Assembly: GCF_000195315.1 (NCBI RefSeq)
Contig: NC_015389.1
Location: 62,001-126,000 of the forward strand
DNA length: 64,000 nucleotides
Direction: 5' to 3'
Source: Coriobacterium glomerans PW2
GTDB lineage: Bacteria; Actinomycetota; Coriobacteriia; Coriobacteriales; Coriobacteriaceae
Shown here: positions 1 to 64,000 of the stretch, in pieces
How the letters are laid out: each line of letters begins with the position of its first letter
Position numbering within the stretch: position 1 is the first letter of the stretch
Program-made: the position numbers and the translations under genes
Notes under the pieces: model-generated
What the model was told of the DNA's origin: nothing
What the model saw: only the letters and a program-made list of their open reading frames with translations
The model's database searches: none

Positions 1-368
1 CGAACCATCAGGATTACTCCGAGGAGACGGCTCGGCGCATCGACATCGAGGTCCAGCGCATCATGCGCGAGGCGCATCGACGCTCTTCCACGATTCTTGA
101 GACGAATCGAGCTCAGGTCGATCTCGTGGCGCGGGTTCTGCTCGAACGCGAGACCGTCGAGGGTGACGCCGTCGTGGCGCTGCTCGACGGGAAGTGGGAG
201 AGCTATCTCGCGAGCGAGGAGGAGCTCCTCGCAGCCAAAGAGGAGCGCAACAGCGCCGCCACGGACAGCGAGCTCTCAGGCGAGCAGCTCGCAGAGGCGC
301 GGACCGACGCAGATGATCCGAGCGGTCAGCAAGATGACAGCTCCCAGAACACGACGGATTCGAGCTGA
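1..368 (+). CDS. ftsH: FtsH ATP-dependent zinc metalloprotease, C-terminal fragment
   Basis: This is the 3' end of a gene that begins before the window. The open frame (first full codon at position 3) reads N-H-Q-D-Y-S-E-E-T and continues with the helix-rich tail of the FtsH M41 protease domain, including a segment ending with R-E-A-H-R-R-S and the hallmark V-A-L-L-D-G-K-W. FtsH is a membrane-anchored AAA+ protease that degrades misfolded membrane proteins and selected regulators; the AAA and HExxH parts lie upstream and are not seen. The last 45 or so residues are acidic, rich in Asp, Ser and Gln, a disordered tail typical of actinobacterial FtsH. Identification rests only on the C-terminus. 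Confidence 0.82.
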   Translation, partial: NHQDYSEETARRIDIEVQRIMREAHRRSSTILETNRAQVDLVARVLLERETVEGDAVVALLDGKWESYLASEEELLAAKEERNSAATDSELSGEQLAEARTDADDPSGQQDDSSQNTTDSS

Positions 369-542
369 CACCTCGGGTGCCCTTCGCTTGCCTGTGCGAG
401 CGAGACGCAGTCACCGTGATGGCATCCGGGCAACCTCAGCGCGACGCGCCAGCTCGGCATCGATCTTTGATGAGCGCCACCCTGAGGTACCCCGGACCGT
501 CTGCGCGCGCTGTCACACGCGCATCGAATCGAAGGAGCATGC

Positions 543-1361
543 ATGTCCTACACGATAGCGAGCGATATTCACACCCACACGCTCTTCTCGCGCCACGCCT
601 ATTCAACGATCGCGGAGAATGTTGCGGCCGCGCGCCGCGCCGAGCTCGAAGTGCTCGGGTCCTCGGACCATTTCAGCGCCATGCTTGAATCTCATCTGGA
701 CATTCGGGATTTCCAGTTCTTCATAAACCAGGTGGCGTGGCCTCGACTCTGGGATGGCGTGATCCTGCTGCGCGCTGCTGAGGTCGATATCGTCACGTTG
801 GACGGCGGTCTGTTCGGCGAGGATATCGGGTGTCCCGAGAGCATCGCTGGGCAGAGGCGCCAGACTGAGCGCAGTCTGTTTGAGTGCGCGCTCGCCAATC
901 TCGACTATCTGATCGCCAGCGTTCACAATGATGAATTCACTCGAGGAGCGTCGCTGGCGCGCACGACGCAGATGTACGTGCGCGCGCTCGAGCATCCGCG
1001 CGTCTTCGAGTTGGGACATGTGGGTCGCTCCGGCGTTCCGTTCGATCTCGATGAGGTGCTCGGCTGCGCCAAGGCGCTCGGCAAGCTCATCGAGGTGAAC
1101 GAGCACAGCCTTGCTCGCGATCCGGACGGTTCGAGCCTTGCGGCATGTGAGCGCATCGCCTGTCGCTGCGCGGAACTCGGAGTGGGCATCTCGGTATCGA
1201 GCGACGCTCATATCGCGCTGGACATCGGCAGCTTCCCCTCGGCTTCAGCGATGCTCGAGCGCATCGATTTTCCAGAGGAGCTCATCATGAATCGCAGCCG
1301 GGACAGCTTGTTCGCGCAACTGTGCGCATCAGGTGTATGCGATCTGCGAGATATCACGTAG
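543..1361 (+). CDS. PHP-domain phosphatase/phosphoesterase
   Basis: A 272-residue PHP (polymerase and histidinol phosphatase) domain protein. The N-terminus carries the D-I-H-T-H-T metal-binding motif (residues 8-13), followed by S-S-D-H-F, a conserved Glu in R-A-A-E-V-D, S-V-H-N near the middle, E-L-G-H-V-G-R, and the late S-S-D-A-H ligand motif. These are the ligands of a trinuclear metal centre that hydrolyses phosphate esters. The organisation is like the YcdX group and differs from true HisK histidinol phosphatases mainly by context, since no his genes are near. Substrate unknown. The gene stands alone between ftsH and the lipase gene on the same strand. Confidence 0.8.
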   Translation: MSYTIASDIHTHTLFSRHAYSTIAENVAAARRAELEVLGSSDHFSAMLESHLDIRDFQFFINQVAWPRLWDGVILLRAAEVDIVTLDGGLFGEDIGCPESIAGQRRQTERSLFECALANLDYLIASVHNDEFTRGASLARTTQMYVRALEHPRVFELGHVGRSGVPFDLDEVLGCAKALGKLIEVNEHSLARDPDGSSLAACERIACRCAELGVGISVSSDAHIALDIGSFPSASAMLERIDFPEELIMNRSRDSLFAQLCASGVCDLRDIT

Positions 1362-1528
1362 CTTCGAAGACTCCTGCCGCCTGTGCCTCCGCCAAGGATC
1401 AGGAGCCGAGCCCGCTCGCGCGGTCGCGCCTGAGACGGGGTTGACGACCGAGTGCGCCCCGCTTTCACCATGATCGCGACACAGCGTCTTGATATCCTGT
1501 TACGAGCGCTATCGCAAAGGATTGCGAT

Positions 1529-2989
1529 ATGGTTGCGATCGGGGTTGGTGCCATGGCTGCAGGGCATGGGAAGATATCAGGGCCGCGCGCCGCTCTGCGG
1601 CGGCTGCCGTTCATGGCGCTTGTCGGACTCGCCGTCTCGACGCTCGCTCTCGCGGCGATGCTTCTGTTTCGCTATGATCAGATAAGCCTCGGCAAGGGCG
1701 GCGTGGAGTCGCCCCGGATAGCTTATGGCGACAGCCCGGCTCGATACGGCAGGTTCCAGACGTCTGTGACTCTCACGACACCGGGCGCACCGCACGACGC
1801 GGAACTTCACGTGCCGCTCGTCTGGGATGACTCGTGGTTCGCGGGTGATGAACGGATCTATAACCGCGATCTCGCGAGCGCCAGCTCGGTGCTCTCCGCG
1901 CTCGCCTACTCGGAGTCCGGTTACTATCAGGCGGGTTCCAGCTGTCCGGCCTATATGGAGCGCGCGCTCGAGCAGCTCGGCTTCGAGAGAGCGTCCACCG
2001 ATTCCTATCGGTACCGCTCCGAGGTGCTCGACCAGATCCTGAATCTGTTCACCCAGAAGGAGGATTCTGTCGCCTACACCATCGCTCGCAAAGTGGTTGG
2101 CGGCTCCGAGGGGCGGTCGCGCTGCGTGATCTTCGTATCGGTTCGCGGGTCCTATGGTGCCGAGTGGTTGAGCAATTTCGACATCACGGATGCGGCGACA
2201 TCTGATGGAGCGTCTGCGGCGACCGATGAGATCCTATCCGGGGCTGCAACCGCCAAGGAAGGCGCTTGCGCCCGGTCTCAGGAAGAGGATCATGCCGGTT
2301 ACAGCCGGGCTGCAGATGAGATCGCCTCCGCGCTCCGCTCTTGGGTCGCGAGCGCGCATGATCGAGGTGAAGACGTCTCCTTATTGCTCGTCGGGCACAG
2401 CAGGGGAGGAGCCATCGCCAATCTCGTCGCATCGATGGCCGATGATGATCTGAGCGCCGCGCGCACAGGGGCCCCCGTGCGCGGCGGAGTCTCGCGTCTT
2501 TCTTTGGCGTCAAGGGATCGCGTGTTCGCCTACACGTTCGCCTCACCGAACACAACGACTCGTGACGACGCCTTCTCCTCATGCTATGACAACATCTTCA
2601 ACATCGTGAACCCTTCGGATATCATGCCGTACCTGCCACTCGGATCTTGGGGATACAGGCGCTATGGAGTGACGCTTGAGCTGCCTGCGATCGACGACGA
2701 TGGTTTCGGGCGGCGTCATGAGGCGATGTGCGCTCGCTTCAGGACGCTGGTGGGCACCGAGAGCCCCTATGACCCAAGCGACGCCCGGGAGGTAAGCGAG
2801 CTGCTGAGCGATATAGGCACCAAGGTCCACTCAGCCCGCGATCTCACGACTCCTGTGGGCATCGCTTCCGTGCTGGCCTCGTGCGCCGCGAGAATCGATC
2901 CCGTTCGGATCCTGTACGGACATTACCCATGCACCTACATCGCATGGATGCAATCGCTGGACGCGGACGGCTTGAGACGGATGAGCTAG
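1529..2989 (+). CDS. Membrane-anchored class 3 lipase family protein
   Basis: A 486-residue alpha/beta-hydrolase of the lipase class 3 type. The nucleophile elbow G-H-S-R-G-G-A lies near residues 290-296; a likely catalytic Asp is in N-P-S-D-I-M-P and a likely His in G-H-Y-P near the C-terminus. Residues about 25-46 form a single hydrophobic segment after a basic stretch, so the enzyme is probably anchored in the membrane with the catalytic part outside. The start at 1529 is preceded by AAAGGA at seven bases. Proteins of this type in gut Firmicutes and Actinobacteria are annotated as lipases without a known substrate; whether this one acts on lipids is inferred. Confidence 0.75.
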   Translation: MVAIGVGAMAAGHGKISGPRAALRRLPFMALVGLAVSTLALAAMLLFRYDQISLGKGGVESPRIAYGDSPARYGRFQTSVTLTTPGAPHDAELHVPLVWDDSWFAGDERIYNRDLASASSVLSALAYSESGYYQAGSSCPAYMERALEQLGFERASTDSYRYRSEVLDQILNLFTQKEDSVAYTIARKVVGGSEGRSRCVIFVSVRGSYGAEWLSNFDITDAATSDGASAATDEILSGAATAKEGACARSQEEDHAGYSRAADEIASALRSWVASAHDRGEDVSLLLVGHSRGGAIANLVASMADDDLSAARTGAPVRGGVSRLSLASRDRVFAYTFASPNTTTRDDAFSSCYDNIFNIVNPSDIMPYLPLGSWGYRRYGVTLELPAIDDDGFGRRHEAMCARFRTLVGTESPYDPSDAREVSELLSDIGTKVHSARDLTTPVGIASVLASCAARIDPVRILYGHYPCTYIAWMQSLDADGLRRMS

Positions 2990-3000
2990 CGCGACACCGT

Positions 3001-4236
3001 TCAGCCCGCTGCGCACGCAAGGACTGCAACCGTCTCGATATGGCTCGTGTGCGGGAACATATCGACCGGGGTCACGCGCATGAGGCGAAATCCGGCATCG
3101 AGCACCGAGTCCAGATCGCGCGCCTGCGTGACCGGATTGCAGCTGATGTAGACGATGCGACGGGGAGCGAGCCGCACAGCGGCCGCCAGCAGCTCCGGGC
3201 TCGCACCGGCGCGTGGAGGATCGAGGACGAGCACGTCGACGCGATCGCCCGCATCGGCGGCGCCGGCGATATACGCTGTCGCATCCTGCTCGACAAAGCG
3301 CGCCATCGCGTCGAGTCCGTTGATCTCGGCATTGCGTCTGGCGTCACGCACCCCCGCCGGGTTGCGCTCGACGCCGATGACGCGGATCGGTCGCCCGCTC
3401 GCTCGCATGTGGGCGGCGCAGGAAAGGCCGATCGTACCGCTGCCGCAGTAGGCGTCCAGCACCACATCGCCATCGTCCAGGGCCATGTGTTCGATCGCCA
3501 CGCGGTAGAGCACCTCGGTCTGCTCGGGATTGGTCTGAAAGAACGCGGTCGGGGAGATCTCGAAGTCGCACTCGAGCAGCCGATCGCGCATGCGCGGCGG
3601 CCCCACCAGTATCCGGGTCTCGCTGCCCAAAATCGCATTGGTCGCCCGCAAATTCACGTTCTGCGCGACCGTTCTCACGCGGGGATCGATATCGCGGAGC
3701 CGGTCGACGAACGCGGCGAGGTGAGCGATTTCACGCCCGCTCGTCACGATGGTGAGCATGCCCTCGTCGCTGCGCCGACCCAAGCGCACCACCGCATGTC
3801 GCAGAGCTCCCCGGCGACGGTCCTCGTCATAGGCGGACACACCCGAGCGCTCGGCGGCGACGGCGACCGCGTGAAGGATCCGTCTGGCCCCCGGTGCCTC
3901 GACGATGCAATCCTCGCTCTCTATGATCTCATGCGTTCCCCGGGCGAAGAATCCCGATCGCAGCGAGCCGCACATGCCGGGCGCGAATGGCGTCGCCGCC
4001 TTGAATCGGAATCCGCGCGGGGGGAGGATGCGGGTGTCGCTGTCGGAGTCTGCGCCCATGCCGCGGACGGGATCGATGCAAATCGAGATCTCGTGTCGCC
4101 TCGCCAAGGGCTCGAACAGCTCAGTTAGAGCCGCGTGCTTGCGACGCAGCTGCTTCAGATAGGGAATGCCGAGCCAGGCGCAGCCACCGCACGTCCGCAT
4201 CGTCGGACACGGACCGTCAGGTCTGGTTCTCGACAT
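3001..4236 (-). CDS. 23S rRNA (uracil-5-)-methyltransferase, RlmD/TrmA family
   Basis: S-adenosylmethionine-dependent RNA m5U methyltransferase, 411 residues. The N-terminus has C-P-T-M-R-T-C-G-G-C, the C-x5-C-x2-C spacing of the RlmD [4Fe-4S] site. Further on are F-Q-T-N-P-E-Q-T, the SAM motif D-A-Y-C-G-S-G-T-I-G, the V-L-D-P-P-R-A-G motif, and the catalytic S-C-N-P. There is no N-terminal TRAM domain, so the protein is shorter at that end than E. coli RlmD. A start at 4236 was chosen because AGAGGAGATGTG precedes it; an in-frame ATG further upstream has no such site. It converges on the lipase gene with only 11 bases between the stops. Whether the target is 23S rRNA or tRNA cannot be told from sequence. 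Confidence 0.85.
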   Translation of the reverse strand: MSRTRPDGPCPTMRTCGGCAWLGIPYLKQLRRKHAALTELFEPLARRHEISICIDPVRGMGADSDSDTRILPPRGFRFKAATPFAPGMCGSLRSGFFARGTHEIIESEDCIVEAPGARRILHAVAVAAERSGVSAYDEDRRRGALRHAVVRLGRRSDEGMLTIVTSGREIAHLAAFVDRLRDIDPRVRTVAQNVNLRATNAILGSETRILVGPPRMRDRLLECDFEISPTAFFQTNPEQTEVLYRVAIEHMALDDGDVVLDAYCGSGTIGLSCAAHMRASGRPIRVIGVERNPAGVRDARRNAEINGLDAMARFVEQDATAYIAGAADAGDRVDVLVLDPPRAGASPELLAAAVRLAPRRIVYISCNPVTQARDLDSVLDAGFRLMRVTPVDMFPHTSHIETVAVLACAAG

Positions 4237-4468
4237 CACATCTCCTCTCGCTGCTCGGCTCCTCGCCGTGATTCCTCGCTTGGGACAGCCTACCATGCTC
4301 GGCGATCAGTCGAATCGAGAGCGTGTGTCGCTTCCGCGCTCGACGGCGCTCGCAAGATCGCTGCGGGGGTCGCAGCGCTGTGATATTCGAAACTGAGATC
4401 GGGTATCAATAATTCCGCATCCATAGAAGGTGACGGGAAGCTTGCGGCCCAGCAGAAAAGGAATTCCC

Positions 4469-7400
4469 ATGTCTGCGATAACGAGCACGGCTGTGGGCGC
4501 AGCGCTGCGCCACGCGCGCCGCGAAGTCGCGGTGTTCCTGATCGCTGCCGCGCTCATCGGCGTCTCGCTTCTGTGCGCGACCGCCTCATCGGCCTATGCC
4601 GCGCCCACAAGAACACCGGATGCATCTGATTCATCGGCCATCGACATGAGCTCGCTGCGGAGTGTTCCGCTGCCGTCAACCTTCCCCGAGCAACATCTGG
4701 CGGGAGCCCTCGGGTCAGGGGTCCTCGGTTCGAGAGACGCTGCGCGAAGCAGAGCTCGCAATCGGGGCCCGACCGGGCCTGCGCGCTTCTCGTCGCAGAT
4801 GGAGGATGAGGTGCGCGCAGACGCCGTCATCTCAAGCGTGACCGGACCGAACGGTTTCGCGATACCGGTCTCTCTGACCGGCAGGCCACTGGCGCAAGGA
4901 GAGTTCACGATCCAGCTCGTCGAGGATGAGAAGGTGGTTGCGACCGGAACCAACGATGCTTGCGGCAACACGCGCATGGGGGCGGTGAGGTATGCGAAGC
5001 CGGGCGTGCACCACTATGAGATTCGCGAGGAGCGAGGTGATGAGCCCGGTATCTCATACAGTTCGGCTGCGTGGAAGATCACGACTGAGGTCACCAGTGG
5101 ATCCGATGGCGTCCTGGAGGTGCACCACCGCAGCGACGGAGGAGCTCAACCGTCCTTCAGAAACGCGTATCGAGCCATCCCCGTCTCATTTTCCCTGACT
5201 GATCTGGTTGATATCCGAACCGAGCTGATCGCTTCCAAACAGACAGAAGGCGAGTTCGATGTGGCTCTTGTGCGCGCGGGCACTCTCGTCGCATCCGGTC
5301 GCAGCCGCGGCCGCGGCGTGGTCAGGATGGGTCCCGCCACCTTCGCGGAGCCAGGCGTCTATGACTGCGAGCTTGTCGAGCAGCCCGGCGAGAGGCCCGG
5401 CGTCGCCTATGATGAGACGCGATACCATCTCATCGTCACCATCACCGATTCTCTCGATGGATATCTTCGCGCGCGCGTCGATCCGCAACAGGGCATGAAA
5501 CGCTTCACGTTCAAAAACCGCTATGCAGTCAAACCTCTGAGCTCGAGCGTCACCGATCGGCTGGATATCCGTACGCAGCTCGATGGTCGCGCGCTCGGCG
5601 CAGACGGGCTCGGATTCGAGCTTCTTGAGGGTGCCGACGTCGTGGGCGCGGGGACAAGTGACGCCGCGGGCAGGGTGACGCTGCCCCAGATCACATACAC
5701 GCAGGTCGGACATCACGTCTATGCGTTGCGCGCGACGCCGGGCGATCTCGTTGGCGTGATGTGCGATCAGCGAATCTACTCGATCGCAGCGGATGTGATC
5801 GATGACGGTTCCGCGAACCTGAGCGTGCGCTACGCTCTGGATAAAGACGACGGAAGCCACCAGATCACATTCAAGAGCTCCTACGCGCCGGTGCCCACAG
5901 CCGGGTCCGTGACCGACCAGATCCCCATCACCGTTCATCTCCAGAACAACACGATGGTCAAAGACGAGTTCAACTTCGAGGTCGTCGAAGGGGACTCGGT
6001 CGTCTCCACAGGCACGAGCGACGAGGGCGGGGCTGTGACCCTGGCTCCGATTCTCTATGACAGGCCCGGAGAGCACCTCTACACGGTCCGCGAAATCAAG
6101 GGCACCGATCCTCATATCACATACGATTCGGAAACCGCGTGGCGCATCAGAACCAGGGTAGCGGACGCGGGCGACGGAACGTTTTCAATCAGCCATCGAC
6201 AGATGTGGACCAGAAATACCATCAGGTTTTCCAACATCTATATGTTCGAGATCTCCTCATCGATAAGCGACGAGATTCCGGTGCGCTGCGAGCTCAGAGG
6301 CAGGCCCGCGATCGAGGGGGAGTTCAGCTTTCAGCTTCTTGAGGGCGATCGGATCGTCTCAACCGGGAAGACCTCAGCCGACGGTTCCGTCCGTCTGACC
6401 CCGATCACCTACGTCTCACCCGGGGTGAGGCGCTACTCCTTGCGACAGGCTTCCGAACTCGCTTCGGGTGTGACGCGCGACACCGCTACCTATTCCATCG
6501 TCACAACGATCACGAAAGACGGATCCGGCAGATTGAGGGCGAGCCACCGTCCCGGCTTCAAAGGAGACCGCATCACATTTGTCAACAGCTACGCGCCAGC
6601 TCCCCTGAACTCCGCGCTCACCGATGCGATTTCCGTGAGCGTGACGCTCGCCGGCAGAGATTCAAAGCCCCTCGCCGCTGGTGAGTTCACCGTTGAGCTC
6701 GTGGAGGGCCAAGCGGTCGCAGCGAGTGGGAAAAACGATGCTCAAGGCAGGGTGTCCATGGACCCGATTCGCTATACCGAAGCGGGCAGACATGCGTACA
6801 CGATGCGGGAACGACGCGGATCGACCGATGGCGTCACCTGCGACGAGCGGGTCTATCAGGTCAGCGCCGTCATCACCGATGACGGCAACGGGGCGCTTCA
6901 CGCCGCGTACACCTTGGACACGACAGAGATGACCGTCGCATTTCGAAACGTCTACTCTTGCGCGCCAACCCCCTCAAGTCTCACCGATCAAATTGACATC
7001 GTGGATCGGCTGTTCGGTCGCGCGCTCGCCGACGGCGAGTTCTCCTTCGAGATTCTTGAAGACGGAAACGTCGTGGCATCCGGGAAAAATGACGCCGCGG
7101 GCAAGGTGACCATGGAGCCGATAACCTACGATGCTCCGGGGCAGCACGCGTACACGTTGCACGAGGTACCGGGCAAGCTGGGCGGAGTCACCTACGATAA
7201 GAGCATCTATACGGTCACCGTTACCGTCACCGATGGGAATCGCGGATCCTTCCGTGTGCGCTATGGGTTGAAGGGCGCAGGGAGTCGGGTATCGTTCGAG
7301 AACTCCTACGCCGCCGCTCCGCTGTCTGTGAGCCTGACCGATCAGATCCCGGCTCGAGTGGAGCTCGCTGGCAGAAAGCTTGCCAACAAGGAGTTCGCTC

Positions 7401-8923
7401 TCGAACTTCGCGAGGGTGCCGCGGTGGTCGCCTCAGGCACCAACGACGCCTCAGGGGCGGTGAAGATGGGGGTTGTGAGATACACTGGGGCCGGCCGGCA
7501 CAGCTGCACGCTCAGCGAGGTGAAAAGATCTGCAGGCGGTATGACCATGGACGGTGCCGCGTACGACCTCGAGATCAACGTCACAGACAACGGCGACGGC
7601 ACGCTCTGCGCCTCCTGCAGGCTGAAAGGGGAGATAGCCGGCAACGGCGTCATCTTCAAGAACAGCTACCACACGGTACCGGTGAGCTCGAGCGTGACAG
7701 ATCAGATCCTTATCGATCAGCAGCTCACCGGTCAGGATTCGATTGCAGGGGAGTTCGCCTTCGAGCTTCTCGAGGGCGCTCAGGTGGTCGCACGAGGGAC
7801 CAGCGACATAGACGGGGACGTCAAGATGAGCGCTATAAGCTACGCCGCCACCGGCGAGCACCGCTACACGTTGCGGGAGGTCCCCGGAGATCGCGCTGGC
7901 ATCGGCTACGATACCACGGTATACGAGATCACAACGACGCTCACCGACAACGGCGACGGCACGCTCGGGGTGCGCCATAGGGCCAAGGACGACAGCGGGC
8001 GCATCGAATTCAAGAACAGCTACTCTGTCGCACCGACCAAGGCGAGTCCAAGCGATCAGATCGAGATCTCGACGACGCTCGATGGACAGGCTCTGACCGC
8101 TGGAGAATTCACCTTCGAGTTGGATCGAGGAGATGTTTCGGTCGCGAACGCGATCAACGATGCCGCCGGCAGAGTTGTCCTTCCGCCACTGAACTTCACG
8201 ACGACGGGAACGTTTCGTTTCAGGTTGCATGAGGTTGCGGGTACCGCAGGCGGAATCTCCTATGACGCAGCCGTCCACATCATCACGGCGACGGTGACAG
8301 ATTCCGCAGGATCGCTCAGCGCGGCCTTCACCGTCGATGAGGGGGGAGATCGCATCTCCTTCGCAAACGCCTACACCGCATCCCCGACCCCGGCGCGCCT
8401 CACGGACCAGATTGAAATCGTGCAAGAGCTCGCAGGTCGGGCTTTGCGCGACAGGGAGCTGTCCTATGAACTTGTCGAGGGGGATCAGGTCGTAGCAAGG
8501 GGGGTCAATCGCTCAGACGGCGTCGTGAAGTTTGATCCGGTGAGCTTCGCAGAGGCGGGGACGCACACCTACACGCTGCGGGAGGAGAAAGGTGATGAGG
8601 ACGATATGGAATATGACCAGAGCGTCTTCAATGTGACCGCTACCTCCGCAGACGCCGGGGACGGTACGTATAAGGTGGTGTATGCGATAGAAGACGCTCG
8701 TCACCGCATCGTTTTCAAAAACCGTTATTCCCGATCCGCTGAGTCCTCCGCTCAACAGCCGGCGCGTCATGACGCCGGCGGAGATCGCGGCATCCCTGTG
8801 ACCGGAGACGCCGCGATCTCCATTGTCGCGGCCCTTGCCCTGGCAGCGATCGTCGCCGCTGGACTCATCCACCGATCGAGGCGGCATCGCAAAACCCCGT
8901 TTCCACCGCTGAGACGACTCTGA
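4469..8923 (+). CDS. Sortase-anchored surface protein with 11 Spy0128-like (FctA) repeats
   Basis: A 1,484-residue secreted protein. Residues 1-44 are a signal peptide with basic n-region, hydrophobic core and an A-x-A-like end (S-A-Y-A-A). After a short linker come 11 tandem domains of about 118 residues resembling the streptococcal pilin Spy0128/FctA fold: each starts near T-D-Q-I, has G-E-F-x-F-E-L, a central Y-T-L-R-E, and ends F-x-N-x-Y. The C-terminus has I-P-V-T-G, a hydrophobic stretch and R-S-R-R-H-R-K, a sortase cell-wall sorting signal. Start 4469 has AAAAGGA upstream; an earlier ATG at 4430 lacks one. The protein probably forms a long stalk on the cell surface for adhesion. The lysine used for isopeptide bonds in this family seems missing from every repeat. 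No sortase gene is in the window. Confidence 0.9.
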   Translation: MSAITSTAVGAALRHARREVAVFLIAAALIGVSLLCATASSAYAAPTRTPDASDSSAIDMSSLRSVPLPSTFPEQHLAGALGSGVLGSRDAARSRARNRGPTGPARFSSQMEDEVRADAVISSVTGPNGFAIPVSLTGRPLAQGEFTIQLVEDEKVVATGTNDACGNTRMGAVRYAKPGVHHYEIREERGDEPGISYSSAAWKITTEVTSGSDGVLEVHHRSDGGAQPSFRNAYRAIPVSFSLTDLVDIRTELIASKQTEGEFDVALVRAGTLVASGRSRGRGVVRMGPATFAEPGVYDCELVEQPGERPGVAYDETRYHLIVTITDSLDGYLRARVDPQQGMKRFTFKNRYAVKPLSSSVTDRLDIRTQLDGRALGADGLGFELLEGADVVGAGTSDAAGRVTLPQITYTQVGHHVYALRATPGDLVGVMCDQRIYSIAADVIDDGSANLSVRYALDKDDGSHQITFKSSYAPVPTAGSVTDQIPITVHLQNNTMVKDEFNFEVVEGDSVVSTGTSDEGGAVTLAPILYDRPGEHLYTVREIKGTDPHITYDSETAWRIRTRVADAGDGTFSISHRQMWTRNTIRFSNIYMFEISSSISDEIPVRCELRGRPAIEGEFSFQLLEGDRIVSTGKTSADGSVRLTPITYVSPGVRRYSLRQASELASGVTRDTATYSIVTTITKDGSGRLRASHRPGFKGDRITFVNSYAPAPLNSALTDAISVSVTLAGRDSKPLAAGEFTVELVEGQAVAASGKNDAQGRVSMDPIRYTEAGRHAYTMRERRGSTDGVTCDERVYQVSAVITDDGNGALHAAYTLDTTEMTVAFRNVYSCAPTPSSLTDQIDIVDRLFGRALADGEFSFEILEDGNVVASGKNDAAGKVTMEPITYDAPGQHAYTLHEVPGKLGGVTYDKSIYTVTVTVTDGNRGSFRVRYGLKGAGSRVSFENSYAAAPLSVSLTDQIPARVELAGRKLANKEFALELREGAAVVASGTNDASGAVKMGVVRYTGAGRHSCTLSEVKRSAGGMTMDGAAYDLEINVTDNGDGTLCASCRLKGEIAGNGVIFKNSYHTVPVSSSVTDQILIDQQLTGQDSIAGEFAFELLEGAQVVARGTSDIDGDVKMSAISYAATGEHRYTLREVPGDRAGIGYDTTVYEITTTLTDNGDGTLGVRHRAKDDSGRIEFKNSYSVAPTKASPSDQIEISTTLDGQALTAGEFTFELDRGDVSVANAINDAAGRVVLPPLNFTTTGTFRFRLHEVAGTAGGISYDAAVHIITATVTDSAGSLSAAFTVDEGGDRISFANAYTASPTPARLTDQIEIVQELAGRALRDRELSYELVEGDQVVARGVNRSDGVVKFDPVSFAEAGTHTYTLREEKGDEDDMEYDQSVFNVTATSADAGDGTYKVVYAIEDARHRIVFKNRYSRSAESSAQQPARHDAGGDRGIPVTGDAAISIVAALALAAIVAAGLIHRSRRHRKTPFPPLRRL

Positions 8924-9124
8924 GGCCCGCGCCGTCTCTCACCGTCGCGGCCGCAGCGCTGAGCGAAAGGCCGCGGAGAGCCTGCAGCCGAAGCGCTAGA
9001 CTCAAGGCATCGTACAAGCCGGTGCGCGTGTGGCGCGCCGCTCATCCTGCTCGCCGCGCGGTGGCACGCCTCGCCGGCCGGGTCAGCGTCCGCCATGCGA
9101 CTCCGAACAAACAAGGAGGTCATC

Positions 9125-11203
9125 ATGGGTGCGCCCAAAACCGGTCATGTGAGGAACGTGGTTCTCGTAGGCCAAGGCGGGGTGGGCAAGACCTCACTCG
9201 CGGAGGCCATGCTCCACCTTTCCGGCAAAACCGCCCGTCTCGGTGGCCACGACGGCACCAAGCCGACACTCGACTACGATGCCGAGGAGGTCAGACGCGA
9301 GTTCTCGATCTCGACCTCCATCGCTCCGATCGACTGGAAAGACGTCCGCGTCAACGTGCTCGACGCACCGTGCTACCCGGACTTCATCGGCGACGCGTAC
9401 GCGGCGATGAGCGTGTGCGAAACCGCGCTGTTCGTAGTCGACGCCGCCGAGGGTCCGCAGCCCACGACCGTCAAGCTGTGGTACGCCGCCGAGGATCTGA
9501 GACTCGCGCGCGCCGTCTTCGTGAACCGCGAGGACAAGGAGGACGCGAGCTTCGAGCGGACGCTCGAGCAGCTGCGCGAGCGATTCGGGATGCGCTTGGG
9601 TGCCGTCACGATCCCCTGGGGGGAGGGTCCGGACTTTGACGGCATCATCGATCTGGTGCGGATGCGCGCCAGGCGCTGCGTCGGCACCGAGCAGACCGAG
9701 TACGATATCCCCGAGGAGTATCGTGCGCGCGCCGAGGCGGGCCACGAGGCGCTGTGCGAGCTTGTTGCCGAGGCGGACGACGAGCTCATGATGAAGTACC
9801 TCGATGGCGATGGACTCACGCAAGATGAGCTCGAGAGTCTGCTTTCGCGTGCGATCGCAGCTCGTATCTTCGTTCCGGTGTTCGCGGGCAGTTGCGTGCG
9901 CGAGCAGGGGGTCAACTCTCTTATGGACGAGATCGCCGCCAACTTTCCCTCGCCGGTCGACTACGGCGAGATGCCCCTTGTGGATGGCGGCTCAATCAAG
10001 ATCTCCTCTGAGGACGATCGCCCGGTCGCCTTCGTGTTCAAGACGCTTTCTGACCCCCTCCAGGGCCGCATCTCCTTCATCAAGGTTCTGACCGGCACGC
10101 TCGAGCCGGGCCTCGAGCTCATCTGCGCGCGCACACGCAAACCCGAGCGGCTTGCGCATCTGAACGTCATGTGCGGACGCGAGCTCACCGAGGTCGGTCA
10201 CGCCTATGCCGGCGACATCATCGTCGTACCCAAGCTCAACGCAGAGACCGGCGACACGCTGTCGGCAACCGGCAAAATCGAGGCGGCGGCATTCCGCTTC
10301 CCCAACTCGCAGTACCGCATCGCCATCGAGGCGGACAATCGCAGCGAGGAGGAGAAGCTGTTCACCTTTATCGATCGCGCCTGCATCGCCGACCCCACCA
10401 TGCGCACCGATCGCGACGAGGAGACCGGGCAGACCATCATCTCGGCGGTGGGCGAGGCGCAGGTATCGGTGCTGCTCAATCGACTCGAGGAGCGCACGAA
10501 GGTGTCCGCGCACATCGTTCCGATCAAGATCCCCTACCGTGAGACGATTCGCCGCACGGCTTCGGCGCAGGGTCGTCACAAGAAGCAGACAGGCGGCGCC
10601 GGCCAGTTCGGCGACTGCTGGCTGCGCGTGGAGCCGCTGCTCTCCGAGGAGGGCGTCGCTGAAGGTTACGAGTTCGGTGACGAGGTCGTGGGCGGCCGCA
10701 TCCCGCGCGGGCTCATTCCGGCGGTGGACAAGGGGGTGCAGGAGACCATGAAAGAGGGCATCATCGCCGGCTATCCGCTGACCGGCGTCCGCGCGGTGGT
10801 CTATGACGGCTCCTACCACCCGGTCGATTCCAACGAGATGGCGTTTCGCTCCGCAGCGCGCCTGGCCCTGCGCAAGGCGTGTTCCGATGCCGATCCGGTC
10901 GTGCTCGAGCCGGTCGAGGAGATCACCGTGACGGTGCCGGAGAGCTACGCCGGTGCGGTCATGGGCGACATCTCCGCCTCGCGCGGTCACGTGACCGGCA
11001 TGGACGCCGACGAGCGCGGCAACACCGTCGTGACCGCCGTTGCGCCCTACGCCGAGCTGACCGACTACTCGACGCGGCTGCGCTCCATCTCGCGCGGCAC
11101 CGGAGACTTCACGATGAAGCGCTCCGGCTATGCGCAGGTTCCCCATGACGTGCAGGAACGTCTGGTCAAGACCTATGAGGAGGCTCGCGCGCAGGGACGC
11201 TGA
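9125..11203 (+). CDS. Elongation factor G-like protein (EF-G II group)
   Basis: A 692-residue translational GTPase related to EF-G. The P-loop is G-Q-G-G-V-G-K-T-S, domain II and the EF-G domain IV/V region are all present (for example G-A-G-Q-F-G-D in domain IV and a final E-L-x-D-Y-S-T-x-L-R-S). It belongs to the EF-G-like paralogue group rather than canonical FusA, since the G3 motif is D-A-P-C-Y and the G4 motif is N-R-E-D, both changed from the canonical D-T-P-G-H and N-K-x-D. Start at 9125 has AAGGAGGT four bases upstream, a very strong site. Related proteins such as mycobacterial FusA2 have no settled role; a ribosome-linked GTPase function is inferred. A strong terminator follows. Confidence 0.87.
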   Translation: MGAPKTGHVRNVVLVGQGGVGKTSLAEAMLHLSGKTARLGGHDGTKPTLDYDAEEVRREFSISTSIAPIDWKDVRVNVLDAPCYPDFIGDAYAAMSVCETALFVVDAAEGPQPTTVKLWYAAEDLRLARAVFVNREDKEDASFERTLEQLRERFGMRLGAVTIPWGEGPDFDGIIDLVRMRARRCVGTEQTEYDIPEEYRARAEAGHEALCELVAEADDELMMKYLDGDGLTQDELESLLSRAIAARIFVPVFAGSCVREQGVNSLMDEIAANFPSPVDYGEMPLVDGGSIKISSEDDRPVAFVFKTLSDPLQGRISFIKVLTGTLEPGLELICARTRKPERLAHLNVMCGRELTEVGHAYAGDIIVVPKLNAETGDTLSATGKIEAAAFRFPNSQYRIAIEADNRSEEEKLFTFIDRACIADPTMRTDRDEETGQTIISAVGEAQVSVLLNRLEERTKVSAHIVPIKIPYRETIRRTASAQGRHKKQTGGAGQFGDCWLRVEPLLSEEGVAEGYEFGDEVVGGRIPRGLIPAVDKGVQETMKEGIIAGYPLTGVRAVVYDGSYHPVDSNEMAFRSAARLALRKACSDADPVVLEPVEEITVTVPESYAGAVMGDISASRGHVTGMDADERGNTVVTAVAPYAELTDYSTRLRSISRGTGDFTMKRSGYAQVPHDVQERLVKTYEEARAQGR

Positions 11204-11270
11204 GCGCGAGCCTCCGAGCGCCGCGCTTCGAGCTGAGGGGTGCGCTGAGGAATGTATCGAAGAACAGAAG

Positions 11271-11315
11271 GGCTGTCCGCTGGTGTCGTTTTCGGTCCAG
11301 CGGACAGCCGTCTTT
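11271..11315 (+). terminator. Rho-independent terminator after the EF-G-like gene
   Basis: Perfect 13-bp stem: GGCTGTCCGCTGG (11271-11283) pairs with CCAGCGGACAGCC (11297-11309) around a 13-base loop, followed by GTCTTT. Placed between the EF-G-like gene and the convergent zinc-ribbon gene, it may serve both directions. Confidence 0.8.
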
Positions 11316-11408
11316 GCATGCAGGACAATGCGTTCGAAGTATCATGAAAGATGGTGGGCGGGTCATAAGCGCCCCAAATTCAAAGATAACTGCAAAAGCT
11401 GATATCAA

Positions 11409-12272
11409 CTACTGCATGGTGGGTGCCTGATAGGTCTGATGCGGCTTGATCAGCCCGATGATCGCCGAGACTATCAGTGCGATGCTGGATAGGACATAGA
11501 GGTACAGGCCGACCGAGAGGTTGATGTCGGATTGGATTGATACGGTCGCGTAGAATGCGAGCCCTATGATGAGGACGATATTGATCGCACCGAACATGAT
11601 CGCGAAAATGTTCGCTGCTTTGCCCCTGAATGCGACAAGCGATATCAAGGCGCAGATAGCGGGCACTATGAAGATGATATTTGAGGGATCCGACATCATA
11701 TACCCGGCGATGTTCACGCCGAATGCCATTCCGACAGGTGAGAACGAGATGCCGCCAAATTCTATGACGGGTAAGAAGAAGCAGACCAGCATCACCGCGG
11801 CACTCACGAGTTGGGGTACACGTCTTTTCATCTCCGATGCCCGTGTGCTCGGAGCCGTTGCAAACGGAACGCTGGGCGGTAAGTCGGAAGGGCCCATCTG
11901 CGGTGGGACAGAATAATCTGCAGCGCTGGCACATGAAGCTGCGGCGACAGGTTCAGCAGCTGGCTCAGTGGTGGGCTGCTCGACTGTCGGATCCGCGCTC
12001 GCTATCGTGTCAGTGTCTGATGCGGGTGCAGTCCCAGGGTCGATGGCCGCATCGGTCTCGGATCCAGCAGAGGATTCGACAGCATCTGCCGGGTCCGCCT
12101 CCGGTTCGCGAACCGATTCTGGCACCGGAGCTTGATCACGCTCATCGGGCATCGACGCGCGATCGATTTCTCCCGTTGCCGCTGCGCAGGCATCTCCGGA
12201 CAGCGGCCGTCCGCAGTTCGCGCAGAACTTTCCCTCATCGTCGTTTTCAGCTCCACAGTTGGCACACAACAT
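11409..12272 (-). CDS. Zinc-ribbon membrane protein with four transmembrane segments
   Basis: A 287-residue protein. Residues 3-22 hold a zinc ribbon with two C-x2-C pairs (C-A-N-C and C-A-N-C-G). A long acidic, Ala/Pro/Thr-rich linker follows (about residues 30-140), then a C-terminal block of hydrophobic helices starting near residue 155. The start at 12272 is preceded by AAGGGGAGATCAC; the longer form beginning at 12296 has no better signal. Such zinc-ribbon plus membrane proteins are common and mostly uncharacterised in Coriobacteriia; no function is proposed. It is transcribed away from the XRE regulator gene's end, with a 340-base gap upstream. Confidence 0.75.
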   Translation of the reverse strand: MLCANCGAENDDEGKFCANCGRPLSGDACAAATGEIDRASMPDERDQAPVPESVREPEADPADAVESSAGSETDAAIDPGTAPASDTDTIASADPTVEQPTTEPAAEPVAAASCASAADYSVPPQMGPSDLPPSVPFATAPSTRASEMKRRVPQLVSAAVMLVCFFLPVIEFGGISFSPVGMAFGVNIAGYMMSDPSNIIFIVPAICALISLVAFRGKAANIFAIMFGAINIVLIIGLAFYATVSIQSDINLSVGLYLYVLSSIALIVSAIIGLIKPHQTYQAPTMQ

Positions 12273-12612
12273 GTGATCTCCCCTTACGGCCGGCATGGTT
12301 GTCGGACATGCACTCGATTGTTTCGATCGAAATTTCTTACGCTTTGCATTGTAGGGTACGTGAAGGCGGATGGAGATTGAAATGTTGTCCGATATCGTAA
12401 TTTAATTTAGATCTTGTTAATCATGCATCAAGCCGGAAGTAGACCGGGCCAGATGAAGGAAAATTCAACGTCTTCATCTTTTTCGGTCGCAATGCAGTCG
12501 GGCGATGACCTATTCACTTGATCTGGAGTGGCATCTCGATCTATCCGAGTGCTTTCGGAGGTTTGGCTGCGATTTGCTTAAAGCTGCAGTCATTTCGCAC
12601 GAGTACTATTTC
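12273..12612. promoter_or_regulatory. 340-base intergenic region with promoter and a 12-bp palindrome
   Basis: No convincing gene. A possible -10 element TACAAT for the zinc-ribbon gene lies on the minus strand at 12353-12348, with a weak -35. The perfect palindrome TTTCGATCGAAA is at 12321-12332, between that promoter and the ATG. The region is AT-richer than its surroundings. A plus-strand open frame from 12505 runs antisense through the XRE gene and is judged spurious. Confidence 0.35.
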
Positions 12613-13227
12613 TCAGAGCTGATTTCCCTTGTGCATGGAAAAAGATGGCGGTCCTTGGAAATTGATCAGAGGCAAAATGGCACCATCTCGTATGCCCGCA
12701 CGCTGTTTCCGCGTTCGGGCACGCACGCGACGGCTCGCCCTCGTACCGCGATCGATCCGCTCGCCTCGCGTGAACGCGAGCACTTCGCTATAGGTGATCA
12801 CGTCATGCTTGCGCTTCAGCTTTTCTATGCGATGGGTGATCACAAACAAAGCTGTCCAACCCGTCACGGTGTGCATGACGGTTGGGATCGTGTGCCACGC
12901 CCATCCCGAAAGGAACTGATAGCCCGCCCAGTACAATGCTGCCGCACCGAGTACCATACACGCTAGCGCGTACCACTCCAGCTGCTTCATCTTTCCTGCG
13001 TCCTCGTTCACCGTCTTGTCCATGGCATCCACATCTCCTTTGATGAGCTCGTCGACGGTCGCATCGAACACTGCGCTGAGCAGCAGCAGGCTCTGCACAT
13101 CCGGGTAGGTCTTGTCGTTCTCCCAGTTGGAGATCGTCTGCCGGCTCACATAGATCCGAGCGGCGAGATCGTCCTGAGAGAGGGCAAGCCGCGCTCGGTG
13201 CTCCCTTATGTGCGCGCCGACCTGCAT
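12613..13227 (-). CDS. XRE-family helix-turn-helix regulator with membrane segments
   Basis: A 204-residue protein. Residues 4-62 are an XRE/Cro helix-turn-helix with L-S-Q-D-D-L-A-A-R and V-S-R-Q-T-I-S-N-W-E, typical of regulators that bind short inverted repeats. Residues about 80-130 contain two hydrophobic stretches, so the protein may be membrane-tethered, as in many XRE plus membrane-domain proteins of Firmicutes and Actinobacteria. The last 40 residues are basic and look unstructured. Start 13227 is preceded by AAAGGAGGT at ten bases. The nearby inverted repeat at 13331-13352 is a candidate autoregulatory site. Target genes are unknown. Confidence 0.8.
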   Translation of the reverse strand: MQVGAHIREHRARLALSQDDLAARIYVSRQTISNWENDKTYPDVQSLLLLSAVFDATVDELIKGDVDAMDKTVNEDAGKMKQLEWYALACMVLGAAALYWAGYQFLSGWAWHTIPTVMHTVTGWTALFVITHRIEKLKRKHDVITYSEVLAFTRGERIDRGTRASRRVRARTRKQRAGIRDGAILPLINFQGPPSFSMHKGNQL

Positions 13228-13330
13228 GCGCCTGACCTCCTTTCATGCTGTCGAGCTGCCTCTCAAGGCGCTCGTGCGACCCGTGTCATCCGCAGGATGC
13301 CATGTCGGACTCGACTCTACCATCAAAGGT

Positions 13331-13352
13331 GGACGACAGAGAAGTGTCGTCC
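13331..13352. promoter_or_regulatory. Inverted repeat upstream of the XRE regulator
   Basis: GGACGACA (13331-13338) and TGTCGTCC (13345-13352) are perfect 8-bp arms around a 6-base spacer, about 105 bases upstream of the XRE start codon. It could be the regulator's own operator; no direct evidence. Confidence 0.35.
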
Positions 13353-13460
13353 CCTCCGCCGCACCATCAAAAGTCTTTGTCATCCATTTGAGCTGCATCG
13401 TTGCTGCTCGATGGCGGGTGTTGAATTCGCGGCATCAAAAAGGGGAATCTGATGTGGTTT

Positions 13461-13712
13461 TCAAGCGCGCGTCGATCGATGCATCTGATCGATAAGTTCA
13501 CAGAGATCATCAATGAAGGACTGGTAGCTGTCGAGCCTGACGAGCGCATCAACATGGCTCGAGTTTGACAACCCAGCGACGAGAGGGTCGAACACGCTGT
13601 AGAAGATCGCTTGGTCATACTTGTTGAACGAGAGCACCACAACGAGATGCACGCAGGCAGTGTCCCCTGTGATCGGCTCTCGTGAAAGCAGTACCGACAG
13701 GCTGCTGAACAC
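13461..13712 (-). CDS. Possible small ORF or gene remnant, unidentified
   Basis: An 83-codon frame beginning at a GTG. Third codon positions are rich in C and G as in real genes of this chromosome, and the frame stays open upstream to about 13805, but there is no clear ribosome binding site. The product is moderately hydrophobic at the N-terminal half and acidic at the end; no family is recognised. It sits head-to-head with the candidate gene at 13747. It may be the 3' end of a decayed gene. Confidence 0.25.
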   Translation of the reverse strand: MFSSLSVLLSREPITGDTACVHLVVVLSFNKYDQAIFYSVFDPLVAGLSNSSHVDALVRLDSYQSFIDDLCELIDQMHRSTRA

Positions 13713-13746
13713 ATATGGATGAGATGCGGCATTGCAAAGGTGGAAG

Positions 13747-14343
13747 ATGGTTAGTTTTGAAGCGGAGATAATGAATGAGGGCCTGCAGTCATACCGTATT
13801 GAGCGTCAAACAGATACCGATCGGGCCTATTTGGTGGTGAGAAACTTCTGCGCGAACACCAAGACGCTTCGCGAGCTCATCGCCTGCTGCGAACACCTTG
13901 GCTGGGAGTTGATCAGAGGTTCCGCCTGTAGCAGGAGCCTTTACTTCACGACCGTTGACGCTGAGAAGCCGTTCGATCCGTTCCCGACAAGCGGACTCCG
14001 TGAATCGTGCATCATCAAACGTTGTTTCATGATCTATCTGCATCTCACTACCATAAAGGCTGCAACGCCGATCTTTCCCCGTGGCGCTTCACGACAGAGC
14101 AGCTTTCGTGCGAGTTGCGACGTATTGGACGTTGCCTCTGCTCGCGGTGGTTGTTCACTCGGTATTTCAGGTTATCGAATGCATGCGCATCCCGCTTCGA
14201 ACAGAGTGTGGACAAACACCCAGCTCAACGATGCTCTGAAACGGTCCCATTCTCAGGATCAGGATCAGGATCTCGTTGCTCGGTTGTATTTAGCTCGACC
14301 TTCAGTTTTGGCAGAAGACCTAATTCATTCCAAATCAGCCTGA
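13747..14343 (+). CDS. Hypothetical protein, doubtful 3' half
   Basis: A 198-residue frame. The first 110 codons look like genuine coding sequence (GAG, CTC, ATC, GCC preferred) and the ATG at 13747 has AAAGGTGG six bases upstream. The remaining 90 codons have poor codon choice, and the last 119 bases overlap the 3' end of the convergent S66 peptidase gene, so the true gene may have been frameshifted or truncated near position 14080. No domain is recognised. Low confidence that it makes a functional product. Confidence 0.3.
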   Translation: MVSFEAEIMNEGLQSYRIERQTDTDRAYLVVRNFCANTKTLRELIACCEHLGWELIRGSACSRSLYFTTVDAEKPFDPFPTSGLRESCIIKRCFMIYLHLTTIKAATPIFPRGASRQSSFRASCDVLDVASARGGCSLGISGYRMHAHPASNRVWTNTQLNDALKRSHSQDQDQDLVARLYLARPSVLAEDLIHSKSA

Positions 14344-15844
14344 TGCCCGTTTTTTTAAAATTGCAACCTATTCTGCTCTTGGCATCCCGTATGGGTGCAT
14401 TAAACGCCTTCACGATCAAATACGACAGTATGTGATCAAGTTCATTTTTATAGCAGTAGATGTTTTCTCCGCTACATTTGCAATGATGGCAGTCTTTTTC
14501 CAGATAGCATTCGAAATAGCCCTGGGGATGGTCATCGCGAGTGGCCTTCCGTGAGTTGGTACCGCTCTTTCGTTTCGCAGCGCACCATTTTTTGAGTTCT
14601 TTTATCTCATATTTGCTGGTTTCTGGAAATTGATTTTCGTAATTGCTGCACGTAGGCTTGTCGGTTGCTTCGCCTGCCGAAGGAACCCAGTCCATGTCGT
14701 TACAGTGCAGAGCTTTACGCATCGCCCTGCAGGCCTCATATGCGTTGTCGCCGATGGGGGCGGCGCAAATCTTTTCCCATGCGTCCTCGCCCAACGACGC
14801 ACGCACCGCCTTTTCTAGCAGTTCAGCTGCTTTTGAAACATAGATCCTGCTTTTGAATGTCTCGTGCGTTGTGCGCTTGCGACCTGATCCTTTTTCCGTC
14901 ATGCCAGCCTCCAAGATCTCTAAGGTGAGTGAATCTGCATCCAATCTCGCTGGCACCCGCAGCGGAATGGTGGCCATGTCCTTGGTGTGTCCCAGCGGCA
15001 GTCCGTACAGAACGGGGAACTTGGCGTCGCGGAAGAACTGCCTCACGACGGTTAGGAAGCTTTCCCCCTGTTGAAAGGCGGCACTGCAAACGCCGGGCTC
15101 TATATTTTTCGGTTCTCCGATCACGACACCGGCCACCCGGTCGAATTTTCCCGCAGCCTGGAGCTGATCAAGGAAATTGATGATCATCCAGGGCTCGCAA
15201 TCCGTATCTTCGAAAAACAGGATGTGGCCCCGAGTGTCCACCTCATAGGGCGTGCCCAAGCTCAAGCACAGAAGCGTGAGATTGCCTCCGATGATCGGCG
15301 CCTCGGCGACGCCTGATCGCAGCGAGCATAATGCTGCATCGGGATTCGCGGGCTTTACTGGGCCCAGAGGATCGACGCCCGCTATGGCTTTGAACAGATG
15401 GGACTCCGTGTACTCCGTCGTGTCTTCCCGTAAGTATGAGAATACGGGACCATGAAACGTGACGACATCGCTGAGCGCTGCGAATGCAAGGTGCACCGAG
15501 GTGTTGTCCGAGAACCCCACGAATGCTTTCGGGTTTGAGTTGAACGCCCGGAAATCGAGATAGGGGATGATCTGAGCCGAACCGCAGCCGCCGCGCACGG
15601 AAAACACGGCATGCACATCCTTATCCGCGAACATGTCATTTAAGGCCTTTGCACGATCCTTCGGAGAGCCTGCGAGATAGCCACCGTCTTTGATCAGCCC
15701 TTCAGCCAGTTTGACCTTGAATCCGCGCTCCTCCCACCAGGCGCAGGAACTGCGAACAGCATCCTTGCTGTAAATCGGGCTGCCCAGAGCCACGACACCA
15801 ACGGTATCGCCGGGGCAGAGCATCGCGGGTCTGGTGACTTCCAT
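14225..15844 (-). CDS. S66 family LD-carboxypeptidase with a 225-residue C-terminal extension
   Basis: Residues 1-314 are a complete S66 serine peptidase of the LdcA/MccF clan: nucleophile Ser112 in G-F-S-D-N-T, Glu212 in F-F-E-D-T, and His286 in G-L-P-L-G-H-T. Members cleave the L,D-peptide bond of murein tetrapeptides during wall recycling, or detoxify microcin C-like peptide-nucleotides. S66 proteins normally end near residue 310-350; this one continues for about 225 residues with a charged, Cys/His-containing part (C-H-H-C-K-C, then C-Y) that I do not recognise. The ATG at 15844 has GAAGGAAG upstream. The neighbour gene 15860 is upstream on the same strand with a 15-base gap, so the two are probably cotranscribed. 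Confidence 0.85.
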   Translation of the reverse strand: MEVTRPAMLCPGDTVGVVALGSPIYSKDAVRSSCAWWEERGFKVKLAEGLIKDGGYLAGSPKDRAKALNDMFADKDVHAVFSVRGGCGSAQIIPYLDFRAFNSNPKAFVGFSDNTSVHLAFAALSDVVTFHGPVFSYLREDTTEYTESHLFKAIAGVDPLGPVKPANPDAALCSLRSGVAEAPIIGGNLTLLCLSLGTPYEVDTRGHILFFEDTDCEPWMIINFLDQLQAAGKFDRVAGVVIGEPKNIEPGVCSAAFQQGESFLTVVRQFFRDAKFPVLYGLPLGHTKDMATIPLRVPARLDADSLTLEILEAGMTEKGSGRKRTTHETFKSRIYVSKAAELLEKAVRASLGEDAWEKICAAPIGDNAYEACRAMRKALHCNDMDWVPSAGEATDKPTCSNYENQFPETSKYEIKELKKWCAAKRKSGTNSRKATRDDHPQGYFECYLEKDCHHCKCSGENIYCYKNELDHILSYLIVKAFNAPIRDAKSRIGCNFKKTGIRLIWNELGLLPKLKVELNTTEQRDPDPDPENGTVSEHR

Positions 15845-15859
15845 GCTGTCACTTCCTTC

Positions 15860-16510
15860 TCAGCGGCTGATCTTGTTCAGTTTGCCATCTCGGTAGCACC
15901 AGACTTGCGACGTGCTGTCGATGAAGCTGTATTCCTCAAGGGGGTCTTCGTCGGTCCTGATGATCGGGTTGTATCTGGTGGTGCCCTCGTTGAACTCCAA
16001 TACATCTTCCAAGGAATTGAATCCTTGCCATTGGTTGCAGTTTGATTTTTGCGATCGGTCGCTCGTCTCATCAATAGAAACGACCCATTTACCCGGAGGT
16101 ATGATCTTGAGCATGTTGACTTCAGGTGCGACATCATACTTTTTTTCGGTCTCGGCACGCGTCTCGTCGCGATTGCCATTTTGGGTGACTTCACGTTCGA
16201 TCGCCCCGATGTTTATCTTTGCAGAGAAATCGCGTATTGGCTGCTGAGAGTTGTTCTCTATCACTACAGCGACGGCCATCGATTTCGTCCTATTCTCTTC
16301 GATGTCCGCGATGCCCGCCGGTGCGATCTTAAGCGCGACCCATGAATTGTTGACGGCGTTGTATAGGAGAACAGGATACACGGCAATATAGCGCGCCTGT
16401 TCTCCTGCGTTCTTGGTGTGCAGGTACTCGGCGGCCGCCACGGCTGCCGCGGCTGCCGTGGCCAGCGGCGTCGTGATATTGATTATCGTGGCAACGGTAT
16501 TGATATCCAA
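15860..16510 (-). CDS. Membrane-anchored hypothetical protein
   Basis: A 216-residue protein starting at a TTG codon with AAGGAG six bases upstream. Residues 8-28 are strongly hydrophobic and Ala-rich, giving an N-terminal membrane anchor or uncleaved signal. The rest is soluble, with a beta-rich middle (V-A-V-V-I-E-N-N-S) that resembles an Ig-like or arrestin-like sandwich but matches no family I can name. The stop is 15 bases from the start of the S66 peptidase gene, so both may be one transcription unit. Function unknown. Confidence 0.65.
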   Translation of the reverse strand: MDINTVATIINITTPLATAAAAAVAAAEYLHTKNAGEQARYIAVYPVLLYNAVNNSWVALKIAPAGIADIEENRTKSMAVAVVIENNSQQPIRDFSAKINIGAIEREVTQNGNRDETRAETEKKYDVAPEVNMLKIIPPGKWVVSIDETSDRSQKSNCNQWQGFNSLEDVLEFNEGTTRYNPIIRTDEDPLEEYSFIDSTSQVWCYRDGKLNKISR

Positions 16511-16683
16511 CGGATTCTCCTTACGCGCGCACCCGCTCTGGCCCGAGTCGTTCAGGTTTGCCTATCAATCATTAGTAGCTGATAGAGCACGCAGGTGTCA
16601 AGGTCTACGTGCAGTCCACCTCCGAGATGCCAATCAGCAGTCGGGCTATGTGGCTCGCTTCCGGATCCGACGTTCCCTTGAGA

Positions 16684-16704
16684 GCGATTCCGGAAGGGAA
16701 TCGC
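16684..16704. promoter_or_regulatory. Inverted repeat upstream of a small ORF
   Basis: GCGATTCC (16684-16691) and GGAATCGC (16697-16704) are perfect 8-bp arms with a 5-base spacer, 63 bases upstream of the small gene at 16767. Could be an operator or the base of an RNA hairpin. Confidence 0.35.
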
Positions 16705-16766
16705 GACGACGTACGATACGATGTACAATGCAGGCAGGCATTTTATCTCGGAAGGAAGTAGGATCC

Positions 16767-16991
16767 ATGGCACGAGGTAAGGACGTAAGCTGCCGTAGCT
16801 TCTCTACGCTGCTCGCATCGAAGCGGGACCACTACCCTTACTCAGATCGATACATCGCCGAGGCTGTCGGAATCGATGGGAAGACGGTGCAACGGGCCTT
16901 TGACGCTGCTGTGGCGTCCGGGGATCGGCGGCGCGCCTGCGGCGCGATCCGCAGGATCATCACCTGGGATATGATCAGCACGCTCATCTGA
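16767..16991 (+). CDS. Small protein with a winged-helix-like segment
   Basis: A 74-residue basic protein. The ATG has GGAAGGAAGTAGG just upstream. Residues about 28-55 read I-A-E-A-V-G-I-D-G-K-T-V-Q-R-A-F, which has the pattern of a helix-turn-helix (helix, G-x-D turn, recognition helix T-V-x-R-A), so it could bind DNA. A longer frame extends back to 16413 but runs over the convergent start region of the neighbouring gene and has no start signal. No family assigned. Confidence 0.45.
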   Translation: MARGKDVSCRSFSTLLASKRDHYPYSDRYIAEAVGIDGKTVQRAFDAAVASGDRRRACGAIRRIITWDMISTLI

Positions 16992-17130
16992 GGTGGGCGG
17001 GCAGCAACTCCAGCAGGTGCAGCTTCGTCTGTGCGGCGGAGCTTGTCGTTATCGTGATCACCATCGGGCCATGTCTGCGCAACGGCTATCATGCTGAATT
17101 GAGGTGGCCGATGAAGTTCAGGAGGACATC

Positions 17131-17700
17131 ATGGATTCTATCAACCGAGAGAAGATCGACGTTTTCCACTATGCGCCGCAGATTCTGTCATCCTTCAATC
17201 CGGGCGTGCTGCTGAGCACGGCCGCCGAGTGCGAGACCGATTCCATGACCATAGGCTGGGGGATGATCGGCGTCGCCTGGGGCAAGCCCATCTTCATCAC
17301 CTACGTGCGCCTGAACCGCCACACCCATACCATCCTCGCGAAGAACGGCGAGTTCACCGTCAATGCACCGCTGGCCGGTCTTGACGATGAGGCGAACGAC
17401 CGCGTGCGTCGCATCGTCGTGGGCTGCGGCAGGACGAGCGGCCGCGACATCGACAAGGCGGCGAGGTTCGGGCTCACGCATGTCGCGGGTCTGGACGTCA
17501 CGGTCCCCGCGATCGCCGAGCTTCCCCTCACGCTCGAGTGCAAGGTCATCTACGAGCGCGATCAAGATATCTCGTTGCTGCCCGACGAGCTGCGTGCGAA
17601 GAACTATCCGCCGCAGGTGCCAGGCTCCGCGCTCGGAGCCAATTCAGATCTGCATACCGAGTACTACGGCGAGATCGTGAACGCCTACATCATCCGATGA
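17131..17700 (+). CDS. Flavin reductase-like, FMN-binding split-barrel protein
   Basis: A 189-residue protein of the flavin reductase/FMN-binding split barrel family. It shows the N-terminal N-P-G-V-L-L-S-T segment, the core T-I-G-W-G-M-I-G-V-A-W-G-K-P, and V-R-x-N-R-H-T-H, which contact FMN in relatives. It probably reduces flavin or an electron acceptor with NAD(P)H. The start at 17131 was chosen for AGGAGG five bases upstream. Its stop codon overlaps the next gene's ATG (ATGA at 17697-17700), so translation of the two is coupled. Confidence 0.8.
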   Translation: MDSINREKIDVFHYAPQILSSFNPGVLLSTAAECETDSMTIGWGMIGVAWGKPIFITYVRLNRHTHTILAKNGEFTVNAPLAGLDDEANDRVRRIVVGCGRTSGRDIDKAARFGLTHVAGLDVTVPAIAELPLTLECKVIYERDQDISLLPDELRAKNYPPQVPGSALGANSDLHTEYYGEIVNAYIIR

Positions 17701-18338
17701 CGGGACACCTCTACCTCATGCGCCACGGCGAGACCGAGTTCAATCGGGCCGATCTCGTCCAAGGGCGGTGCGACTCGCCGCTCACGGCGTGCGGCATCGC
17801 TCAGGCGCATATCGCCGCGCGCTGGCTCGCGGACCGAGGAGCTGATTTCGATCAGCTGGTCAGCTCCCCGCTGGGTCGCGCGCGCTCGACGGCGGAGCTC
17901 ATCCGCGACGATCTGATCGAGCGGGGACGAAGCGTTCCGCCGGCGGTTGCGCTCGACGGTTTGATCGAGCGCAGCTACGGATCGCTTGAGGCGGGTCCGC
18001 GGGCGAATGTACCGGCAGACCTCTGGGACCCCGGCGATGCGGTGGTGCCGTTCGGCGGCGAGTCGAAGCGCGATGCCCGTGGGCGCGTGGTTCGAGCGCT
18101 GTCGCAGCTCATGGCCGATGCCGGGTCAAAGACTGTGCTCGCGATCTCCCATGGGGCGCTCATGGTGCAGTTTCGTCAGGCATGGGTCGCATATGCGCGC
18201 TGCGCTCAGGACGGCTACATCGGCAACTGCTGCGTGCTCGTCTTCTCCTACGATGCCGCGACCGGCGCCTTCTCGAACACGTCCATCGTGAACCATGACT
18301 TCTCCGAGCTTCACGGCACGTGCGAAGAGCGTTGCTGA
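17697..18338 (+). CDS. Histidine phosphatase superfamily protein
   Basis: A 213-residue phosphoglycerate mutase-like phosphatase. The catalytic R-H-G-E-T motif is at residues 9-13 (His10 would be phosphorylated), S-S-P-L-G-R-A-R-S-T-A near residue 55, a likely proton donor Glu in I-E-R-S-Y-G, and a second His in I-S-H-G-A. It hydrolyses phosphate monoesters; the substrate cannot be read from sequence. The ATG overlaps the stop of the flavin reductase gene, and its stop directly abuts the stop of the convergent GNAT gene. Confidence 0.85.
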   Translation: MTGHLYLMRHGETEFNRADLVQGRCDSPLTACGIAQAHIAARWLADRGADFDQLVSSPLGRARSTAELIRDDLIERGRSVPPAVALDGLIERSYGSLEAGPRANVPADLWDPGDAVVPFGGESKRDARGRVVRALSQLMADAGSKTVLAISHGALMVQFRQAWVAYARCAQDGYIGNCCVLVFSYDAATGAFSNTSIVNHDFSELHGTCEERC

Positions 18339-18620
18339 TCAGGCGAGCAGATCACCGCGCTCAGGATGCTTCTCGAACCAGTGCATGGCGTAGAAGCACG
18401 TCGGAATGGCTTTTCGACCGGTCTCTTCGAGCGAGCGGACGCAGCGCTCGAGAAGCTGACCGGCGATGCCTCGTCCGCGCAGGGAATCGTCTACAAAGGT
18501 ATGGTCGATCTCAACCGTGTTGTCGCCGACGTCGGGAAAGGTCACCTCAGCGCAGCTGGTGCCGTTTGCGTCGACATAGCGCACGGCGTTGCGGTCGACG
18601 ACGAATCGATAATCGTTCAT
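18339..18620 (-). CDS. Small GNAT N-acetyltransferase (YjdJ-like)
   Basis: A 93-residue single-domain GCN5-related acetyltransferase. The signature is D-S-L-R-G-R-G-I-A-G-Q-L-L, the acetyl-CoA pyrophosphate loop, preceded by I-D-H-T-F-V-D. The length and the ending with C-x-Y-A-x-x-W-F-E-K-H-P-E fit the short YjdJ/Yidj-type group (acetyltransferases of about 90-100 residues). The Cys in this ending is conserved in the group. Substrate unknown. It converges with the histidine phosphatase gene with no bases between the stops. Confidence 0.85.
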   Translation of the reverse strand: MNDYRFVVDRNAVRYVDANGTSCAEVTFPDVGDNTVEIDHTFVDDSLRGRGIAGQLLERCVRSLEETGRKAIPTCFYAMHWFEKHPERGDLLA

Positions 18621-18795
18621 ATGGATCCCCTTTTCTCTCGTCCGGATACGAGTGTACCCAATCGCGTGGCGTCGCGTGGCGACCGTCGATCAGCCTGCGC
18701 ACGGGGGCGAGACCGGAGATACGCCGTTGACGCTTCAGCTGCCCATCTGGACTCCCGGCGTCCGTTCTGTGGACTTTGTCAGAATAACCCCCTTA

Positions 18796-18824
18796 TTCGC
18801 GCCCGCGCGGATGGTTGCTATACT
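18796..18824 (+). promoter_or_regulatory. Promoter giving a leaderless alkA transcript (candidate)
   Basis: TATACT at 18819-18824 is a good -10 element only seven bases before the ATG at 18832; a weak -35 (TTCGCG) is 17 bases upstream. No ribosome binding site is seen before that ATG. The spacing would start the mRNA at or near the ATG. Confidence 0.45.
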
Positions 18825-18831
18825 GACCGCT

Positions 18832-19569
18832 ATGGGTACGACTCCGCTGACAGGATCGCCATCGTCGTTCATCTCAGCCGCGACCGCGGATGGTGCGAGG
18901 ATCTTTCGGTACGGCGAGCAGGAGACGGCATATCTCGCCGCTCGCGACGTCCGGCTCGCTGCGGTCATGGCGGCTGTCGGGCACATCGAGCGCGAGATCG
19001 ATCCCGATCTGCTCTCCTCGGTGATTCATCATATCATCGGCCAGCAGATCTCAACGGCGGCTCAGCAGACGATCTGGCGTCGAATGCACGACGCGCTGGG
19101 TGAGATCGATGCCGATGTCATCGCAGCGACGCCCGTCGAGGAGCTGCAGTCGTTCGGCATGACCTTTCGCAAGGCCGGCTACATTCGCGATCTCGCACGG
19201 CAGCTGGTCGACGGATCATTCGATCTGGAGGGAATCCGCAGCCTAGACGATGCCGATGCGGTGGAGCGGCTCGTCGCGATCAAGGGCGTCGGGGTGTGGA
19301 CCGCCGAGATGATCCTGCTGTTCTGCCTCGAGCGACCCGATGTGCTGAGCTATGGCGATCTGGGGATCCAGCGGGGTCTGCGCATGCTGTACCATCACCG
19401 CGCGATCTCACCCGCGCTGTTCAAGCGCTATCGGCGACGGTTCAGCCCCTGCGGCAGCGTGGCGAGTCTGTATCTGTGGGCGGTCGCGGGCGGCGCCGTG
19501 CCGGGCCTGCGCGACCGCGCGCCGCGGCGCTCGCGATCGCGCACATCGAAACCGACCGGACAGGAGTGA
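18832..19569 (+). CDS. DNA-3-methyladenine glycosylase II (AlkA-like, HhH-GPD)
   Basis: A 245-residue HhH-GPD base excision enzyme. The helix-hairpin-helix and GPD motif run from residue 146: L-V-A-I-K-G-V-G-V-W-T-A-E-M, with the catalytic aspartate Asp176 in S-Y-G-D-L-G. The segment H-H-I-I-G-Q-Q-I-S-T-A is typical of the alkylbase subgroup. It removes alkylated purines from DNA. It lacks the AlkA N-terminal domain of E. coli, so it is the short form. An upstream ATG in the same frame would add 60 residues without similarity, so 18832 is preferred. Two bases separate it from ogt: the pair forms an alkylation repair operon. Confidence 0.87.
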   Translation: MGTTPLTGSPSSFISAATADGARIFRYGEQETAYLAARDVRLAAVMAAVGHIEREIDPDLLSSVIHHIIGQQISTAAQQTIWRRMHDALGEIDADVIAATPVEELQSFGMTFRKAGYIRDLARQLVDGSFDLEGIRSLDDADAVERLVAIKGVGVWTAEMILLFCLERPDVLSYGDLGIQRGLRMLYHHRAISPALFKRYRRRFSPCGSVASLYLWAVAGGAVPGLRDRAPRRSRSRTSKPTGQE

Positions 19570-19571
19570 TC

Positions 19572-20087
19572 ATGAACTACATCGATACCTACCATTCGCC
19601 GCTGGGAGATATCATGCTCGCCAGCGACGGCGAGGCGCTCATCGGTCTGTGGTTCGAAGGCCAGAAGTACTTCGCCGCCGGTCTTGGCGACGAGGTCGAG
19701 GCGCGCGCTCTTCCGGTGTTCGCGACGACGTCGGAGTGGCTCGACAGTTACTTCCACGGCGAGCAGCCCGGCTCTATGCCGCCGCTGCTCATGCGCGACA
19801 CGCCGTATCGCCGCGCGGTCTGGCTCGAGCTGCTCGCGATTCCACGCGGGAAGATCGTCACCTACAAGCAGGTGGCCGAGTCGGTGGCCGCCCGCTCGGG
19901 CACCGAGCGCATCTCCTGTCGTGCCGTAGGCGGCGCCATCGCGCGCAATCCGATATCCATCATCGTTCCGTGCCACCGCGTGGTGGGCAGCGACGGTTCG
20001 CTCACGGGCTACGCCGGCGGACTCGATCGCAAGATTGCACTGCTCACACTCGAGGGCGTGGATGTGTCGCGATTCAGGGACGTCTAG
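19572..20087 (+). CDS. ogt: Methylated-DNA--[protein]-cysteine S-methyltransferase
   Basis: A 171-residue suicide alkyltransferase that moves the methyl group from O6-methylguanine to its own cysteine. The active site I-V-P-C-H-R-V-V is at residues 131-138 (Cys134). Also visible are the DNA-binding helix R-A-V-G-G-A-I-A-R-N-P and the end motif Y-A-G-G-L. ATG at 19572 has AGGAG seven bases upstream. It follows alkA by two bases, so direct reversal and base excision of alkyl damage are expressed together. Confidence 0.93.
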   Translation: MNYIDTYHSPLGDIMLASDGEALIGLWFEGQKYFAAGLGDEVEARALPVFATTSEWLDSYFHGEQPGSMPPLLMRDTPYRRAVWLELLAIPRGKIVTYKQVAESVAARSGTERISCRAVGGAIARNPISIIVPCHRVVGSDGSLTGYAGGLDRKIALLTLEGVDVSRFRDV

Positions 20088-20189
20088 CGGTCTCGCCGCA
20101 GGCGACGGGCGGGCGCTTCGAGACGCTCGGCGCAGCTGGGTAGAATAGCGCTCATACGGGTGTCTCATCGGATGGAGTGGGGTGGTCTC

Positions 20190-22763
20190 ATGAAATCGAG
20201 CAGGCGCGCAGGCGAGCGCTCGCCGCAGCCGACAACGATCGAGGTGCGCGGCGCGCGCGTGCACAACCTCAAGAACATCGATGTGTCGGTGCCGCTCGGC
20301 AGGCTCGTCGGCATCGCGGGGGTGTCCGGCTCGGGCAAGAGCTCCCTTGCGCTGGGCGTGCTCTACGCCGAAGGATCCCGCCGCTACCTCGATGCGCTGT
20401 CCACCTACACGCGCAGGCGCATCGCTCAGTATGAGCGCGCGAAGGTCGACGAGGTGCTCCACGTCCCGGCTGCGCTCTCCCTGCGACAGCGGCAGGCGAC
20501 GCCGAGCGTCCACTCCACGTTCGGCACGGCCTCTGAGCTGCTCAACTATCTGCGTATCATGTTCTCGCGCCTGGCGAGCCACGAGTGCCCCAACGGACAC
20601 CACGTGCCGCCGACCATGAACGTCGCGCTGGGTCTGCCCATAACCTGCCCGGTGTGCGCAGCGAGCTTCTGCGCGCCGGGAGCGGAGGAGCTCGCGTTCA
20701 ACAGCACGGGCGCGTGTCCCACCTGCGGCGGCACCGGCGTGGTGCACGCGGTGGACAAGTCGAGCCTGGTGCCCGACGAGTCGCTCAGCATCGATCAGGG
20801 CGCCGTCGCCTCCTGGCGGCAGCTCATGTGGAAGCTCATGATCCAGATCGTACGCGAGCTCGGCGTCCGAACCGATGTGCCGTTCTGCGAGCTCACAGCC
20901 AAGGAGCGCGATATCGTCTTTCACGGCCCGGCCGAGAAGCGCCATATCCTGTACCAGTCGCCCAAGACCGGCGAGGCGGTCGAGCTGGACTTCACCTACT
21001 TCAACGCCATCTACACGGTTGAAAACGCGCTGTCGAAGGTGACCGACGAGAAGGGCCTCAAGCGCATCGCCAAGTTTTTGACCGATAGAACCTGCCCGGA
21101 CTGCGGCGGCACGAGGCTCTCGGCGCGCGCTCGATCCCCGCTGATAGACCACCTCTCGCTGGCCGATGTCACTGAGTTCACGCTCGCCGAGCTCCCAGGC
21201 TGGATCGCCTGGGTCCCGGAGATATCTCCCGACGAGATCAGCGGCATCGCCGAGAGCGTCGTCGAGGAGATGCGCGAGCCGATTCAGCGCCTCATGCAGC
21301 TGGGGCTCGGCTATCTCACGCTCGACCGGGCGAGCGCGACGCTGTCCACCGGCGAGCTGCAGCGCGTCCAGCTCGCCCGCGCCGTGCGCAATCGCACGAC
21401 CGGTGCGCTCTACGTCCTCGATGAGCCCTCTATCGGACTGCATCCCACCAACATCGATGGCCTGCTCGGTGTCATGGGCGATCTGCTCGAGGACGGCAAC
21501 TCGGTCGTCGTGGTCGACCATGACATACGCGTGCTGCGCGAGGCGGATCATCTGATCGAGATGGGCCCGAGATCCGGTGCGCAGGGGGGAACCGTCATCG
21601 CGCAGGGCACGGTCGAGGAGGTCGAGCGGACGAAGGACTCGCGCATCGCAGCGTTTCTGAGCGGGGAGCGCCATGTCCGCGTGCGCGAGCGCGCGACGTC
21701 CGATGCGATGTTCGACGAGGGGACCATCCACATGGAGACCGGACCGATCCACACGGTCGGACCGCTTTCGGTGGACATCCCCTACGGTCGCCTCACAACG
21801 GTGAGCGGCGTGTCGGGTTCGGGCAAGACGACGCTTGTGCTCGAGAGTCTCATCCCGGCGCTGCGCCCGCTCAAGGCGCATGCCAAGCTGCCCGCGCACG
21901 TCCGCCGCATCGAGCCGGGGCGCGTGGAGCAGGTGAACCTCATCGACGCCGATCCGATCGGCGTGAACGTGCGCTCGACGGTGAGCACCTACTCCGGTGT
22001 CCTCGATGAGCTGCGGCGCGCCTTCGCGGCGACACCCGAGGCGAAGGCGCGCGAGCTCGGTGCGGGCGCCTTCTCCTACAACACCGGATCCCTCCGGTGC
22101 CCCACCTGCGACGGCACCGGGCAGATCTCGCTTGACGTGCAGTTTCTGCCCGACGTGGACATACCGTGCCCGACCTGTCATGGCTCGCGCTACGCACCGG
22201 AGGCCTACGAGATCACGCGCGCGGTGCCCGACGGCTCCGAGTCCGAGCGGATCGCGTTGCCCGATCTGCTCGAGTGCACCGTCGATGAGGCGATGGGCTA
22301 TGTCGGCGACGTGCGCAAGGTCGCGGCTCGCCTGCAGATCCTGCGCGATCTCGGCTTGGGCTACCTCACCTTGGGCGAGGCGACACCCGCGCTGTCAGGC
22401 GGCGAGGCGCAGCGGCTGAAACTCGCCAGCGAGCTCAAGCGCGATCAGTCCGATACCCTGTTCGCGTTCGACGAGCCGACGATCGGCCTGCATCCGCTCG
22501 ATGTCGAGGTGCTGCTCGGCGTGCTGCAGCGGCTCGTGGACAACGGCGCGACCGTCGTGGTGATCGAGCATGATCTGGATGTGATCGCCAACTCGGACTA
22601 CCTCATCGACATGGGGCCCGAAGGCGGTCAAAATGGCGGGCGGATCGTTGCTGCGGGCACCCCCGAGCAGGTGGCGCGGGTCGCCCGGAGTCGCACGGCG
22701 CCCTACATCCGCGTGGAGCTGGCAGCTCCGGCGACACCTTCACAGACCGGCGGTCACGCCTGA
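20190..22763 (+). CDS. UvrA-like ABC ATPase (excinuclease subunit A paralogue)
   Basis: An 857-residue protein of the UvrA family, shorter than the approximately 950-residue canonical UvrA. Two ABC-type ATPase halves are visible: G-V-S-G-S-G-K-S-S with signature L-S-T-G-E-L-Q-R, and G-V-S-G-S-G-K-T-T with L-S-G-G-E-A-Q-R-L. Zinc-finger cysteines occur as C-P-x-C pairs around residues 150-190, 300 and 630-660. The shorter size and family resemblance to DrrC-type drug-resistance UvrA paralogues suggest a function in protection from DNA-binding compounds rather than, or as well as, general excision repair. The ATG at 20190 is favoured (G-rich site upstream); earlier GTG or ATG codons at 20160 and 20172 are possible. 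It follows the alkA-ogt pair. Confidence 0.88.
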   Translation: MKSSRRAGERSPQPTTIEVRGARVHNLKNIDVSVPLGRLVGIAGVSGSGKSSLALGVLYAEGSRRYLDALSTYTRRRIAQYERAKVDEVLHVPAALSLRQRQATPSVHSTFGTASELLNYLRIMFSRLASHECPNGHHVPPTMNVALGLPITCPVCAASFCAPGAEELAFNSTGACPTCGGTGVVHAVDKSSLVPDESLSIDQGAVASWRQLMWKLMIQIVRELGVRTDVPFCELTAKERDIVFHGPAEKRHILYQSPKTGEAVELDFTYFNAIYTVENALSKVTDEKGLKRIAKFLTDRTCPDCGGTRLSARARSPLIDHLSLADVTEFTLAELPGWIAWVPEISPDEISGIAESVVEEMREPIQRLMQLGLGYLTLDRASATLSTGELQRVQLARAVRNRTTGALYVLDEPSIGLHPTNIDGLLGVMGDLLEDGNSVVVVDHDIRVLREADHLIEMGPRSGAQGGTVIAQGTVEEVERTKDSRIAAFLSGERHVRVRERATSDAMFDEGTIHMETGPIHTVGPLSVDIPYGRLTTVSGVSGSGKTTLVLESLIPALRPLKAHAKLPAHVRRIEPGRVEQVNLIDADPIGVNVRSTVSTYSGVLDELRRAFAATPEAKARELGAGAFSYNTGSLRCPTCDGTGQISLDVQFLPDVDIPCPTCHGSRYAPEAYEITRAVPDGSESERIALPDLLECTVDEAMGYVGDVRKVAARLQILRDLGLGYLTLGEATPALSGGEAQRLKLASELKRDQSDTLFAFDEPTIGLHPLDVEVLLGVLQRLVDNGATVVVIEHDLDVIANSDYLIDMGPEGGQNGGRIVAAGTPEQVARVARSRTAPYIRVELAAPATPSQTGGHA

Positions 22764-23441
22764 TCGCACCTGGGGACGCGGCCGAACGTACTCGACGACC
22801 TCGGTGAATGGGCGCCGTTGCTTGGGGTGGGGACGGTGGTTCGGGTCGTGGATGCCGAACTGAACCATGGCCGAGATGCCCCATTCTTCAGGATCGATCA
22901 ACCCGCGCTCGCTGAGAAGCGCGTTCATCCTCTCGGCTGAGAAACCTTCGATGGGGGTCGAGTCGATGCCAAGCAGAGCCGCCGTTGTCAGCATATTGGA
23001 CAGCGCGAGGTAGGTCTGCTTGCCGGCCCAATCGAACAGCGTGCGATCGCTGTCGAGGATGTGCAGATCGTCGCGCTGAAACGCCTCGAGCTTCTCGAGG
23101 CGGGCGATTTCGTCCTCCTGCAGATAACCCTGGATGTCATGCAGGATCCGGTGCACCCACGTGCTTCTTGCGTTGACGCTGCGTCGCGTCAGCAGGATCA
23201 CGGTTCGGTCGGCATCCATCTTGATCCCCCAAGATCTCGCGCGAATCTCATCTATGAGGTCACGATCCTGGATCACGAGGAACTTCCAGGGCTCAAGGCC
23301 GAAGGAGCTTGGCGAGAGCCGACCGGCCTCCAAGATCGTATTGAAATCGCTATCCGAGACATGGCCTGCAGGATCATAGCTCTTGCAGGCGAAGCGGTTC
23401 TCGAGCGCGCTTATGATCTGATCTGACATCTTCTCCGTCAT
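22740..23441 (-). CDS. Nitroreductase family NAD(P)H oxidoreductase
   Basis: A 233-residue FMN-dependent nitroreductase. N-terminal R-F-A-C-K-S-Y-D-P and the S-P-S-S-F-G-L-E-P-W-K-F motif bind FMN; I-D-S-T-P-I-E-G and H-P-K-Q-R-x-P near the end complete the fold. Relatives (NfsB and NfnB-like) reduce nitro and quinone compounds. The start at 23441 has AAAGG upstream; the longer frame to 23513 lacks one. The 3' ends of this gene and the convergent uvrA-like gene overlap by 24 bases, an unusual but possible tail-to-tail overlap. Confidence 0.86.
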   Translation of the reverse strand: MTEKMSDQIISALENRFACKSYDPAGHVSDSDFNTILEAGRLSPSSFGLEPWKFLVIQDRDLIDEIRARSWGIKMDADRTVILLTRRSVNARSTWVHRILHDIQGYLQEDEIARLEKLEAFQRDDLHILDSDRTLFDWAGKQTYLALSNMLTTAALLGIDSTPIEGFSAERMNALLSERGLIDPEEWGISAMVQFGIHDPNHRPHPKQRRPFTEVVEYVRPRPQVRSGVTAGL

Positions 23442-23629
23442 GGATTTCCTTTCGCGGTATCGGTTGCGATGCGACTCAAGTCCCCTTCCACATGGAGGCG
23501 CTGTTTCCACCATGATCGATATACCCCGTTCAGAGGCGTGATTTCGCCGAGCGCGCGTGCTAGAGTGGTTGAGCGAGCATAGGGATGTTTTCGTTGCTCC
23601 CAGATGAGTGCGGGTGGAAAGGCAAGCCC

Positions 23630-24094
23630 ATGACGAGGTTCAACGGCAAGAGCAGCTGGTGGTTCATCGCTTTTATCTTGGTCTGGACCGCCGTGATGTT
23701 CATCATCATGCTGATCCCCTCACCTGTGGCTTTGTGGATCGCGGGCGCCGGGCTGCTGATGTCGATCTTCCTCATCAGCACGCTCATCCGCAACCACGTG
23801 GATGTCTTTGATGACCGTGTCGAGATCTGCTATGGTCCCATGACCATCAGAATAACGATCAGCAGCATACGCTCGGTCGAGCGCTCGCACTGTCTGCTCG
23901 CGAGTACGGCGAATTCGTTCGATCGGGTGTATATAACAGTGCGCGGCATAGATTGCTGTGATGACACCCTCGTGTCGCTGAAGGACAATGATGCGTTCAT
24001 CGAGGCGGTTCGAGACCGCCTTCGCGATCTGAGGGCAGAAGCATCCGATGTGTCCGAATGCGCGCATCCCACGTCGAATGCCCCGTGGCTATGA
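23630..24094 (+). CDS. Two-helix membrane protein with bacterial PH-like domain
   Basis: A 154-residue protein. Residues about 9-50 form two hydrophobic helices, then a beta-rich region (V-E-I-C-Y-G-P-M-T-I-R-I) and a C-terminal helix, the pattern of the bPH_4 (DUF1200) family of PH-like domains with an N-terminal membrane hairpin. It probably sits in the cell membrane with the PH domain in the cytoplasm. ATG at 23630 is preceded by AAAGG. Function unknown. Confidence 0.65.
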   Translation: MTRFNGKSSWWFIAFILVWTAVMFIIMLIPSPVALWIAGAGLLMSIFLISTLIRNHVDVFDDRVEICYGPMTIRITISSIRSVERSHCLLASTANSFDRVYITVRGIDCCDDTLVSLKDNDAFIEAVRDRLRDLRAEASDVSECAHPTSNAPWL

Positions 24095-24207
24095 ACCAGT
24101 TGAGGATCTCGATGCTATCGTCGTTTGCCCTAGGGGGTATGCTGTTGGAGCGGGTGCCAAAAAAATCCGATGCGATAGGAAAACCGTTGAGAAGGGACGC
24201 GTTCGAC

Positions 24208-25302
24208 GTGAGAGAAAAGAATCCATGGAGCATTCAGCGCACAGAGCTCATCAAGGTACTGGGGCAGCTTTCCGATGCGAAGGCACCCTCGGGTTTTGAA
24301 GACGAGGTCGTTGAAATCGCACGGGAGTTCAGCGCGGGGTGGGCCAGCGTAACGACCAACAGTCTGCTCGACACCTTCATCAAGCCCAAGACGTTCAGCG
24401 GGAAAAAGCCCGTGGTCATGCTCGATGCTCACGCCGATGAGGTGGGCGGCATGGTGAAGACGATCCGTGAGAACGGCACGCTCGCATTCGTGGAACTCGG
24501 CAGGTTCTCGCCGGGTGCGCTCGCCGGGCAAGATGTGTTCGTGCGCACCGTCGACGGTGCTTGGATCCGCGGCACGATAGGTGTGAAACCCCCGCATTTC
24601 ATGAACGCTGCCGAGCGAAGCGGATCGAGAGCGCTCGAGGAGATCCTCGATATAGGAGCGACTTCCAAGCAGGATGCGCGCGATCGCTTCGGTGTCGGCA
24701 TCGGTGAACCCGTGGTTCCCGCGACGCGCTTCAGCTGCGACGCCGGCCGCGGCATCGCGTTCGGCAAGGCGTTTGACTGCCGCGCGGGCGTCTGCGCGCT
24801 GCTCTTCTCACTGCGCGAGCTCGCACGTCGGTCAGATCTTCCATTCGATGTCATCGGATCGATCTCCGCGCAGGAGGAGGTCGGCGAGCGAGGCATAGCT
24901 GCTGCGGTGCGTCGCGTAGATCCCAAGGTCGCCTTCATGTTCGAGGGCTGCCCTGCGGACGATTCATTCACGCCGGCGAGCGAGGAGCCGACGGCGCTGC
25001 ATCAAGGGCCGATGTTTCGCTATTTCGATCACAGCATGATCACGAACCCGCGCTACCAACGACATGTCCTGAGCGTGGCCGAGCGCTGCGAGATCCCCGT
25101 GCAGGCCGCCGTGCGGGAGGGCGGCGGTACGAACGGGGGGATCGCGCATCTGCTCGATGTGCCGTGCGCGGTCGCGGGGATCCCGTGCCGCTACATCCAT
25201 ACGGCCACCTCGATTTGCGCCCTCGACGACATCGAGGCCGCTGCGCGCGTGGCCGTGGAGGTCGTCTCAAGCCTGACTCCGAAGATCGTGGAGGCCTTTT
25301 AG
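24208..25302 (+). CDS. M42 family metallopeptidase (aminopeptidase)
   Basis: A 364-residue peptidase of family M42 (glutamyl/deblocking aminopeptidases such as FrvX). Metal ligands can be seen in order: D-A-H-A-D-E-V-G (His and Asp), F-D-C-R-A-G, Q-E-E-V-G-E-R-G, M-F-E-G-C-P, and the final R-Y-I-H-T. These bind two zinc or cobalt ions and trim N-terminal residues from peptides; members assemble as dodecameric tetrahedra in the cytoplasm. A GTG at 24208 with AGAAGGGA upstream is the likely start; the frame is open to 24058 but the preceding part has no family similarity. Convergent with larE, sharing 4 bases at the stops. Confidence 0.87.
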   Translation: MREKNPWSIQRTELIKVLGQLSDAKAPSGFEDEVVEIAREFSAGWASVTTNSLLDTFIKPKTFSGKKPVVMLDAHADEVGGMVKTIRENGTLAFVELGRFSPGALAGQDVFVRTVDGAWIRGTIGVKPPHFMNAAERSGSRALEEILDIGATSKQDARDRFGVGIGEPVVPATRFSCDAGRGIAFGKAFDCRAGVCALLFSLRELARRSDLPFDVIGSISAQEEVGERGIAAAVRRVDPKVAFMFEGCPADDSFTPASEEPTALHQGPMFRYFDHSMITNPRYQRHVLSVAERCEIPVQAAVREGGGTNGGIAHLLDVPCAVAGIPCRYIHTATSICALDDIEAAARVAVEVVSSLTPKIVEAF

Positions 25303-26264
25303 CCTTGGAACGGCTTCGCTTGGGCGTTCATATCGCCCTTGCGATAGGGATGGGCGAACGGATCAAGCCGGATGTCGATGAGCTCACCGAGACGTTGCAG
25401 GACATCTGCCGGAAGAGCAACGGCCCCATCATCGTCTGTCCCTCCGAGCGGACAGATCGACGTCGGCGCGCGCCCGTCGGATGCATCTTCTGCTGAGACG
25501 GCGCGCAACCTTGCCAGATCCGCGGGGGCCGCTTCGATCCTCATCAGGTCGCCGACGAGGCGAGCGCGGACCTGGCTGAGTCCCAGCTTTTCGAGCAGGT
25601 CCTCACATGTGCGAATCTGCTCGATTCTGCCCGCAGTGAGCCGCTCACCTGTCGCGATGCGCGTCGCCAAGCAGGCACCCGAGGGCAGATTCCATACCGG
25701 GTAGCCCCATGCGCGCAGCAGCTCGCGCTCCTCTTCCTTGTGCCATCCGGTCTCCAGGAGCGGCGACCTCACTCCCAACTCCGATATGGCTCGCATGCCG
25801 GGCCGGTAGTCACCAGCGTCATCGGCATTGCTCCCATCGGCCACGACGGCGTAGCCCCTCTTGCGAGCCTCGGATACGATGCGGGCGAAGCCGGCGAGCT
25901 TGCAATGGTAGCAGCGGGCTTCATCATTGCGGGCGATATCGGGGTCGGCAAGCGGGTCGAGTGCGACCTCAACGACGGGAAGCGGCAGAGCGCACAGCAC
26001 TGTGGCGGACCTGCGGACGGCACCGCGTTCGGTTCGACCGTCGATCGCTTGAGCCTCGTCGGGGTTTTTCGTCATCTTCTGGAAGGAACGCTCCTCCGGT
26101 GTGCCGACAAGCGGCGTGCTCAAATGAATGAGCAGCGTGCGATCTGCCATGATGCGCGCGCAGACAGCTGCCAGAAACGCGGAATCGACGCCGCCGGAGA
26201 AGCCGATCGCGATAGATCCGAACGATCGCAGCAGAACATGCAGCTGCCTGAGTTTGTCTCGCAT
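25299..26264 (-). CDS. larE: LarE-like ATP-dependent sacrificial sulfur transferase
   Basis: A 321-residue PP-loop ATPase. The motif S-G-G-V-D-S is near residue 22, preceded by I-A-I-G-F. Later R-C-Y-H-C-K, D-G-S-N-A-D-D, and P-L-L-E-T match LarE, which adenylates and thiolates the nicotinic acid cofactor of nickel-pincer lactate racemase. The N-terminal part has a 25-residue low-similarity insertion (about 65-85). Start 26264 has GGAGGTGTG upstream. LarA, LarB and LarC are not in this window, so the target may lie elsewhere or the protein may be a related sulfur carrier. The upstream lacI-type gene is on the same strand. Confidence 0.85.
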   Translation of the reverse strand: MRDKLRQLHVLLRSFGSIAIGFSGGVDSAFLAAVCARIMADRTLLIHLSTPLVGTPEERSFQKMTKNPDEAQAIDGRTERGAVRRSATVLCALPLPVVEVALDPLADPDIARNDEARCYHCKLAGFARIVSEARKRGYAVVADGSNADDAGDYRPGMRAISELGVRSPLLETGWHKEEERELLRAWGYPVWNLPSGACLATRIATGERLTAGRIEQIRTCEDLLEKLGLSQVRARLVGDLMRIEAAPADLARLRAVSAEDASDGRAPTSICPLGGTDDDGAVALPADVLQRLGELIDIRLDPFAHPYRKGDMNAQAKPFQG

Positions 26265-26323
26265 GTCGGCACACCTCCTCAATTCGAACTCGACCAGTGA
26301 TCGCCGCGGCGACTCGCATCTCG

Positions 26324-27454
26324 TTACAGATAGACACCGAGGTTCAGCTCGGGTACATGCGAGGTGGCCGAGCTGCATCCATCGCCTTCGCGCGCGCGTG
26401 AACCGAGGGTGCTGGCACGTGCGAGCAGAAAAGGTCTGATGATCTCCTCACGGTGGGCGGATGCCCTTTCGCCTCGGGCTGCGGCCGCGCCGGCGCCTCG
26501 GGTGCCGATGCGATCGAGCTGCCTCGCGCCGATGGCTTCGATCGAGGCGCGCACAGCCCGACGTCCCATCTCGTATCCCACGGGAGCGCAGGTGGTGAGC
26601 TCCAGCATGCCGTTCCAGGCAAGCGGGTTGCCGTCGCAGCCCGCGACCATGACATCCTCCGGTACGGCGAGGCCCGTCCTGAGGCACGCTGCCAGCGCAC
26701 CGGCGGCGAGCACGTCGGTGAGCCCGATGATGAAATCGGGTCGATTCCTCCTCGCGCGGCGTGCCAACTCGAGACCGAGACTGTATCCGTCTCCTGAGAC
26801 ATCTCCGTCCCCCGCGTCGATGATCTCGAGGTTGATCTCGCCATGAGACGTCAGCGCCTCTCTGATACCGGAGAGGCGCAGCTCGAGCTTGCACGAATCA
26901 GAGCGACCGATGACGGCTACATGCTTGGCCTGACGAGCCCGGGCGTGCTCGGCGATGATGCGTCCCTGCGCTTGGCTGTCAGCTACGACGAAGCAGCCCG
27001 CGGCATCGGTTTTCACATCGAGAAAGACGTTTGGGATCGAAGAGGGGCTCGAGGGCGCGGACCAGCTGTCACGACCTACCGGCTGTATGAGAACAGCGGC
27101 AACCTGAGCTCCCATGAACGAGCTGAGATAGCGGCGCTCCAGACGCTCATCCCCTCCGACATCTGCGATGAGCAACGAGTACCCTCTCGCATGACACTCC
27201 GCGCGGGCGCCTCCGGCTATCTCGATGCTGAGGCCCTCGCTCAAGCGCGGAAGCACCAAGCCGATGGCTGCGTTCGTGCCGCCTGCGAGCAATCTGGCGC
27301 TCTGATTGGGAGTGTAGCCGAGCATATCGATGGCCGCCTCGATGCGAACACGGGTTTCAGGTCGCACCTTGTCGGGATGGTTGAGGGCATTTGAAACCGT
27401 TCCGAGTGAAACACCTGCCTCGCGGGCGACATCTATGATCTTCACACCTGACAT
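26324..27454 (-). CDS. LacI-family transcriptional regulator
   Basis: A 376-residue regulator. Residues 4-50 are the LacI helix-turn-helix and hinge (I-D-V-A-R-E-A-G-V-S-L-G-T-V-S-N-A-L-N, then T-R-V-R-I-E-A-A). A type 1 periplasmic-binding-like domain fills the rest (I-G-L-V-L-P, then F-I-I-G-L-T-D-V-L-A-A-G-A). The effector is unknown, most often a sugar in this family. The last 40 residues extend past the domain. ATG at 27454 is preceded by AAAGG. Both this gene and larE are read toward lower coordinates with about 60 bases between them. Confidence 0.88.
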   Translation of the reverse strand: MSGVKIIDVAREAGVSLGTVSNALNHPDKVRPETRVRIEAAIDMLGYTPNQSARLLAGGTNAAIGLVLPRLSEGLSIEIAGGARAECHARGYSLLIADVGGDERLERRYLSSFMGAQVAAVLIQPVGRDSWSAPSSPSSIPNVFLDVKTDAAGCFVVADSQAQGRIIAEHARARQAKHVAVIGRSDSCKLELRLSGIREALTSHGEINLEIIDAGDGDVSGDGYSLGLELARRARRNRPDFIIGLTDVLAAGALAACLRTGLAVPEDVMVAGCDGNPLAWNGMLELTTCAPVGYEMGRRAVRASIEAIGARQLDRIGTRGAGAAAARGERASAHREEIIRPFLLARASTLGSRAREGDGCSSATSHVPELNLGVYL

Positions 27455-27770
27455 GAGCCGCCTTTCATCGGAGAATCACGAGACCGAGGGCACACGAAGC
27501 CCTGCGGCCGCTGAGCTGCCCAATTGTATCATGTTGGGATCGCGGTTCTGAGGGATCGCGCCCGCGCGCCCCCTAGCTGATGCGCGGAGCACTCGTCGCG
27601 CGCCCTGTCCTGTCTTCTGCAGGGTTTCGCTCGATCTTATGGAAAAACCCGTCAGCTTTGTGAGCGGTCATCGCCGGGGAACGGCTTGCTCTCGTCGTTC
27701 GATACAATGAGCGGGAAATGTGTTTCGATCTGTCAGGTCTTCATTGAAATCGGCACGAAGGGAATCGCAT
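27455..27770. promoter_or_regulatory. 316-base divergent intergenic region, lacI-type gene / glmS
   Basis: Contains the promoters of both divergent genes but no gene. A small hairpin GGGTTT (27622-27627) / AAACCC (27645-27650) lies in the glmS leader. No match to the glmS ribozyme core could be recognised, so glmS is probably not ribozyme-controlled here. Confidence 0.4.
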
Positions 27771-29642
27771 ATGTGCGGGATCGTCGGCTACACGGGGCTT
27801 GATGCAGCGAAGGATATTCTGGTATCGGGGCTCAAGCGCCTCGAATACCGAGGTTACGACTCGGCAGGTGTCGCGCTCGAGCGCACCGGCGCCCGCGGCG
27901 CGCACGCCGCCGAACCGGCACCGGCGACGACGATCGACGTCATCCGCCGCGTGGGCAAGGTCTCGGGTCTTGAGTCGGAGCTCGCAGGGATCGATCTCGC
28001 ATCGACCTGTGGCATCGGCCACACGCGCTGGGCCACGCACGGCAAGCCGTCCCAGGACAACGCGCATCCCCACACCTCCTGTGATGGCAGGATCGCGATC
28101 GTGCACAACGGCATCATCGAGAACTTCGTCGAGCTCCGCTCAGAGCTCGAATCACGCGGCCACACGTTTCGCAGCGAGACCGACACCGAGGTCTTCGCCC
28201 ATCTCATCGAGGAAGCCTACGCCGCCAGCTCCGATCTCGATGCGGCGGTGCGCGAAGCGTGCACGCGCGTCGTGGGCGCCTACGGTCTGGCGGTCATGTG
28301 CGCAGACGAGCCCGGCGTCATCGTCGTGGCACGCAAGGACTCGCCGATCATCATCGGGCGAGGAGAGCGCGGCAGCTATGTGGCATCAGATGTCATCGCG
28401 CTGATCGATGCGACGCGCGATGTCGTGGTGCTCGAGGATGGGCAGTTCGCGCGGCTGACGCCGCAGGGCATCAGCTACACCGACGATGCGGGTCGCACCA
28501 TCGAGCCGGAGATCACCCATGTGGACTGGGACGTCGACGTCGCGGAGAAGGGGGGATACCCGGACTTCATGCTCAAGGAGATCTCCGAGCAGCCGCGCGT
28601 CGTGCGCGACACCCTGGTGGGGCGCATGCGCGGCGGCGAGCTCGACATCGACGAGCTCGGTCTCAGCTATGAGGAACTCGATATCATCGATCGCGTCTAC
28701 GTGATCGCCTGCGGTACGAGCTTCCACGCCGGTCTCATCGTCAAGAACATGATCGAGGGCTGGGCGCGCATTCCCTGCGAGGTCGAGGCCGCGAGCGAGT
28801 TTCGGTATCGCGATCCGATCATCACGCCGTCCACGCTCGTCGTTGCCGTGTCGCAGTCCGGCGAGACCGCAGACACCCTGGCGGCCATTCGCGACGCGCG
28901 CATCAGAGGTGCCAAGGTCTTCGGGATCACGAACGTGATCGGCTCGCCGGTCGCGCGCGAGGCCGATGGCGTCATCTACACGAAGGCCAACAAGGAGATC
29001 GCAGTCGCCTCCACGAAGAGCTTCATCGGACAGGTCGTGAGCCTGACGCTGCTGGCGCTCATGCTCGGACAGGTCAAGGGCAAGCTCACCTGCGGCCAGG
29101 TCCGCATGCTCTTCCACGAGCTCGGCGACACCGCCGAGCAGATCCAATGGATCATGGACACGCAGGGCGCGGCGATCCGCGAGGCGGCTCTGGCATGCAA
29201 GGATGCGCAGTCGGCCCTGTTCGTGGGTCGCGGTGTCGGCTCGGCGATCTGCTACGAGGGCGCGCTCAAGCTCAAAGAGGTCAGCTATCTGCATGCGGAG
29301 GCCTATGCCGCCGGCGAGATGAAGCACGGGCCGATCGCGCTGATCGAGCCCGGTTTCCCGGTCATTGCTGTGACCACGAGAAGCCCGGTGTACGACAAGA
29401 CCGTCTCGAACCTCAAGGAATGCGAGGCGCGCGGTGCCGAGATCATCGCTGTCGCCACCGAGGGCGACGAGGAGATCCGCGCCATCGCCGATCATGTGAT
29501 CTACATCCCGCGCGTGCGCGACTGCTTCTCGCCGATCACCGCCACCGTTCCGCTGCAGCTGCTCGCCCGCGAGGTCGCGCTGCTGCGCGACTGCAATGTT
29601 GATCAGCCGCGCAACCTCGCGAAGTCGGTCACGGTGGAGTAG
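27771..29642 (+). CDS. glmS: Glutamine--fructose-6-phosphate aminotransferase (isomerizing)
   Basis: A 623-residue two-domain enzyme making glucosamine-6-phosphate, the first step to UDP-GlcNAc and peptidoglycan. Cys2 (M-C-G-I-V-G-Y) is the glutaminase nucleophile once Met1 is removed; the glutaminase domain shows G-H-T-R-W-A-T-H-G and the synthase half has two SIS domains with S-Q-S-G-E-T-A-D-T and S-T-K-S-F. The C-terminus ends D-Q-P-R-N-L-A-K-S-V-T-V-E, the expected Lys-Ser-Val-Thr-x-Glu end. Start at 27771 has AAGGGA upstream. Single gene with its own promoter; a hairpin at 29667 follows. Confidence 0.97.
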   Translation: MCGIVGYTGLDAAKDILVSGLKRLEYRGYDSAGVALERTGARGAHAAEPAPATTIDVIRRVGKVSGLESELAGIDLASTCGIGHTRWATHGKPSQDNAHPHTSCDGRIAIVHNGIIENFVELRSELESRGHTFRSETDTEVFAHLIEEAYAASSDLDAAVREACTRVVGAYGLAVMCADEPGVIVVARKDSPIIIGRGERGSYVASDVIALIDATRDVVVLEDGQFARLTPQGISYTDDAGRTIEPEITHVDWDVDVAEKGGYPDFMLKEISEQPRVVRDTLVGRMRGGELDIDELGLSYEELDIIDRVYVIACGTSFHAGLIVKNMIEGWARIPCEVEAASEFRYRDPIITPSTLVVAVSQSGETADTLAAIRDARIRGAKVFGITNVIGSPVAREADGVIYTKANKEIAVASTKSFIGQVVSLTLLALMLGQVKGKLTCGQVRMLFHELGDTAEQIQWIMDTQGAAIREAALACKDAQSALFVGRGVGSAICYEGALKLKEVSYLHAEAYAAGEMKHGPIALIEPGFPVIAVTTRSPVYDKTVSNLKECEARGAEIIAVATEGDEEIRAIADHVIYIPRVRDCFSPITATVPLQLLAREVALLRDCNVDQPRNLAKSVTVE

Positions 29643-29666
29643 CCGGCGGCCGGCAAAGAGCGCAGC

Positions 29667-29700
29667 AAGAGGGCTCGGAGCTACATCTCCCAGCCCTCTT
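29667..29700 (+). terminator. Hairpin terminator after glmS
   Basis: AAGAGGGCT (29667-29675) pairs with AGCCCTCTT (29692-29700), 9 bp, just beyond the glmS stop. It overlaps the 3' end of the convergent small gene and could terminate both directions; there is no long T-run. Confidence 0.55.
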
Positions 29701-29986
29701 GAATGGACTCATAGAATGTCGCCTGTGGAAACATATCGTGAATGGATCTGCCGTCGCGCCAGGGAAACTCGACGAGTTCGGACATGGTGGTGACCAGATC
29801 GGTACAGTCGGTGAACCGTCCCTTGTCGTTGAGCTTCGAGCAATCCTGCACGCGCCAGTAGCCATCGGTGTGAGTGATGTAGTACTGATCATCGTCGATA
29901 TCCATGAACACGCGCGTCTTGGAGCGTAGGTACGCGAGAAACTTCTCGAAGTCTATATCGATTGCTTCTACTGCCTTGAAGCCCAT
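29681..29986 (-). CDS. Small hypothetical protein
   Basis: A 101-residue soluble acidic protein. It has a Phe/Tyr-rich middle (Y-Y-I-T-H-T-D-G-Y-W-R-V) and ends near F-Y-E-S-I-Q-E-G-W. ATG at 29986 has GGGAGACACCC upstream, a good site. No family is recognised; codon use supports a real gene. It is downstream of the NAD(P)H quinone reductase-like gene on the same strand but separated by 210 bases with a possible structured leader. Confidence 0.6.
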   Translation of the reverse strand: MGFKAVEAIDIDFEKFLAYLRSKTRVFMDIDDDQYYITHTDGYWRVQDCSKLNDKGRFTDCTDLVTTMSELVEFPWRDGRSIHDMFPQATFYESIQEGWEM

Positions 29987-30196
29987 GGGTGTCTCCCGTC
30001 ATCGTGTGCCGAGATCGCGGCACGGTGCCAGTAAAACCAGAGACCTTCAGTTAACCGCGGATCGCGGTCTTGGATCCGAACTTTTAGGTGGGTGGTGCCA
30101 CCCGGCTGGTAGGCGTTTCGCTCTCACCGAATACTCAGATTCCCGATGCTCCCTATTCAGAGGTTCGGCAATGGCTAAAATCCCGTTTCTTTTGTA

Positions 30197-30847
30197 TCAG
30201 AGTGCCGTCTCGCCCATGGGTCGCGTCGATGGCTGTGGCATGACGGCCGACCGTTCGCCTGCGATATCGTCTCTCCGAGCGATGTCTCGCAGCCAAGCGA
30301 GATAGGAGTGCGCGCTCGCCTCCACGTCGCTGTCCGTGATGTCGTTTTCGGTTGCGAACAATGTGAACGCATGGGTCTCGCATGTGGCGCCGAGAAATCT
30401 GACGGTCGCGCGGAAGGGAACCATGATCTCATCGAACGTGAATCCGGCGGCACCGGTCGCGCTGTAGTTTGCTGCGGAATCACCGGCACTCGTGGCGAAG
30501 GCGAAGCGCTTGCCCGCGAGCTTGCGCCCGGGCTCACCGGGAAGCGCGCGATCGCCACCGTAGGCCCAACCGAATGCGAGAACGCGGTCCATCCACGTGC
30601 GAAGCAGAGCCGGGCAGCTGTACCAGTAGACGGGGAACTGGAAGACGATCAGATCGTGTGACTCGAGTGCGGCCTGCTCGTCGGCGACGGCATCATCGTC
30701 GATCTGCCCGTCTGGATACAGAGCGTACAGATCGCGCACATCGAACTCATTCGAATGCGCGCGCAGTTCAGAAAGCCATCGTCTGTTCACGCGCGAGCTC
30801 CCGTGGAGGTGGGGGTGAGCGATGATGACAAGTGGATTTCCCGTCAT
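30197..30847 (-). CDS. NAD(P)H dehydrogenase (quinone)-like flavodoxin-fold protein
   Basis: A 216-residue protein of the flavodoxin-2/NQO1 family (KefF, MdaB type). N-terminal I-I-A-H-P-H-L-H-G-S-S-R binds FMN phosphate; F-Q-F-P-V-Y-W-Y-S-C-P-A is the isoalloxazine-contacting loop, followed by W-M-D-R-V-L-A-F-G-W-A-Y. It probably reduces quinones or similar acceptors by two electrons to protect from redox cycling. ATG at 30847 has AAAGGAG upstream. Together with the nitroreductase and flavin reductase it is one of three flavoenzymes within 14 kb. Confidence 0.85.
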   Translation of the reverse strand: MTGNPLVIIAHPHLHGSSRVNRRWLSELRAHSNEFDVRDLYALYPDGQIDDDAVADEQAALESHDLIVFQFPVYWYSCPALLRTWMDRVLAFGWAYGGDRALPGEPGRKLAGKRFAFATSAGDSAANYSATGAAGFTFDEIMVPFRATVRFLGATCETHAFTLFATENDITDSDVEASAHSYLAWLRDIARRDDIAGERSAVMPQPSTRPMGETAL

Positions 30848-30901
30848 GTTTCTCCTTTCGTCGACGTTTTTCTTATCGAGCGCGCGGACATCCCCGCTTC
30901 C

Positions 30902-31690
30902 TCAAGCGCGGGCCGTCGGTGCGTCCGCCGCGACAGCGCCCGTTTGCGAGCCGCGTCGCTCGCTGCTCTGAGCGCCCGTGCAGGTCTTGGTTCGGGCGAG
31001 CCGCTCGACAGCCTCTTGCAGATTCGCAACTTCCTTTTCGAGTTGCTCGATTCTCTTGCAGGCCCGCGCGATCGCCCGTCGGTTCCAAAGCACTTCCTCC
31101 TCATCCGGGGCCGTCGCGCGCATGAGTCCAGGGCGCTCATCGAGTGTCTCCCGTGCGATGCGCCGGCCGTTTCGGCGCACGATCCTGCCGGGGATACCGA
31201 TGACGGTGGAATTATCGGGCACGTCCTTCACGACCACGGAGTTGCTCCCGATCTTTGCACCCGATCCGATCCGGATGCTGCCGAGCACCTTCGCACCGGC
31301 ACCGACCATGACACCGTCACCGAGGGTGGGATGGCGCTTGCCGCTCTCCCGACCGGTGCCGCCCAGGGTCACGCCTTGATAGAGCACGCAGTCATCGCCC
31401 AGGCTCGCCGTCTCGCCGATCACGACGCCCGCCGCATGGTCGATGAACAGCCGACGTCCCACTTTCGCAGCCGGATGTATCTCAACGCCGGTGACGAGGC
31501 GCGTGATCTGCGACAGGATGCGCGCGGGTCCGCGCAGACGATGTCTCCACAGCCACCGCTCAGGAGCGTGCATCCACTTGGCGTGAAGCCCGGGGTAGGA
31601 TAGAAAGATCACGAGAGCGCCCTGAGCGGCAGGGTCGTTCCGCTTGACCGTCTCGATATCCTCCCTCATGGTTCCTATGAACCTCATCAT
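30902..31690 (-). CDS. cysE: Serine O-acetyltransferase
   Basis: A 262-residue hexapeptide-repeat acetyltransferase that makes O-acetylserine for cysteine synthesis. The left-handed beta-helix motifs run from about residue 65: [13 protein letters not shown] (catalytic Asp-His), [10 protein letters not shown], and [11 protein letters not shown]. It is of the short type lacking part of the N-terminal helical domain of E. coli CysE, like EpsC of Firmicutes. The C-terminal 60 residues form a charged coiled coil absent from the E. coli protein. ATG at 31690 has AAAGG upstream. The promoter at 31730-31758 overlaps inverted repeats, probably a cysteine-responsive operator. Confidence 0.92.
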
Positions 31691-31729
31691 CCGACCTTTC
31701 GCTTCATCTGCCCCTCTGTCGCGCGTTTA

Positions 31730-31759
31730 AGTATAGCGATACGCTAGGTTTTATCCTAG
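31730..31759 (-). promoter_or_regulatory. cysE promoter with overlapping inverted repeats
   Basis: On the minus strand TATACT (31735-31730) is a -10. Two inverted repeats overlap it: TAGCG/CGCTA (31734-31738 and 31742-31746) and CTAGG/CCTAG (31744-31748 and 31755-31759). The second covers the -35 region, a position suited to repression, for example by an Rrf2-type cysteine regulator; this regulator is inferred. Confidence 0.45.
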
Positions 31760-32012
31760 TGCGCGGCGCCGCGCATGATGGCCATGGGGTCTATGCTTAT
31801 ACCCGCGTCATCGCTCTCGGTGCGCGCTCATTCGGGTTGTCGCGATGATTGTGTGATGTCCCAAGCGCATGCGTTCGAGCGCGGCGCGCGGCATGGGAAA
31901 TCATATGCGCAGCAGGTATACTGAACGATCGTGTCCGCTGGCGCGCATGCGCCGCGTGATCGAGCAAGCACAAGCGCCTCTTGGTGCGAGGCCGGACAGC
32001 GAGGTAAGTCGT

Positions 32013-32681
32013 ATGGGATTGCTCAAAGGCATCGTCGAGCTTCTGAAGAACCCGCGGGATGCGATTTCCGCATGGATCGCGATGGGTCCGCTGTTTGCCT
32101 ACGGCTTCATCTTCCTGATCGTATTCATAGAGACCGGCGTGGTCTTCATGCCGTTTTTGCCCGGGGATTCCCTGCTGTTCGCGTCCGGTTTCTTCGCGCA
32201 CATGGGCAGCATCGACATCTTTGCGCTGCTGCTGATCGTATGGACCGCTGCGATCGCAGGCGATCAGTGCAACTTCTTCATCGGCCATTTCTTCGGCAGC
32301 CGAATCATCGCATCGGGCAGGATCCGAGCGATGACACCCGAGCGGATCGCCAAGAGCGAGGCCTTTCTGGATCGCTGGGGCCGACTCGCGATATTTCTGG
32401 GTCGCTTCTTTCCATTCATCCGCACGTTCGTCCCGTTTCTCGCCGGCATCGGCGGCATGCAGTGGCATTCATTCATTCTGTTCAACATGCTCGGCGGGAT
32501 TACCTGGTCGAGCATGTTCGTGCTGATGGGATATTTCTTCGGCGGCATTCCCGTCGTGGAGGAGCACTTCGAGGTACTGATCGTGGCCATCGTGGCCGTG
32601 TCGGTCCTGCCCATGATCGCAGGTCTTGTGCGCTCCAGACTGTCCCGCAAGTCGGAGGATCGATCGGCTCCCGACGCCTGA
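32013..32681 (+). CDS. DedA family membrane protein
   Basis: A 222-residue integral membrane protein of the DedA (SNARE-associated) family. Typical features: E-T-G-V-V-F-M-P-F-L-P-G-D-S-L-L near residue 40, G-D-Q-C-N-F-F-I-G, then F-L-G-R-F-F-P-F-I-R-T-F-V-P-F-L-A-G-I-G-x-M, the arginine-containing re-entrant signature. Members are undecaprenyl-phosphate or lipid flippases or are needed for proton-motive force and drug tolerance. ATG at 32013 has GAGGTAAG upstream. Divergent from cysE. Confidence 0.9.
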   Translation: MGLLKGIVELLKNPRDAISAWIAMGPLFAYGFIFLIVFIETGVVFMPFLPGDSLLFASGFFAHMGSIDIFALLLIVWTAAIAGDQCNFFIGHFFGSRIIASGRIRAMTPERIAKSEAFLDRWGRLAIFLGRFFPFIRTFVPFLAGIGGMQWHSFILFNMLGGITWSSMFVLMGYFFGGIPVVEEHFEVLIVAIVAVSVLPMIAGLVRSRLSRKSEDRSAPDA

Positions 32682-32816
32682 GGCGCGCCTCGCGTGATCG
32701 GGACGCAGACGCGTTTCCGGCAGACTGTTGCAACCGTATGAACTCATCGGTCGCTTCGCTCCAGCCGGAGTAGAATGCACTCATAGGAGCAGCACGCGCA
32801 CGAAGGGACGATCGTG

Positions 32817-33854
32817 ATGACGCAAATCAAGAATCTGGATTGGGAAAACCTGGACTTCGCGTATCAAAGCACCGATTACAGCTACGTTTCGAACTGGTCC
32901 GACGGTGCATGGGATGCCGGGTGCCTGACATCCGAGCACACGATCACGCTCTCCGAGTGCGCCGGGATCTATCAGTACTGTCAGGAGTGCTTCGAGGGAC
33001 TCAAGGCATATGCGACAGCAGATGGCGGCATCGTGTGCTTTCGACCTGAACTCAACGCGGTGCGCATGAGCGCTTCGGCGACACGTCTCGAGATGCCCCC
33101 CTTCCCGGAGAAGCGCTTCGTCTCTGCGGTCGAGCAGGTCATCGATGCAAACGCTTGCTGGGTGCCTCCGTACGGATCGGGAGCAACCCTCTATGTTCGT
33201 CCCTTCATGATCGCCACCGGTGAGGTCTTGGGCGTCGCTCCCGCGAGCGCCTATCAGTTTCGGATCTTGGTGACGCCTGTCGGCCCATACTTCAAGGGTG
33301 GGATCAGACCGATCCGACTCACGGTGTCGCCCTATGACCGCGCCGCTCCGCACGGAACCGGCAACATCAAGGCCGGACTCAATTACGGTATGAGCATCAA
33401 GGCGACGATGGATGCTCATCGGGCCGGCTTTGACGAGAATCTGTATCTGGATGCTCAATCGCGCACCTATGTCGAGGAGACCGGGGGTGCCAACGTTCTG
33501 TTCGTCACCGCAGATGGAGCGCTCGTGGCTCCGCAGTCGCCGACGGACTCCATCCTGCATTCCATAACACGCCGGTCACTTGTGCAGGTCGCACAGGATC
33601 TGGGCATGCCGGTCATCGAGCGTCCCGTCAGCTGGCATGAGGTCGCCGAAGGGGGCTTCGCTGAGTGCGGGCTTTGCGGCACCGCTGCAGTCATCTCCCC
33701 GGTCGCAGAGATCCACAACGGCGATATCGTGGTGGTCTTCCCGCAGGGCCACGATGAGATGGGTCCGGTTATGGGCAGATTGCGAGAGACGCTCACCGGT
33801 ATCCAAGAGGGTGCTCTGGAGGATGTCCACGGGTGGGTCCACACGATTCGCTAG
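32817..33854 (+). CDS. ilvE: Branched-chain amino acid aminotransferase
   Basis: A 345-residue class IV PLP aminotransferase moving the amino group between Leu/Ile/Val and 2-oxoglutarate. The PLP lysine is Lys185 in T-G-N-I-K-A-G-L-N-Y; the branched-chain signature is seen in Y-V-R-P-F-M and Y-V-E-E-T-G-G-A-N, and the C-terminus has C-G-T-A-A-V-I-S-P-V. Length fits the IlvE of the high-GC type. GAAGGGA precedes the ATG at 32817, with a GTG three bases before it as alternative start. Single gene. Confidence 0.93.
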   Translation: MTQIKNLDWENLDFAYQSTDYSYVSNWSDGAWDAGCLTSEHTITLSECAGIYQYCQECFEGLKAYATADGGIVCFRPELNAVRMSASATRLEMPPFPEKRFVSAVEQVIDANACWVPPYGSGATLYVRPFMIATGEVLGVAPASAYQFRILVTPVGPYFKGGIRPIRLTVSPYDRAAPHGTGNIKAGLNYGMSIKATMDAHRAGFDENLYLDAQSRTYVEETGGANVLFVTADGALVAPQSPTDSILHSITRRSLVQVAQDLGMPVIERPVSWHEVAEGGFAECGLCGTAAVISPVAEIHNGDIVVVFPQGHDEMGPVMGRLRETLTGIQEGALEDVHGWVHTIR

Positions 33855-33890
33855 AATCCTAGAATCGCGCGCACCTCGAGGCGTCCGCCG

Positions 33891-34442
33891 TCAGAATTTC
33901 ACATGCGGCACATCGCGGGATGACTCCTCCGCCTCGAACCCTTTGCGCTCGCGAAACTGGAACACCCCGGCGAAGATGTTGCCGGGAAATGTCTGGATCG
34001 CGTTGTTGTAGGACAATACGCAGTCGTTATAGCTCTGGCGCGCGTAGGAGACCTTGTTCTCGGTGTCTTCGAGCGATCCCTGCAGCTGGATGAAGTTCTG
34101 ATTGGCCTTGAGGTCGGGGTAGGCCTCTGCGACAGCGAACAGCTGGCGCAGAGCACCGGTGAGGACATTGTCCGCGGCCATCTTGTCCTCGGGGCTGCCG
34201 GCGCTGACGGCGGCGTTTCGGGCGCGCGTCACGGCGTCCAGCGTCGTCTTCTCGTGTGAGGCGTAGCCGCGCACGGTCTCGACCAGATTGGGGATCAGAT
34301 CGAATCGACGCTGCAGCTGCGTGTCAATGTTTTGCCAAGCGTTGTCGATGCGATTTCTCAGCGTGACCATGTTGTTGTAGATGCCGGCGACGACGATGCC
34401 GATGAGCACGACGACGATGATGACGACGATGATGGGAGTCAT
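33891..34442 (-). CDS. LemA family protein
   Basis: A 183-residue membrane-anchored protein. Residues 4-24 form one hydrophobic segment; then N-N-M-V-T-L-R-N-R-I-D-N-A-W-Q-N-I-D-T-Q-L-Q-R is the LemA core, followed by two long helices and F-P-G-N-I-F-A-G-V-F-Q-F at the end. LemA proteins have an N-terminal membrane helix and an external or cytoplasmic helical bundle; their function is unclear. The gene ends opposite ilvE with about 36 bases between them. Confidence 0.92.
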   Translation of the reverse strand: MTPIIVVIIVVVLIGIVVAGIYNNMVTLRNRIDNAWQNIDTQLQRRFDLIPNLVETVRGYASHEKTTLDAVTRARNAAVSAGSPEDKMAADNVLTGALRQLFAVAEAYPDLKANQNFIQLQGSLEDTENKVSYARQSYNDCVLSYNNAIQTFPGNIFAGVFQFRERKGFEAEESSRDVPHVKF

Positions 34443-34480
34443 GATGTTCCCTTTCTGGGTGCGTCGGCACCCACGTGACG

Positions 34481-34570
34481 TGGCGGAGAGAGGGGGATTC
34501 GAACCCCCGAGACGCTCTCGCGCCTAACGGTTTTCAAGACCGCCGCATTCAACCGCTCTGCCATCTCTCC
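34481..34570 (-). tRNA. tRNA-Ser (UGA)
   Basis: The minus strand folds as a type II tRNA. The acceptor GGAGAGA (34570-34564) pairs with TCTCTCC (34491-34485), followed by G and an encoded CCA at 34483-34481. The anticodon loop is CTTGAAA with anticodon TGA, the long variable arm is GGCGCGAGAGCGTC, and the T loop is GTTCGAATC. Reads UCA codons. Confidence 0.96.
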
Positions 34571-34623
34571 GTGCAAGGTAATGATACCATCGTTTGATCT
34601 GGAGTAACACGTGAGGAGGGAGC

Positions 34624-35121
34624 ATGGATAAGACAGCGTCGGATGTGCTGGACGCGCATCCGGATGACGCGCGCTTCATGCGAGAGGCGCTCGCGCAAGC
34701 GCGCATGGCCGCCGAACTCGGCGAGGTGCCGATCGGAGCCGCCGTGGTCTATGAGGGAGACTGTATCGCTCGAGCGCACAATCGGCGAGAACTTGATGGA
34801 AATCCATCGGCGCATGCAGAATTCGTGGCGATGCTCAAGGCATCGGCCGTCCTCGGACGCTGGCGGCTCACGGGATGCACGGTCTATGTCACCGTCGAGC
34901 CGTGCCTCATGTGCGCGGGTCTCATGGTCAACGCCCGCATCGATCGCTGCGTCTTCGGAGCGAGCGATCCCAAGGGCGGCGCGCTCGGGACGCTTTTCGA
35001 TGTGAGCCGCGATCCTCGACTGAATCATGCGTTTGGGGTGACGCGAGATGTCGAGCGAGAGGAGTGCTCCGATCTGCTGACCACGTTTTTCGCCGATCTT
35101 CGCGGGCGGAGAGCCAAGTGA
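34624..35121 (+). CDS. tadA: tRNA-specific adenosine deaminase
   Basis: A 165-residue zinc deaminase that changes A34 to inosine in tRNA-Arg(ACG). The zinc and catalytic sites are clear: H-A-E at residues 64-66 and P-C-L-M-C at 93-97 (Cys94 and Cys97). The tRNA-binding stretch F-G-A-S-D-P-K-G-G-A-L-G follows. The start at 34624 has GAGGGAGC upstream. The gene lies between tRNA-Ser and the SRP RNA, forming a small translation-related cluster. Confidence 0.94.
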   Translation: MDKTASDVLDAHPDDARFMREALAQARMAAELGEVPIGAAVVYEGDCIARAHNRRELDGNPSAHAEFVAMLKASAVLGRWRLTGCTVYVTVEPCLMCAGLMVNARIDRCVFGASDPKGGALGTLFDVSRDPRLNHAFGVTRDVEREECSDLLTTFFADLRGRRAK

Positions 35122-35223
35122 TCGGTTTTCGCGGCATGCGATGAGCAAGGCGGAACTTGATCGCGGAGTGGGAACCCAGCCTCTCGTGACGGGATTTCAC
35201 TCGACGCGAAGGGATGAAGGGGG

Positions 35224-35229
35224 TACTAT
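35224..35229 (+). promoter_or_regulatory. -10 element for the SRP RNA (candidate)
   Basis: TACTAT at 35224-35229 lies about 42 bases before the 5' end of the predicted SRP RNA, with no strong -35 at the usual spacing. Transcription may start a little upstream of the folded core. Confidence 0.4.
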
Positions 35230-35270
35230 AGTGCAGATGTGCAATCTTCGCCGAGGAGAACTGCGCATTC

Positions 35271-35359
35271 GATGGGTTCGGGTGACGATATGTCTCGAAC
35301 CTGGTCAGGTCCGGAAGGAAGCAGCCATAAGGGGCCTCTGACGGGCACCCGAATCCATC
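35271..35359 (+). ncRNA. ffs: Signal recognition particle RNA (4.5S type)
   Basis: The conserved SRP core GGTCAGGTCCGGAAGGAAGC is at 35303-35322, followed by AGCCATAAGG. The flanks pair: GATGGGTTCGGGTG at 35271-35284 with CACCCGAATCCATC at 35346-35359, giving a hairpin of about 90 bases. It binds Ffh and targets nascent membrane proteins. The open frame overlapping it is only an upstream extension of the next ABC gene. Confidence 0.95.
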
Positions 35360-35496
35360 GAGGGCACAGCGGCGATTCTTGTGAGACTCTTGGACGCTGC
35401 GATGCGGTGCCGTGCTCGATTTCTCGTCGCATCGCGCAGCGAGTCATTCGCGGATTGCTCAGGATATCCGACCGTTCCGATAGCCGAGGGCTTATC

Positions 35497-37368
35497 ATGC
35501 TCAAACTGCTACGATGCTTTGCCGGATCGTACCGGCGCTTCATGATTCTGGGTCCTGCCACCAAATTGCTCGAAGCCATATTTGATCTTCTGACCCCCTT
35601 GGTCATCGCGCGCATGATCGATGAGGGCGTCGGTGAGGGCGATCTCGGTTCCATCTGGGGCTATGGACTTGCGCTGTTCGCGATGGCTACGGTAGGGCTC
35701 GCCTTCACACTCGTGTGCCAGAAGATGGCGTCGCGCGCCTCTCAAGGTATCGGCACCGATATCCGCCACAGCCTCTACAGGCGCGTCAACGAGTTCTCCT
35801 ATGCCGAGTTGGATCGCTTCGGTACTCCATCGCTCATCACGCGCATCACCAACGATGTCAACCAGGTGCAGCTCGCCATCGCGCTCGGCATACGTCAGCT
35901 TGTCAGGTGGCCGTTTCTCGCCATCGGATCAATGGTCGCGGCGTTGCTCATCGATGTGAGGCTCGGACTGGTCTTTCTGGTTTCCACGCCTTTGATCGGC
36001 GTGATCTTCTGGGTGGTCATGGCAAGGTGCGTGCCGTACTTCAAGAGCATGCAGAGAAAGCTCGACCGGATCGGTCTGATCACGCGCGAGGGCATCTCGG
36101 GCATCCGGGTCATTCGCGCATTCGTGCGGGAGGACCACGAGCGCGAGCGATTCCACGACGCGTCATTCGATCAAGCGTCGACCGCTATCGCCGTGGGCAG
36201 GCTCTCTTCATTTCTGAATCCCGTCACGTTCTTTATCATGTATCTCGCTATCTGCGCCATCCTGTGGCAAGGCGGCATTCAGGTGAACGTGGGCTCCCTC
36301 ACCCAGGGTGAGGTCATGGCTTTTGTGAACTATATGATGCAGACGCTTCTCTCGATCGTGTATGTGGCCAATCTCGTCGTGGTCTTCACGAAGGCTGGTG
36401 CGTCCGCTTCACGCATCAACGAGGTGCTCGCATGTGAACCGAGCATCACCGACGCCGGCGGCGAGCCCGTGGAGTCGTCGAGTTCCTCCTCGGTTGCGGC
36501 GCTGCGCATGAGGGGAGCCACGTTCGCGTATCCCGGCTCGACCGTCAACTCGATCGATGACGTGACCCTCGAACTTTTTCCCGGGCAGACGCTCGGCGTG
36601 ATCGGGGGGACCGGATCGGGCAAATCAACGCTCATCTCACTCATTCCTCGCCTGTATGATGTGAGAGCGGGATCGGTCGAGGTGCTCGGCGAGGACGTTC
36701 GCCATTGGCCGCTCGCTCGGCTGCGCCGCGCCATCGGTCTCGTTCCCCAGTCGGCCTCGCTCGTATCCGGCACCATCGCATCCAATCTCAGATGGCGCGA
36801 CGAGAGCGCCTCAGACGATGAGCTGTGGCGCGCGCTCGATATCGCTCAGGCCGGTGAGTTCGTTCGAGACCTGGAAGACGGACTCAACAGTACCGTCGAG
36901 GCCGGTGGCAGGAACTTTTCCGGCGGTCAGCGGCAGCGGCTCACGATAGCACGAGCACTGGTGGGCTCACCGAGACTGCTGATCTTGGATGATGCGGCCT
37001 CTGCACTCGATTTCAAGACGGATGCCGCCTTGCGCAGAGCGATTCTGACGATGAGCAGGCAAGAACAGATGACATCATCTGCGATACCGCCGCTCGCCTG
37101 CGTCATCGTGTCGCAGCGCGTCTCGGCAGTGCGCGACTCCGATGTCATCTGCGTGCTCGATCATGGACGCGTGTCGGCGCTCGGCACGCATGAGGAGCTG
37201 CTGCGCACATCGCGGCTCTATCGCGAGATCGGGTTGTCGCAGCTGCGTCCCGATGAGCTCGGTGAGGCGGCCGAGGCGACTTCGGAGCAGTCGAACGCAG
37301 CCGAGCCGACCTCTGGAGCCATCGATGAGCCGTCGGCAGCATCCGCACCGCCTGCTTCAAAGACCTGA
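35497..37368 (+). CDS. ABC exporter half-transporter, degenerate-site subunit
   Basis: A 623-residue ABC exporter: six-helix transmembrane domain, then ATPase. Walker A is G-G-T-G-S-G-K-S; the signature is F-S-G-G-Q-R-Q-R; Walker B ends L-D-D-A-A-S-A-L-D, with Asp where the catalytic Glu should be. That change marks the degenerate half of a heterodimeric exporter (compare TM287 of Thermotoga). The C-terminal 45 residues are acidic and unstructured. ATG at 35497 has GAGGG seven bases upstream; the open frame goes back to 35239 across the SRP RNA and is not used. The gene's stop is 15 bases before the next start. Substrate unknown; often drugs or lipids. Confidence 0.93.
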   Translation: MLKLLRCFAGSYRRFMILGPATKLLEAIFDLLTPLVIARMIDEGVGEGDLGSIWGYGLALFAMATVGLAFTLVCQKMASRASQGIGTDIRHSLYRRVNEFSYAELDRFGTPSLITRITNDVNQVQLAIALGIRQLVRWPFLAIGSMVAALLIDVRLGLVFLVSTPLIGVIFWVVMARCVPYFKSMQRKLDRIGLITREGISGIRVIRAFVREDHERERFHDASFDQASTAIAVGRLSSFLNPVTFFIMYLAICAILWQGGIQVNVGSLTQGEVMAFVNYMMQTLLSIVYVANLVVVFTKAGASASRINEVLACEPSITDAGGEPVESSSSSSVAALRMRGATFAYPGSTVNSIDDVTLELFPGQTLGVIGGTGSGKSTLISLIPRLYDVRAGSVEVLGEDVRHWPLARLRRAIGLVPQSASLVSGTIASNLRWRDESASDDELWRALDIAQAGEFVRDLEDGLNSTVEAGGRNFSGGQRQRLTIARALVGSPRLLILDDAASALDFKTDAALRRAILTMSRQEQMTSSAIPPLACVIVSQRVSAVRDSDVICVLDHGRVSALGTHEELLRTSRLYREIGLSQLRPDELGEAAEATSEQSNAAEPTSGAIDEPSAASAPPASKT

Positions 37369-37382
37369 TGGGGGACGACGCG

Positions 37383-39242
37383 ATGAATCCATATGAATCA
37401 GCCGGATCGGCATCCACGGTGGCTTCCAACGTTTCCGGGCGCACGTCGAGCGCGACAGATCCGCGCGGAGGCGGTGCGCCTCGCATGCCGGTCGCTCAGG
37501 TGAGCCGCAGGCTGCTTCGTTACGTGCGACCGCATATGATGTCCTTCGTCGTCTCCTTCGTCTCGGCAGTGATATCTGTGCTGCTTCAGCTTTACGTGCC
37601 CATCCTCGTCGGACAGGGGATCGACTGCATGATCGCTGCGGGGCGCGTCGATTTTCAGACACTTGTACCGCTGCTCGAGCGGCTCGTCGCGGCGAGCCTC
37701 GGGGCGGCGGCATTCCAGTGGCTGCAGGGCTACTGCGTGAATCGTCTCACCTACGAGACCGTTCGCGACATGCGAATCGACGCGAACGACAAGATCAGCC
37801 GCATGCCGTTGTCCTTCATCGACTCCCATGCGCACGGGGATCTCATATCGCGTATCGTAAACGATGTGGACCAAGTGGGCGATGGTCTGCTCCAGGGTCT
37901 CACCCAGCTGTTCGGCGGTGTGGTCACGATCGCGGGAACGATCGTGTTCATGCTGTCCATCTCGATCCCCATCGCGATCATCGTGGTGCTCGTGACGCCC
38001 CTTTCCGTGCTCGTGGCCTCCCTCATCGCACGATTCTCCAGCAGAAGCTTCACCTCGCAGCAGCGCATCCAAGGCCAACTCGGTGGATACATCGAGGAGT
38101 TGATCGGAAGCCAGAAGCTCGTGGATGCCTTCGCGTTCGGTGATCGAGCGCAGATCGGTTTCGATCGCATCAATCGAGAGCTCTATACCGCAGGGGAGCG
38201 GGCTCAGTTTTTGAGCTCGCTGTCCAATCCCGGAACGCGCTTCGTGAACAACCTCATCTACGCCGTGGTCGCCATCGTCGGGTGCATGTGCGTCATCACC
38301 GGGGTCCCCGCGTCGCTCACGGTGGGAGAGGTGCAGATCTTCCTGTCGTATGCCAACCAGTACACCAAACCATTCAACGATGTGACAAGCGTGATCACTC
38401 AGATCCAGACGGCTTTCGCCTCGGCGCGCCGCGTGTTCAGTCTGCTCGATGCAGCAGCAGAGCCGCCGGATCCAGCCGATGCGATCGAGATCACCGATCC
38501 GAAAGGCGATGTCGACATCGATCACGTGGATTTCTCCTACATTCAGGGCAGGCGTCTGCTTCAAGACATCTGCGTGCACGCCGAGCCCGGCATGCGTCTG
38601 GCGCTCGTGGGTCCGACGGGATCGGGAAAGACCACGTTCATCAACCTGTTGCTGCGTTTCTATGAGGTCGATGCGGGCACGATCGAGCTGGATGGCCTCG
38701 ACACCAGGCGACTCAGCCGCCCGAGCCTTCGCCGGGCCTTTGGCATGGTGCTGCAGGACACCTGGCTGTTTGAGGGAACCGTGCACGATAACATCGCCTA
38801 TGGCAGACCCACGGCATCTCGCGATGAGGTGGAGCGTGCCGCGCGACGCGCTCATGCAGCTGCGTTCATCGATGCACTGCCGAATGGTTACGATACGATG
38901 ATCTCCGAGGACGGCGGAACGTTCTCACAGGGTCAGAAGCAGCTCGTATGCATCGCGCGCGTCATGCTCACCGACCCTGCCATCCTATTGCTCGATGAGG
39001 CGACAAGTTCGATCGATACCCGTACCGAGCTGCAGGTTCAAGCTGCCTTCGATGAGATGGTCAGAGGCCGGACGAGCTTCATCGTGGCCCATCGACTCTC
39101 CACGATACGAGGTGCCGATCTGATCCTGTTCATGCGCGACGGTCGCATCGTCGAGCGAGGGTCCCACGATGAGCTGCTCGCCCGAGGCGGTGCCTATGCA
39201 GAGCTCTACAATTCCCAGTTCGCGACTGCGGAACAGCCGTAA
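37383..39242 (+). CDS. ABC exporter half-transporter, catalytic-site subunit
   Basis: A 619-residue partner of the preceding gene, with a longer N-terminal tail of about 35 residues. Walker A is G-P-T-G-S-G-K-T-T, Walker B ends L-L-D-E-A-T-S-S-I-D with the catalytic Glu, and the signature is changed to F-S-Q-G-Q-K-Q-L. In heterodimers of the TM287/TM288 type the partner with this signature and Glu is the one that carries the intact ATP-hydrolysing site with the other subunit's signature. This matches the pair exactly, so the two genes form one heterodimeric exporter. An ATG at 37368 overlaps the upstream stop; the start at 37383 has a G-rich site in front. Confidence 0.93.
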   Translation: MNPYESAGSASTVASNVSGRTSSATDPRGGGAPRMPVAQVSRRLLRYVRPHMMSFVVSFVSAVISVLLQLYVPILVGQGIDCMIAAGRVDFQTLVPLLERLVAASLGAAAFQWLQGYCVNRLTYETVRDMRIDANDKISRMPLSFIDSHAHGDLISRIVNDVDQVGDGLLQGLTQLFGGVVTIAGTIVFMLSISIPIAIIVVLVTPLSVLVASLIARFSSRSFTSQQRIQGQLGGYIEELIGSQKLVDAFAFGDRAQIGFDRINRELYTAGERAQFLSSLSNPGTRFVNNLIYAVVAIVGCMCVITGVPASLTVGEVQIFLSYANQYTKPFNDVTSVITQIQTAFASARRVFSLLDAAAEPPDPADAIEITDPKGDVDIDHVDFSYIQGRRLLQDICVHAEPGMRLALVGPTGSGKTTFINLLLRFYEVDAGTIELDGLDTRRLSRPSLRRAFGMVLQDTWLFEGTVHDNIAYGRPTASRDEVERAARRAHAAAFIDALPNGYDTMISEDGGTFSQGQKQLVCIARVMLTDPAILLLDEATSSIDTRTELQVQAAFDEMVRGRTSFIVAHRLSTIRGADLILFMRDGRIVERGSHDELLARGGAYAELYNSQFATAEQP

Positions 39243-39270
39243 TTGAACGTGCGCTCTGGAAGAGCGATAC

Positions 39271-39311
39271 AAAAAGACGTCCCCGGCACGTGGTCCGGAG
39301 ACGTCTTTTTT
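39271..39311. terminator. Bidirectional Rho-independent terminator
   Basis: AAAAAGACGTC (39271-39281) pairs with GACGTCTTTTT, reinforced by an inner CCGG/CCGG, and has T-runs on both strands. It serves the ABC exporter operon and the convergent gene at 39358. Confidence 0.9.
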
Positions 39312-39357
39312 GATTGCTGCCGATGTCACCGATCTCGGCCGGTGACATCGCTGTTCT

Positions 39358-39693
39358 TCACCGCGTGTTTCGCTTTGCCTTTTCGGCGGCGCTTTGCGTG
39401 GAGTCTGCGGCTCTGTTCGCTGAATGCTCAGCTTTGTTCTGGGCTTCTTTGGCAGCGCGACCAGCCTTTTCCTTGGTCTCCTCCGCCTTGCCCTGAGCGT
39501 CTTTGGCGGTGTGGTCCGCCTTCTTCTTGGCCTCCTCTGCCTTTCCCGAAGCCTTATCCATCGAATCTTGAGCGGCGTCCTTCGCGTTGCCCGCGACATC
39601 CTGCAGTTTTTTACCAGCGGTCTTCGCGGCGTCCTTGATCGAATCGCCGACCTCGCTCATCTTGTCACCAAAATCCTGATGCTCTTTGGCCAT
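39358..39693 (-). CDS. Ala/Lys/Glu-rich helical (LEA-like) protein
   Basis: A 111-residue highly charged protein of repeated 11-residue-like segments such as K-D-A-A-K-T-A-G-K-K and A-E-E-A-K-K-K-A-D. Alanine, lysine, glutamate and aspartate dominate; there is no signal peptide. The composition resembles late embryogenesis abundant and apolipoprotein-like helical proteins, linked to stress protection, though low complexity makes family assignment weak. ATG at 39693 has AAAAGGAGG upstream, a strong site, so it is well translated. Confidence 0.75.
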   Translation of the reverse strand: MAKEHQDFGDKMSEVGDSIKDAAKTAGKKLQDVAGNAKDAAQDSMDKASGKAEEAKKKADHTAKDAQGKAEETKEKAGRAAKEAQNKAEHSANRAADSTQSAAEKAKRNTR

Positions 39694-39969
39694 GTTTCCT
39701 CCTTTTGGAAAATGAATGGACGTACACAAGGTCCTACCCGTGGGGGCTGAAGTTATAAGGTGGAAGTCTGCGCAGAGAACAAGGTTCGGAAAACTACACA
39801 TCTTGACGTCTCGCGCGAGAACCTCGCGTCCTCGAGGCGCTGGCGTGACGATCCTGTAGCACATGCGCACACGTCCGCGGAAAGGCCTATCATCGAAGAT
39901 ATCAGCAGGATTCGCCTTTCGGGCATGGGGTTGCGACGAGCTCCGATCGGCGGCGAAGGGAAGGCAGCT

Positions 39970-40557
39970 ATGAAATACGCGATCGTGATCAACAGCAGGA
40001 GCGGCAACACGCGGCTTGTGGGCAACGCCTTGATGCGCGCGCTCGCCGAATCGAACGGGCGCGCGGAGGCGATGTATGTCGGAGACATTCCGCCGGCGGA
40101 CGGCGAGACCTGCTCTGAGAAGGGCGCGTCGCAGAGCGAGCCCGCGTGCGGCAGCGTGGAGATGATCCAGCAGGCCGATACGATCCTGTTCGGTTTCTGG
40201 ACCGATAAGGGCGATTGCACGCAGGATGCAGCACGCTTTCTCCAGACGCTGTCGGGCAAGCGGGTCTTTCTGTTCGGTACAGCGGGGTTCGGGGGCAGCC
40301 AAGCTTACTTCGATCGCATCTTGGCGACCGTCCGCAGCCATCTTCCAGCCGATGCGGATCTCGCAGGCAGCGTCATGTGCCAGGGCAAGATGGATGTCGC
40401 CGTGCGCCGACGCTATGAGGCCATGCTTGGGCAGGATCCGCAGGATGCGCGTGCAAAGGCCATGATCGAGAATTTCGATGAGGCGCTCGCGCATCCAGAC
40501 GAGAGCGATTTTCAAACGGTGATCACGGCGGCCAAGAGCTCACTGCATCTGAGTTGA
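39970..40557 (+). CDS. Flavodoxin family protein
   Basis: A 195-residue protein with the flavodoxin fold. The phosphate loop S-R-S-G-N-T-R is near residue 9; G-F-W-T-D-K-G-D-C-T contacts the isoalloxazine ring; F-G-T-A-G-F-G follows, then a long helical C-terminus. It probably binds FMN and carries electrons. The ATG at 39970 has GAAGGGA upstream; the frame extends further back without family support. Alone on the + strand, convergent with kup across an unusual structured spacer. Confidence 0.85.
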   Translation: MKYAIVINSRSGNTRLVGNALMRALAESNGRAEAMYVGDIPPADGETCSEKGASQSEPACGSVEMIQQADTILFGFWTDKGDCTQDAARFLQTLSGKRVFLFGTAGFGGSQAYFDRILATVRSHLPADADLAGSVMCQGKMDVAVRRRYEAMLGQDPQDARAKAMIENFDEALAHPDESDFQTVITAAKSSLHLS

Positions 40558-40630
40558 GCCGACCGAGGCATGCTCGGGTCAGGCATGTCCGGCAGGCGAG
40601 CATGACGCGCCTCATATATCGGATGTCCGA

Positions 40631-40676
40631 CTTCGGTCTGGCCGTGCGCCTTCGGGCGGTCAGACCGAAGGCGCAC
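40631..40676. terminator. Overlapping inverted repeats between flavodoxin and kup genes
   Basis: Arms CTTCGGTCTG (40631-40640) and CAGACCGAAG (40661-40670) form one hairpin; GTGCGCCTTCGG (40644-40655) and CCGAAGGCGCAC (40665-40676) form another. They share 40665-40670 so cannot form together. Probably a bidirectional terminator, but there is no T-run. Confidence 0.5.
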
Positions 40677-40699
40677 TCAACGCGTCAGCTCCGAAGATT

Positions 40700-42859
40700 T
40701 CAAGGGCGCTCGTTCGGGGCGATGCGATGCAGCTTGTCCACGGCTTTGAATTTGGTGAACATCGGCACGTACTCGTTGAACACCGCCGAGTTCTCCAGAC
40801 CGTACCAGCGAACCGGCGATCCCGCGAAGCGACGGATCGCGTATTTCAGGCTTATCGCGGCGCGCTCATGGCTGTTGACGTCCGACTCGGGTGCGAGAGT
40901 CTTTCTCAGCACGCAGAACATGAACGATCCTATGCGACCAGGCTTCTTGTAGACGGAATAGTCATGAGTCTGCGGGGGCAGCTCACCGGATGCGGACAGA
41001 TCGGAGACGACTTGGCGCAGATAGGCGTTCACGCGCTGGTTGACCTTGTAGCCGAGGAACAGATGGACGCGAAACACATAATCCGTGCCGAAGTCCTCGA
41101 CTGAATAGGCAAACGTGAAGGGATCCTCCATGACCTCGATGTTCAGGAACCACCATGCGCGTGCCCGCTTGGGGTGCTTGTCGAGAATCGAGTACAGCAC
41201 ATCGCGATCGAGAAAGTCGGTGTTCGTGTCATTCGTGAGATAGACCAAGTTGTCGCTGATCAGCTCATATGTTGTATCCGTGCGCAGCCGATCGAGCTGA
41301 TTCAGATAGTTGCGCAGGGGCAGAAGCGTCGCCTGCCGTCGCTCAACGGAGGTACCGGCCAGCCAGCTCACCATGACACCCATGATAAGGGCCGCCATGA
41401 GGATCGTGAAATAGCCCCCATGGAAGAATTTCGTGAGCGACGCGACGAAGAAGAAGCCTTCGAGCGCGACGAAGAAGACGACGAAGAGCCAGGGCAGCAA
41501 CCGCAGTTTCAAAACGTTGTGCAAGAAGAAGAACAGCAGCAGCGAGGTCGAAATCATGGTGATGGTGATGGCGAGCCCATAGGCCGCCTCCATATGGGCG
41601 GAGGACTGGAACAACACGACGACGATCGCGCACCCGATCCACAAGACGTGGTTGACCATGGGGATGTAGAGCTGGCCCTTCGTCTCAGCCGGATAGAAGA
41701 TCTGCATATGAGGCATGAGATCGAGCCGGCTGGCTTCCGATACGAGTGAGAACGCGCCGGTGATGAGAGCCTGCGAGGCGATGATCGCCGCCATCGTCGA
41801 AAGCACGACCGCGAAGGGGCGCAGGCCGCTGCCGAGCATCTCGAAAAACGGGTTCAGATCGGCGATTCGCGCGAGGGGGGTCTCTCCGCGGTTTGCGAGC
41901 AGCCAGGCTCCTTGGCCCAGATACGAGAGAAGCAGGCAAATCTTCACGAACGGCCACGTCGCGTATATGTTGCCCCGGCCCACGTGGCCCATATCGGAGT
42001 AGAGCGCCTCCGCTCCGGTCGTGGCCAGAAAGCAGCTGCCCATGATCATGACGCCGGCGTGGTTGTTCGCAGAGAATAGAAATGAGAGCCCGTAGGCAGG
42101 GTTGAACGCCAGCAGCACCACGGGGTTTCCAGCGACGTAGATGAGGCCGCTCGCGCCTAGAAAGAGAAACCATAAGGTCATGACCGGTCCGAAGGTCCTG
42201 CCTATGCGGCTCGTGCCCGCGCGCTGGACTATGAACAGTACGGATACGATGACAAGGGTGATGATGACGACGTTGGTCTGGCTGTCTCCCATGATCGCAT
42301 GCATGTCGGGAATGGTGCGCAGACCCTCGATCGCGGTCGTGATGGTAACCGCTGGCGTGAGCACGCCGTCGGCGAGCAGCGCCGACCCGCCGAGCATGGC
42401 GGGGATGATCAGCCACTTGCCGTACCGCCGCACAATGCTGTACAGAGCGAAGATGCCGCCCTCTCCATGGTTATCGGCTCGCAGAGAGATGAGGACGTAT
42501 TTCACCGTGGTGAGCAGTGTGAGCGTCCAGATGACAAGAGACAGCGCACCCAAGATGAATTCCTGTGTAACCGAGTTTATGCCGCCGTTTCCAGCGAGAA
42601 GCGCTTTGGTGACATACATGGGTGATGTCCCGATATCGCCGTAGACGACGCCCAAGGTTACAAGCATCGCCGAGATCCCGATAGGGATTCTGCTCGCACT
42701 CGGATGCGCCGTGGTCCGAGGTGCTCGCTTCGGGCGCGGAGCGCTACCCTTGGAGCGATCGAGGACCGCGGCGGGAACCGCATCGGGCGGTACCGCTGTT
42801 TTATCGGATTCGAACAGGTCCATGGGCTCGGGAGGCTCTATCTCGGGTGGAATCGACAT
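40700..42859 (-). CDS. kup: KUP-family potassium transporter
   Basis: A 719-residue membrane protein of the KUP/HAK/KT family, about 12 transmembrane helices after an N-terminal tail of about 55 residues and with a soluble C-terminal domain. The conserved first-helix region G-V-V-Y-G-D-I-G-T-S-P is present (position about 71), as is D-G-V-L-T-P-A-V-T. It imports K+ with protons. ATG at 42859 has GAGGAG upstream. A promoter with TATAAT at 42954-42949 gives an 83-base leader. No c-di-AMP riboswitch was recognised in it. Confidence 0.95.
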   Translation of the reverse strand: MSIPPEIEPPEPMDLFESDKTAVPPDAVPAAVLDRSKGSAPRPKRAPRTTAHPSASRIPIGISAMLVTLGVVYGDIGTSPMYVTKALLAGNGGINSVTQEFILGALSLVIWTLTLLTTVKYVLISLRADNHGEGGIFALYSIVRRYGKWLIIPAMLGGSALLADGVLTPAVTITTAIEGLRTIPDMHAIMGDSQTNVVIITLVIVSVLFIVQRAGTSRIGRTFGPVMTLWFLFLGASGLIYVAGNPVVLLAFNPAYGLSFLFSANNHAGVMIMGSCFLATTGAEALYSDMGHVGRGNIYATWPFVKICLLLSYLGQGAWLLANRGETPLARIADLNPFFEMLGSGLRPFAVVLSTMAAIIASQALITGAFSLVSEASRLDLMPHMQIFYPAETKGQLYIPMVNHVLWIGCAIVVVLFQSSAHMEAAYGLAITITMISTSLLLFFFLHNVLKLRLLPWLFVVFFVALEGFFFVASLTKFFHGGYFTILMAALIMGVMVSWLAGTSVERRQATLLPLRNYLNQLDRLRTDTTYELISDNLVYLTNDTNTDFLDRDVLYSILDKHPKRARAWWFLNIEVMEDPFTFAYSVEDFGTDYVFRVHLFLGYKVNQRVNAYLRQVVSDLSASGELPPQTHDYSVYKKPGRIGSFMFCVLRKTLAPESDVNSHERAAISLKYAIRRFAGSPVRWYGLENSAVFNEYVPMFTKFKAVDKLHRIAPNERP

Positions 42860-42948
42860 CGGGGGATGCTCCTCAGATTGGATGTTGTCAAACGCTCGCA
42901 GCAGATATTCTGCGTCACCGCATCTCTTCTCATTTTCGACGACACGAC

Positions 42949-42977
42949 ATTATAGTCGTTAGGTCGATAGCGCGCCA
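42949..42977 (-). promoter_or_regulatory. kup promoter
   Basis: Minus-strand -10 TATAAT at 42954-42949 is a perfect consensus; the -35 at 17 bases (TGGCGC) is weak. Predicted start near 42942. Confidence 0.5.
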
Positions 42978-43061
42978 TGCGATCGAGCTGGTATGATGGC
43001 GATAAAGAATCGCATGCGCGCAAGCCGCATCAGCGGGCTCGGGACGCGTCGTCAGTAGCGT

Positions 43062-45389
43062 CTATACCCATGACGCCTCATCGTCCACATCAGATGATCG
43101 ATCCACGATGTAGCAGTGGTGGATTCTGGGGTTCCGAGCGAAATCCTCCGGTATGGTTTCGGCTGTGATGTCTCTGATCTCGATTCCCGCCCGCTCGAGC
43201 GCGTGCACATCCAATCTGAACGTGCGCAGATTGGTCGAGAAAACGGCTTGACCGCCGGGAGCGAGCAGATGCGCGACGCCGATGAGAAGCGATACGTGAT
43301 CGCGCTGGATGTCAAAGGTGCTTCCGCCCATCTTCGTCGAGTTCGAGAACGTCGGCGGATCGCAGAAGATCAGATCCCAGAGCTCGCGGCACCGGCGCAT
43401 CTCGTCGATGAAGGCTCTCGCGTCAGCGCGAATGAAGCCGTGTTCATCTCCGGTGAAACCATTGCGCGCCATGTTCTCTTCGGCCCAGTCGAGGTATGTG
43501 TTCGACAGATCGACGGTAAGCGTCTCGTCGGCCCCGCCGTCTGCCGCGTAGACGGTGGCGGTACCGGTGTAGCCGAACAGGTTCAGAAACCTTCGGTGCG
43601 CCGCTCGCTCGCGGATGATCGAGCGGGTGATGCGGTGATCGAGGAAGATTCCCGTGTCGAGGTAGTCGTCGAAGTTCACGAGGAACGTGAGACCGCCTTC
43701 TTGGATAAGCGGCAGGCAACGATCGGCAGCACCCGTGCGATCGCGGACGCTCCCGCCTGCCTTGGTTGACCTTCTGCCGTATTGCGAGCCGCCCCGCGAG
43801 CGGACGCGGGCCCTGGCGTGGACGTGCTCCGGCTCGACATCCAGGACGCGCGAAGCTATCTGCAAGATGTCCAGAAAGCGAGCTCGTGCGAGGTCGGGCT
43901 CGATGGTGGCCGGTGCGGCGTACTCGGATATGACCAGCCAGCGCCCCGCTGTGGCCTCCGCGGCGGTGTAGAGGTCTATGGATGCGGCGTAGTCGGGCAG
44001 ATCGGCATCGTAGACGCGATAGCTCGACACGCCGGTGCGCGCGGCCCATCGTCTGCGCAACCGCGCGACCTTCTTGAGGCGGTGCGCGAGATGCTCGGAG
44101 CCTGGAACAAGTATGGGGATCGGTGCCCCGCAGCCGATGTCGACGCTGCCGGTAACTCGAACACCTGCGTTTTCCCCTGTGCTCGCGGTGTTGCCGACGG
44201 CATCGAAAATCGAGATGGTCGCGTCATCGCCTCCCAGCCTGATTTGATGCGTCCCGTCCGGCGCGGCCGCCATCGCGGCCTCGAGCGCCCCATCGCGCGC
44301 GACAGCGACGAGCGTGAAGTCCTTCAGCGCGGGTTGCGAGCAAACCCCGGTGATCAGCGCGATCGCAGATGCCATGCGGCCAAGCGGCGTCGCGGCCATG
44401 TCGGCGATGATGATACCGGTATCGATCCTGTCGCTCGCCCGGGCGGCTTCCGGATCTCGAGGCGACGGACTCATGGCCGCGAGCACGGCGTTCGCTTCAG
44501 GTCGCACGAACTCGACAAGGTGCCCGAGACCCGCGGCGCGCACGGTCCGTTCTGCGAGAGACACCGCATTCGCATCGGTGTCGGTGGCGACGATGCTGAT
44601 CCGCCGCGATCCCATCGCCACGGCAGCCGCAGCCGTCGCGGAGCGATCGTCGGCCTCCTCGATCAGAGCCGCCCATGTCCTGTCCTCATGGGCTGCCCAG
44701 CCTTTGAATCCCCATCGTCTGCGTGTACGGCCCGCAGCCCTGTCAAGGAGCAGTCCGGCCGCCTCGAGTACGATGGCGCCTCCCCCGCATGCGAGATCGA
44801 TGAGCGCGGGCGCCTCTGCGGATCCCGCTCTCATCGGAAGCTGCGCGAGCATGAGAGCGGCATAGTCAGGACGCATCATGCGACCGTTCGCGCACGCACG
44901 TGGCAGGCGATCGAACAAGGGCTCTGAGCACAGATCGAGATTCAGGCTCGCCCGCTCGCCGCGTAGCGTGAGGACGATGCGGGCATCCGGGGATGACGTA
45001 TCGACCGACGGCCGCGCTCCCGTCGCGTCGACCATTCGATCGCACAGGGCATCTTTCACGCGCAAGGCGGAGAAGCGCGTATCGCGCAGCCGCTCGTTGA
45101 AGCCGCGCGCCGAGACCGATATCGTGGCGCGCGGCGCGAGGACGCGCTCCCAGCAGATATCGTATGCACCGCGATAGAGCTGCCGATCGTCGGCGGCATC
45201 GAAGCGGGCGAGCACGACGAGCACGCGACTCGCGAGTCTTGACCACAGGCAGGCGCGGTAGGCATCCGAGACCTCCCCTTCGAAGGTCACCCGACCCTTC
45301 AGTCTGCGAACGCGCTCGAGCCCCAGATCGCGAAACTCGGTAGCGAGCGCGTCTTCGAAGCCCGTCGGGCAGCTTGCGTAGAACTCCAT
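43062..45389 (-). CDS. rlmL: Bifunctional 23S rRNA methyltransferase RlmKL
   Basis: A 775-residue fusion. The N-terminus carries a THUMP region (residues about 40-150) and an RlmL-type methyltransferase half with the SAM motif D-L-A-C-G-G-G-A-I-V-L-E-A-A near residue 185. Its catalytic motif position reads I-I-I-A-D-M-A-A-T-P-L-G-R instead of N-P-P-Y, so the m2G2445 activity may be impaired. The C-terminal RlmK half (from about residue 500) has F-G-Y-T-G-T-A-T-V-Y-A-A and C-D-P-P-T-F-S-N-S, and should make m7G2069. ATG at 45389 has GGAAAGG upstream. Transcribed toward kup, with 200 bases between the genes. Confidence 0.9.
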   Translation of the reverse strand: MEFYASCPTGFEDALATEFRDLGLERVRRLKGRVTFEGEVSDAYRACLWSRLASRVLVVLARFDAADDRQLYRGAYDICWERVLAPRATISVSARGFNERLRDTRFSALRVKDALCDRMVDATGARPSVDTSSPDARIVLTLRGERASLNLDLCSEPLFDRLPRACANGRMMRPDYAALMLAQLPMRAGSAEAPALIDLACGGGAIVLEAAGLLLDRAAGRTRRRWGFKGWAAHEDRTWAALIEEADDRSATAAAAVAMGSRRISIVATDTDANAVSLAERTVRAAGLGHLVEFVRPEANAVLAAMSPSPRDPEAARASDRIDTGIIIADMAATPLGRMASAIALITGVCSQPALKDFTLVAVARDGALEAAMAAAPDGTHQIRLGGDDATISIFDAVGNTASTGENAGVRVTGSVDIGCGAPIPILVPGSEHLAHRLKKVARLRRRWAARTGVSSYRVYDADLPDYAASIDLYTAAEATAGRWLVISEYAAPATIEPDLARARFLDILQIASRVLDVEPEHVHARARVRSRGGSQYGRRSTKAGGSVRDRTGAADRCLPLIQEGGLTFLVNFDDYLDTGIFLDHRITRSIIRERAAHRRFLNLFGYTGTATVYAADGGADETLTVDLSNTYLDWAEENMARNGFTGDEHGFIRADARAFIDEMRRCRELWDLIFCDPPTFSNSTKMGGSTFDIQRDHVSLLIGVAHLLAPGGQAVFSTNLRTFRLDVHALERAGIEIRDITAETIPEDFARNPRIHHCYIVDRSSDVDDEASWV

Positions 45390-45706
45390 GTCAGCGACCT
45401 TTCCGCTTGGGCGTGCCCTCATCACGATCTCGGAGCGCACCCATTATACGGCCCGAGCCCTCAGATGATCTCGGCAACGGTTTCGTTGCCCGTGTGCGCG
45501 GCCCGCCGGACTCCCGCTGGCACTGCCCTCCGAAAACACCGAGGGCTCCGGATCGGTCTGCCGATCGGGAGGGCTTCCCTACCGTCTGCGAGAGGGTCCT
45601 TGAACGCCGGTCGAATGGATCCGATAGTAAAACATGATGATATTTTCATATTCATGAAACTTTGACAGAAGAGCGGAATCGAGATCTGATACGAGAGGGG
45701 ATCGCC
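45390..45706. promoter_or_regulatory. 317-base divergent region with hairpins and an operator
   Basis: No gene. Contains GGCAACG (45473-45479)/CGTTGCC (45484-45490), a 7-bp hairpin; another hairpin GATCGG/CCGATC in the 45550s; and the inverted repeat TTTCAT-N4-ATGAAA at 45644-45659 upstream of the metalloprotease. The first hairpins lie downstream of the divergent promoter area and may be RNA structure. Confidence 0.5.
45644..45659. promoter_or_regulatory. Candidate operator, copy 1
   Basis: TTTCAT ATTC ATGAAA, a perfect 6-bp inverted repeat with a 4-base spacer, 48 bases before the metalloprotease start codon. The same TTTCAT-N4-ATGAAA design recurs upstream of the first POT transporter. 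Confidence 0.55.
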
Positions 45707-46816
45707 ATGGATACCAAAGTTGATCGCTCGCCTGCTCCAGAGATTGCATGCGCCCGCCTGATCGACGAGCGACGCATCGAGCTGTGCTGGAGCACACAGG
45801 TGCGTCGGGCAGACGACGAGCGCAACTTTTCAGTCATGCGCGATGGCGAGGAGCTCGAGCTCGTGCACTGGACCGCGGATATGGGCTGGGATTACGGATG
45901 CGTGTACCAAAAGGAGACCTGCTGCACCACGCTTGCCCTCCTCGCGCCGGTCGATGTCGCCGATGCCGCGCAGATCTCGGTTCGCGTGAGAGGCGAGGTC
46001 TGCGATCTTCTCGCGCGACCGGCCGACTGCACCCGGCGCTACAACCTTGAGTATCAGCCCCACTACACGACCAATCGATCGACCCGGGACGGTATCAAAA
46101 TCAAAGGCAGCAAGGTCATACAATCCTACACGCTCGAGATCGCCGCGCAGATCATCGATCTCATGTTGGAGAAGCGTTGCGATATCGCGTCCAAACTCAA
46201 GGAACGGGGTGCGGAGGTGGCCGTGTACGGACTCAAATACGATGCGTATGATGTACCCGAGCATCGCATGGGCTATCTCATGGCGACCCGTCCGGTTGAG
46301 GGCTTCGGCGGTGAAGCGGAAAACGCGATAAGCTCGATCTCGGAGGCCAACCTCATTCGACTGCGCACCGGAAGGTATGCCACGAGATATCCCAACGAGA
46401 TGATCTTGGTCCATGAGTTCGGGCACGCCATCCATCTCGTCGGCATCAACTTCTTGGAAGACCAGACATGCGCCGATCAGGTGCGCTCGGCGTATCGGGG
46501 TGCCTGCGAGCGGAACCTGTGGCCGGATTCCTATGCGATCTCCAACTACGAGGAGTATTTCGCGACGCTGTCCACGGTGTGGTTCGATGCGATGCAGGAG
46601 GGCATCGATGGCACATGGGACGGTATCCGCGGTCCGGTGAACACGCGCGATGAGCTCGAACAGTACGATCCCTCGGGTTATGAACTCATGAAAAGCATCT
46701 ACCCCGAGAAAAGTCTTCCGCGCCCTTGGCGTTTCGGTAAGGATGACTACGATATCAACGGGCGTCCCCGCGTGTATGACCTGGATACGAAATTCGATTG
46801 GGAGTTCATCGGATAG
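45707..46816 (+). CDS. HExxH zinc metalloprotease, uncharacterised family
   Basis: A 369-residue protein with the zinc motif V-H-E-F-G-H-A-I-H-L-V-G near residue 235 and a likely third ligand, Glu, in N-Y-E-E-Y-F-A about 50 residues later. This is the pattern of gluzincin peptidases; the overall resemblance is to the toxin lethal factor-like clan, but no clear family is assigned. No signal peptide or membrane segment is visible, so it is probably cytoplasmic. The ATG at 45707 is preceded by GAGAGGGG. The upstream repeat at 45644 and the adjacent XRE-cupin gene and POT genes suggest it works in peptide use. Low certainty on substrate. Confidence 0.7.
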   Translation: MDTKVDRSPAPEIACARLIDERRIELCWSTQVRRADDERNFSVMRDGEELELVHWTADMGWDYGCVYQKETCCTTLALLAPVDVADAAQISVRVRGEVCDLLARPADCTRRYNLEYQPHYTTNRSTRDGIKIKGSKVIQSYTLEIAAQIIDLMLEKRCDIASKLKERGAEVAVYGLKYDAYDVPEHRMGYLMATRPVEGFGGEAENAISSISEANLIRLRTGRYATRYPNEMILVHEFGHAIHLVGINFLEDQTCADQVRSAYRGACERNLWPDSYAISNYEEYFATLSTVWFDAMQEGIDGTWDGIRGPVNTRDELEQYDPSGYELMKSIYPEKSLPRPWRFGKDDYDINGRPRVYDLDTKFDWEFIG

Positions 46817-46867
46817 CCGAGTCAATCCTCCATCGAGGCGCGCTCCTGTTCGGGGGGCGCGCTTGCC

Positions 46868-46873
46868 GTATAC
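46868..46873 (+). promoter_or_regulatory. -10 element of the XRE-cupin regulator gene
   Basis: TATACT lies about 40 bases before the ATG at 46911, in the short gap after the metalloprotease gene, so the regulator has its own promoter. No clear -35. Confidence 0.4.
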
Positions 46874-46910
46874 TCTCCAAGTCGGCAGACGATGGGACGG
46901 GCGCATCAAC

Positions 46911-47510
46911 ATGACTACAGACGGCAGGGATTGCATGACGGGTTCGACACCGGGAGAAGATATCGCGGCGGGTCGTGCCGCCACGCAACTGGGTGAGCGC
47001 TTGAGAAGTCTCAGAAAGAAGAAGGTGCTCACCATCACCCAGCTCTCCTTGTATACCGGTCTTTCGGTGGGCTTTCTCTCCAATATGGAGAACGGGATCT
47101 CAAGCCCCACCGTCGCCAACCTCACAAAGGTCTGCAATGCTTTGAATGTCTCCATCTTGGATGTGCTGGGTGAGGGGGACGCGCTCCATGAGATTGTCCG
47201 GGACGGGGAGGCCGAGATCATCGACGTCCCCGAGAGCTCTATGAAGATGAAGATCGTTGATTTCGGCGCAAACCACCGCGCATTTTCAGTGATCACGATC
47301 GAGCCGCACGCGCGACGCGTCGACGCCGTCGCGATGCATCCTTACGATGAGGCGGTGTATGTGATGCGCGGCGAGCTGGCCGTGACGATAGAGGAACGTC
47401 GATTCGAGCTGAGCCGCGGCGACTCCCTGTTCATACAAGCAAACTGCGGGCATACCATAGAAAACGATGGGACGGACGTGTCCGAGAGCATCTGGTTCGC
47501 TGTGCGCTAG
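46911..47510 (+). CDS. XRE-cupin transcriptional regulator
   Basis: A 199-residue protein. Residues about 25-80 are an XRE helix-turn-helix (R-L-R-S-L-R-K-K, then L-S-L-Y-T-G-L-S-V-G-F-L-S-N-M-E-N-G); residues 110-195 are a cupin domain with M-H-P-Y-D-E-A-V-Y-V-M-R-G-E, the conserved sugar- or metal-binding box. This domain order (PuuR/YdcN type) usually senses a small molecule and controls neighbouring transport genes. It sits between the metalloprotease and the first POT gene, both preceded by the TTTCAT-N4-ATGAAA repeat, which is therefore its probable operator. A start at 46935 is also possible. Confidence 0.87.
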   Translation: MTTDGRDCMTGSTPGEDIAAGRAATQLGERLRSLRKKKVLTITQLSLYTGLSVGFLSNMENGISSPTVANLTKVCNALNVSILDVLGEGDALHEIVRDGEAEIIDVPESSMKMKIVDFGANHRAFSVITIEPHARRVDAVAMHPYDEAVYVMRGELAVTIEERRFELSRGDSLFIQANCGHTIENDGTDVSESIWFAVR

Positions 47511-47589
47511 CAACCTCGCGACCGTGAAGCCGGCACCCTTCTCGATCGTCGCATCCGTTTCAGTCGCAGACGGAATCTACCGTCTGCTG

Positions 47590-47607
47590 ATTTCATGAGA
47601 ATGAAAT
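47590..47607. promoter_or_regulatory. Candidate operator, copy 2
   Basis: ATTTCAT GAGA ATGAAAT, a perfect 7-bp inverted repeat 70 bases before the first POT gene. It contains the same TTTCAT-N4-ATGAAA core as the copy at 45644 and overlaps the -35 region of a probable promoter (CATACT at 47621-47626). Confidence 0.6.
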
Positions 47608-47676
47608 AACATTCACGGTTCATACTGGAACTGAAGGGATCCGTCGATGCGGCGCACGGGAGGAAGGAACGTTGCC

Positions 47677-49209
47677 ATGTCAAAGGAAGGCACCCTCACC
47701 CTCAGCGAGCAGCAGCTGGTGCATGAGCTGAGGACGCAGCGCTCCTTTCTAGGTCATCCGAAGGCTGTGGGCACGCTATCATTCATGCAGCTGTGCAACT
47801 CGTTTGCCAACTACACCATGAGCGCCATCCTCATCTACTACCTCTATGCCACGAAGGTCGAGGGCGGCTTGGGGCTCTCCCAGACCGATGCCGCCCAGCT
47901 CATATCACTGTATTCCGCCCTGTCGCTGCTCGCCGGCCTCGTCGGGTCCTACGTGGCCGATCGCATCTTGGGGCCACGCGCCGGCCTGCGTCTGTCTCGG
48001 TGCGCGCAGGCCGTGGCCTATGTCGTGCTCGCCGTACCGGGTATGGGCATCCCCGGTTACGCCGCCAGCCAGATTCTGCTGATCTTCGGCGTGATGCTTT
48101 CGGGCCGCTCGCTCGAATCTGTCATGGGCAAGATGTATGAGTCCGGCGATGAGCGCAAAGACGGCGCCTTCACCATCACGTACACGATCGCTAACATCGG
48201 TGCCGCAGTGCCGGCTATCGCCGGAGCGATCTCGCTGGTCGCAGGCTATCACGCAGCGTTCGCCGTCGGAGCTGTTGTCGCCGTGCTCGGCGCGGGGAGC
48301 TACCTCCTCACCGAGAGGCGCTTCTTCGGACCGATCGGCGACAAGCCGGATGATCCGCTCCCCGCCGCCGTCAAAAGGCGGATCATGGTGGGTATCGTCG
48401 TCGCCCTCGTGGCGGCGGTCGCGATTTTGGCGCTGCTGTTCATGGGCGGATCACTCAGCATCAAGCAATTCGCGAACACGATGAGCACGGCGGCGATCTT
48501 CATCCCGATCATCTATCTCATCTATATCGTCAACAGCAGAAAGACAACGCGTGGCGAGGCCCGCCGCGTGCTGGCGCTGCTGCCGTTGTACGCTTGCAAC
48601 TGCTTGTCCATGCTCGTTTGGACCCAGTCGACATCGATTCTGGCGATCTACGCCGAGACGAGCGTCGACCTGAATCTGCTCGGTTTCAAGATCAGTCCCG
48701 CGACGTTTCAGACCATCCCAGCTGTGCTGGGGCTCGTGTTCGGCTCGCTCGCTGCGCTCGTATGGGCGAGACTCGGAGATCGCCAGCCGACCAATCCCTG
48801 GAAGGTGGGAGCCGGGACTGTTCTATGGGGACTGGGCCCGGTGTTCATGTGCCTGCCGTTCATTCTGTTTCCAGCGGGCGTGAGAGTGAGCCCTATCTGG
48901 CTCGTTGCCTTCTACGTGCTCATCATCGCCGGCGAGGCGCTCAACAGCCCCACCGGGTACGCCGCCGCCTGTACCGTCGCGCCAGCCGCCTTCGCCACTC
49001 AGATGGTGACGGTCTGGTCCCTGTCGCAGTCGACCGGCGCCGGCCTGTCCACGCTCGCCTCGCAGTTCTACATCGCAGGGGGCGAGGTTCCCTATTTTCT
49101 CATCATGGGAGGTCTCACCATCGCGATGGGTCTGATTGTCGTCGCAGGGTCTCGCGCGCTCAATCGCCGCATGGGCGGAGAGGCCGACTCAAAGGGGCGC
49201 ATCGAATGA
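47677..49209 (+). CDS. POT-family (PTR2-like) MFS transporter, paralogue 1
   Basis: A 510-residue membrane protein, about 14 helices. The N-terminus reads F-L-G-H-P-K-A-V-G-T-L-S-F-M-Q-L-C-N-S-F, corresponding to the GHPKGL...F-T-E-x-W-E-R-F start of peptide transporters, and later G-S-Y-V-A-D-R-I-L-G-P-R. In POT proteins the ExxER motif in the first helix couples proton and substrate; here these positions are Q, N and S. It probably imports small peptides or related solutes with altered coupling. The ATG at 47677 has GGAAGG upstream. First of three tandem paralogues. Confidence 0.88.
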   Translation: MSKEGTLTLSEQQLVHELRTQRSFLGHPKAVGTLSFMQLCNSFANYTMSAILIYYLYATKVEGGLGLSQTDAAQLISLYSALSLLAGLVGSYVADRILGPRAGLRLSRCAQAVAYVVLAVPGMGIPGYAASQILLIFGVMLSGRSLESVMGKMYESGDERKDGAFTITYTIANIGAAVPAIAGAISLVAGYHAAFAVGAVVAVLGAGSYLLTERRFFGPIGDKPDDPLPAAVKRRIMVGIVVALVAAVAILALLFMGGSLSIKQFANTMSTAAIFIPIIYLIYIVNSRKTTRGEARRVLALLPLYACNCLSMLVWTQSTSILAIYAETSVDLNLLGFKISPATFQTIPAVLGLVFGSLAALVWARLGDRQPTNPWKVGAGTVLWGLGPVFMCLPFILFPAGVRVSPIWLVAFYVLIIAGEALNSPTGYAAACTVAPAAFATQMVTVWSLSQSTGAGLSTLASQFYIAGGEVPYFLIMGGLTIAMGLIVVAGSRALNRRMGGEADSKGRIE

Positions 49210-49331
49210 GGTGCGAAAGCGCGTTGGCTCCCGGGAGAGCTCCCTGCTCTCAGCCGACGGAGCCGACCGGCGCGCTCACACGATGCCGAGGAGCCCACGT
49301 GTTTCGTTGATCGATCGAGAGGTGGTCATCT

Positions 49332-50846
49332 ATGGCAGAGGCAGTTGCGACCCCATCGCATGAGGCGGACGTTTCGAGGGCGCTGAGAAGGCAGACCTCA
49401 TTTCTCGGACATCCGAAGGCTGTCGGATCGCTCAGCTTCATGGTCCTGTGCAACTCGTTTGCGAACTACGGCATGAGTGCCATTCTCGTGTACTATCTGT
49501 ATGCGCAGATCCCTACCGGCCTGGGGCTCACTCAAGCCGAGGCGGCCCAGCTCGTCTCCCTGTATTCGGCTTGCACGGTGCTCACCGGGCTCATCGGCTC
49601 CTATGTCGCCGATCGCGTGCTCGGGCCCAGAAGGGCGCTCACCATCGCGAGGTCCATCCAAGCTCTCGCTTTCACGCTGCTCGCCATTCCGTTCCTCGGT
49701 ATCTTCGGCTACGCTGCCAGTCAGGTGCTGCTGTGCATCGGGACCATGGCCGCCGGACGCAGCCAGGACGCGCTCACGAAGAAGATGTACGATCTGGATG
49801 ACCCGCGCTGCGACGGCGCGTTCGGTCTGCAGTACGTCATCAACAACATCGGCGCCGCCGTGCCCGCGCTCGTCGGCACCGTGGCGCTCGTGAGCGGCTA
49901 CCACGTCGCATTCGCCCTGCCGGCTGCCTTGCAGATCGCCGGCGTGGTCGTGTACGTCCTCACGCAGGAGAGCTACTTCGGCCCGATCGGTCTGGAGCCC
50001 GACGATCCGATGACGCCTGCGGCGAAGCGGACGTTTCTCATCGGTCTCGCGGCAGCGGTCGCGGCAGCGATCGCGCTCGGCTCATGGGCGTTCATCTCCG
50101 GGACGGTCACGATCAGCGTGTTCGCGAACGCCGTGAGCACGGTCGCGATCTTCGTGCCGCTGTTCTATCTGGCTTACATCATCAAGAGCAAGAAGAACAC
50201 GCGCGAGGAATCTCGCCACGTGATGAGCATCGTGCCGCTGTTCCTGTGCACCGCGGTCACCAACGTTGTCTTCCAACAGGCCATGGGGGTCCTGTCCATC
50301 TATTCGGAAACCACCGTCGATCGGATGCTGTTCGGGATCGAGGTCACGCCCGCCATCTTCAGCACGCTCGGAGCCGTGTTCTCCATCGTGTTCGGTAGCA
50401 TATGCACGCTATTGTGGACCAAGCTCAAGCGACAGCCGACCGCCGCGGCGAAGGTCGGCTTCGGCAGCATGATCTATGGAATCGCGCCTCTGTTCATGTG
50501 CCTGCCGTTTCTGCTGTATCCAGTCGGCGTGAAGGTGAGCCCGCTGTGGATAATCGGCTTCTGGTTCATCGCCATGCTCGGCGAAGCCATAGGCTGCCCG
50601 GTGGGCTACTCCGCATCAGCCAAGGTGGCACCGGCTGCGTTCTCGACGCAGATGATCACGGTGTGGGCACTGACGGGTTCATTCGGCGGCGGCATGGCCA
50701 CCATCATGGTCAACTTCTACCATGAGGGCTCCGAGGTGCCCTATTTTATGCTGCTCGGGGGCATCTGCATCGTGATCAGCCTGGCCGTCCTGGTATTCAG
50801 CAGACAGCTCGAGCGCGGAATGGGATTTGCGAGCGCAGATGAATAG
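49332..50846 (+). CDS. POT-family MFS transporter, paralogue 2
   Basis: A 504-residue paralogue of its upstream neighbour. The same N-terminal block F-L-G-H-P-K-A-V-G-S-L-S-F-M-V-L-C-N-S-F is present, and again the ExxER residues are replaced (V, N, S). Transmembrane topology as for the first copy. The gap to the first gene is 122 bases without a strong terminator. RBS GAGAGGTGG upstream. Presumably a peptide or amino-compound importer of different specificity. Confidence 0.88.
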   Translation: MAEAVATPSHEADVSRALRRQTSFLGHPKAVGSLSFMVLCNSFANYGMSAILVYYLYAQIPTGLGLTQAEAAQLVSLYSACTVLTGLIGSYVADRVLGPRRALTIARSIQALAFTLLAIPFLGIFGYAASQVLLCIGTMAAGRSQDALTKKMYDLDDPRCDGAFGLQYVINNIGAAVPALVGTVALVSGYHVAFALPAALQIAGVVVYVLTQESYFGPIGLEPDDPMTPAAKRTFLIGLAAAVAAAIALGSWAFISGTVTISVFANAVSTVAIFVPLFYLAYIIKSKKNTREESRHVMSIVPLFLCTAVTNVVFQQAMGVLSIYSETTVDRMLFGIEVTPAIFSTLGAVFSIVFGSICTLLWTKLKRQPTAAAKVGFGSMIYGIAPLFMCLPFLLYPVGVKVSPLWIIGFWFIAMLGEAIGCPVGYSASAKVAPAAFSTQMITVWALTGSFGGGMATIMVNFYHEGSEVPYFMLLGGICIVISLAVLVFSRQLERGMGFASADE

Positions 50847-50874
50847 CGAGTGCGACCATGAAAGGGGTGCGATC

Positions 50875-52383
50875 ATGATCTCAAGAGAGCTTTGCAAGCG
50901 GGCGGTGGGTTGCATCCGGCGGTTGCGCTATCTCGAGTTCACTGAGAATGCGCTGTATTACGATCGCTGGTCCGGGAGCTGCCCCGTCGCGGGATACGGC
51001 TTCGAGCAGTCCGCGACCGAGCACCTCATCGAACTTGAACGCGATCTGCTGCTGTGCCCCGAGACGCGCGAGATCGAGCGTACGCTGCGCGGGGCTCTCG
51101 AGCAGGAGGGCGCCAGCGAGCTGGAGCGCGGCATGGCTCGGTGGCTCACGCGACGGGTCGAGGAGGCGACGAGGGTGCCGCTCGAGCTCGCCGCAGAGCT
51201 TTCGGCCGCGAGCACCGAGGGTGAGCGCATCTGGGCGATATGTCGAGACCGCAATGACTTTCAGGGCTTTTTGCCTGCGCTGAGGCGGCAATTCGATATC
51301 CAGCGCCGCATCGCCGAGGCAATCGACGCGGATGCGCAGCCCTATGACGTGATTCTCGCGCGCTGCGATCCGAGTTATCGAACCGATGAGCTCGACGCGC
51401 TGTTCACGAAGGTGAAAGCGGGCGTCACCGGCATCCTCGCCTCGTCGCGCTCAACGTGGGACGCGGTTGACGATTCGCTGCTCGCTGCTGCCGACAGGCG
51501 CAGCGAGCAGGCGGAGGAGCGGCTGCTCGCAGACATCACGCTGCTGCTCGGTGCCGATTCCGAGCGCATCGGTCGCTGGCGCGTCCGACACCCCGTGACC
51601 GTGTGCACCGGCCCGCGCGACGCGCGTCCATCCACCTATCTGCACGGATCTGTTTCACTGTTCCAGACGCTTCGCGCCATGGCGCACGAGATGGGGCATG
51701 CAATGTATGCGTCGTCGAGCTCGCAGGCCGTCGTCGAGGCAGGTCTGTGGGGCGGCGTAGAGGGCATCATGCATGAGAGTCAGTCGCGGTTCTTCGAGAA
51801 TCACATCTGGCGCACACCCGAATTCCTGTCGCGTCTCATCCCTGGGCTCGCGCGCGAGTTCGAGGAATTCGCCGACGTCGATCCTTGCGCGCTGGCGCGG
51901 ATGCTCAACAAGCCAACCCTCAAAGTCAGCAGGTTGGCCGCAGACGAGCTGACCTATCCTGTTCATATCATCATCCGCCACGAGATCGAGCGCGACGTCT
52001 TCGATGGGGTGCTGTCGCTCGAAGACATCGAAGAGGCTTGGAACGACCGATACGAGACCTATCTCGGAGTCAGGCCGCGCTGCGCCAGCGAAGGGGTGCT
52101 CTCGGACGTCCATTGGGCGAGCGGAAGCGTGGGCTATTTCTTCAGCTATGCCCTGGGCGATTTATATGCCGCCCAAATCGACCATGCGCTTCGCGATCAG
52201 GTCCCCGATGCCTTCGAGCGTCTCTCCAAGGGCGATCCGGAGGCGATCATCACCTGGCTTAGGGATCGGATCTGGTGCCATGGACAGACGCTCACCGCCC
52301 CCGAGGTCCTTCGTGGCGCCAGCGGTGAGGACTTGAATGTCGAGCACTATCTAGACCATCTGCGTTCACGGTTCGAGATCTGA
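50875..52383 (+). CDS. M32 family carboxypeptidase
   Basis: A 502-residue metallocarboxypeptidase of family M32 (thermostable carboxypeptidase 1 type). The zinc motif H-E-M-G-H is near residue 270, the third ligand Glu in M-H-E-S-Q-S-R-F-F-E about 27 residues later, and a DxRxT-like D-A-R-P-S-T about 30 before it. It removes C-terminal amino acids from peptides in the cytoplasm, matching peptide uptake by the surrounding transporters. The start at 50875 has GAAAGGGG upstream; it follows the second POT gene by 28 bases, so they are cotranscribed. Confidence 0.92.
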   Translation: MISRELCKRAVGCIRRLRYLEFTENALYYDRWSGSCPVAGYGFEQSATEHLIELERDLLLCPETREIERTLRGALEQEGASELERGMARWLTRRVEEATRVPLELAAELSAASTEGERIWAICRDRNDFQGFLPALRRQFDIQRRIAEAIDADAQPYDVILARCDPSYRTDELDALFTKVKAGVTGILASSRSTWDAVDDSLLAAADRRSEQAEERLLADITLLLGADSERIGRWRVRHPVTVCTGPRDARPSTYLHGSVSLFQTLRAMAHEMGHAMYASSSSQAVVEAGLWGGVEGIMHESQSRFFENHIWRTPEFLSRLIPGLAREFEEFADVDPCALARMLNKPTLKVSRLAADELTYPVHIIIRHEIERDVFDGVLSLEDIEEAWNDRYETYLGVRPRCASEGVLSDVHWASGSVGYFFSYALGDLYAAQIDHALRDQVPDAFERLSKGDPEAIITWLRDRIWCHGQTLTAPEVLRGASGEDLNVEHYLDHLRSRFEI

Positions 52384-52468
52384 GGTGATGAGGGCACCGG
52401 AACCGTGCGATCTGCCCAGGGTTGGTGTGCAGCTATAAGCGGCAGCGCTTTCTATGAAGGGATGGGGC

Positions 52469-57278
<4,810 letters not shown>

Positions 57279-57456
57279 GGACGCTCGGTACCGCAGCGGG
57301 AAAGTGCGCGTCGTCTGGTGAAGCGGCATCTCCATCATCCTCGCGGACGGATCTAGTGGAATCCGTTTCGTGCCGACGAAAGCCCACAGTCGATTTTTTC
57401 GCTCAACGAGTCTGTGATAAGGTGTAAATCTGCCAATTATAATTACAGTTAGGTGA
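57279..57456. other. Non-coding stretch after the beta-galactosidase
   Basis: No gene or clear terminator is seen. AT content rises sharply toward 57430, where AATTATAATT, a perfect palindrome, lies in a possible promoter or border sequence. Confidence 0.5.
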
Positions 57457-58075
57457 TCAGACATCCGATGAATCGAGACCGATGCGAAGAACGAGGTTGT
57501 GCATTCCCGAATCACGGACTTCAGGGAGGATCACCGACTGTCTCTCGTAGGCGTCGGCGATCACCCGGGACAGGAGCCGCGCGCCGCCCCCGTTGACCGG
57601 CGGGTATCCGAGCACGCCTGCGACGAGCATCTCGGCGCGGCCGAGTCCGGGCAAGTTTGCGGGCGAGGCGTCCCTTGTCGCAAGCCCGCCTCGGGCGGTC
57701 GACCGCAGAGGTGGCCGCATCGAGGCGCGGCCTCGATCTGCACCGCGCGCGGATGGCTCGTGCGCTACGTCTCGAGTTAGCGGTCTAGGTACTCGGCCTG
57801 CTCGGGCGCAACCCAAGTACGCTCGGTCCTCCGGCACGGAGGCCATGAGCGAGCACGCTCGACCGGCCGCCGCTAACCGATCGGCCAGCGCCCGCGTCAG
57901 CTGTCACGCGACCGCATCCTCCTCTAGCATGAAGTCATTGCAGGCGGTGAGGTCGGTCAGGCCTCCGGGGTCGCGACCGCCCGAGGCGATCTTTCCGAAA
58001 CGCAGGTGGTGCGCGACCGCACATCCCGACCGAACCGCGCGGTTCCAGATGACCCCGGTGTTTGGTACCCGGTGA
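57457..58075 (-). pseudogene. Decayed gene remnant, unidentified
   Basis: The minus strand keeps one long reading phase across this stretch with high C and G at third positions, ending at a TGA at 57457, but it is broken by an in-frame TGA at 57906-57904. No start codon or ribosome binding site fits the upstream end. The translated C-terminal 60 residues look coherent while the middle is Arg/Ala-rich and poor. No family was recognised. Best read as remains of a gene. Confidence 0.35.
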
Positions 58076-58226
58076 TCATTCCGTTCAGATAATATTGGAT
58101 TTCAACTGTGCGCGTAGGGTCGGCTAGCCGACCCGGTCAACCCGGCTGCCGAGCCCGACGGAGGCTGACCACCGGGCGTTTCGAGGCTTTTCATCTATGA
58201 ATACCAAATTCTTGAAAAGCGCCCAT
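58076..58226. other. Composition boundary before the PTS island
   Basis: No gene seen. This stretch leads from GC-rich sequence to the AT-richer island that begins with the RpiR gene. It may be the border of an acquired segment; no direct repeats or tRNA were recognised here. Confidence 0.4.
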
Positions 58227-59075
58227 TCATTGATGGAGGTAAAGCTTACGCGATTCAAGTAGGTGGCTTTTGCTCTCGCGGTATCTTGCCGCATAGATGC
58301 AAGAAAAGATGACATTCAAGGCATATTCAATCGCAACTTGGGAGGAAAGAGAGTAATTGGCGATCTGGGTGTTTTCATCTGATGGAAGCTCGATCAGAGT
58401 GTCAGCTTCCAATCCCAAAGGGCTTAGGGGATCAGATGTTATAGCGACGATCGGGACGCCCCCGTTCCTTAGAATGCGGATCTCGTTCAAAATCTCTGCA
58501 GTTCTACCACTATAAGATACGAGTAGAGCTACATCCTCTTCATGTGCATGGGTACATAAATAGGCTTGGTCAGGTTGCTGGTATGTTATCTTGACATATA
58601 CATTTATTTTCAGCATTTTGTTTTGGAAATCGATCAGCCGAATAAAGCTATCGCTAACGCCTATGGCAACGATGCTACTTGCGGAGGAGAGCCGACTCAC
58701 AGCCGTGCGAATAGCCTCTTTATCAAATCGCTGTAGGCAAGAGGCAACTGTGTCGTTTGTTAGACCGGCAATTTTAGATGCAATTTCGATCTCCGAGTCG
58801 AATTCATCAAAAGGCAGATTGATATTGACATCAGATTTTCTGACAAGGCGCGAGCGGTAATCAAGCGCCAAACGAGCTTTTAGTTCCTTGAATCCATGAA
58901 ATCCTATTTTCTTGCATAGTCTGAGCACAGTTGTTGTTGAAGCATGTGTTCGGCGAGCCAGATCCTGAATTGGCATGCTGCAGACAGTGTCACTGTTCTT
59001 CACAATGAATGCGGCCACTGTCTTCTCGGCGTCAGTTAGGGAACAGATCGACATCAACCGCTCGGGCAGCTCCAT
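58227..59075 (-). CDS. RpiR/MurR-family transcriptional regulator
   Basis: A 282-residue regulator. Residues 1-75 form the RpiR-type helix-turn-helix (L-T-D-A-E-K-T-V-A-A-F-I, then A-S-T-T-T-V-L-R-L-C-K-K-I-G-F); residues 100-280 are a SIS domain that binds phosphorylated sugars (V-S-Y-S-G-R-T-A-E-I). Family members control sugar phosphate pathways. The gene is divergent from the PTS genes with a 283-base space that contains a perfect palindrome. Codon use is AT-richer than the chromosome around it, consistent with acquisition. ATG at 59075 has GAGGT upstream. Confidence 0.92.
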   Translation of the reverse strand: MELPERLMSICSLTDAEKTVAAFIVKNSDTVCSMPIQDLARRTHASTTTVLRLCKKIGFHGFKELKARLALDYRSRLVRKSDVNINLPFDEFDSEIEIASKIAGLTNDTVASCLQRFDKEAIRTAVSRLSSASSIVAIGVSDSFIRLIDFQNKMLKINVYVKITYQQPDQAYLCTHAHEEDVALLVSYSGRTAEILNEIRILRNGGVPIVAITSDPLSPLGLEADTLIELPSDENTQIANYSLSSQVAIEYALNVIFSCIYAARYRESKSHLLESRKLYLHQ

Positions 59076-59170
59076 GGATACCTCATTTGAAGATTAGAAA
59101 TCGCCGGCTAAACGAAAATCTAGATGAGCAAATTTATGACAGAGATTCGCTTTTCGGTAATTATATTACA

Positions 59171-59185
59171 TGTTATCGGATAACA
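59171..59185. promoter_or_regulatory. 15-bp palindrome, candidate RpiR operator
   Basis: TGTTATCGGATAACA is a perfect inverted repeat (7-bp arms, central G) midway between the divergent regulator and PTS genes. It is the most probable binding site of the RpiR regulator. Confidence 0.6.
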
Positions 59186-59358
59186 GGCAGTAACAAATTC
59201 ACAGTTTTGAGCCAAATCATTTACAGGAATCAATCTCAGCTCTATAAAGAGTCTCAACACTCAAGCGGTTGAGTCAGATAATGAATTTCCGCATTGAGAC
59301 CACCACTCGAATGACATTCGTACACACATGATCAGCCAAACCTTTCGGAGGTGCCAGA

Positions 59359-60654
59359 ATGCTTACTCGATTGATTGAACAAAGCCTTACACCAAAGTTG
59401 GCAGTAGCGACCAATTCAAGATTCTTCATATCATTCAGAGGTGCCTTCTTTACCTTAATGCCTCTCACGATTATCGGGTCCGTTTTTATGCTCATCACCG
59501 ACTTTCCAGTCCCAGGATATGCGCAATTCATGACAGGATTGTTCGGAACCAATTGGTCGACTTTCATCTCGCCCGCATATCGAGCCACATTTAATATGAT
59601 GGGCATTCTGCTTGCTGGAACCATGGCATATAAGCTTGCGGAAAGCTACGAACTCGATAAGCTGACCGTCGGCATTCTGGGGATCGTTTCCTATGTTGTC
59701 GTCACGCCAAAGTCGCTTGTAATGGAGAGCGGCGAAAAGGTTGCTGACATCATGCAGTTTGATTGGCTAGGAACAAAAGGAATCATCACTGCTATCCTAT
59801 GCGCAACGATAGCCGTGCAGATATTTCGTTTTTGCGTTTCAAAAAACGCCACGATTAGACTACCAGAAAGCGTTCCACCAATGGTGATCAGCGCATTCGC
59901 TGCACTGATCCCAGGCGTGATCACAGTCACCCTGCTTCTGATCATAAACGGGATCAGCATGATCTTGGCAGGATCGTTTCCAGAGCTTATATTCACGCTC
60001 ATCCAAGCTCCTCTGCAGACGGTAATCGGGCAGCCGTGGGCAATTGTTCTTGTTGCCTTTTTGAACGGTCTGCTATGGTGGGCCGGCATCCATCCGACAG
60101 TGGTCAATTCATTGATCTATCCCTTTCTTTACGCGAATGCTGCAAGCAATCAATTGCTTGCGGATGCGGGAAACTTAACAGCCACCACGGGTATGTTTGG
60201 GTCGGTGCAGATGCTTGACCAGTTCCTCACTATCGGTGGAGCGGGAATGATGATCGGCATGACGATTTCGATGTTGATCGCGGCTCGATCGATGCGAATG
60301 AAGGTCGTCTCAAAAGTTGCTTTCATCCCTTCTTTATTCAATATTTCCGAGCCGGTGACGTTTGCGACTCCGACGGTGTTTGAACCTCTTATGCTGATGC
60401 CGATGATTCTGACACCAGTGCTGGCCTGCTTGGTTGTTATGGGTGCCCAATCGATCGGTATCATGCCGATGTTCACAAATGTCCAAGCTCCTTGGGCAAC
60501 TCCATTTCTCTTCAGTGGGTTTCTGGTTGCCGGCTGGAATGGGGCGCTGCTTCAGATGGTCATCGTTGTGATAACCGTTCTTGTTTACCTTCCCTTCACA
60601 AAGGCCCTAGACCTACGTTTTGCAAATGAGGAATCTGAACTCGAATCCAATTAG
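59359..60654 (+). CDS. PTS lactose/cellobiose-family EIIC component
   Basis: A 431-residue permease of the lactose/cellobiose PTS EIIC family with about ten transmembrane helices. The sugar-binding motif region N-I-S-E-P-V-T-F is near residue 333 (the N-E-P-V-x-F motif of CelB with Ser for Asn). It imports and, with EIIB, phosphorylates a sugar or sugar conjugate. No EIIA gene is nearby, so the IIA must come from elsewhere. The ATG is preceded by CGGAGGTGCCAG, giving AGGTG as binding site. First gene of a three-gene operon with the IIB and a C-S lyase-like enzyme. Confidence 0.9.
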   Translation: MLTRLIEQSLTPKLAVATNSRFFISFRGAFFTLMPLTIIGSVFMLITDFPVPGYAQFMTGLFGTNWSTFISPAYRATFNMMGILLAGTMAYKLAESYELDKLTVGILGIVSYVVVTPKSLVMESGEKVADIMQFDWLGTKGIITAILCATIAVQIFRFCVSKNATIRLPESVPPMVISAFAALIPGVITVTLLLIINGISMILAGSFPELIFTLIQAPLQTVIGQPWAIVLVAFLNGLLWWAGIHPTVVNSLIYPFLYANAASNQLLADAGNLTATTGMFGSVQMLDQFLTIGGAGMMIGMTISMLIAARSMRMKVVSKVAFIPSLFNISEPVTFATPTVFEPLMLMPMILTPVLACLVVMGAQSIGIMPMFTNVQAPWATPFLFSGFLVAGWNGALLQMVIVVITVLVYLPFTKALDLRFANEESELESN

Positions 60655-60667
60655 AGAGGGGACCAAA

Positions 60668-60979
60668 ATGGTCAGTATTGTTCTCATGTGCTCCCAAGGC
60701 GCTTCAACAAGTATTCTTGTCCAAAAAATGAAGAAGTCAGCAGAAGATCAACAAATTAAGTGCAAGATAGCTGCCTACTCCGTGAACGCGCTCACTCAGA
60801 TCAAAGACGCAGCAGACATCATCCTGCTGGGTCCACAGGTAAAATATATGCTGGCTAAGATACAGGCAGAAGTCCATTGCAAGGTGATACCGATCGACAT
60901 GAGAATGTACGGATTGATGGACGGTGAGAGTGTACTGCAGACAGCTATTCAAGCGCTCGGCAGTCGGGGATTGTCATGA
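60668..60979 (+). CDS. PTS lactose/cellobiose-family EIIB component
   Basis: A 103-residue cytoplasmic phosphocarrier. The phosphorylation site Cys8 lies in L-M-C-S-Q-G-A-S-T-S, the PTS IIB (lactose/cellobiose) loop; the length fits the family. It takes phosphate from IIA and passes it to the sugar in IIC. The start at 60668 has GAGAGGGG upstream; the longer frame from 60620 overlaps the end of the IIC gene. Its stop overlaps the next gene's ATG (ATGA at 60976-60979), so translation is coupled. Confidence 0.93.
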   Translation: MVSIVLMCSQGASTSILVQKMKKSAEDQQIKCKIAAYSVNALTQIKDAADIILLGPQVKYMLAKIQAEVHCKVIPIDMRMYGLMDGESVLQTAIQALGSRGLS

Positions 60980-62145
60980 GTCGTTTGGATACCGTATGCA
61001 ATTCGGTCGCCAAGGCCCGCGAACTATATCGCCCTATGTCCCCAGAAATTGTCCTTACATCGTCCTTCCGCTTCGGAAGTTTTGATGAATATGCGAAATC
61101 ATGCAACGATGAGTTCGATTCCTATGTCTACACGCGAGGGACCAACCCGACCACCTCACTGTTAGAAGGGAAAATCGCCGAGCTTGAGGGCGGGGAGAGA
61201 TGCAAGGTCTTCGCATCCGGTATGGGTGCGATAAGCGCTACGCTGCTTACATTTCTGCGTCAAGGTGATGACGTACTGTTTGTGAACACGATATACAGTG
61301 CAACTTCTTCACTTTTGAAGTATATGGAGCGCTATGGTGTGACATGGAGCTCGATCAGCTCATGCAAGACCGACGTGATTGCTAGTGCAATAAAGGCCTC
61401 CACGAAGATCATCTACATTGAAAGTCCGTCGTCACAGAAGTTTGAACTCGTCGATATAGAGAAGATTGCAAAAATCGCGAGAGTGCGACATATCATGACA
61501 GTGATCGACAACACGTGGGCGACCCCACTGTTTCAGAAACCCCTTAACCATGCTGTCGATATATCCATTCAGTCCTGCTCAAAATACATCGGCGGTCACT
61601 CTGATATTGTTTGCGGAGCGGTGATCTCTTCAAAAAAGCTCATTCGCCAAATCGAGGAGTTTGGTTTTCTGCTGCTGGGCTCAACGGCAAGCCCTTTGAC
61701 GTCCTACCTTGCTCTGAGAAGTCTTCGAACCCTACCATGCAGAATGAGGACGTTGGAGTGCAGCGTTAAAGTTGTCATCAAATTTCTTGAGAATGATCCC
61801 AGAATCAAAAAGATTCATCACCCACTTTGCGGAGATGCGTGGCAAAGGAAGTTGGCAGTGAAGTATCTTGACGGATATGGCAGTCTCCTCGCCATTGATT
61901 TTGCTAACCCGGATCTTGATAGGTTTGAGCAGTTCATAAACTCGCTACAGCTTATATCGGTCGGTGTAAGCTGGGGTGGGTTCGAGAGCTTAGTCCTGCC
62001 TGCATACAGAAAGACCAACAGCGAGACAGTGCTGAAGCGTGGACTGGATTTGACGCATGTTCGGCTCTATGTTGGACTGGAGGACCCATCGGACATAGTC
62101 TCTGATCTGAGTTATGCTCTCGATCAGGCGTACGGCAGTCTTTGA
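60976..62145 (+). CDS. Cys/Met metabolism PLP enzyme (C-S lyase type)
   Basis: A 389-residue fold-type I PLP enzyme of the cystathionine gamma-synthase/beta-lyase family. The lysine Lys203 in S-C-S-K-Y-I-G-G-H-S-D binds PLP; Y-T-R-G-T-N-P-T-T near residue 52 and V-I-D-N-T at 177-181 (Asp178) complete the site. Close relatives cleave or form the C-S bond of cystathionine, methionine or cysteine conjugates. Being translated together with the PTS IIB, it probably acts on the imported sugar-containing compound rather than in methionine synthesis. Which C-S substrate is unknown. Confidence 0.87.
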   Translation: MSRLDTVCNSVAKARELYRPMSPEIVLTSSFRFGSFDEYAKSCNDEFDSYVYTRGTNPTTSLLEGKIAELEGGERCKVFASGMGAISATLLTFLRQGDDVLFVNTIYSATSSLLKYMERYGVTWSSISSCKTDVIASAIKASTKIIYIESPSSQKFELVDIEKIAKIARVRHIMTVIDNTWATPLFQKPLNHAVDISIQSCSKYIGGHSDIVCGAVISSKKLIRQIEEFGFLLLGSTASPLTSYLALRSLRTLPCRMRTLECSVKVVIKFLENDPRIKKIHHPLCGDAWQRKLAVKYLDGYGSLLAIDFANPDLDRFEQFINSLQLISVGVSWGGFESLVLPAYRKTNSETVLKRGLDLTHVRLYVGLEDPSDIVSDLSYALDQAYGSL

Positions 62146-62301
62146 GATCGATCCTTCGTTCAGTACTCAAGATTTAAGAGATGTAAAGAGTTAGATAATT
62201 CAACATATGATATAGCTTGTCTTCGAACAGAATATCCATCGATGCATCCCCTGAAGGCCTTTACGGTCCTGAATTTCAAAACAAGAAAGAAAAGATGAAA
62301 T

Positions 62302-62619
62302 ATGGGGATCAGAATCAATAGAAAGACACCGGAGACTGACGCAGCATGCCTGCTCTGCTCCTTGCATGAACACATAACAGGGGGGGGGGCTCCTAGAAAA
62401 GGCTCTATAGAAACAACCTCTGAACCACTTGATGCATTTGTCGCGTGGGCACGCAGCTCCACATTCTCTCTCAACGTAGAAATAACACCATATGAACCTC
62501 GGGATGTCTCACCCGAGACCGGCTTTTGCTGCGCGCGAATCGTGTTCAGCTCTCACGCTCCCAGCGCAAAAGATGCCTATCAATCGCTTGCAGCATGCCG
62601 GCATGGAGGTATCTCATGA
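62302..62619 (+). CDS. Short ORF with a G10 tract, coupled to the LRR protein gene
   Basis: A 105-residue frame ending in TGA at 62617-62619, which overlaps the ATG of the LRR protein (ATGA at 62616). The run GGGGGGGGGG at 62380-62389 lies within it as Gly-Gly-Gly codons. The product has no recognisable family or signal peptide. The close coupling supports expression ahead of the LRR gene; slippage in the G run could shift the frame and change translation of the downstream gene. No clear ribosome binding site for the first ATG, so it is uncertain. Confidence 0.4.
   Translation: MGIRINRKTPETDAACLLCSLHEHITGGGAPRKGSIETTSEPLDAFVAWARSSTFSLNVEITPYEPRDVSPETGFCCARIVFSSHAPSAKDAYQSLAACRHGGIS
62380..62389. 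repeat. G10 homopolymer
   Basis: Ten consecutive G, the longest single-base run noticed in the window, upstream of a cell-surface protein gene. Such tracts are classical sites of slipped-strand phase variation; sequencing error in length is also possible. Confidence 0.85.
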
Positions 62620-64000
62620 GCCGCCTCCGAGGAGTACGGCCTCTTTTGCGAGCGATATCAGCTGTTTGCCTCGTTCTATGGTTTCTGCTCGCGACCCCGA
62701 TCGTCTCATGGGCGGATGATGCCGGTGACGGAAAATCGGCAGGCGAGATCAACGGCTCTTCGGTCAAGCCCTCGCACGGGGATGACGTTCAGGACAATAC
62801 GCGTTGAGACCAAGAAAAGGTTTCTGAGACTCTTTCTGTCGTCAAACCAGCCTCGGTACTTCATGTCTCAAAGGCGGGCGACAGGTTCACAGGATTAATC
62901 CTAGTAGATGGCACGCCAACAACCTGCACATTTGGAATCACGAGCACTGATCCGAATCATCGCACGGCAGAGATAGGAAGCGGCGTGCGCCTTCAGGCGG
63001 CAATCGACACATCGTCCAGAGGAGAGCTTGAACTGCCCAGCCATATCATAAATAAAAATGATGGATTGGAATATGAGGTGAACGAGGTTGGCATGGATGC
63101 GTTCTATGGCTGCAAGTACCTCAAATCAACAGGTCTCGCCGGAAATACCAGCATCACGATTCTAAGCTGGGAATGCTATGACGGATGTACTGCCCTGACG
63201 TCAACCGGGCTCGAGGACAACGCGTCGATCACGACCATCTTGGGGACCGCGTTTGCTGATTGCACCGACCTGCAGATGACTGGGCTTGCACGGAACAAGA
63301 CGCTGACAAGTCTGGGTGGTTACACGTTTTGGCGCTGTCCGCATATCAAGTCAACCGGTCTCGATGGGAACACCTCGGTGTCCACCATCGGTGCGCTGGC
63401 GTTCAACGGTTGTTTTGATCTGGGCACCGAGAGCACGAAGACGGCGAACGCGCGTGATCTTGTGATCAATCAACCGATGCATGGGGACAAGCCCGTAGGT
63501 CTCGTGCTGGGCACGCATCCCGACCCGGAGGTCTCGGACGGCAATGTCTTCTCCGGAACCGCTTTCACGTCGCTCTATCTGCTTTGCGACAAGAGTCTTC
63601 TCACCATTACGGATAACGCTTTGGAGGGATCTGCAATCACAAGGATCTTCGTCAACTCCTCATGGCTCGGAACGGAGGAATTTTCCAACGGGGGTAGGAC
63701 GTACCGGATCTCCGACGGTACGCTCGTCATCATGGATCCGCTGCAATCTGTGAGCGCTGCACGGACCACGGGGACCTCTGACGGAGCGACTGCAATTGTT
63801 TGCACGAGCAGATCGGCTGTCGTAGAGATTGTCGATTCCGGTGGTGTTCGTCTTGCATCCCGTGAGATCAGCATCGACGAGACGGCACCTCCTCAGCGCA
63901 GCGCTCTTGATATTCCATCCGGATCCGGTCTCTCGCCATCAGCCGACCGCTTGAGTGCGCATCTCATCTCGTCTGGACCATTCGCCTATCCGACTGACGT
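62616..64000 (+). pseudogene. BspA-like leucine-rich-repeat surface protein, in-frame TGA, partial
   Basis: The ATG at 62616 has GGAGGTATCTC upstream and begins a signal peptide (basic start, long hydrophobic core, V-S-W-A-D). After 63 codons there is a TGA at 62805-62807; the same phase then stays open for almost 1,200 bases to the window edge. Beyond it the translation contains BspA-type LRR_5 repeats: four exact 25-residue units from 63129 to 63428, each with a T-G-L start, S-I/V/L-T/S and a Phe/Tyr-x2-Cys core. Either a nonsense pseudogene, a sequence error, or a protein whose production is switched. The C-terminus is not in the window. Confidence 0.7.
63129..63428 (+). repeat. Four tandem 25-codon leucine-rich repeats
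   Basis: Four exact-length units of 75 bases within the surface protein, starting T-G-L-A-G, T-G-L-E-D, T-G-L-A-R and T-G-L-D-G. The repeat unit corresponds to the LRR_5 fold of BspA-like adhesins. Confidence 0.8.

Follow-up and report, generated by a model that had tools for sequence, protein, structure and literature searches.

The island examined here occupies 3.9 kb within the window (the whole 64,000-nucleotide stretch of Coriobacterium glomerans PW2 DNA that was analysed), and the open reading frame list and family searches resolve it into a divergent RpiR regulator, the EIIC and EIIB components of a lactose/cellobiose-type PTS and a PLP enzyme of family PF01053. The regulator gene (58227..59075, minus strand) encodes an HTH_6 domain (PF01418) and a SIS domain recognised by Pfam and NCBIfam models. 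On the plus strand, EIIC (59359..60654) scores 303.9 bits against TIGR00410, the lacE family model (cut-off 236), with bcChbC as a structural match (PDB 3qnq, E 2.3e-72), and EIIB (60668..60979), which carries an MCSQGAST motif at its N-terminus, scores 61.8 bits against PF02302 (cut-off 23.6), placing both components in the lactose/cellobiose family. A TTG at 60620 is a possible alternative start for EIIB, and the ATG at 60668 agrees with the family. The last gene (60976..62145, plus strand) matches PF01053 (Cys_Met_Meta_PP) with 316.9 bits and encodes a predicted PLP-dependent beta-lyase resembling cystathionine beta-lyase; its start overlaps the EIIB stop in an ATGA (60976..60979, plus strand), an arrangement of translational coupling. 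These genes lie where an earlier note on this DNA, which described a compact island of divergent regulator, PTS pair and coupled lyase, had placed them.

The same note reported that EIIA, glycosidase and methionine genes were missing, which is correct inside the island; the absence of EIIA is, however, only a local loss, since the corresponding operon of Longicatena includes the gene and a family search found five lactose/cellobiose EIIA genes (PF02255) elsewhere in the C. glomerans genome. Family searches of this genome found neither another full-length PF01053 gene nor a match to MetE (PF01717), and a methionine-pathway role for the lyase, considered as a candidate, is not favoured on these grounds. 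They also found one PF02574 protein, which scored under the cut-offs of the homocysteine-methyltransferase models that it matched and through which some use of homocysteine is possible. A promoter scan gave a result no better than that from shuffled sequences.

The lyase and its phylogeny

Aligned with E. coli MetC (31% identity over 334 columns), the island lyase retains all of the PLP and alpha-carboxylate residues of that enzyme, Y52, R54, Y107, D178, K203, S332, W333 and R363 corresponding to MetC Y56, R58, Y111, D185, K210, S339, W340 and R372, with Lys203 as the PLP lysine and Trp333 as the counterpart of MetC Trp340. This tryptophan belongs to the SWGG(F/Y)ESL motif of cystathionine beta-lyase, shared by MetC and the island enzyme, whereas MetB and MGL have leucine in its place; all members of the PTS-linked clade described below carry SWGGFESL, and the Ser-Leu of methionine gamma-lyase and cystathionine gamma-synthase was not encountered among them. 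Assignment to the cystathionine gamma-synthase family in the earlier note is therefore right for the Pfam family, but the residues are those of a cystathionine beta-lyase. The enzyme differs from MetC at the positions of Arg59 and Asp116, which we take to have a role in binding cystathionine and which are missing here, being replaced by Gly55 and Ser112 in the island lyase and by Gly/Asp and Ser/Ala/Lys across the clade. Both MetC residues are among those studied by mutation (Lodha 2010, cited in PMC5025676). The island enzyme further differs from MetC in forming part of a separate clade and in being tied to transporters and not to methionine genes.

Against profile models the lyase scores 252.6 bits with the cystathionine beta-lyase equivalog TIGR01324, below its cut-off of 365.9, and its best model is that of the L-Ala/L-Glu racemase, NF041088, at 354.6 bits against a cut-off of 629, likewise not reached. 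The TM1270/archaeal racemase family to which this model belongs also supplies the best sequence match in the PDB (TM1270, 9iz5), a near-best fold and the same active-site tryptophan, yet it is separated from the island lyase in the tree. An AlphaFold2 model (pLDDT 90.7) has methionine gamma-lyase and TM1270 as its closest PDB folds, as the superfamily predicts.

In two species, Enterococcus phoeniculicola and E. canis, a RidA gene (PF01042) lies immediately 3' of the lyase gene. Clustering of RidA genes with cystathionine beta-lyase, an enzyme able to form 2-aminoacrylate, is on record (PMC4433059), and the neighbourhood seen here makes elimination more likely than synthesis or racemisation to be the main reaction. 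Together with the SWGG(F/Y)ESL signature it makes beta-elimination the favoured prediction, in line with the chemistry proposed in the earlier note, and it fits C–S and C–O cleavage equally well. A racemase side activity is likely by analogy, since racemisation is also known of MalY-type enzymes (PMC5845896) and of MetC, whose annotation reads cystathionine beta-lyase/desulfhydrase/alanine racemase.

A maximum-likelihood tree of 78 lyases contains one clade of 30 rows (support 100/100) that takes in every lyase labelled in it as PTS-linked. E. coli MetC and MetB, Citrobacter MGL and TM1270 all fall outside it, in a branching order that is unsure because of long branches, and the island enzyme groups with Longicatena and three loci of Erysipelotrichales, five rows in all (100/97). 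No EIIC neighbour was found for clade rows L117-L120, L122-L124 and L126. At L120:7513-10647, and also at L118 and L123, the lyase gene overlaps a gene for a Cof-type HAD phosphatase and lies 3' of one for an IagA/BgsA-type glycosyltransferase. Two lyase genes, L102 (G364:C6:21712-22854) and L124:7704-8861, contain an in-frame TAA stop and are probably pseudogenes.

The GC content of segments inside the island is 43–49%, against 57–65% in the sequence to its left, and no strong relative of the lyase (E <= 1e-100) other than itself was found in 298 genomes of the class to which C. glomerans belongs. Low GC, tree position and absence from the class indicate that the island was acquired horizontally from Bacillota. 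A plasmid search returned matches that were all below 60% identity, and the neighbourhood of one of these held spore-germination genes and no PTS.

Gene order, transporters and regulation

A scan of genome contigs found the same gene order in more than 12 genomes. Lyases 49–57% identical to that of C. glomerans occur in Longicatena, Enterococcus, Vagococcus, Schleiferilactobacillus, Lactiplantibacillus and Companilactobacillus, in each case immediately 3' of an EIIC gene whose product is 58–74% identical to that of the island and with a divergent RpiR gene. Longicatena has the order EIIC-EIIB-EIIA-lyase (EIIA matching PF02255 with 105 bits), with identities of 57% for RpiR, 74% for EIIC and 55% for EIIB; the RpiR orthologues of Enterococcus, Vagococcus and the Lactobacillaceae are 37–43% identical. 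The EIIC genes of the Lactobacillales operons have no EIIB or EIIA gene beside them, so that the PTS would depend on partners encoded elsewhere, and lactose/cellobiose EIIA genes were present in all 12 genomes searched for them. The lyase is encoded by 16 of the 245 genomes of the order of Longicatena and by 7 of the 395 of that of Enterococcus.

The identity of the permease varies. Three Erysipelotrichales loci have the order RpiR-lyase-EIIC with an EIIC just 28–31% identical to that of C. glomerans, a fourth has cupin-lyase-EIIC, and these other EIIC lineages that partner the lyase in Erysipelotrichales are 24–42% identical to each other. Pairing with several EIIC lineages argues for a functional tie, and an orphan lyase or chance adjacency to the PTS was rejected on the recurrence of the order and the multiplicity of partners. 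Placement of the lyase within MetB/MetC and a PTS adjacency unique to this genome had been named in the earlier note as outcomes that would tell against its proposal; what was found is a separate clade and an adjacency that recurs elsewhere.

Most of the more distant relatives that were examined (35–44% identical) also adjoin a transporter gene on the same strand, and no PTS was found near the ABC- or NhaC-linked ones. Those of Bacillaceae and many from Nonomuraea lie beside SBP_bac_1 and two permeases, and those of Alteromonas, Sediminibacillus, Lachnospiraceae and others beside an NhaC-family protein. The ABC permeases score best against the MalF, GlcT, GlcU and MalG models, all under cut-off, a result that suggests the CUT1 carbohydrate group. 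At L036:7215-12307 and similar Bacillaceae and Nonomuraea loci the lyase relative is immediately 5' of the genes for the binding protein and two permeases of this carbohydrate-type ABC system, and the Bacillaceae loci have a GntR/FCD regulator 5' of the lyase. Two Lachnospiraceae loci (L023:3232-10059 and L017:3296-10107) combine the lyase with a short-chain dehydrogenase, an ILVD/EDD dehydratase, an RraA-like aldolase, an NhaC-type transporter and an AraC regulator, an operon whose make-up suggests the breakdown of an acid or of a compound resembling an amino acid. The lyase family is best read from these neighbourhoods as serving an import system, the importer being exchanged between lineages.

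The bond cleaved, C–S in the earlier note, may instead be C–O, a reading in keeping with the carbohydrate-type transporters, lactose/cellobiose PTS and CUT1 ABC, found beside the lyase. An O-glycosyl-serine or O-glycosyl-threonine, for instance from glycoprotein breakdown, could be opened by a C–O lyase to a sugar phosphate, pyruvate or 2-oxobutyrate, and ammonia; no thiol would then be made and no glycosidase would be necessary. Two Erysipelotrichales loci (L125:5257-15999 and L128:7396-15624) have an operon-like run of EIIC, GH38, RpiR, GH3 and lyase, the GH38 being of the mannosylglycerate-hydrolase type (572 bits, under cut-off), and such glycosidases in the lyase operon of two relatives suit this reading, as does the missing Asp116/Arg59 pair of the cystathionine enzyme, while RidA is equally compatible with it. 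The C. glomerans operon, however, has no glycosidases, PF01053-family enzymes of known activity prefer sulfur leaving groups, and we know of no C–O lyase acting on O-glycosyl-serine or -threonine. We regard this alternative as unlikely, if the least so of the three weighed here.

Within the PTS-linked set, Lys/Arg155, Arg355 and His/Gln361 occur in all 21 members, glutamine standing at position 361 in a few rows of the clade, and the three occur together in none of the 50 ABC- or NhaC-linked sequences. Lys155, Arg355 and His361 are hypothesised to form a candidate phosphate site, a hypothesis and not a proof because the PTS-linked set is a single clade, and phylogeny by itself could explain these basic residues.

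The SIS domain of the regulator suggests, as is usual for the RpiR family, a sugar-phosphate ligand. A 13-bp palindrome, GWAAYNNNRTTWC, leaves a footprint across 13 orthologous intergenic regions, and its only exact match in the 64 kb is the putative RpiR operator GTAATTATATTAC at 59157..59169. A second putative operator, GTAACAAATTCAC, lies 33 bp from the first at 59190..59202, and a further palindrome, GTTATCGGATAAC (59172..59184), is a weak possible operator with two mismatches to the consensus. Across 14 divergent promoter regions there are 23 sites with at most one mismatch to GWAAYNNNRTTWC, against 2.04 expected, an excess that is descriptive and not a blind test because the consensus came from those same regions; the sites are mostly paired, 43–44 bp apart. 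When the paired pattern was sought in 13 genomes, matches with at most one mismatch were found in six, in each solely at the lyase operon, so RpiR is probably dedicated to the lyase-PTS unit. The island thus has the form of an RpiR operon, with a divergent HTH_6 and SIS regulator and palindromes, as putative sites, in the shared promoter region.

Such dedication bears on a plainer reading, in which a general cystathionine/cysteine beta-lyase or racemase shares a promoter with an unrelated PTS and sulfur or D-amino-acid metabolism comes under carbon-dependent control. It would accord with the best (under cut-off) model NF041088 and the PDB match TM1270, with the racemase in the annotation of MetC, and with Lactobacillus sakei, where a MalY beside a lactose/cellobiose PTS is both racemase and beta-lyase (PMC5845896). 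The link to several EIIC lineages and to other transporter types is hard to put down to accident, though, the genome offers neither a second PF01053 gene for transsulfuration nor a MetE match, and an RpiR probably reserved for this unit, with palindromes to itself, suggests a specific inducer. We consider this reading improbable; a plain racemase survives solely as part of it.

A proposed route and its parallels

On balance we lean towards a dedicated operon through which a sugar-like amino-acid conjugate is imported, phosphorylated and cleaved by beta-elimination. EIIC and EIIB, served by an EIIA encoded at another locus, would carry a polar conjugate of this kind inwards and phosphorylate it; the PLP enzyme would then take off the side chain by alpha,beta-elimination at Cbeta-S or Cbeta-O. 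The products would be 2-aminoacrylate and a thiol or sugar that bears the phosphate, and the 2-aminoacrylate would decay to pyruvate and ammonia, either on its own or through RidA. The SIS domain of RpiR would sense the phosphorylated intermediate, and the regulator would control the unit via the palindromes of the divergent promoter region. As to the bond, C–S is our first choice, held tentatively and at somewhat short of an even chance overall, and C–O the second.

The conserved set in many Gram-positive bacteria suggests an undescribed nutrient route. Its fuller form, which comparison of sequences and neighbourhoods leads us to advance only with reserve, would have a PTS-phosphorylated sugar-amino-acid conjugate cleaved by a beta-lyase adapted to phosphate through Lys155, Arg355 and His361, the ABC- and NhaC-linked relatives cleaving an unphosphorylated substrate. 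Transporters beside the non-PTS relatives are what one would look for if the lyase works on something brought into the cell. Counting against the scheme are the NhaC-type transporter of some of these relatives, which is not a sugar transporter, the clade rows for which no EIIC neighbour was found, and the missing EIIB and EIIA beside EIIC in Lactobacillales.

The earlier note likened the island to E. coli malI-malX-malY by analogy and not homology, and this is borne out. Both have a divergent regulator, a PTS permease and a PLP beta-lyase, predicted in the case of the island, whereas the E. coli system has a LacI-type regulator, a fused EIIBC and a MalY of another subgroup, and BLASTP found no significant similarity of the island lyase to E. 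coli MalY or of the permease to MalX. A nearer analogy is available in the closest described case, the malY cluster of L. sakei LT-13, in which a MalY-type C–S lyase/racemase adjoins a lactose/cellobiose PTS and which comprises PRD regulators, EIIA-EIIB-EIIC, aminopeptidases and the MalY racemase/beta-lyase (PMC5845896). The two share a lactose/cellobiose PTS beside a PLP enzyme, a C–S lyase in L. sakei and a putative one here, in a variable island; by the paper's description they differ in the PRD regulators, the aminopeptidases and the MalY type of the lyase. By analogy, the island operon may work like MalXY and the L. sakei cluster, with no homology detected in the parts compared with E. 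coli. Literature searches turned up no relevant account of a PTS that acts together with the cleavage of S-glycosyl-cysteine or thioglycosides.

The remaining parallel, the dga system of Salmonella, brings with it another reading of the substrate. There, D-glucosaminate is taken up by a mannose-family PTS and passed to a PLP ammonia-lyase (PMC9529869). As in the route proposed here, the PTS hands on a phosphorylated compound resembling an amino acid to a PLP enzyme, although by the cited paper the PTS is of the mannose family and the enzyme of another family. The island PTS could similarly import a polyhydroxylated amino acid (an amino-sugar acid), with the PLP enzyme as dehydratase or ammonia-lyase on its 6-phosphate, and the dehydrogenase, ILVD/EDD dehydratase and RraA-like aldolase beside the Lachnospiraceae lyases do resemble sugar-acid catabolism. 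Aldolase and sugar-acid enzymes are nevertheless absent from the C. glomerans, Longicatena and Enterococcus operons, and the lyase family normally expels a side-chain substituent; we hold this to be the most improbable of the alternatives.

Should cleavage of an imported conjugate be correct, sugar-like conjugates of amino acids would form a class of nutrients that enter bacteria via a sugar PTS and are opened by a lyase and not a glycosidase. The branch of the cystathionine-lyase superfamily that is linked to transporters, whose members at present carry annotations as methionine enzymes or racemases, would gain a function. Possible adaptation of PLP lyases to phosphorylated substrates could then be put to a concrete test, and PTS and C–S-lyase pairs such as MalXY, whose part in physiology has long been open, would be given a context.

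Flanking sequence

To the left of the island, about 950 GC-rich bases (57279-58226) separate the RpiR gene from a beta-galactosidase gene and contain two open reading frames without a Pfam match, possibly a decayed gene. Further left, two mutually similar genes of the POT family of peptide transporters (50001-50846 and 52454-53977) stand either side of an M32 carboxypeptidase gene (50827-52383). To the right, a small open reading frame of no recognised family (62302-62619) contains a run of ten G (62380-62389), a possible slippage site, and is followed by a gene for a BspA-type leucine-rich repeat protein (62985-63998) that runs past the end of the window.
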